From Promethearchaeota archaeon (GTDB taxonomy: Archaea > Asgardarchaeota > Lokiarchaeia > Sigyniarchaeales > SOKP01): a stretch of DNA of 32,047 nucleotides. The notes under the pieces were generated by a model. That model made no database searches. It saw only the letters and a list, made by a program, of their open reading frames with translations, and was not told the origin of the DNA. Below, piece after piece: positions 1-32,047 of the stretch. Location: NCBI GenBank assembly GCA_019894955.1, contig JAGXNQ010000013.1, positions 492 to 32,538 on the forward strand. The letters are read 5' to 3'. The position numbers were made by a program, and so were the translations under genes. The stretch's first letter is position 1. Every line of letters starts with the position of its first letter.

Positions 1-1320
1 CTTCCTATTCTTCCTGCTTTAGAAATCGTTTATTGGCCTGCTGTGGTAGATTTTAAGCATAGCTCTTTAGAAGAAAGAGAAGATGGAAGTATAGTTGTAG
101 GTTTTCTTGAAGGTGTTGCACGAACAAAACAAGACACAGAAAATGCAAAATTAATGAGGAAAAAATGTAAGATTATTGTTGCAATCGGAGCATGTTCCTG
201 CTATGGAAGTGTAAAAGGTCTGGCAAATTTGTTTGATAAAGACGAATTAATAAGAAGAAAATTTATGGAAACCGAATCTATTACTGACGAAAATCCTCAG
301 GAGCCAACTCAACACGTTCCCGGTATTGAAGATTATATTGTAAATATAAAGGATATCATTGAAGTAGACGTATTTATTCCAGGATGTCCTCCCACTACCG
401 AAAATATTATTGCTGCCATATCTTACCTTCTCACACTTGTAGCTGAAGGTCCAAAATCACTTGATAAAAATAAATCAGTGTGTGAAAATTGCGATTTATT
501 CAAAGAAGGATGTTTTCTAGATGATGGAAAGCTATGTTATGGATCTATAACTGCAGGTGGTTGTGAGCTAATGTGTCCAAATCAAGGAGATTATTGTTAT
601 GGATGTTTTAGAGCAACAAATAAACCAGGAGAAAAAGTAGATCAACTAAAAAATATGCTTCTTGGCATAGAGGAACTAACGGATGATGTCGGAGCGAATT
701 TACAACATTTTCTTGACGTTTATTTAGGATCTTCAAACATTGCTAATTTTTATTTCAGAGGTGACTTACTTCAGAGATTAGCATATGAACCCGATAGTTT
801 TAAAGTAAAAGAAATAGAAACAAAGAATGGTCCTAAGCTTATTCTGGATGTTGCACCTACAGGAACAGAAGTATCAGACGAATTAGTAGGTCTAGCATTA
901 TATCTTCTTAAAAATGATCCTAAATTTAAATTTAGCTCAAAAACAGTGTGCAGTCATTGTGATCGAGATATTGTAGATAAAGTACCGACAGATCTTAAGC
1001 GTGATTATGTTGGTTTACCTAACACTGAAACTTGTTTTTTAGAACAGGGATATATTTGTTTAGGGCCTGTCACTCAAGCGGGATGTGGAACTATATGCCC
1101 AAATAATGCCAATGCACCCTGCCTTGGTTGTTATGGTGCTCCAATGGGCATCAAAGACCAAGGAGCAAAATTCATTAGCACATTAGGAGCATTATGTGCT
1201 GACAAGGACCCAAGTGAACTTATTAATTCAATAAAAGATCCTGCAGGATTGTTCAATAGATTCACAGTAGCTGATAGTACCTTAGGACACAGATTTCATG
1301 ATAAAATGGAGAAAGAATAA
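1..1320 (+). CDS. [NiFe]-hydrogenase small-subunit / F420-non-reducing hydrogenase MvhG-like protein, 5'-truncated by window edge, with duplicated Cys-rich cluster module
   Basis: Frame is open to base 1 (LPILPALEIVYWPAVVDF...). Motifs AIGACSCYG, GCPPTTENI, CENC...CYGSITAGGCELMCPN...CYGCF and CSHC...CFLEQGYICLGPVTQAGCGTICPN..CLGCYG...DQGAKF. Confidence 0.85.
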   Translation, partial: LPILPALEIVYWPAVVDFKHSSLEEREDGSIVVGFLEGVARTKQDTENAKLMRKKCKIIVAIGACSCYGSVKGLANLFDKDELIRRKFMETESITDENPQEPTQHVPGIEDYIVNIKDIIEVDVFIPGCPPTTENIIAAISYLLTLVAEGPKSLDKNKSVCENCDLFKEGCFLDDGKLCYGSITAGGCELMCPNQGDYCYGCFRATNKPGEKVDQLKNMLLGIEELTDDVGANLQHFLDVYLGSSNIANFYFRGDLLQRLAYEPDSFKVKEIETKNGPKLILDVAPTGTEVSDELVGLALYLLKNDPKFKFSSKTVCSHCDRDIVDKVPTDLKRDYVGLPNTETCFLEQGYICLGPVTQAGCGTICPNNANAPCLGCYGAPMGIKDQGAKFISTLGALCADKDPSELINSIKDPAGLFNRFTVADSTLGHRFHDKMEKE

Positions 1321-1395
1321 AACACCTATTTAGTTTCAATTTTATATTAACTATAATTATATACAATAATAATAAGAAAAAAAAAGTTGAAAAGC

Positions 1396-2286
1396 ATGGC
1401 TAAAACAGAAGAATTTAAACTTTTCCCCGGATGCACGATCGGGAATAGAATCCCTTTCATTGAAGCAAGTGCGCGTAAAGTTTTCGATAAATTAGGCATT
1501 AAGACATCTGATGCCGATTTTGCTTGTTGTCCGGATCCCGTTGGCTTCAATTCAGTTGATCACGAAAGTTGGTTATCAATGGGTGCTCGAAATCTTACCA
1601 TTGCTGAGGAAGAATCAAAAGACATTGTCTCGTTATGCAACGGCTGCTTTCAAACACTTAAAGCCGTAAATCATGAATTAAAACATAACAGTCATATACG
1701 TGAAAAGATAAATGCTAATTTAAAACTTATAAATCGTGAATATAAAGGAATAATTAATGTAAAGCATTTTGTGGAGGTTTTACACGATCTCGGTGCAGAA
1801 AAAATTAAAGAACACGTCACTCACGATTTTTCAAGCTTGAAAGTCGCGTGTCATACTGGATGTCACTATAATAGACCGTCGGAAATCATGCAAACTGATG
1901 ATCCAATGGAACCAGTAAAGCTGCGAGAGTTAGTAGAAGCAACAGGCGCTACTATTGTTGATTATACCGAAGAAATGCTTTGTTGTGGTTCAGGAGTAGG
2001 GAATGTTGAAGAAGCACCCTCAATGCAAATATTATCTAACAAATTTAAAAGTGCAATAGGAGCGGGAGCTGAAGCATTTATCGTAATTTGTCCAGCTTGT
2101 TTTCAACAAATGGATACCAACCAAAAAAAAGCAGGAACACAATCAAATAGTGAATTCAAAATACCAATTCTATACTTAACTGAATTAATGGCATTATCTT
2201 TCGGTGTTAATCCAGATGATATTGGATTAAAATTCCATAGAGCGCGCCCAACAGAATTATTAGTAAAGCTTGGTCTCACACAATAA
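1396..2286 (+). CDS. hdrB: Heterodisulfide reductase subunit B-like protein (two CCG domains)
   Basis: FPGCTIGNRIPFIEASARKVFDKLGI...FACCPDP...LCNGCFQTLK and CHTGCHYNRP...LCCGSGVGN...CPACFQQMD. ATG at 1396 preferred over TTG at 1387. Confidence 0.87.
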   Translation: MAKTEEFKLFPGCTIGNRIPFIEASARKVFDKLGIKTSDADFACCPDPVGFNSVDHESWLSMGARNLTIAEEESKDIVSLCNGCFQTLKAVNHELKHNSHIREKINANLKLINREYKGIINVKHFVEVLHDLGAEKIKEHVTHDFSSLKVACHTGCHYNRPSEIMQTDDPMEPVKLRELVEATGATIVDYTEEMLCCGSGVGNVEEAPSMQILSNKFKSAIGAGAEAFIVICPACFQQMDTNQKKAGTQSNSEFKIPILYLTELMALSFGVNPDDIGLKFHRARPTELLVKLGLTQ

Positions 2287-2391
2287 ACTATTTTATTACC
2301 TTTATTAATTTTTAATTATTTATCAATAGAAGTTATACAGAAACCAATTTCCTAATTATAAATACAGCACGATAACAAAATAATTTTAAAA

Positions 2392-3306
2392 TTGAGCATG
2401 ATGATTGGAGTAGTAAGAACTCCCGAAGTTCGGTTTGAAAATCTTCCTGGATTTCCCTATAAACCAAATTATATTGAGAACCTTAATGGATATAATCAAT
2501 TGAGGATGCATTATGTTGATGAAGGATCCAACGGTTCTAACAAAACTTATCTATGTTTACACGGTCAACCCACATGGAGTTATTTATATCGAAAAATGAT
2601 CCCTGTATTTTTAGAAGATAATGGGAGAGTAATCGTTCCAGATTTTTTTGGATTTGGTAGATCTGATAAACCAGTAGATGATGAGATTTATACCTTTGAT
2701 TTTCATCGAAATTTTTTAATTGAATTCATCAAACGATTAGATCTCACCAATATAACTCTTGTTTGTCAAGATTGGGGAGGGATCCTAGGACTTACATTAC
2801 CAATGGAAATGCCTGAAAAATTTTCCAGACTTATTCTAATGAATACTGCAATCGCAACTGGAGATTATAAAATATCCGCAGGATTTCAAGCTTTTAGAGA
2901 TTGGGTTAATAAAACTCCAGATATTGAAGTAGGACGTTTAATGAAAAGAGCTGTATCTATTTTAACACGAGAAGAAGCTGCAGCATATGATGCTCCTTTT
3001 CCAGATGCAACATATAAAGCAGGTGTCCGAAGGTTCCCTAACTTGGTAGCGACGGATTTTGATGATCTTGGTGCTGAAATTGGCCGGCAAGCTCGTGATT
3101 GGTTTAAAAATCAATGGAATGGTCAAGCATTCATGGCAATTGGAATGCAGGATCCAGTTCTTGGTTCACCCATAATGAAGATATTGCATAAAATGATACC
3201 TGGATGTTCCAAACCAATGAGACTAAGAGAAGCTGGGCATTTTACTCAAGAATGGGGAGAAAAAATCGCACTTAGTGCAATAGATTATTTCAAGCTAGGA
3301 GGGTAA
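2392..3306 (+). CDS. Haloalkane dehalogenase-like alpha/beta hydrolase (DhlA-type)
   Basis: CLHGQPTWSYLYRKMIPVF, RVIVPDFFGFGRSDKPVDDEIYTFDFHRNFL, CQDWGGILGLTLPM, FMAIGMQDPVLG, AGHFTQEWGE; extended similarity to remembered Xanthobacter DhlA. Confidence 0.85.
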   Translation: MSMMIGVVRTPEVRFENLPGFPYKPNYIENLNGYNQLRMHYVDEGSNGSNKTYLCLHGQPTWSYLYRKMIPVFLEDNGRVIVPDFFGFGRSDKPVDDEIYTFDFHRNFLIEFIKRLDLTNITLVCQDWGGILGLTLPMEMPEKFSRLILMNTAIATGDYKISAGFQAFRDWVNKTPDIEVGRLMKRAVSILTREEAAAYDAPFPDATYKAGVRRFPNLVATDFDDLGAEIGRQARDWFKNQWNGQAFMAIGMQDPVLGSPIMKILHKMIPGCSKPMRLREAGHFTQEWGEKIALSAIDYFKLGG

Positions 3307-3316
3307 AAGTTAAGAA

Positions 3317-3877
3317 ATGGCCTTTAATTTTAAAAATCCATCCAAGTTATTTGCGTGGTTCTATTCCTTATTTTGTCCTGTTTATGGAAGAACATTATAC
3401 AAGGAGTTATTAAAAGCATTAGACTTAAATGGAAGTGAATCGGTTTTAGATTTTGGTAGTGGAGCTGGAATTTTAGCGAAAAAGATTATTAAAAATTTAT
3501 CAAATGATGGTAAACTAACTTGTTTAGATTTATCTGAAGCCTTTTTGAATAAGGTTCGAAAAAAGTTACGTAAGAATACAAATGTGAACTTCTTATTAGG
3601 CGATATACGAGAGATGGACATTCCATCTGATTCATTTGATAAAATTCTTATTACTTGGGTAATTCATCATATAGAAGAAGAACAAAGACTTGGTTTGGTG
3701 GGAAGCATTGCAGATACATTAAAAGCTGATGGTAAAATTTATGTTATAGAATATTTAACTCCCCCCCACGGAATTTCTGAGGAGATATTATTCGAGCTTT
3801 TTAATGGGATGGGATTATCTGAAAGAATGGTATATCAAAGGAAAAATACAGCTATATTTGAATTTAGAAGAGCTTAA
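3317..3877 (+). CDS. Class I SAM-dependent methyltransferase
   Basis: Motif I VLDFGSGAGILAKKI, LTCLDLSEAFL, LLGDIREMDIPSDSFDKILITWVIHHI. Confidence 0.85.
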   Translation: MAFNFKNPSKLFAWFYSLFCPVYGRTLYKELLKALDLNGSESVLDFGSGAGILAKKIIKNLSNDGKLTCLDLSEAFLNKVRKKLRKNTNVNFLLGDIREMDIPSDSFDKILITWVIHHIEEEQRLGLVGSIADTLKADGKIYVIEYLTPPHGISEEILFELFNGMGLSERMVYQRKNTAIFEFRRA

Positions 3878-3878
3878 A

Positions 3879-5195
3879 TTAATCGATAATTTGAGCATTT
3901 AAATTAAAACCATCAATATCATTAATCCTAACCATAGCAAATGTACCTAATTTGCCATTAAATTTATCTATAAAGATATTTTTATATGCAAAATTCCTCC
4001 CGAAAGTTTGATTTTTCCCAGTTCCAGTGTGGAGTGCTAATACCTTGCCTTCCCAGTTTTTCCATTTATCATTTAGGTTTGATAAAGAATCTCTAAAAAC
4101 ATTTGAAAGTTCTATTGAGCGCTTTTTTATTTCCCTACTATTTACTTGTATCATTTTTTTTGCTTTCGTTCCAGGTCTTGGTGTGAACTTCGAAATATTT
4201 AAAATCTCTGGTTTTAACCATCGAATTAAATCAATTGTATCTTGAAAATCATCCTTAGTTTCACCAGGGAATCCACAAATTATATCTGTTGATATGGTAA
4301 GGTATGGAAGTTTTTCTCTTAAAATCTTCAGTTTTTCTTTTATATCTCCCATGGTATAGGGGCGATTCATTAGTTTCAGGACATCATCGCTTCCAGATTG
4401 TATGGGCACATGTAGAAATTGATATACATTTTTTAATCCGTAAATGGATAATAATTGCTCATATTCATCAATCAAAAATTTAGGATTTAACATTCCAACT
4501 CGTAAGAAGAATTGAAAGTCAAGGTTAGTAATGGATTGCACTAAATCTTGCAGAGAAGTATTGCCATGGTTGTAAGTACTGCAATCTTGTGAAGTTAGGT
4601 ATACCTGTTTAATCCCTTGTTTTAATTGATATTCCACGTTTTTAACAATACTTTCTGGATCGTAACAATTCAATCTTCCTCTCGCATTTTTCACGCAACA
4701 ATAAGTGCACGCACCTAAGCAACCCTCTGAGATGGGAACAATGCCAGTTATTTTCCCTTCTAGATCATCAATAAGATATTTTGATTTGTCAATTGATTTC
4801 TTCGATGGAACAAATATATTTCTGTTTCCAACTTTAATTTGTTCAATAATAGAGGGAATTTCTTCAAAATTATCTAAATCAAGTATGGCTGAATAATTTG
4901 GAACTAATCGTTCAATGAGTTCAAAATAATTATCCCCTACATATGGTAAGCATCCCGCAATAATGATGTTTTTTTCCTTATTCTCTTGATAAGCAGAATA
5001 TAATTCTTTCAGCCTCTCTTTAATTTTATTCTCCGTTTGTTGTTTAACAGCACATGTATTAATTATAATGAACTGAGCTTCTGAGATAGATGTAGGAATG
5101 TAGTTGTTATCTTTTAAAATCTTGGAAATGATCTGGGAATCAGCCTTATTAGAAGCACATCCATAAGTTTCGATATAAAAGGAATTTTGAATCAT
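3879..5195 (-). CDS. MiaB-like tRNA methylthiotransferase (archaeal t6A37 2-methylthiotransferase type, radical SAM)
   Basis: YIETYGCASNKADSQ N-terminal UPF0004 domain, radical SAM CLGACTYCCVKNARGRL, STDIICGFPGET, C-terminal TRAM-like tail. Confidence 0.93.
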   Translation of the reverse strand: MIQNSFYIETYGCASNKADSQIISKILKDNNYIPTSISEAQFIIINTCAVKQQTENKIKERLKELYSAYQENKEKNIIIAGCLPYVGDNYFELIERLVPNYSAILDLDNFEEIPSIIEQIKVGNRNIFVPSKKSIDKSKYLIDDLEGKITGIVPISEGCLGACTYCCVKNARGRLNCYDPESIVKNVEYQLKQGIKQVYLTSQDCSTYNHGNTSLQDLVQSITNLDFQFFLRVGMLNPKFLIDEYEQLLSIYGLKNVYQFLHVPIQSGSDDVLKLMNRPYTMGDIKEKLKILREKLPYLTISTDIICGFPGETKDDFQDTIDLIRWLKPEILNISKFTPRPGTKAKKMIQVNSREIKKRSIELSNVFRDSLSNLNDKWKNWEGKVLALHTGTGKNQTFGRNFAYKNIFIDKFNGKLGTFAMVRINDIDGFNLNAQIID

Positions 5196-5361
5196 TTTTA
5201 CGTTTGAGATTAAAGAATTAAAGAATTCTAATTAAATAAAAAATGCAAGTAGTAAAAAATTTTGGAATTAATCCCTTAAGAGGATATTAGTAACGTAAAT
5301 TTAATAATATAATAAACAATAAGCTAGTATTAACAATTTAAAGTTATATTGATGGTGAATC

Positions 5362-5811
5362 ATGTCTAAATATGCTTACTGTGATATTTGTAAAAAAGAA
5401 ATTAGCGATCCGACCCGTAAACCCATGGTAACATTTAGAAAAGTACTTTGGGTTCTTGTAATTATCGCTTCTTTAGGTATTGCTGCTATTGCCTTTATAA
5501 TCGTTTATGCTAACAAACCAAAACATTATTGTTCTACTTGCTTTTCCAAATTAAGATATACAAAAGAACCAATTAAAACAAAGGAGCAAGAAGAGAAAGA
5601 AATCACGGCTAATTTATCATCTAAAGAGAAAGTTATGAGAAAAACGGAGAAAGCAAAAGCTAACAGGAAACCAGGGACAAAAAAAGTACTAAAATTAGAT
5701 GATGACGATGAAGAAGAAGATGTAGAGGGGGATACCTTTTGCGAATTTTGCGGGGAAGCAATTTCCTCTTCAGATAAAAGATGCCCCTATTGTCACATCA
5801 AATTAGATTAG
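5362..5811 (+). CDS. Small membrane protein with zinc-ribbon CxxC motifs at both ends and one TM helix
   Basis: CDIC...TM (VLWVLVIIASLGIAAIAFIIVYA)...CSTC, then acidic linker, then CEFC...CPYC. Confidence 0.7.
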   Translation: MSKYAYCDICKKEISDPTRKPMVTFRKVLWVLVIIASLGIAAIAFIIVYANKPKHYCSTCFSKLRYTKEPIKTKEQEEKEITANLSSKEKVMRKTEKAKANRKPGTKKVLKLDDDDEEEDVEGDTFCEFCGEAISSSDKRCPYCHIKLD

Positions 5812-5877
5812 TAATATCTATTTATTTATTTCATTTTTATTCAGACCACTACTTATATTAACTATCAGGTAAGACAT

Positions 5878-5946
5878 ATGAGTGTTGAATTATACTACTT
5901 TTCTGGTACGGGAAATAGTATTCCTATAGCGAGAGAATCAAGATAA
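5878..5946 (+). pseudogene. N-terminal relic of an EFR1-family flavodoxin/ferredoxin-like gene
   Basis: ATG reading MSVELYYFSGTGNSIPIARESR then TAA; YFSGTGNS is the FMN-binding N-terminus of EFR1/flavodoxin-like proteins; no recognisable continuation. Confidence 0.6.
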
Positions 5947-6110
5947 TCGAAAAAAATTATGGAGATTTTTATATCTTTTTTCAGATTCCTATTTTATTAA
6001 TACACCAACTACATAAAATATATTATATATAAAAAATATCTAAAATAAATAGAATTATTATATTCGAAATTCTTAAATAATTTCAATTTTAAATTTAAGA
6101 GGAAATTAAT

Positions 6111-6881
6111 ATGGCAAGAAAAGCTAGGCGAGCACCAAAAAAACCGTTTAATCCACTAGAAGTTTATAGTACTTGGGATCTTAGGATAGCAAAATCCATA
6201 TATTATGGAATCATCCTTGCTTCCATCATCACAATCCTTGGAATCTGGCTGGCAATTATCGGTTGGTTAGTAGAAAGTGGTAGAATCGCTGAAATGTTAA
6301 GTTTAGGAGCAGGTGTCATGGCTTTGATCATAATAGGTATCGTTGCCGGTCATCTATTCCTACTTGTACTTTTTTACACCTTATTCCGAGGAGGAATACT
6401 CAAATTATGCAGGAGACTCTTCAAGGATAGAATGCTAGCGAAAAAATATGAAGATTATACAACTCTCAGGTTGCTGCTTGCAGTGACTTTAATAGTTGTG
6501 TACATGTTCATTATTACCCTGATCGCAATAATTATACCATCATTTTTCTGGAGTTTCATAGCAGGCATTTGGCTTTATATAATCACGCACTTTAACCCTG
6601 GTGAATGGGTGTTATTAGTTGGCGTATTGATGTTTATCATCATTATCCTTATCTACGTAGGTTTCGCCATTTGGAACCATGGAGTCTATTCAGTTCTCAA
6701 GCGCGTTAAAAGAATCGAAGAAGAAGAAGAAATTGACCATGAAATCGAAATTGAAGGATTAAAAGATGCTGATGAAGAAACTCTCATGAAAACATATACA
6801 AAACAGACTGGAAAGAAAGCAGTTTATCGTGGTAAAGAAACTAATGGGTATTTAGCTTGGAAAAAGAAAGTATTAGGATAA
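6111..6881 (+). CDS. Multi-pass (about 4 TM) membrane protein of unknown function
   Basis: Long ORF with four strongly hydrophobic stretches, charged C-terminal tail and upstream AAGAGGAAATT Shine-Dalgarno-like site. Confidence 0.7.
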   Translation: MARKARRAPKKPFNPLEVYSTWDLRIAKSIYYGIILASIITILGIWLAIIGWLVESGRIAEMLSLGAGVMALIIIGIVAGHLFLLVLFYTLFRGGILKLCRRLFKDRMLAKKYEDYTTLRLLLAVTLIVVYMFIITLIAIIIPSFFWSFIAGIWLYIITHFNPGEWVLLVGVLMFIIIILIYVGFAIWNHGVYSVLKRVKRIEEEEEIDHEIEIEGLKDADEETLMKTYTKQTGKKAVYRGKETNGYLAWKKKVLG

Positions 6882-6924
6882 AAAATTAAAAATAAAAAGA
6901 TTTTTCATTATTTTTTTTATTATA

Positions 6925-7860
6925 TTACCGACGCATCATTCGTGGATTTCTAAAAAGCATGAGTTCTGTTCTTGGCACTTTATATTCTGATGTTCCACTG
7001 GATTTCATCTTCTTATAGTAGTATTTGATTATTTTTTTAGACTCATCCATGAAACCACAAGTAATTCCAAAAAGGATCATGTAATTTCTAAAAGTTTTAT
7101 CTTTTGCATAATCCTTGTTATAAATCTCAATCTCATACTCCTTCTGAATGGGATGTCCGTCTACTCGTGCGATTAAAACATTACCGATGTAAATTTTATA
7201 ATTCCGCCCTGGACCTACTACCCCTTTACAGTGAACCATTTGAAGTTGGTCATCTTTATCTTCAGGTAATAGAGGAAAAGTCCATCGAGAACCTAAGAAT
7301 CTCCATCCTCGATTTATTCGTATTAAATTAATAATACCGGGTACTTGGAAGAAAAATACAGGAGCTGCGTGCTTTATTTCATAACTTTGAATTATGGAAT
7401 GGGCTATACTTAATTCTACACCTCCCTTAAAACCGCCTCCTTTAGGTAAGGAATCCATGGTTTCTTCCATAATAGTAAAAAAACGACAAACTATTCTTTT
7501 GTCTGTGAGAGGTTTTTCCTCCCATTCTTCTTTATTGAATGCAATGACATATTTCTTCTCGCCGTCTATTTCAATAATGCCTTCCATGTCAAAATTCTTG
7601 GAATACCATCTAGTCTTCGCTTGGTACTTAAGTTGTTGGTGAATACCTAGCTCTTCGTCATGAAGTCTCGTTCTCCAGAAATTTACTAGAATATTCATAT
7701 GTACAGTTTTAGATGTGTCAGCTTCTGGTTCTGCTTTTGCAGCTGCTTTTTTTTTAGGCTTTTTTGTCTTTGCAGGTACTGCCCGAGCTTTCTCTTTAGG
7801 TTTTTTTGGTTTCTTCTCTTCAATTTCATCTATTGGATCTTCTTCAGTCATAAAAATCAC
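6925..7860 (-). CDS. Hypothetical protein with Lys/Ala/Pro-rich N-terminal tail and a folded domain
   Basis: 311-aa ORF, tail KKPKKPKEKARAVPAKTKKPKKKAAAKAEPEA; long protein-like remainder. Confidence 0.65.
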   Translation of the reverse strand: MIFMTEEDPIDEIEEKKPKKPKEKARAVPAKTKKPKKKAAAKAEPEADTSKTVHMNILVNFWRTRLHDEELGIHQQLKYQAKTRWYSKNFDMEGIIEIDGEKKYVIAFNKEEWEEKPLTDKRIVCRFFTIMEETMDSLPKGGGFKGGVELSIAHSIIQSYEIKHAAPVFFFQVPGIINLIRINRGWRFLGSRWTFPLLPEDKDDQLQMVHCKGVVGPGRNYKIYIGNVLIARVDGHPIQKEYEIEIYNKDYAKDKTFRNYMILFGITCGFMDESKKIIKYYYKKMKSSGTSEYKVPRTELMLFRNPRMMRR

Positions 7861-7973
7861 TTTTTTTTTATAGAAATTATTCTTGAAGTAGTATATAATT
7901 TTTACTTCTTGAAATTCTTATTAGTTATTAACAAATAATTACTCTTTTAAATTTTTATCCTCTGATCTATAAG

Positions 7974-8216
7974 ATGGAAGAAAAATACAAAAAAATCTTG
8001 GCTTTAATTAAAGAAAATAAAGGTAAAAAATTAACGATTGAAAGAAAATATATACCTGAAATCATACATGATGATGGTTGGCAGATGAATTCTAAAGATG
8101 GCTTGCCAGAATTAACACATCTTACAATAACTACAATTAAATATTGGAAAATTTCAATTAAATATAAAAATGGCTTTTTTTTACTTAATATACCAAAAGA
8201 TTTTTCACTCAAGTGA
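7974..8216 (+). CDS. Small hypothetical protein (80 aa)
   Basis: Protein-like soluble composition on + strand; preferred over the antisense ORF 7967..8212; convergent with the ribonucleotide reductase gene. Confidence 0.45.
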   Translation: MEEKYKKILALIKENKGKKLTIERKYIPEIIHDDGWQMNSKDGLPELTHLTITTIKYWKISIKYKNGFFLLNIPKDFSLK

Positions 8217-8218
8217 TA

Positions 8219-10477
8219 TTACGATAAGTCTATCTCACATTTATCGCTATCACAATATCTTTCACCAATTGCGCGATCACGTGAGTTTCCAAGGTATAAG
8301 GGTTGAACTTTAGAAATTAATTCTTCATATAGTTCTTTTGAGATTTCTTCATATGGTGCTTGCTTATATCCGTGTTCCTTGATGGGTAAAAAGCTAACAC
8401 TCTTTAATTTATCTTCGAAACATTCTAAAATATGACTAATTTGATCAGCTTCATCTGGCTGAAATGTTATTGTGATTGATACTTGATTATCACTCCAAAA
8501 CTTTTGATAATCTGCTGCATTCTGGGCTTGTTCCCAAATGGAAACATCGTTTTTAGACCTATCAAAATATTTTTCATGTACGGGAAATTCAGCAACAACG
8601 GTATTTGGAGAATAAGCATCAGTTTCTACATTATATCCAGCTTTTTTTATGGGTTCGATTAGATCTGAATTATTAGAAAGCCGAATCCTTCTTATATAGT
8701 ATTCTGAGTGAGGATAATGAATCCCCGGAGTTACTCCAGGTAACAAGCTTACACTACCACTTGGTTTTACTGTAGTTAGTTTGATCGAATGAGGAATGCA
8801 AAGCCAATTAGAATACTCCTCATCTAAATCCTTTATAAAATCATATGCTGTATCGCACCAATCGATTATTGTTCTTCTTCCATGTTTTACAAATGCTTCA
8901 ATTATACCCGTTTGAGAAATGCCCATCCTTCGATTTTTCAACATTACCGCATTAGTTGCAGTCCAGTGGGTGTTTACCAAGGTCACGCTTTTTGCATATA
9001 AATATGCATACTTCAAAGTATCTTGAAACTCCTCATATGACTCGTGTCTTGATGGAAACGTTTCTACAAGGCAGCAAAGTTCAAATGATTCCAGTGTTTG
9101 TTCTCCGCATGGATTTACACCTGCGGCTTTCTTATCTTTATAATCTGGTTTATCTTTCAACCTAGAATAAGCTCGTGCGTTTTCTAACCAAAAAATTCCA
9201 GGTTCTCCATTAACTGAAATTTGTTTGCTAATAAATGAGTAGTCCAAACCTTTTACTGCAAACACGGAATTATTGCTAGCCCAACGATGCGAGTACAATT
9301 TATCTTGATCTTGTTTACACGTGACAAATTCAAAATCAGTAGGGTCTCCCAGTGCGATTTCAGCGCTCCTCCTGACATTTCCTGCTACAACACATTTTCC
9401 TATAAAATTCATGAGGTCAACAATATCCACTGAGGTTATTGTTTTACCGATTCTAGGGGTCAAAGTTTCTTGGATATTACTTATCAGTTCTTTCAAAGGA
9501 TCTGGTCCAGAAGCAATACCTCCAAATCCCCTAATAGGTTCCCCCGCGGATCTGATTAGGGAATAATCATATTTAGGTACTTGTTTACCAAGGAAATACG
9601 CTTCTAAAGACAATTTTACGCCTTCTACCCATCCTTCTCTACTATCAGGAATTTGAAAAACAAAATGACCTTCTGCGGGTTTTTGAATTGTAATTTTTCC
9701 TGCTCCTCTCGTATCAAATCCTACGCCCACACCCAACATGAGTGCATCCATGACGAATTCAAAAGCTTTTGATCGTTTTAAGTTAATATCCTCAGTGGAA
9801 GCAAATCCGCAGTTATTGAGTGACATTGATCCGTTCTTTAGAACGAATTCTGTTCCCATCATCCACAGTCCCCTCCCCGGAGGTAAAAATTTGAAATTCC
9901 AAATTTTTGAGAACATTATTTTTGCGGACTTTTGAGCTTTTTCATCACTCCAAGGTAAACTCAATTTAATGCAATGTTCTTTCTGAATTGAATAGCATCC
10001 TTCAACAACTCGTCTAACTGTTTCCCAAAATTCCTCTTTTCGGTTTTCTCCTTCAATCATCCGGGCATAAGTTCGCTTATAAGTGACATAACCTAAAGGT
10101 CCCCAATTTGGCTGGATCTCCATGTAATTTTTTAAAAATTCTTCATCTAATTTGAATGAGATATTTTCCAAATTAATTGCACGTGCGAAAAGATTGCGAT
10201 ATTTATTCATTCCTCTCTGAGTGAGTTCGAGACAAACGAGTTCTCTAATATAATTCGTCGAGATCTCAGCTACGCCCAAACCAATAATTTTTCGAATGAC
10301 GTCTTCAGATACTTCGGTTGCGATTCTAAAATCAAGTCCTGTCTCTCTATTCAGGATCTTGGCAATATTCATCTCATCAAATTTTTTCTTCTCTCCCTTT
10401 GAATTTATCACGAATTTTGGGAATAGATCTGTCAGTGAAAATGAGTTATCTGTCATGTTTTGTCTCTCCAAACTCAA
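8219..10477 (-). CDS. nrdJ: Adenosylcobalamin-dependent (class II) ribonucleoside-triphosphate reductase, monomeric RTPR-like, with N-terminal ATP-cone
   Basis: ATP-cone-like N-terminus (VINSKGEKKKFDEMNIAKIL...), FLPPGRGLWMMGTEF, NNCGF, NPCGEQTLESFELCCLVETF, TVKPSGSVSLLPGVTPGIH, C-terminal CX4C (CDSDKC). Confidence 0.93.
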   Translation of the reverse strand: MSLERQNMTDNSFSLTDLFPKFVINSKGEKKKFDEMNIAKILNRETGLDFRIATEVSEDVIRKIIGLGVAEISTNYIRELVCLELTQRGMNKYRNLFARAINLENISFKLDEEFLKNYMEIQPNWGPLGYVTYKRTYARMIEGENRKEEFWETVRRVVEGCYSIQKEHCIKLSLPWSDEKAQKSAKIMFSKIWNFKFLPPGRGLWMMGTEFVLKNGSMSLNNCGFASTEDINLKRSKAFEFVMDALMLGVGVGFDTRGAGKITIQKPAEGHFVFQIPDSREGWVEGVKLSLEAYFLGKQVPKYDYSLIRSAGEPIRGFGGIASGPDPLKELISNIQETLTPRIGKTITSVDIVDLMNFIGKCVVAGNVRRSAEIALGDPTDFEFVTCKQDQDKLYSHRWASNNSVFAVKGLDYSFISKQISVNGEPGIFWLENARAYSRLKDKPDYKDKKAAGVNPCGEQTLESFELCCLVETFPSRHESYEEFQDTLKYAYLYAKSVTLVNTHWTATNAVMLKNRRMGISQTGIIEAFVKHGRRTIIDWCDTAYDFIKDLDEEYSNWLCIPHSIKLTTVKPSGSVSLLPGVTPGIHYPHSEYYIRRIRLSNNSDLIEPIKKAGYNVETDAYSPNTVVAEFPVHEKYFDRSKNDVSIWEQAQNAADYQKFWSDNQVSITITFQPDEADQISHILECFEDKLKSVSFLPIKEHGYKQAPYEEISKELYEELISKVQPLYLGNSRDRAIGERYCDSDKCEIDLS

Positions 10478-10860
10478 TATATGATTTTTTATTTACGTAT
10501 TTTTAAAAATTTTAAATTGCTAAATTAAAAAGCCTTAACCTACCTTATAATTAATATTCAGTTGTAATATAAATTTATCTTTCACTTTTATTAGCACATT
10601 GATGAATCTCTTAAACTCTTGCTTACTTTTGATCAATATAATCCATAATTCATATTGAAATTCTGATTTTAAAATTTAACCATTTTATTTTATAGATTGT
10701 ACATGATTTTATGTCGTATTAATGTCGAAATGACGACAAAACTCAAAATAGATATAAAACTGAGGTATTTAAAGAACAAAGGGGCTATGGATTTTTGAAG
10801 GTTTAAGTTCAACATAAACTAATTTTTATAAAGTTAGGATTTTTTAGTTTTTTACTCTCC

Positions 10861-11676
10861 TTATATATTTTCGATATTTAATTCTTTTATATTCGATTCT
10901 TTCATCTTGTATTTTTTAATAAATATAGTAAAAAGAAATATCCATGCAATCATGAAGCCAAAACCAATAGTAAAAGTTTGAAATAAATCAGGTAACCCAG
11001 AGAAAAAAGAAACAAATCCATTATAAAGACCATGAATTAAAATTGGAATTAATAAGCTATCTGTTTTTTCTCTTATTAAACCTAGAAGCATTCCAACTTG
11101 GGCAGCAAAAATACCACTAAAAATATTAAATTCAAAATTTCCAATAATCAGATAGAACGGATTAAATACATGAGCTAAGCCAAATAATAAAGCGGCTATA
11201 GTCACTCCTGGTCCAAATTTAAGATTTTTTGAGATATATGGATGATTGAAATCCTTATTTAATCTAGATTGGATATAACCTCGAAAATAAATCTCTTCAA
11301 ACACTCCTGTAAATATCAATTGAAATATTAAAGTCGATATAAAATATTGCGGTTGATATCTTGCTATATCAAATGTTGCTAAACCAAAAAGGATTGTAAG
11401 AATTGAAGGAAAAATTATTAGAATAACAAAAATTAAAGCCCAAATAATGTCTGATTTAGCATTTTTAAATTGAAATCCATATGATTTAAAATTCCGTTTA
11501 AATAAAAATATTATAATCATTGGAATAACAGCAGAAAGTATTGTTATAATATAATTCCAATAAAGAAGATCTCTCTGTATTTGAGAAATAAAAGTAAAAG
11601 AAAAAAGAAATCCAATTAATTCTAGGATAAAATATATACTTAATACTTCAATAACCGCATAAATTTTGTTTTTAAT
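10861..11676 (-). CDS. CPBP-family intramembrane metalloprotease; start uncertain (ORF track start 11520, frame open to 11691)
   Basis: FEEIYFRGYIQSRL, FGLAHVFNP, LIPILIHGLYNG motifs; in-frame hydrophobic extension upstream of the called ATG. Confidence 0.75.
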   Translation of the reverse strand: MKNKIYAVIEVLSIYFILELIGFLFSFTFISQIQRDLLYWNYIITILSAVIPMIIIFLFKRNFKSYGFQFKNAKSDIIWALIFVILIIFPSILTILFGLATFDIARYQPQYFISTLIFQLIFTGVFEEIYFRGYIQSRLNKDFNHPYISKNLKFGPGVTIAALLFGLAHVFNPFYLIIGNFEFNIFSGIFAAQVGMLLGLIREKTDSLLIPILIHGLYNGFVSFFSGLPDLFQTFTIGFGFMIAWIFLFTIFIKKYKMKESNIKELNIENI

Positions 11677-11890
11677 CGTATATAGGACCCCTTAAAATGA
11701 TAATAAATTAATTTTAAATGTAAAAAATTAAAATTCCAATAATATCAATAATTGAAAGATATATTTAACCTTATTTTAAGCTATTTAAACAAAAAGGGAA
11801 TAGAATTTTGAAATTTTATATATAATAAAAATAATTCTTAATTAATTCATCAAATAACCATCAAAAAGTTAGATAGAAGTGGGTTTAATC

Positions 11891-12898
11891 ATGAAAGCCG
11901 CTGTTTTCAATGGTAAACATCTTAGAATTGAAGAAATTGAAATGCCACTCATAACAGAAACGCAAGTATTAGTAAAAGTTAAAGCAGTCGGAATATGCGG
12001 GACAGATATTGCCATATATAAAGGTCATTTACCAACTCCAACGCCATTAATACTCGGTCATGAATTTTCTGGAGAGATCGTCAAGATTGGTAGCAAAATT
12101 GATTCATCTTGGCTCAATAAGCGAGTGACCGCAGAAATCAATACCAATATTGATTTTGATTGTTTTTATTGCCAAAGAGCTATGTACACGCAATGCATTT
12201 CTCGGAAATCACTGGGTATTGATATTAATGGGGCTCTAGCTGAATATATCTCACTTGATTCCTATTTACTTCACGAAATTCCTGACAAAATATCCTTTGA
12301 AGAAGCCACGTTTATCGAACCTTTAGCAGCTGCTTATCAAACTTTCGTTATGATGCCAGTAGATAAAGATGATAAAATAATTGCTATTTTCGGACTTGGC
12401 AAGTTAGGACTCTTATTAGTCCAAGTTGCATTACTTAAGGGATTAGAAGTGATTGTAATTGATGGCTCTGATAAAAAACTTAATCTGGCTACAAAATGGG
12501 GGGCTCAACATTCAATTAATCGCTTAAAATGCACAGAAATCCCTGCAGAAATTAAAAACATAACTAAAAATATAGGCGCAGATATAGTAGTAGACACGTC
12601 TGGTAATCCAGATTCATTAAAAAATATAGTTAAGTCTTGTAGAACTAGAGGAAAGATTCACATAAAGAGCACTCATGGTCTCGATGTACCTATGAACTTG
12701 ACTGATATTGTTGTAAGGGAAATAACGTTATACAGCAGTCGATGTGGTCCATTTGAATTAGCAATCCAAGGTCTTGAGTCAGGAAAGATTCAAGTTAAAG
12801 ATTTAATCTCTAATATCTACAAACTTTCTGAAATTGAAGAAGCATTTAATTCCTATGAAAAAAATAGAGATCAAATAAAATCGATAATAAAATTTTGA
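11891..12898 (+). CDS. Zinc-dependent medium-chain alcohol/polyol dehydrogenase
   Basis: GICGTDIAIYKG, LILGHEFSGEIVKIG, CFYCQRAMYTQC lobe, Rossmann IIAIFGLGKLGLLLVQ; ATG at 11891 preferred over GTG at 11879. Confidence 0.87.
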   Translation: MKAAVFNGKHLRIEEIEMPLITETQVLVKVKAVGICGTDIAIYKGHLPTPTPLILGHEFSGEIVKIGSKIDSSWLNKRVTAEINTNIDFDCFYCQRAMYTQCISRKSLGIDINGALAEYISLDSYLLHEIPDKISFEEATFIEPLAAAYQTFVMMPVDKDDKIIAIFGLGKLGLLLVQVALLKGLEVIVIDGSDKKLNLATKWGAQHSINRLKCTEIPAEIKNITKNIGADIVVDTSGNPDSLKNIVKSCRTRGKIHIKSTHGLDVPMNLTDIVVREITLYSSRCGPFELAIQGLESGKIQVKDLISNIYKLSEIEEAFNSYEKNRDQIKSIIKF

Positions 12899-13011
12899 TC
12901 TTGGATTCTACTTTCAAGCATATTATAAATACTTCATTAGCGAAATAATTATAGATTAGTTATGATTTTTATTCATAATTTATTCATATTACATATTTGG
13001 AGAGATAAAAA

Positions 13012-13947
13012 TTGACCCTCGAAGAGAATAATAACAATATATTATTTGATACAAATGTCCCTGACGACAGCCCCATAAACCAGGAACACATAAATCTGCA
13101 ATATCACTGGTATCTCAGTATTTTCATTATTATTTATTATATATCATATGTGATCCCGGGAATTGTATTCATGTACTATATCATACTGTTTTTTATTCCG
13201 AATTTCTTAAGAATAGACAGCCTTATCACGGTCTTTACGAATATGGAGTATTTATTATCCTTTTTCATGCTCCCTATTGTACTTGTATTTAGCTATTTCC
13301 TCCACTTGCTTCTTGTAGGATTAATCACACGTCTTTTTTGGAGAATTACTGAAAAAATCAGTCCATCAAAAGATGGAATTATTCCAAGGAATATAGCTTC
13401 TAAAACTGCCAATTTGTATCATATACGATCTTTCATGATAAAGTATGGAAAGAACGCGTTCATGAAGGGTATTTTGCCATGGTTATCGAATTGGTTTTTT
13501 AATTTCGTAGGAGCAAGTGTCATAGGAAAGGGCTCTACACTTGAAGAATCTGTTGTTAACGATAGAAATTCGATTGTGGGAAAAAATTGCTATATTGGGT
13601 GCAATTCTGCACTATCCAGTCATTTTGTCGAAGGAATCTTCGGTAATATTGTTTATTTTAAAATAAGATTAGGGGATAATGTAACACTCGGAGGTTTTAA
13701 CAATATTGCTCCCGGTTGTGAAATAAGTGATAACTCCTACATATTACCCATGGCAGCGTGTACTAAACACAATAAATTAAAAGGTAATAATTTTTACTTC
13801 GGGATGCCTTTACGCAGAATCTTCAAAAAGAAAATTATGGACTATTTACAAGTTACAGAGGAAGATTTAAATCGTGCAGAAGAACTTCGCATTAAACAAG
13901 ACAAGCTAAAATCTGAAATATTTAGTGAGGAAAAATTGGAGGAGTGA
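13012..13947 (+). CDS. Module A1: membrane-anchored left-handed beta-helix (hexapeptide) acyltransferase-like protein
   Basis: N-terminal TM segments then hexapeptide-like repeats (VGASVIGKGSTLEESVV...IVGKNCYIGCNSALSSHFVEG...LGDNVTLGGFNNIAPGCEI). TTG start preceded by GGAGAG. Confidence 0.75.
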   Translation: MTLEENNNNILFDTNVPDDSPINQEHINLQYHWYLSIFIIIYYISYVIPGIVFMYYIILFFIPNFLRIDSLITVFTNMEYLLSFFMLPIVLVFSYFLHLLLVGLITRLFWRITEKISPSKDGIIPRNIASKTANLYHIRSFMIKYGKNAFMKGILPWLSNWFFNFVGASVIGKGSTLEESVVNDRNSIVGKNCYIGCNSALSSHFVEGIFGNIVYFKIRLGDNVTLGGFNNIAPGCEISDNSYILPMAACTKHNKLKGNNFYFGMPLRRIFKKKIMDYLQVTEEDLNRAEELRIKQDKLKSEIFSEEKLEE

Positions 13948-13953
13948 AAAGGC

Positions 13954-14865
13954 ATGGAAAACGATAAATTAGACGATAATATAAACACTGAAGCACAAGA
14001 TAATGATGAAGTTGATGATGATTTTTCCATTGATTTTACAACAAGTTCTGCAATAAGTAGTATGGGACTTAAATTTCTCGTCCTCTATCTTCCAATTTTT
14101 TGGTTTAGTGGTCTTGTAGTTGCGACTTTTTGGTATGGATATGCTGCGGGAACAGCAGATTGGTTCATTAAATTATTATGGCTACCATTATTCGTCATAT
14201 CCCTAATGTTTCTTTTCATCTTCACGAGTTTTTTCTTTTGTAAGCTCTTGTTGATTTTAATAAACCTCATGTGCAAACCAAAAGAAGGTATATTTCGAAT
14301 TGATACTAGAGATCCAAATTTTGAATTCTGGAAATTGAGAATTGAAGTGAAGAAAATTGTATTATGGCTTTTAAGAAATTGGCCATTACCATGGTTGGAT
14401 GTCATAGCTTTTCGTTGGTTTGGGGTCAAAATGGACTTTTCAAGCCATCTCAATGATGCTTGGGTAGATTGTGAATTCATTGAATTCGGCAATAATATAA
14501 CAGTGGGTCAAGGAGCCGTATTGATGAGTTCCATGGTAGTTGGTAATTATTTAATTATAAAGAAGATAACTTTAGATGACTTTTCCCTAATAGGAGGTCA
14601 AAGTACAATAGCTCCAGGAACTCATTTTGGAAAAGATACAGTTTTAGGAGCTGTATCAGTCACTACACTAAATCAAAGATTAGAAGATGGGTGGATTTAT
14701 GGAGGAATTCCGGCCCGTAAGTTGAAAGAAAATAAATATGCGGAAGAGCGGACAGCAACTATTCATAAAATTGATGTTGATGAAGAAGAGAAAGTTGAAA
14801 TTGAATATGATATCAATATTGAGGAAGATAAAAAAAAATTTCTAAGGAGGGGTTCTAAAGAATGA
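13954..14865 (+). CDS. Module B1: two-TM left-handed beta-helix acyltransferase-like protein
   Basis: FTTSSAIS, two TMs, KPKEGIFR, hexapeptide-like repeats FGNNITVGQGAVLMSS...IGGQSTIAPGTHFGKDTVLGAVS; GGAGG upstream of ATG. Confidence 0.78.
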   Translation: MENDKLDDNINTEAQDNDEVDDDFSIDFTTSSAISSMGLKFLVLYLPIFWFSGLVVATFWYGYAAGTADWFIKLLWLPLFVISLMFLFIFTSFFFCKLLLILINLMCKPKEGIFRIDTRDPNFEFWKLRIEVKKIVLWLLRNWPLPWLDVIAFRWFGVKMDFSSHLNDAWVDCEFIEFGNNITVGQGAVLMSSMVVGNYLIIKKITLDDFSLIGGQSTIAPGTHFGKDTVLGAVSVTTLNQRLEDGWIYGGIPARKLKENKYAEERTATIHKIDVDEEEKVEIEYDINIEEDKKKFLRRGSKE

Positions 14866-15773
14866 GTGTCCCCAATTCCATGCGCGTTGGTCCTTTTTGC
14901 GCATCTGTATTGGTTAAAAGGAAATATTTGATCTTGTATATTTTATTGATTTGGATGAGCATTCTCCCAGGAATGTTGGAAATATGGGTATATTGGCAAG
15001 CTTTATGGAATGATGTACGACCACTTCATTTTTACATATATTTACCTCTTTTACTAATTGCCATTTACATTACAACTGTGTTTGCGGCAATTATTTTTAC
15101 AAAAATAGCATTGGTTTTTGTAAATATCTTTCACAAACCAAAAGAAGGAGTTTTTCTAAGAGATCGTTCAGATAGAGACTACAGATACTGGAGTCTTAGA
15201 AATACCATAAAAAAATGGCCAACTTGGCTTGCTCATAAATTTCCTTTCCCGTTCTTGGATAATTTCTGCTTCAAAATGTTTGGAGTAAAAACGACTTTTT
15301 CAAATTCCTTATTCGAAGGATGGGTTGACACGGAATTTATTACGTTTGGTAAAAATGTGGTTTGCGGGCAAGGCGCAATCATTCAATCAAGCGTTATAGT
15401 CGGTAATTTTTTAATAATAAAAAAAACTGTTATTGAGGATAATGTTAGAATAGGAGCTCATGTAATAATAATGCCTGGTACTCATATTGGAAAAAACACT
15501 ATCTTAAATACATGGTCTTCTACAAAGGTAGGACAGGAATTGGAAGAAGGGTGGATATATAATGGGGGTCCAGCCAAAAAATTCAAGAAAAATAGGTTTT
15601 TTGAAGATATTCCGATAGAAAAGCTTACTCATGAGGTAGGAGATTATGAAGGATTATTGAAGAAATATGATGACAGTAGAGAGAGATTAGAAATAAAAAA
15701 ACGCCATAGTTTAAAAGAAAGATTACATCTCGGAAAAGATAAAGAGAGGGAGAATGAAAATAAAGAAGATTGA
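14862..15773 (+). CDS. Module C1: two-TM left-handed beta-helix acyltransferase-like protein
   Basis: ATGA 4-nt overlap with B1; VPNSMRVGPF, KEGVFLRDRSDRDYRYWSLRNTIKKWP, FGKNVVCGQGAIIQSSVIVGN...IGAHVIIMPGTHIGKN. Confidence 0.78.
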   Translation: MSVPNSMRVGPFCASVLVKRKYLILYILLIWMSILPGMLEIWVYWQALWNDVRPLHFYIYLPLLLIAIYITTVFAAIIFTKIALVFVNIFHKPKEGVFLRDRSDRDYRYWSLRNTIKKWPTWLAHKFPFPFLDNFCFKMFGVKTTFSNSLFEGWVDTEFITFGKNVVCGQGAIIQSSVIVGNFLIIKKTVIEDNVRIGAHVIIMPGTHIGKNTILNTWSSTKVGQELEEGWIYNGGPAKKFKKNRFFEDIPIEKLTHEVGDYEGLLKKYDDSRERLEIKKRHSLKERLHLGKDKERENENKED

Positions 15774-15791
15774 TCCTTTTTTCATAAATAT

Positions 15792-16184
15792 CTAAAAATT
15801 TATTTTTAATTGATTCTTCAAGAATTTTATAATTTCTAAACATGTTTTTTTCCTTTCATTTATATTAGGATAAAATACTGATGGTTTTGGGCAGTCTTCA
15901 TCAAGCACGCATTTATCTTCTTTCATATTATAAATTAAAGGATAAAATTTGCATCCTTGAGGTCTAGTATCATAAATTATACACGTTTTTGTTAGCGTAT
16001 CAAAAAAGTAGCAGTGATGGTCATTGTTTCTTAATTGTAAAAAACCATCTGAACTAATATTACAAAAATCTTCTTGTTCTATTTCTCCCTCAAAATTATT
16101 TATTATTCGTTTTACATCTTCTTGAGAGAGTATCATTTCTGTTTCTAAACAGCATTTTCCGCAATCTAAACAAACGTTAGTCAT
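15792..16184 (-). CDS. YkgJ-family CxxCxxCC Zn/Fe-chelating-like protein
   Basis: CLDCGKCCLETEMILSQEDV, CYFFDTLTKTCIIYDTRPQGCKFYPL. Confidence 0.85.
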   Translation of the reverse strand: MTNVCLDCGKCCLETEMILSQEDVKRIINNFEGEIEQEDFCNISSDGFLQLRNNDHHCYFFDTLTKTCIIYDTRPQGCKFYPLIYNMKEDKCVLDEDCPKPSVFYPNINERKKTCLEIIKFLKNQLKINF

Positions 16185-16312
16185 GATGATGGATAAATTA
16201 ACTTATTATTTGCTAAATATATTCTTTCTTTTTATTATTTTTCAAGTAGTTAGATTTTAAACACTTAAAACGTTAAGACAATTTAGTAGAATTCAATAGT
16301 GAAATTATAGAA

Positions 16313-18229
16313 ATGTCAGAAGATTCCCAAGAAAAGGATTCAATTGCATTTGAAGTTCTTAAAGAAGATGTACCAAAAGAGGAGATAAACCAGCAATTTG
16401 GTTTGTATGCACTTATCTTCCTTATAAATTATTATTTATCTTGGTTATTAGCTGGTTTCATTTTTCTTTCATATTTCCTAATTGAATTCATGCCAAATGT
16501 TCTCCAAGTCACATCTTTTATCACTCTTTTCACAGATCCAAAATCATTAGTATCATTGCTATTAATGCCATTAATAGTAATAGCATGTTACGTGATTAGA
16601 ATGATATTTGTTGGCATTACAACTCGAATTTTTTGGAGAATTTCAGAAAGAATTTCCCCTAGTAAAGATGGAGTTATTCCAAGGAACATTAAATCTAAAG
16701 CTGCAGATTATTACCATCTTCGATCTTTTATGCTAAAATATGGTAAAAACCTTTTTACAAAAGGGATGTTTCCATGGCTATCGAACTGGTTCTTTAATTT
16801 CGTTGGTTCTTCAAAAATTGGTAAGGGGACAACTTTGGAAGAGTCAGTTGCTTCAGATAAACACGTGACAGTAGGAAAAAATACTTATATGGGCGTTAAT
16901 GCAACTCTAGCAAGCCATCTCGTTCAAGCCATCTTTGGGAACATCCAATATTTTAGAATGCATGTTGGAGATAATGTAACAATGGCAGCGATGAATCAAA
17001 TTGGACCAGGGAGTGAAATCATGGATGGTTCATATCTCTTACCACTCGCATCAACGAATAGACATAGTGTTTTAAAGGGAGGACATAATTATTATTTTGG
17101 CATTCCTCTCAGGAAAATATTCAAGAATAAAACAATGAATTATTTAGGAGTTACAGAGGAAGATTTAGAAAAAAATGAGAACATGCAGGTGTATTTAGAT
17201 AAAATTAAATCAAATATACCTAAAAAAGAGAGAAAATCAAAAAAAGAAAAAAAGACAATAATCGAAACTTCGACAATTAGCACCTCAGAGGAGATAAAAG
17301 AACTTAAAAAGAATAAAGTTGATATAAATGATTTAACCAAAGAGGATCTCGCCATAGATTTTACTACTTCGAGTGCAATTAGTAGGATTAATATTAAATT
17401 TCTTATAGTGTATATCCCAATTTTGTGGCTTGGAGGTCTAATTATCTCAATTTTCTGGTATGAATATACAAAAGGAGTGTGGGACTTTTCAAATCAAGCT
17501 AATTTGATTAATTCAATCATTAATAATATCAGTACGATTCTCTTTCTACCTATTGCAATCTTTATAATGATATATCTATTCATTTTAGGTGTATTATTTT
17601 TTAGTAAATTACTCTTAATATTCATCAACATGATTCATTTACCAAAAGAAGGCATTTTTTTGGCTGAAGTAGGGAATGTTGATTATGATTTTTGGATGTT
17701 TCGTACTGAATTAAAGAAAATTGCCTTATGGCTTTTAAGAAATGGACCAGTGCCATGGGCAGATGTTATAGCCTTGAAGTGGTTTGGAGTAAACATGGAT
17801 AGCTCAAGTCATTTATATGATGCATGGTGTGACGTAGATTTTGTCTCTATTGGGAGGAAAGTGCTTATCGGCCAAGGGGCCACAATAATGTCATCCATGG
17901 TAATTGGAAAATATTTGATTATTAAGCGTGTAGTATTTGATGATTATGTAATGGTTGGCGGTCATACCACTATTGCACCAGGTACAATTATGGGACATGA
18001 TTCTGTTATAGGTGCAATCAGTTCCACTACTTATAATCGTGTTCTTGACTCGAATTACATATATTTTGGAATTCCAGCTATTCCGTTAAAAGAAAATAAA
18101 TATGCTGAAGAAAGAAGAGATATCGTTATAAAAAGACATGTAGATGAATCTAAAAAAATGGAAGAAACCCATGAAGTTAATATTGATGAAGACAAAAAGA
18201 AGTATATTAAAACTGGAGATGATGAGTGA
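16313..18229 (+). CDS. Fused modules A2-B2: tandem membrane-anchored left-handed beta-helix acyltransferase-like protein
   Basis: N-half paralogous to 13012..13947, C-half paralogous to 13954..14865, joined by a charged Lys/Glu-rich linker. Confidence 0.8.
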   Translation: MSEDSQEKDSIAFEVLKEDVPKEEINQQFGLYALIFLINYYLSWLLAGFIFLSYFLIEFMPNVLQVTSFITLFTDPKSLVSLLLMPLIVIACYVIRMIFVGITTRIFWRISERISPSKDGVIPRNIKSKAADYYHLRSFMLKYGKNLFTKGMFPWLSNWFFNFVGSSKIGKGTTLEESVASDKHVTVGKNTYMGVNATLASHLVQAIFGNIQYFRMHVGDNVTMAAMNQIGPGSEIMDGSYLLPLASTNRHSVLKGGHNYYFGIPLRKIFKNKTMNYLGVTEEDLEKNENMQVYLDKIKSNIPKKERKSKKEKKTIIETSTISTSEEIKELKKNKVDINDLTKEDLAIDFTTSSAISRINIKFLIVYIPILWLGGLIISIFWYEYTKGVWDFSNQANLINSIINNISTILFLPIAIFIMIYLFILGVLFFSKLLLIFINMIHLPKEGIFLAEVGNVDYDFWMFRTELKKIALWLLRNGPVPWADVIALKWFGVNMDSSSHLYDAWCDVDFVSIGRKVLIGQGATIMSSMVIGKYLIIKRVVFDDYVMVGGHTTIAPGTIMGHDSVIGAISSTTYNRVLDSNYIYFGIPAIPLKENKYAEERRDIVIKRHVDESKKMEETHEVNIDEDKKKYIKTGDDE

Positions 18230-19188
18230 AAATCGTGTCAATTCCAAATTCCATGAGGGTTGGTCCCTTTCTACCCACAGTTTTAGTAAAGAAGAGATAT
18301 TTAATTTTTTACATCCTGATAATTTGGCTAAGTGCAATTCCACTTTTTATTGAATTTTGGGTTTATTATCGTTTTGTTTGGAGTCCTGTACGACCTATTT
18401 TCTTCTTTATATATCTAGCCTTATTATTATTACCAATGTATTTGACTTTAGCATTTTTTGGAATGTTTTGGGCTAAATTTTTCTTAGTCATTGTTAATTG
18501 GATTCATATACCACGTGAAGGTGTCTTTTTGCGTCATCCCTCAGATAAAGACTATAGATATTGGTCATTACGGAATACGATAAAAAGATGGCCTTTTTGG
18601 GTTTGTCATCGGTTTCCATTTCCATTTTTAGATAATGTATGCTTTAAGGTTTTTAATGTTAAGACAAAATTTTCTAATTCATTGTTTGAAGGATGGGTGG
18701 ATACAGAATTTATATCCTTTGGAAATAATGTAGTTTGTGGTCAAGGTGCAATTATTCAATCAAGTGTTATAATAGGAAATCTCTTGATAATTAGGAAAAC
18801 CATTATAGAAGATGATGTTCGCATTGGATCTCATGCAATAGTCATGCCTGGAACGCACATTGGAAATAGAAGTGTGTTAGCAGCAAATTCGGTGACAACA
18901 GTAGGACAAGTTTTAAAAGACGATTGGATTTATGTTGGCATTCCATGCAAAGAATTTAAACAAAATTGGTTTTTTGAAGATGGTTTAGAAGATAAACTAG
19001 GTGTAGTAGAAGATGTTGATGCATTATTGGGAAAATATAATGAAATCATTACTAAAGTTAGATGGGATGAAAATCTCACCTTAAAAGAACGTAAAGCGAT
19101 AAAAAAGCAACAAAAAGAAGAAGAAGAACGTCGATGGGAGCGTAGTAAGGAAATGGATGAGAAAAAACGAGAAGACCTTTTAGGATAA
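18226..19188 (+). CDS. Module C2: two-TM left-handed beta-helix acyltransferase-like protein
   Basis: GTGA 4-nt overlap with AB2; close paralog of C1 (SLFEGWVDTEFI.FG.NVVCGQGAIIQSSVI.GN). Confidence 0.8.
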   Translation: MKIVSIPNSMRVGPFLPTVLVKKRYLIFYILIIWLSAIPLFIEFWVYYRFVWSPVRPIFFFIYLALLLLPMYLTLAFFGMFWAKFFLVIVNWIHIPREGVFLRHPSDKDYRYWSLRNTIKRWPFWVCHRFPFPFLDNVCFKVFNVKTKFSNSLFEGWVDTEFISFGNNVVCGQGAIIQSSVIIGNLLIIRKTIIEDDVRIGSHAIVMPGTHIGNRSVLAANSVTTVGQVLKDDWIYVGIPCKEFKQNWFFEDGLEDKLGVVEDVDALLGKYNEIITKVRWDENLTLKERKAIKKQQKEEEERRWERSKEMDEKKREDLLG

Positions 19189-19231
19189 TTTCTGGCTGAG
19201 AAAATTTTAAAAAAAAAGAATATCTTAAAAA

Positions 19232-19624
19232 TTATTTTATTTTGTGGGAAAGCTTATGGACGATCCACCAAATGTCATTGATTTTCATCAAATTAAAATA
19301 GTCGATATACCCGACTTCCTCACATTCGATTCTTAGTTTTACTGCTGCATTTTTTCCGGTTACATCAACATTATAAAATTCAGTATTCCAAGTGAGATCC
19401 TTATTCACATTCTCTAGTTTATACCGCGAAATATACTCTTCCTTATCAACTATTTTCAATTGGTCATTTTCATCAAATAAAAAAAACTTCCATTCATCAT
19501 GCAAAATATTTTTATAAAGCTCCGGATCACTCTTAGCATGACCTTCATGATAAAAATCCATGATAGCTTTCTTAATGGATATTATCTCAGTTTCTCGGTT
19601 ATTTTCAGATTGGTTAATTACCAT
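19232..19624 (-). CDS. NTF2/SnoaL-like domain protein
   Basis: IKKAIMDFYHEGHAKSDPELYKNILHDEWKFFLFDENDQLKIVDKEEYI...IDYFNLMKINDIWWIVHKLSHKI. Confidence 0.7.
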   Translation of the reverse strand: MVINQSENNRETEIISIKKAIMDFYHEGHAKSDPELYKNILHDEWKFFLFDENDQLKIVDKEEYISRYKLENVNKDLTWNTEFYNVDVTGKNAAVKLRIECEEVGYIDYFNLMKINDIWWIVHKLSHKIK

Positions 19625-19754
19625 AAGATCTCAATCATTTTTTATTATATTAAATTTATTCATTTTTTATCACAAAATACATTGTTCCTTTAACAATGGT
19701 CTATCAAAAGAAGAATTTTAGATGAAGAAGAGTCAAAAAGAAAAAAAAAGGAGT

Positions 19755-19985
19755 TTATCGTTTGATGAGATGATATGCGTACACTTGGCCAGATCCATGA
19801 ACGTTTACGAGTTCCATTCCATTTTTTGTCATGTGTTGTTCAATATATGACAGAGCACTTGTGTAAAAATCTTTTTTATCATACTTTTTTTTTGAGGCAC
19901 CTGAAGAAGTCGCGTGATTTAAAGAATGACCTAGTAAGTCCAATATAATGATTTCTACTTTCATTTTTAATATTCCATCCTTCAT
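19755..19985 (-). CDS. Small hypothetical protein (69-76 aa, start uncertain)
   Basis: MKVEIIILDLLGHSLNHATSSGASKKKYDKKDFYTSALSYIEQHMTKNGMELVNVHGSGQVYAYHLIKR; protein-like but no family recognised. Confidence 0.5.
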   Translation of the reverse strand: MKDGILKMKVEIIILDLLGHSLNHATSSGASKKKYDKKDFYTSALSYIEQHMTKNGMELVNVHGSGQVYAYHLIKR

Positions 19986-20118
19986 ATTGAATTATTTTTT
20001 TATGGTATTTTCATCTATATGCTAATTACTTATATAAATTTATCATTCGAACAAATAACCGAATAACAAAGTTAATTCTGAAGCGAATCATAGGAAAAGT
20101 TAATGAAATTGAGAAATT

Positions 20119-20826
20119 TTACTTTATAACAAAATACATTCTTCGGTTTTTAGCTCCTTTATTGACTGTTTTGGTTAGCTCAATTGTTCCAATTTCATTT
20201 AAATGGCGTACATGAGTTCCCCCATCAACTTGCTCATCAATATCTCCAATTCTTATAATGCGAAATTCTTGAAGACCTTTAGGTAAACCTACGGCTAAAC
20301 GAGCAAGCTCTGGTTTCTTCATAACTTCCTCACGAGTCATGTAATCAACAGTTACCGGTAAATCTTGTTGAATGATTTCGTTAGCTTTATCTACAAAAGC
20401 TTGAAGTTTCTCGGGAGAATAATCTTCCATGGAAAAATCCATTCGACTTTTATCCAATTCGATTTGATTGCCAGTAATTTTAGCGTTCGCTTTTCTATAC
20501 AAGAGGTTACTGATCAGATGGCAAGCTGTATGTGATCTCATAAACATATACCTTCGATCCCAATTAATCTCACAAGACACTTTATCTCCTTCAGTTAAGC
20601 CTGGTTTATCAATCTCATGACTAATTTCACCAGAAAATTTACCCACATACACAACTTTGAATTTTCCTCCATTTTTAGTCATATACCCTTCGTCGCAAGG
20701 CTGACCACCTGATTTTGGATAAAAAGCTGTTTTATCAAGAACTATAAATTTCCCATCATTAACTTTGAGGACTTTTGCTTCCCATTTTTTCAAGTAAGAA
20801 TCATTCATGTATAAAGCATCTGTCAT
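20119..20826 (-). CDS. alaX: Alanyl-tRNA editing protein AlaX
   Basis: FYPKSGGQPCDEG, MRSHTACHLIS (HxxxH), QVDGGTHVRHLNEIG. Confidence 0.93.
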   Translation of the reverse strand: MTDALYMNDSYLKKWEAKVLKVNDGKFIVLDKTAFYPKSGGQPCDEGYMTKNGGKFKVVYVGKFSGEISHEIDKPGLTEGDKVSCEINWDRRYMFMRSHTACHLISNLLYRKANAKITGNQIELDKSRMDFSMEDYSPEKLQAFVDKANEIIQQDLPVTVDYMTREEVMKKPELARLAVGLPKGLQEFRIIRIGDIDEQVDGGTHVRHLNEIGTIELTKTVNKGAKNRRMYFVIK

Positions 20827-21026
20827 GGTTAGGATAAAGTACTATTTTTTTAAATGATTATGTTAAATTTTTATATTCAATTATGATTATATTTTCAATT
20901 TATGTCTTAAAATTTTATTTGGACATAATTGTAATCTTGTTCCATCATTTCATTAGAATAGAGTTCAATTAATTGATATAAAATAAGGATTAATATGAAA
21001 GATCTCAAACTAAGAGATCCTAATTT

Positions 21027-21185
21027 TTATTTTTCAGAATCATATAAATCTCCAGGTTTTGAACCATCAAATAGTTCTAATTTGTAAAAACGTACAATTT
21101 TTTCACATTGAGGGCAAAAATATATTCCTGGTTCACCATTTTCATGTGATAAGCCACAAATTTTACAAATTATGTAATATTTCAT
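21027..21185 (-). CDS. Mini zinc-ribbon protein ZR1 (52 aa), absent from ORF track
   Basis: Manual translation MKYYIICKICGLSHENGEPGIYFCPQCEKIVRFYKLELFDGSKPGDLYDSEK*. Confidence 0.7.
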   Translation of the reverse strand: MKYYIICKICGLSHENGEPGIYFCPQCEKIVRFYKLELFDGSKPGDLYDSEK

Positions 21186-21215
21186 CTCAAATCATTTTTT
21201 TAATTTTTTATAAAC

Positions 21216-21590
21216 TTATTCCTTAATTTTCCATGTCTTAAGTTTATCAACTGGGTTTGGCAAACGTCCTTCTAGCCATTCAGCTGCATTATCAGGAGTA
21301 AAATCCTTAGAATCACACTCTATCACCCAAGATAAGAAATCTCGAGGTCCACCATTCATATATGGAGGAGGTGAAACAGGTTTAAAAATTGTAGGTAACC
21401 TCTCTTCTTCGGAAACGTAATTCAATACGTGTCCAAGCTCCTGAACGACATTCCATGCTAAAGAGTGATCTATATCAATACTTAATTTAACCCACCAAAA
21501 ATCTCCATCAACGCCATTTCCTATAGTCCTATTAATCGAGGGGACTTTCCTAAGATATCGGAGCAATTTGTCAAAAAACTGATCTTCCAT
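21216..21590 (-). CDS. Conserved hypothetical protein
   Basis: GDFWWVKLSIDIDHSLAWNVVQELGHVLNYVSEEERLPTIFKPVSPPPYMNGGPRDFLSWVIE; well-formed ORF resembling a bacterial-type conserved hypothetical. Confidence 0.7.
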   Translation of the reverse strand: MEDQFFDKLLRYLRKVPSINRTIGNGVDGDFWWVKLSIDIDHSLAWNVVQELGHVLNYVSEEERLPTIFKPVSPPPYMNGGPRDFLSWVIECDSKDFTPDNAAEWLEGRLPNPVDKLKTWKIKE

Positions 21591-21657
21591 AATAAATTGA
21601 AGAGGGGCTAATATTTAAAATGACTTGGAGGAATAAGAAAATATTCAACGTACATTA

Positions 21658-21816
21658 TTATTCATCATTATGTTCGTTGAGTTCGTTAGGTTTGGCACCA
21701 CAAAATGCCTCGATTTTAAAGTATTTCATATCTTTTGCACAAGTCTCGCAATAATAGGTACCTGGTTCTTTATTTTCAATAACTATATTACATTCCTTAC
21801 ATGCAATTGCTTTCAT
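21658..21816 (-). CDS. Mini zinc-ribbon protein ZR2 (52 aa), absent from ORF track on this strand
   Basis: Manual translation MKAIACKECNIVIENKEPGTYYCETCAKDMKYFKIEAFCGAKPNELNEHNDE*. Confidence 0.7.
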   Translation of the reverse strand: MKAIACKECNIVIENKEPGTYYCETCAKDMKYFKIEAFCGAKPNELNEHNDE

Positions 21817-22042
21817 AACAAAATTTATCAGAATAGAACTTTAAAAGGTTCTCTTTATATTTTAAAATAACTTCTTTTTTGAGTAAATTAGAAATAGGTT
21901 CAAGATAATAAATTCCAATGAAATAAATAAGAGCTGCTTAAATAGACAAAACCCCGGCAAGGTTGTCAACATTGCATCTATAATTTTTATGCAAGTATCA
22001 TTCAATTATGGCTACTTTTGGCAACTTTTTAGCTGTTGATTA

Positions 22043-22153
22043 TCATTTGAATCTTAGGGTCATAAAGTATGATATTTTTTCACACTTGGAACAAAAGTAA
22101 TATCCTTCTTTATTACCACTTACTTGATCCCGACAATTCATGCAAAAAATCAT
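22043..22153 (-). CDS. Mini zinc-ribbon protein ZR3 (36 aa), shorter paralog of ZR1/ZR2
   Basis: Manual translation MIFCMNCRDQVSGNKEGYYFCSKCEKISYFMTLRFK*. Confidence 0.55.
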   Translation of the reverse strand: MIFCMNCRDQVSGNKEGYYFCSKCEKISYFMTLRFK

Positions 22154-22323
22154 TATATATCAATTATGATATCAAGAGGTTTTGAATTTTTTGTTGATAA
22201 AAAATAAAAGAAAAGCCAAGGGGGTTTTTAACGAAAAATTATAAATTAAAAGCAATCAATTATATCTCTAAGATCTACAATTTTTACCGAATCTACTTTT
22301 ATTAAAAATAAATGGTGTTATAG

Positions 22324-23358
22324 ATGAATCAAGTGGAATATAAAGGTGATACTTATGAAGTTCAAAAAGGTTTTCTGGATTTAGGATTATTGGAAATAAC
22401 GAACATTGATGATATTCATGGATTAGATACTCTTGACATTACACATTTAGAATTAAGTTCAAATGAATTCACGGAAATTAAAGGATTAGATTCACTTACA
22501 TCATTAGAAATATTAAATTGCAGTAGTAATCAATTAACACAGATATCAGGGTTATCACAACTAAAAAATCTAAAAATTTTGCATTTAGCATCGAATCAAT
22601 TATCAAAAATTGAAGGATTAGAGAATCTTTCATCATTAGAAGAATTATACCTGCGAGGAAACCAAATACCAACTTTAACTGGACTTGATGGATTGAAATC
22701 TCTGCAAAAGTTAGATCTATCCTGGAATGCAATCTCAAAAATCCAAGGACTAGATACATTAATTGAATTAGAAGTACTATGGATTGCTGGAAATCAAATC
22801 AAAAAAATTGAAGGATTAGATAAATTGGAAAATCTGAAGATTTTAAATCTAGCTGGAAATGAAATATCTCAACTTGAAAATGTAGATCATCTTTCAAATT
22901 TGAAAGAATTATATATCAACGATAATAAGCTGAAGAAAATTAATAATTTGGAACATCTTACAGATTTAGAAACATTATGGGTAACTTCTAATAAAATTAG
23001 AGAAATTGAAGGGCTTGAAAATAGTACTAACCTACAACTTCTAAACTTGAAAGACAATAATATCGATGAAATTAAGGGATTATACCCCTTGGTAAATTTA
23101 AGTAAGTTATTTCTCTCTGGAAATAATATAGATCATATTAAAGGGCTTGAAACTCTTCAAGATTTAGAGACTTTAGATATAGGAGATAATAACATATCTC
23201 ACATTAGGGGTTTAGAATCATTAATTAATTTAAAAGATTTATGGCTTTATGGAAATAATATAGATCCGGATTTAATAAAGCAAATGGGAGGATTAGATTC
23301 TGGAGGATGTGCATTTGATGCATCTAAATTCGTACAATACTGCCTAGTTAATCTATAA
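22324..23358 (+). CDS. SDS22-like leucine-rich repeat protein, about 13 repeats of 22 aa
   Basis: Regular 22-aa repeats such as GLENLSSLEELYLRGNQIPTLT / GLDGLKSLQKLDLSWNAISKIQ; no signal peptide. Confidence 0.93.
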   Translation: MNQVEYKGDTYEVQKGFLDLGLLEITNIDDIHGLDTLDITHLELSSNEFTEIKGLDSLTSLEILNCSSNQLTQISGLSQLKNLKILHLASNQLSKIEGLENLSSLEELYLRGNQIPTLTGLDGLKSLQKLDLSWNAISKIQGLDTLIELEVLWIAGNQIKKIEGLDKLENLKILNLAGNEISQLENVDHLSNLKELYINDNKLKKINNLEHLTDLETLWVTSNKIREIEGLENSTNLQLLNLKDNNIDEIKGLYPLVNLSKLFLSGNNIDHIKGLETLQDLETLDIGDNNISHIRGLESLINLKDLWLYGNNIDPDLIKQMGGLDSGGCAFDASKFVQYCLVNL

Positions 23359-23450
23359 TATAGCATATTTGAAAGTTAGGTGAGAATATTATGATTTCAA
23401 AACCAAATCCATATGAAACTCGGAAGAAATAGTTAGAAATTGCTGCTAGA

Positions 23451-24647
23451 TTGATAAACTTATCATCAAATACGATCAAATACCTAAAAGAAGTTGATAG
23501 ATCGTTGATAGTATCTATGCCAATAAACATGGATGATGGCTCCTTAAAAATTTTTGAAGGATATAGAGTTCACCACTCTACACTTCGAGGTCCGGCTATA
23601 GGAGGTGTGAGATATGCTGCAGATTTAACTTTGGATGACATTAAAGCACTTGCATTTTTAATGACTTTTAAAACAGCTTTACTTGGAATTCCTCTTGGAG
23701 GTTCGAAAGGAGGAATAAAAGTGGATGTGAAAAAATTATCTAAAAAAGAGTTAGAGAAACTCACCAGAAGATACACAGCAGAAATAATAAATCTTATTGG
23801 ACCAGATATTGATATACTTGGTCCTGGTTTAAATACTGATGAACAAACCATTGCTTGGATGATGGATGTATATTCAATGCAAAAAGGAAGATCAGTTCCT
23901 TCCGTCGGAGTTGGAAAACCAATAGAATTTGGAGGAACTGTTGGAAGAAAGGAGGCATCTGGAACGGGAATGTTTTATATTCTACAAGCATTATGCGATA
24001 AATTAAATTTTGATAAAACATCATTAGACATTGTAATTCAAGGATTTGGGAATGTTGGAATGGTAATTGCAGAAACTTTATATAAAAATAAATGTAAGAT
24101 AATAGCTCTTTCAGATACAAAAGGAGGAATATACTCCCCTGAGGGTTTAGACATAGAAAAATTAATATCTTGGAAGTTAGCAGGTAATTTTATCAAAGAT
24201 TACAAAGATAATAGTACGAAAGCAATTACTAATCAAGAATTATTAGAATTAAAATGCAATTTCTTGATACCAGCTGCAATCGAAAACCAAATTACAAGTA
24301 AAAATGCAGATAAGATTGATTGCCAAATAATTTTAGAAGGCGCAGACGGACCAGTTACAAGTCAAGCAGATGCTATATTAAATGATAAAGGAATTTTAGT
24401 TGTTCCAGATATTTTAGCAAATGGGGGTGCTCTATGTGTATCCTATTTCGAATATATTCAAGATGTTCATTCTTATTTCTGGAAAATAGATCGAGTTAAT
24501 CGAGAAATGAAGAATATATTGCTAGAAGCATTTGAAAGAGTTTGGGAACTCTCAAAAGAAAGAAATGTATCTCTTCGAAATGCAGCATATATGATTGCGA
24601 TTGATCGAGTAGCAAAAACTCATGAATTAAGAGGATTATTTCCTTGA
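23451..24647 (+). CDS. gdhA: Glu/Leu/Phe/Val dehydrogenase (glutamate dehydrogenase family); N-terminus interrupted by in-frame TAG
   Basis: MDDGSLKIFEGYRVHHSTLRGPAIGGVRY, IPLGGSKGGIKVD, VVPDILANGGALCVSYFEYIQ; upstream in-frame MISKPNPYETRKK*LEIAARL. Confidence 0.9.
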   Translation: MINLSSNTIKYLKEVDRSLIVSMPINMDDGSLKIFEGYRVHHSTLRGPAIGGVRYAADLTLDDIKALAFLMTFKTALLGIPLGGSKGGIKVDVKKLSKKELEKLTRRYTAEIINLIGPDIDILGPGLNTDEQTIAWMMDVYSMQKGRSVPSVGVGKPIEFGGTVGRKEASGTGMFYILQALCDKLNFDKTSLDIVIQGFGNVGMVIAETLYKNKCKIIALSDTKGGIYSPEGLDIEKLISWKLAGNFIKDYKDNSTKAITNQELLELKCNFLIPAAIENQITSKNADKIDCQIILEGADGPVTSQADAILNDKGILVVPDILANGGALCVSYFEYIQDVHSYFWKIDRVNREMKNILLEAFERVWELSKERNVSLRNAAYMIAIDRVAKTHELRGLFP

Positions 24648-25414
24648 ATTAATAATTCAATCAATTGTTCCGTTATTTTTCTCATTGCGATATAACTAAC
24701 AAAATTTTTATTAACATCAATGATTGGTAATCCTTGTAATTCCATTTTAATGATCTCTTCATCCCTTGGAATTTTATCCAAAATTGGAAGGTTATAAGCT
24801 TCTAATTTTTCAATTATCCTAGAGATATCACCTTCTACTTTATTGATAATTACTCCACAACGTTTATAATGAGTAAATTTATCTGCACTACTCCTGATTG
24901 AATCTGCAGTATCGACACTTCTAAGAGAAATATCCGTGACTAATAGAAGATAATCAATACTCTCTATTACTTTTCTATTGATTTGTTCTAAACCCGCCTC
25001 ACAATCAATTAATATGATTTCAAAATCTCTTGAAATTGACTGTATTACTTTTTTCAGGAGGGCATTTGAAGGACAAAAACATCCAGGATCTTCTGGTTGG
25101 CCAATTGACAGTAAACTAAAGAATTTGTTTTCAGCAATGGCATTGTACACCTCAAAATCGATATTTGCTGCAATATCTTTAATTTCTTTTTTCTTGAGTA
25201 ATGTTTTTTCAATGACCTCTGAACGAATACTTTCGATACTTTTCGAAGGAACCAGTTTTACCATCTTACTTAAGTGTGGATGGGTAGGATCAGCATCAAT
25301 GAGGAGAAGCTTATAATCATAATCCTCAGAAATAATTTTAGCTAATAATGCTGTAACTAGGGTTTTTCCGACTCCACCTTTGCCCACAACTGCAATAGTT
25401 TGCGGTTTTTCCAT
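24620..25414 (-). CDS. CooC-like MinD/ParA-family P-loop ATPase (putative Ni-enzyme maturation factor)
   Basis: AVVGKGGVGKTLVTALLAKII (deviant Walker A), LLIDADPTHPHLS, GQPEDPGCFCPSNALLKKVI (CxC motif), IILIDCEAGLEQINR. ATG at 25414 preferred over TTG at 25447. Confidence 0.8.
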   Translation of the reverse strand: MEKPQTIAVVGKGGVGKTLVTALLAKIISEDYDYKLLLIDADPTHPHLSKMVKLVPSKSIESIRSEVIEKTLLKKKEIKDIAANIDFEVYNAIAENKFFSLLSIGQPEDPGCFCPSNALLKKVIQSISRDFEIILIDCEAGLEQINRKVIESIDYLLLVTDISLRSVDTADSIRSSADKFTHYKRCGVIINKVEGDISRIIEKLEAYNLPILDKIPRDEEIIKMELQGLPIIDVNKNFVSYIAMRKITEQLIELLIQGNNPLNS

Positions 25415-25436
25415 AATTATTATGCCATCATTTAAT

Positions 25437-26204
25437 TTAATTTTCAAGTTGATTTCTAGATTTTAGTACATCTTTTACGTCTTCACAATCTTCAAAATAT
25501 GGACATATTTCGCATCCCCAATCATAATCACAATCAATTTTCTTTTTCCACTCATCAACTTTTTTTTTCCACTTTTCTAGGTGGAGACTCGTCAGGATAG
25601 ATGTAATTTGGATGAATTCATGAATAGATTTTGGATCATTATTTATAAAAAAGATCTCAATGGATTCAATTAAATCTTTGAATTTTGCTTTGTAAAGATG
25701 AATAATGGCATTTCCTAAAAATTCCATTGAAAATTTTTTTGTTAATAGAGATGAATTTATCCTGCACCAAAACTTTCGGGGTATAGTTCTGATTGAAAAG
25801 CCTTCAATACCATTAGATATCAAATTTAATCCACGCAGTTCTTGGAACATCTGCTCAGATATAGAATTAACACCTATTAACAAGAACATTCCAAAATGTA
25901 ATTTAGATTGAGTTACATCTTGGAATTCTGGACCAATTACCGTGATTTTTCCATTTTGAATATGATTATTATGAATAATTGGATGAATTAATGAAAACGA
26001 TTGAACACCAAATCCCCCTAATTCTAATGCTGTTTCCTCTTCCAGAATTATCTCTTTGTATTTATTAACTCCTACTTTAATATTAAATTGTTGTAAGTAA
26101 GAAGAAATGTCTTGTGGTGATTGATAATATCTTATTGTCTTACCACTTTCTTTTTCTAAAGTTAAATATTGCTGTATCGACCTGAGGATGTTTTCAACTG
26201 TCAA
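25437..26204 (-). CDS. Stand-alone CdhC/AcsB-like protein (acetyl-CoA synthase beta-subunit domain homolog) with variant C-terminal Cys motif
   Basis: ALELGGFGVQSFSLIHP...IQNGKITVIGPEFQD...LHFGMFLLIG...FWCRINSS...FSMEFLGNAIIHLYKAKF...IEIFFINNDP; C-terminal CDYDWGCEICPYFEDC. Confidence 0.6.
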   Translation of the reverse strand: MTVENILRSIQQYLTLEKESGKTIRYYQSPQDISSYLQQFNIKVGVNKYKEIILEEETALELGGFGVQSFSLIHPIIHNNHIQNGKITVIGPEFQDVTQSKLHFGMFLLIGVNSISEQMFQELRGLNLISNGIEGFSIRTIPRKFWCRINSSLLTKKFSMEFLGNAIIHLYKAKFKDLIESIEIFFINNDPKSIHEFIQITSILTSLHLEKWKKKVDEWKKKIDCDYDWGCEICPYFEDCEDVKDVLKSRNQLEN

Positions 26205-26301
26205 TTTTCACAGAAAATATCTTTTAAAAAATAATTAAATATATATGATCTAAAGTAAAAATTACTCATATAAATATCAAATCGGGATTCAATTTAAAAT
26301 A

Positions 26302-26724
26302 ATGATAGAAATAGAAAAAGCGGATGATTTGTTGGGAATTTCTTTGAATAATATCTTGAGTTTTCGGAAAAACGAAGAAGATTTCATAAAATTGGTAACT
26401 AATTGGAATAAAAAAATTATTATCGAAATTGAAAAGTTTTATCCAGTTGAAGTAATATTTGAAGAAAATGAGATTAAATTTAAAATAGAAAATATAGATA
26501 ATAAGGTAGATTTGAAAGTTAGGATGAGTCTGGATACTCTTTTAGATATAGCATATGGAAGAATAAATCCAATAAATGCAGTATTAAAGAGCAAGGTTAA
26601 AATGAAAGGAATGATTAAATTTGGAACCGTGATAAAGTTTCTTAAAATTTTTGTTAATTCTATGAAGATGGTAGCATCTCAACCTAATCAGAATTATTAT
26701 GAATTAAACAAGGAGACGAGATAG
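26302..26724 (+). CDS. SCP2 sterol-binding-like domain protein
   Basis: DLKVRMSLDTLLDIAYGRINPINAVLKSKVKMKGMIKFGTVIKFLKIF resembles SCP2 domains. Confidence 0.65.
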   Translation: MIEIEKADDLLGISLNNILSFRKNEEDFIKLVTNWNKKIIIEIEKFYPVEVIFEENEIKFKIENIDNKVDLKVRMSLDTLLDIAYGRINPINAVLKSKVKMKGMIKFGTVIKFLKIFVNSMKMVASQPNQNYYELNKETR

Positions 26725-26726
26725 AA

Positions 26727-28208
26727 ATGACGTCAATAAAAGAGAGAAAGATTTATGAAGATATTAGCATGGAGGATGTTAGGGCAAGATTGGAAGAGAT
26801 TTTTGGAGCGAATAATGTTAGCAATAAACAAGTAGATTTATATCCTTATTCTTATGATATGACAGAATGTACTAAACAAATGCCAGATTTTGTAGTCATT
26901 CCGGAAAATAAAGAACAATTGATCGAATTAGTTAAATTTTGTAATAATCACTTAATTCCCATAGTTCCTTATATATCTGGAAATAATGTAGGGGGATTGA
27001 CCATACCTGAACGAGGTGGAATAGTTGTAGATTTTGGGAAGAAAATGAATAAGATTATTCATATCGATGATAACATGATGTATGCATTATTGGAACCAGG
27101 CGTCACATTTGGTCAATTAGAAAAATATCTCGATGAGCATTTTCCACATTTACGATATAGTTATCCGTTTGCACCACCATATGCGGGAGTAGTGGGAAAT
27201 GTGATATTAAGTGGTATGAACAACATGTCGTGTAAACTGGGCTCGATGGGGGATTCTATTAACGGTCTAGAAGTGATAACTGCAGATGGTGAGATAGCTC
27301 GTATCGGCTCTTGCTTTTATGGAAAAGATGAAGCTGATGTAAAATCTTGGTGGTCACGATATCCAATGCCAGATTTAATGGGTTTATTCATCAATTGGCA
27401 AGGGATGACTGGTTTGGTAACGAAATGTGCAGTCCAATTATGGCCAAAGCACGAATATAAAAAAATCTTTCTTGCTGTAACTTTTGGACTAACTGATGTT
27501 GCTTCAATTTTAAGGGAAGCAGGACGCACTGAAGTAGTTGATGATATTTCAGCAGTAAGTGTTGAAGTAGTAAAAATGTCAGTAGAGGTTCCTGAACCAA
27601 CCAAATATCCCGGTGAACCAGATTTTGCTGCCCTCTTAGTTATATCTGCTAAAACTAAAGCTCAATTTGAAGCAAAGAAAGAAATAGTACTGGAAACGAT
27701 AGATTATTTGAATGAAAATGGTAAAAATATTATTTTGGCTGATGTTGATGAATTTAGCAGACTTTTCAATTTAAGAGTTAGGTGCTACTTGGATTTACCT
27801 GCAGCATTACTGTCTTTGGTTGAATATTCGGGGTTAACGTGGTTTGGTTCATATGCCCCTTCACATAAATTAGAAGAATTAATTGAAAAAGTAGATAAAA
27901 TCTTTCATAAGCACAATATCCCGGCTTTCATATACATGAAATCAATGAAAAGCAGTCATTATTCAATATTTAGACCCATAATGCGTTACATGAAATTTAA
28001 AGAGGGAGAAGAAGAGCGTTATCATACTTGTTTGGAAGAAATTACAGACACTTGTATTGATTTAGGTTGCATTCCTTACAAGACACCAACTTGGATGACT
28101 GCAAAGTTAAGAGAAAAAATAAATCCCGGATGGCTCAATTTATTTGAAAAAATAAAGAATTGCATGGATCCTAATAACATTTTCAACCCTGGCAGGTGGA
28201 ATACTTAA
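26727..28208 (+). CDS. FAD-binding (GlcD/PCMH-type) oxidoreductase
   Basis: DFVVIPENKEQLIELVKFCNNHLIPIVPYISGNNVGGLTIPERGGIVVDFGKKMNKI, EPGVTFGQLEKYL, C-terminal MDPNNIFNPGRW. Confidence 0.88.
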   Translation: MTSIKERKIYEDISMEDVRARLEEIFGANNVSNKQVDLYPYSYDMTECTKQMPDFVVIPENKEQLIELVKFCNNHLIPIVPYISGNNVGGLTIPERGGIVVDFGKKMNKIIHIDDNMMYALLEPGVTFGQLEKYLDEHFPHLRYSYPFAPPYAGVVGNVILSGMNNMSCKLGSMGDSINGLEVITADGEIARIGSCFYGKDEADVKSWWSRYPMPDLMGLFINWQGMTGLVTKCAVQLWPKHEYKKIFLAVTFGLTDVASILREAGRTEVVDDISAVSVEVVKMSVEVPEPTKYPGEPDFAALLVISAKTKAQFEAKKEIVLETIDYLNENGKNIILADVDEFSRLFNLRVRCYLDLPAALLSLVEYSGLTWFGSYAPSHKLEELIEKVDKIFHKHNIPAFIYMKSMKSSHYSIFRPIMRYMKFKEGEEERYHTCLEEITDTCIDLGCIPYKTPTWMTAKLREKINPGWLNLFEKIKNCMDPNNIFNPGRWNT

Positions 28209-29386
28209 TGGTTACAGTTGATAGAGAAATCGTTGGTAAAGAATTTCTCGAAATGGCATTAGAGCGATGTATAAAGTGCAGCACGTGTAAATATGGTTAT
28301 AAGAACTATGAAAGATCTTGCCCGTCTGGAGAACATTTTCTATTCGAATCCTATTGGGCATCGGGGAGGATACGAACAATAAGAGGTCTATTATTGGGTG
28401 ATTTAGAATGGTCTAAAGACTTAATCGATCCAATATTTGCATGCACCACTTGTGGCGCATGTAGCGATTCATGTCAAGCACCCCATGCTGATTATATAGT
28501 TGATATGATAGAAGCACTTCGAGAATTAGCCGTTCAGCATGTAGGTCCTGCAAAAAATCAAGAGATGCTCGTATCTCGTTGTGATGAGCATTGCAATCCG
28601 TATGGAGAGGATAATTCTACGAATGAAGATTTAAAAAAGAAACATAATCTTCCAGACAAAGCTGAATGGCTTTATTTTATAGGTTGTACATCTAACTACC
28701 GACAACAATCCCTTAGAGATGCAACCCTAAGATTTTTCAAGAAAGTAGGGATAGATTTTACTTTGATTGATGAACATTGTTGTACGAGTCCAATGATCCG
28801 AACAGGACAATTATCTATTGTACATGAATACATGAACTACAATATTGAGGAAATTAAAAAAACTGGAGCAAGTAAGGTGATTACCAGTTGTGCTGGATGT
28901 TATCGAACCTTAATTAAGGACTTTAAGAAATATGGTGTGCCACATGATTTTGAAGTATATCATTCACTTGAGCTTGTAGAAAAATTATTAGATGAAGAAA
29001 AAATAGAATTAAATTCAGAATTTAATCATACAGTGACTTATCACGATCCTTGTCATTTAGGAAGACATATGGGTATTTATGAGCTCCCCAGAAAGATTTA
29101 TAAGAAAATACCTGGATTAAAATTAGTCGAAATGAAGAGAAACAGAAACTTCGCTTGGTGCTGTGGAGCAGGAGGAGGAGTCAAAATTGGATACCCCGAT
29201 TGGGCAATTGATATTTCAAAAGAGAGATTAGAAGAAGCTAAGCAAACGGGTGCTTCAATAATCACATCTACTTGCCCATTTTGTAAAACTAATTTGCAAG
29301 ATGCATCAGATAAATATAATTTTGATTTTCAAGTGTTAGATTTAATGGAGATTATAGATCAACTCGAAATAAATATTAAAGAATAA
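28208..29386 (+). CDS. (Fe-S)-binding protein, GlcF/HdrD-like, two cluster motifs plus two CCG domains
   Basis: CIKCSTCKYGY...CP, CTTCGACSDSCQAP, GCTSNYRQQ...HCCTSP, HDPCHLGRHMGIYELPR...WCCGAGGG; TAATG coupling with upstream stop. Confidence 0.88.
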   Translation: MVTVDREIVGKEFLEMALERCIKCSTCKYGYKNYERSCPSGEHFLFESYWASGRIRTIRGLLLGDLEWSKDLIDPIFACTTCGACSDSCQAPHADYIVDMIEALRELAVQHVGPAKNQEMLVSRCDEHCNPYGEDNSTNEDLKKKHNLPDKAEWLYFIGCTSNYRQQSLRDATLRFFKKVGIDFTLIDEHCCTSPMIRTGQLSIVHEYMNYNIEEIKKTGASKVITSCAGCYRTLIKDFKKYGVPHDFEVYHSLELVEKLLDEEKIELNSEFNHTVTYHDPCHLGRHMGIYELPRKIYKKIPGLKLVEMKRNRNFAWCCGAGGGVKIGYPDWAIDISKERLEEAKQTGASIITSTCPFCKTNLQDASDKYNFDFQVLDLMEIIDQLEINIKE

Positions 29387-29392
29387 GTTATC

Positions 29393-31549
29393 ATGGATGA
29401 AAATTCGAAAAATCATATAAGAAATTTAAGGAATAATAACTGGAACCGATGGTGGCGTATTCCAAGGCTATTCCTCTATTTTTTTGGGATATTTACGTTT
29501 TTTTGGTATTTTTGGTCAATTATTGGTTTGTTGATTGGATTAATTCTATTTATCTTATCAAAGGATATTGCTTGGAAAAGAAATGGAATCTTACTCACGT
29601 ATTCCATTGCGTTTATAACTTTATTAGTTTTCTACTATAAAGCTTTTTCCCCTCTAAATTTAGCAATCTGGTCAGGTTTAGGTATATTTCTCTCATTTGC
29701 TATATCATTGTTAATAATAGCTATTCTAAAGAAGAAATTTGGATTTATAAAAAACTCAAAATCTAAAATAATAAACTCTTATGAAAGATTCTCAAGAAAA
29801 GCTAGAATCGTAGCTCGAATTATTACAATCATAATCCCGTTGATTTCATGGTCAATGTTAAGTATTGATGTTGAAGTCATATTTGACAACAGCCCTCGTT
29901 TGCTCTGGATACATGCTCCTTCTACTGTTAATACAAATGAAACATTTGAACTTGCGGTAGAAGCGTGGGATCAGTTTGAAAGGTTAAGTGCTACCTATAT
30001 TGGGATTGTAAGTTTTTCATTACTTTCTATCAATCTTACAACTTATACAGAAATATTTGCACCAATTGCTTCCCTTCCAGATGATTACAGTTTTACGGGT
30101 CAAATATTTGGATCAGATATCGCCTATGAAATAAAAGATGGAAAAGATAATGGTATTCATATTTTTGATATAAGTATTGAGACCCCAGGCATCCACTATG
30201 TTTTAGTTAATGAGAGCTATACGAATAATTTATACTTCAGCAATCCTATTATAGTAAAAAATCAAACGAATAATGAAAAAAATATCGTTTGGGGAGATCT
30301 TCATACTCACACTGGACTTTCAGATGGAACCGGTACCCTTGAACATTCATATTATTACGCTCGTTATATCGCTCGTTTGGATTTTAATGCGATTACCGAT
30401 CATGGTGAAATCTTAATGTGGAATCCAAGTTCCTTGAATTATTTAGAATCAGTAACCAATAATGCTTATGCCTCTGGCGATTTTGTAACATTTCATGGAA
30501 TTGAATGGACACAAGTAAAAACGGGGCATTACACCTGCATTTTTAGTGGAAATCAATTATTGAAAGAACCACTCCTCTCATATATATTGGTTCCGACAAC
30601 TCAAGATTTATGGAATACGCTTGATTCTTTCACGCAAAGTACGGGAGCTAGAGCTTTAGCATTACCTCATCACACCACTAAGAGAGCTTATCCACAGGAT
30701 TGGATCTATATAAATCCAAAATATGTTAAAATTGCCGAAGTTTCTTCGGTTCATGGTGATTTTTTATTCGAACATGGAAATGAGCTGAATTATCGAGGAG
30801 CTATTGATCCACCTCCCCTTCATACCCGGGGTTCCTCAATAATGGATGCATTCACGATGGGATATAGGATGACATTATATAGCTCGAGTGACGAACATGA
30901 TGGACATCCAGGTCACAGTTTAAGCCATACAAGGGCTTATATTGGTCACCAACGTCCATTTAGTACTTGGCTTACGAGAAATGAACATCCTTATCCGGGA
31001 GGCTTAACAGCTGCATTTGTTGACAATCTAACTCGTGAAGGTGTTTTTTCAGGATTAGAAAATCAGAGGATTTATGCAAATTCTGATCATGGCAGACCCA
31101 TACTTATTTTCAGTATTAATGGAACAAAAGTGGGAGATGGTTCTACACTTAATGTGAATAACCAAAATTCTCATAGATTAATAAACATTTTTCTAGCTCA
31201 AGATGGTGCTCCAGTAGCTAAAATGTCTGAAGCCGCTTCTGTTACTGCTAATTGGGATCCTAATTGGGAAGGTGCTATTGAAATAATGAAAAATGGAGAA
31301 TTGTGGCAATCAAGAGACATATTAAGCCCCATTGCCAACGTTTCTATTGTTGATACTACTCCAATTACCGGAACAACTTATGAACCTAATTGTGTTGAAA
31401 TTGATGGTCAATTTTATGTCAATCAAGATAGTGATAATCCAATAATTCCGAACAACTTGAATACAAATGGATTTGATTATTATCTTGTCCGATTCGTCGG
31501 AGATAACGGCAGAATGAGCTGGGTAGGACCAATATGGGTTGAATATTAA
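29393..31549 (+). CDS. Membrane protein with PHP/DUF3604-like phosphoesterase domain
   Basis: N-terminal TM helices, then VWGDLHTHTGLSDGTGTLEHSYYYARYIARLDFNAITDHGE, HGIEWTQ, LALPHHTTK, SSSDEHDGHPGHS. Confidence 0.82.
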   Translation: MDENSKNHIRNLRNNNWNRWWRIPRLFLYFFGIFTFFWYFWSIIGLLIGLILFILSKDIAWKRNGILLTYSIAFITLLVFYYKAFSPLNLAIWSGLGIFLSFAISLLIIAILKKKFGFIKNSKSKIINSYERFSRKARIVARIITIIIPLISWSMLSIDVEVIFDNSPRLLWIHAPSTVNTNETFELAVEAWDQFERLSATYIGIVSFSLLSINLTTYTEIFAPIASLPDDYSFTGQIFGSDIAYEIKDGKDNGIHIFDISIETPGIHYVLVNESYTNNLYFSNPIIVKNQTNNEKNIVWGDLHTHTGLSDGTGTLEHSYYYARYIARLDFNAITDHGEILMWNPSSLNYLESVTNNAYASGDFVTFHGIEWTQVKTGHYTCIFSGNQLLKEPLLSYILVPTTQDLWNTLDSFTQSTGARALALPHHTTKRAYPQDWIYINPKYVKIAEVSSVHGDFLFEHGNELNYRGAIDPPPLHTRGSSIMDAFTMGYRMTLYSSSDEHDGHPGHSLSHTRAYIGHQRPFSTWLTRNEHPYPGGLTAAFVDNLTREGVFSGLENQRIYANSDHGRPILIFSINGTKVGDGSTLNVNNQNSHRLINIFLAQDGAPVAKMSEAASVTANWDPNWEGAIEIMKNGELWQSRDILSPIANVSIVDTTPITGTTYEPNCVEIDGQFYVNQDSDNPIIPNNLNTNGFDYYLVRFVGDNGRMSWVGPIWVEY

Positions 31550-31555
31550 TATTGG

Positions 31556-32047
31556 CTAAACTGAAAGAATTTTTTCTAAGTCTTCTTTTTCTATTTGCAA
31601 TAGATTTACTTCTGGTAATCGCTCAGTGAGAGTTCTCCAATTATCATATTCCTTAAATACTTCCTTGAATAAAACTAATGAGTCTTCTATCTTTTTACTA
31701 TTTGCTAGAGAGACAGCAGTCCAATATTTTAATTCAAGATTGTCTGGAACCATTTCCATGCCTTTTTTATAGCATTCAAGTGCTTCATTAATATCTCCCT
31801 TTTCCATTGCTTGATCTCCTTTATCTCCTTGCTCATAAGCTCTATATAATGTTAATAACCTTCGAATTTCTTTTAGTGGTTCTTCGTGATCATCTACCCT
31901 CAAATCCATCATTGGTTCTTCCCATTTATCGCTAATTGGTTCACCACTAAATATCAATATATTAGCAGATTGTTTTCCCCTGATATCTCCGCCAACGGTC
32001 TCAGCAGCTTCTAAAGAGTTAATAATACGTTCAGGTAATGGTAATCC
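31556..32047 (-). CDS. C-terminal part of a DUF1028-like protein with TPR-like tail, N-terminus beyond window
   Basis: Frame open to window edge: GLPLPERIINSLEAAETVGGDIRGKQSANILIFSGEPISDKWEEPMMDLRVDDHEEPLKEIRRLL..., then TPR-like KGDINEALECYKKGMEMVPDN. Confidence 0.75.
   Translation of the reverse strand, partial: GLPLPERIINSLEAAETVGGDIRGKQSANILIFSGEPISDKWEEPMMDLRVDDHEEPLKEIRRLLTLYRAYEQGDKGDQAMEKGDINEALECYKKGMEMVPDNLELKYWTAVSLANSKKIEDSLVLFKEVFKEYDNWRTLTERLPEVNLLQIEKEDLEKILSV

Follow-up and report, generated by a model that had tools for sequence, protein, structure and literature searches.

Soluble acyltransferases with a left-handed beta-helix (LbH), such as galactoside and maltose O-acetyltransferases, AntD and WcaF, are homotrimers that have no transmembrane (TM) helices and carry three active sites per trimer. 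The heptaprenylglyceryl phosphate O-acetyltransferase YvoF (NCBIfam NF058585) is likewise an LbH acetyltransferase, encoded by a single gene, and acts on archaeal-type ether lipids. The C-terminal domain of the Pls and PosA enzymes (TIGR02353), the part responsible for poly-lysine polymerisation in bacteria, has three modules of two TM helices and an LbH, giving six TM helices in all. In the modelled PosA domain, three five-turn LbH prisms with approximately three-fold symmetry are seated on these six helices (PMC10522769). No solved structure of the Pls C-terminal domain was found in the PDB, in which only adenylation and other NRPS domains are represented, and no active site of the Pls/PosA polymerisation domain is defined in the literature found.

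The locus examined here lies in a window of 32,047 nucleotides (the whole stretch of DNA that was analysed) from a Lokiarchaeal MAG of 2.77 Mb and 88% completeness. An earlier note on this DNA had described a duplicated cassette, A1-B1-C1 followed by AB2-C2, in which each module joins TM segments to an LbH domain and each set has six TM helices. The five open reading frames are indeed present in that arrangement, all on the forward strand, and are listed with two accompanying genes:

11879..12898, + strand: Zn-dependent threonine/alcohol dehydrogenase-like gene, upstream of A; a recurrent neighbour
13012..13947, + strand: A1, 2 TM + LbH module; SSHFVEG motif with putative catalytic His
13954..14865, + strand: B1, 2 TM + LbH module; His position replaced
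14862..15773, + strand: C1, 2 TM + LbH module without the His; C-terminal tail charged
15792..16184, - strand: CxxCxxCC metal-binding protein (PF03692), a small gene separating the sets A1-B1-C1 and AB2-C2
16313..18229, + strand: AB2, in which a second A module (approximately residues 1-325, with the His contained in ASHLVQA) is naturally fused to a second B module (approximately residues 326-638)
18226..19188, + strand: C2, second C module

B1 and C1 overlap by 4 bp, as do AB2 and C2. Hydropathy and an AF2 model both give two N-terminal TM helices per module, and hence six per A+B+C, and Pfam Hexapep (PF00132) is over its cut-off in A1, C1, AB2 and C2, and marginal in B1; the AF2 model and Foldseek comparisons agree with PF00132 in placing the modules among LbH proteins, with hexapeptide repeats and the corresponding fold. 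Lys and Arg are commoner after TM2 than in the TM1-TM2 loop, which fits a cytosolic location of the LbH. Between the sets, identity is 52% for A1/A2, 50% for B1/B2 and 59% for C1/C2, while B and C share 40% with each other and 23-26% with A; judged by sequence, the second set is an old duplicate of the first. The intervening CxxCxxCC gene is unrelated and is a recurrent neighbour of such loci.

The kinship with Pls that the earlier note proposed was examined initially at the level of family profiles. TIGR02353 was the best NCBIfam family for B1, C1 and C2 (E 2.5e-9 to 1.7e-11), scoring 40.6 bits versus 28.5 for the next family in B1, 43.2 versus 29.7 in C1 (ahead by 13 bits) and 36.1 versus 29.9 in C2, and was matched by 34 of the 34 B and C proteins tested. 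It ranked second in AB2, behind NF058585, and its match to A1 was negligible (E 0.02); the link of A to TIGR02353 is weak and runs through the relation of A to C and to the stand-alone modules described below. The curated cut-off for TIGR02353 is 423 bits over 695 positions, and the cassette, unlike Pls/PosA, scores far below it. Indeed, the best score in the source genome was 50 bits, and no match over the cut-off, i.e. no true Pls, was found in any of the 197 Asgard genomes sampled.

Since ordinary LbH similarity inflates TIGR02353 values, bridging modules were sought. Stand-alone 2 TM-LbH modules of approximately 250 aa, of the type found in Hodarchaeia and also present in other Asgard archaea (e.g. 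P0002 and G080:C31), match TIGR02353 with an E-value of 1.7e-26 over positions 5-226, TM part included. C (1e-24) and Pls module 2 (2e-27) both align with the profile of these modules along its entire length, and both are still matched when the N-terminal parts are used by themselves (1e-5 and 4e-5, respectively). Direct comparison of the N-terminal parts (TM and linker) of A, B and C with those of Pls gave no significant match, and homology in this region is reached only through the stand-alone modules. By this route the cassette modules fall within a Pls-type 2 TM-LbH module superfamily, defined here by homology over the TM hairpin, the linker and the LbH. These profile alignments, together with the models considered next, support homology between A, B and C and the triplet of modules that makes up the C-terminal domain of Pls/PosA.

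AB2 was modelled with AF2 from 69 sequences (mean pLDDT 74, with core blocks mostly at 80-93; pTM 0.65). Each module is predicted to comprise two TM helices, then a strand and a pair of helices, and finally an LbH into which two strands are inserted. The order of elements is the same in the PosA domain, which is also a model. Fold searches gave no match to the TM part, and with the LbH part retrieved soluble-type enzymes, namely AntD, maltose O-acetyltransferase and carbonic anhydrases. That only soluble-type solved structures were matched, and that LbH repeats cross-match many families, could be taken to mean that the cassette encodes ordinary hexapeptide transferases, membrane-anchored and clustered by happenstance, with neither a special relation to Pls nor hetero-assembly. 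However, most modules have TIGR02353 as their best family, and the alignment of the bridging modules extends over the TM part. Moreover, in the phylum of a Bathyarchaeal MAG, only one of 151 genomes has a TIGR02353 match at 1e-12, indicating that such matches are not generic. This explanation is considered very unlikely, also in view of the distribution of a single His residue and of the gene order, as follows.

A joint alignment of 244 modules (A, B, C, the further types X and Y, stand-alone modules and Pls modules 1-3) revealed one column that holds His in all sequences of A (67/67), X (20/20), the stand-alone type (12/12) and Pls module 3 (10/10), and in none of the B (0/58), C (0/38), Y (0/19), Pls module 1 (0/10) or Pls module 2 (0/10) sequences; B modules have Ser there in 57 of 58 cases. 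The conserved residue is the His of THLFEDR in Pls module 3 and of SHFVEG and ASHLVQ in the cassette, so that the motif parallel drawn in the earlier note falls in the same alignment column. The cassette thus shares with Pls/PosA the trait of an invariant His motif in one module of three, with the difference that the His module is first (A) in the cassette and third in Pls. The stand-alone modules have the same architecture and the same His, always kept, but are encoded by single genes and are presumably homotrimeric. Soluble LbH acyltransferases also have a similar-looking His-containing insertion between LbH coils, and the column in A is, we assume, where the general base of an LbH acetyltransferase would be looked for (His115 in galactoside acetyltransferase); the phmmer alignment of a stand-alone module to PDB relatives did not place the His unambiguously. 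By this analogy the His of A is a putative catalytic residue, and there would be one such His per trimer, on A. Although the His is confined to the third module of Pls, all three are reported to be needed for activity or peptide-bond formation (PMC4668381), as would be expected if they formed a single composite enzyme.

With regard to gene order, an A-profile match at 1e-10 was obtained in 67 of the 197 sampled Asgard genomes, including every listed genome of the same genus and the same family and several of the same order. Some loci of one genome had been fetched by two routes, and the modules of the 60-odd Lokiarchaeal loci were accordingly deduplicated, to 257 distinct modules. Among these, the prevalent neighbour pairs were B.C (55), fused A-B (50), A.B (36) and A.A (11), followed by fused C-A, then B (6), B.A between A-B tandems (5), A.C (2), B-B (1) and X.Y (1); the order C.B was never found. 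The C-A fusions followed by B amount to A-B-C in cyclically permuted order; the six are distinct, and the arrangement occurs in the source genome on C34. The modules are spread over two or three polypeptides, fusions being mostly A-B or C-A, and no A-B-C on one polypeptide was found among the Lokiarchaeal loci examined. The X.Y pair is present in the source genome (C217) and has relatives in 53 of 61 family genomes. Since the order is kept in dozens of other Lokiarchaeal loci, the A-B-C cassette is not a product of chance; the neighbour pattern is that expected of subunits of one complex and indicates an obligate assembly of several subunits, a multi-subunit form having been supposed in the earlier note. 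Indeed, the A-B-C order and the confinement of His loss to B and C imply co-assembly, contrary to a fortuitous cluster of ordinary transferases. Clusters of the form A.A.A.B.C occur in some loci, and the stoichiometry need not be 1:1:1 in every genome.

The Bathyarchaeal match (L111), a lone A gene located where a 2.7-kb contig ends, was treated as likely mis-binning. A Hodarchaeum contig (L110) is possibly mis-binned too.

The evolutionary relation between cassette and Pls was addressed with a quick ML tree of 90 modules, which had the form ((((((B,C),Y),X),A),S),(Pls1,2,3)), in which the grouping of the Pls modules had an SH-aLRT value of 98 and that of A/B/C/X/Y a value of 97; C was not cleanly one clade. 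Direct descent from Pls, with A orthologous to Pls module 3, was weakly disfavoured, the corresponding clade being rejected at an AU p of 0.034, a modest result from a short, compositionally uneven alignment that is subject to a long-branch caveat. Since the modules cluster by lineage, the tripling appears to be independent. The likeliest course is that an ancestral His-bearing single module was tripled and lost the His from two of its three copies, once in Pls and once in Lokiarchaeia. Of the kinship claimed in the earlier note, homology of the modules is thus upheld by the NCBIfam ranking, the bridging modules, the order of elements and the His pattern, and descent as a split Pls C-terminal domain is not; the cassette falls outside Pls and, to all appearance, was not derived from it.

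Taken together, the data establish the anatomy of the modules, their homology to those of Pls, the A-B-C linkage and the His pattern, and the cassette is best described as encoding a split, hetero-trimeric LbH acyltransferase of the membrane. We infer, as the probable reading though by no means a secure one, that this enzyme requires A, B and C together and has its active site on A, the trimer, catalytic site and topology all being part of that inference. A, B and C would be paralogous subunits of one membrane-embedded enzyme, each contributing a TM hairpin, an LbH prism and, between them, a short linker made up of a strand and a pair of helices. The three prisms would pack as a heterotrimer above the six TM helices, in the manner of the modelled single-chain Pls/PosA domain. 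The His kept only in A presumably corresponds to the general base of LbH acetyltransferases of the galactoside O-acetyltransferase type, and, since A alone keeps it, there would be one acyl-transfer site per trimer. This site may be located at the interface of A with a neighbouring subunit, facing the cytosol near the membrane surface, whereas B and C, degenerate at the His position, are probably structural and involved in substrate binding. The acyl group would pass from a soluble activated donor, most likely acyl-CoA although an adenylate or aminoacyl donor is conceivable, to a membrane-borne acceptor.

A specific case of this acyltransferase explanation is that the complex is a YvoF-like O- or N-acetyltransferase of archaeal membrane lipids or lipid-linked glycans, an identification that can be offered only tentatively. 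Among the 34 B and C proteins, 32 matched NF058585, a number exceeded only by TIGR02353, and this family ranked first for AB2; TM anchoring would place the site at the membrane, and in vitro the haloarchaeal YvoF transfers acetyl to an ether lipid (PMC9179154). Conversely, the NF058585 profile, of 172 positions, lacks an N-terminal TM hairpin, and the similarity spans the LbH only and is lower than that to TIGR02353 for most members tested. The best score in the window (51.7 bits, AB2, in two stretches) is far under the NF058585 cut-off of 300, and none of the recurrent neighbours was recognised as a gene of lipid synthesis.

Those neighbours comprise a CxxCxxCC protein (42 loci), the Zn dehydrogenase (37), a carbon-nitrogen hydrolase (24), an AlaX-like protein (24), an LRR protein (18) and a DUF6512 membrane protein (16). 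The counts for these and for the neighbour described next include twice-fetched loci and closely related genomes and so overstate independence. No substrate was identified from the gene neighbourhood of the A-B-C loci. An additional neighbour, in 17 loci, is a 550-aa protein with motifs resembling those of adenylate-forming enzymes (CHTSGTTNS, SEIGP, PKGILKKWP), the gene for which is present in 29 of 61 family genomes and was not found in the source genome. Its P-loop aligns marginally with A-domains (profile E 0.002), and a poor AF2 model (pLDDT 50) has an acyl-CoA ligase as its best fold match (E 0.065, not significant), with a GH3 amidosynthetase and a phenylacetate-CoA ligase domain lower in the ranking. 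Since no Pfam, NCBIfam or PDB profile matched this protein and the model is poor, its identity as an adenylate-former is regarded as suggestive. Long-chain acyl-CoA synthetase-like genes adjoin a few loci, and AMP-binding enzymes are common in the source genome (11 matches).

These neighbours bear on whether the cassette is a split, carrier-free Pls, in which the trimer would condense amino acids activated by a separate adenylating enzyme, through isopeptide or peptide bonds, into a membrane-linked peptide or poly-amino acid. The homology to the polymerisation domain, the adenylate-former-like neighbour and the acyl-CoA synthetase-like genes all speak in its favour. However, the five cassette ORFs consist of TM and LbH modules only and lack the adenylation and carrier domains of the Pls/PosA chain, the earlier note having likewise seen neither in the window, and the carrier domain PF00550 was found neither in the source genome nor in 58 of 61 family genomes, being present in three, by a search whose control was positive in 11 of 14 cases. 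Survey of other genomes turned up a recurrent adenylation-like neighbour, though one not found in the source genome, and carriers essentially not at all; for the latter reason the peptide linkage floated in the earlier note is unsupported. Moreover, since the tripling is apparently independent, Pls chemistry cannot be assumed, and a split Pls is considered unlikely. It is similarly improbable, perhaps slightly more so, that Lokiarchaeia have a carrier-free, amide-forming A:B:C membrane trimer, akin to the Pls polymerisation domain but arisen independently, which with one site on A would turn acyl- or aminoacyl-adenylates from the adenylate-former-like neighbour, or acyl-CoAs, into a membrane-linked product.

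Returning to the preferred A:B:C acyltransferase and its relatives, the stand-alone and split archaeal forms suggest that the Pls/PosA polymerisation domain descends from a membrane-bound LbH acyltransferase. They also point to the module-3 His (THLFEDR) as a candidate key residue of Pls, and suggest that on two occasions, in bacteria and in Lokiarchaea, the units of such a trimer ceased to be equivalent, leaving one active site. Finally, several A/B/C-type modules are present in nearly all sampled genomes of the Lokiarchaeal family to which the source genome belongs, indicating that the product is probably an important membrane component in these archaea, which stand near the origin of eukaryotes.

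Among the archaeal relatives found, those nearest to the modules of the bacterial poly-lysine synthetase Pls were stand-alone proteins with two TM segments and a left-handed beta-helix (LbH), which matched the Pls/PosA family TIGR02353 at 1.7e-26.

L066:10159-10920 (genome G080, contig C31): stand-alone 2 TM-LbH module P0002, 250 aa
L011:4340-5920 (the window's genome, contig C217): X.Y pair, two-module relative

Modules of the P0002 type occur in Hodarchaeia-type genomes, with further relatives at L124-L134, L177 and L181, and the putative catalytic His is kept in every stand-alone module. Within the X.Y pair, which is adjoined by a metallophosphoesterase gene, the His is present in X and absent from Y; X-like genes were found in 53 of the 61 genomes of this Lokiarchaeal family.

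At L050, L051, L097, L098, L100 and L108, three A genes in series precede a single B and a single C, an arrangement suggesting that the A subunits are exchangeable.

L012:2150-3760 (the window's genome, contig C34): C-A fusion frame

The conserved N-terminus of this frame lacks an ATG, GTG or TTG start, the sequence there reading TGA, then AAT ATC ATA TCT ATT; the earliest listed ATG, at 2240, lies within TM1.

L099:1592-3256 and 16 other loci: 550-aa recurrent neighbour
Window, 22324-23358: LRR protein, regular 22-residue repeats

The 550-aa neighbour carries adenylate-former-like motifs (CHTSGTTNS, SEIGP and PKGILKKWP) and had no profile matches in Pfam, NCBIfam or PDB; it possibly represents an ANL-like family so far unrecognised. 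The LRR protein recurs at 18 loci, on the downstream side of the cassette. The window also encodes, at 29393-31549, a membrane protein of 718 aa in which a PHP-like motif, WGDLHTHTGLSDG, occurs.
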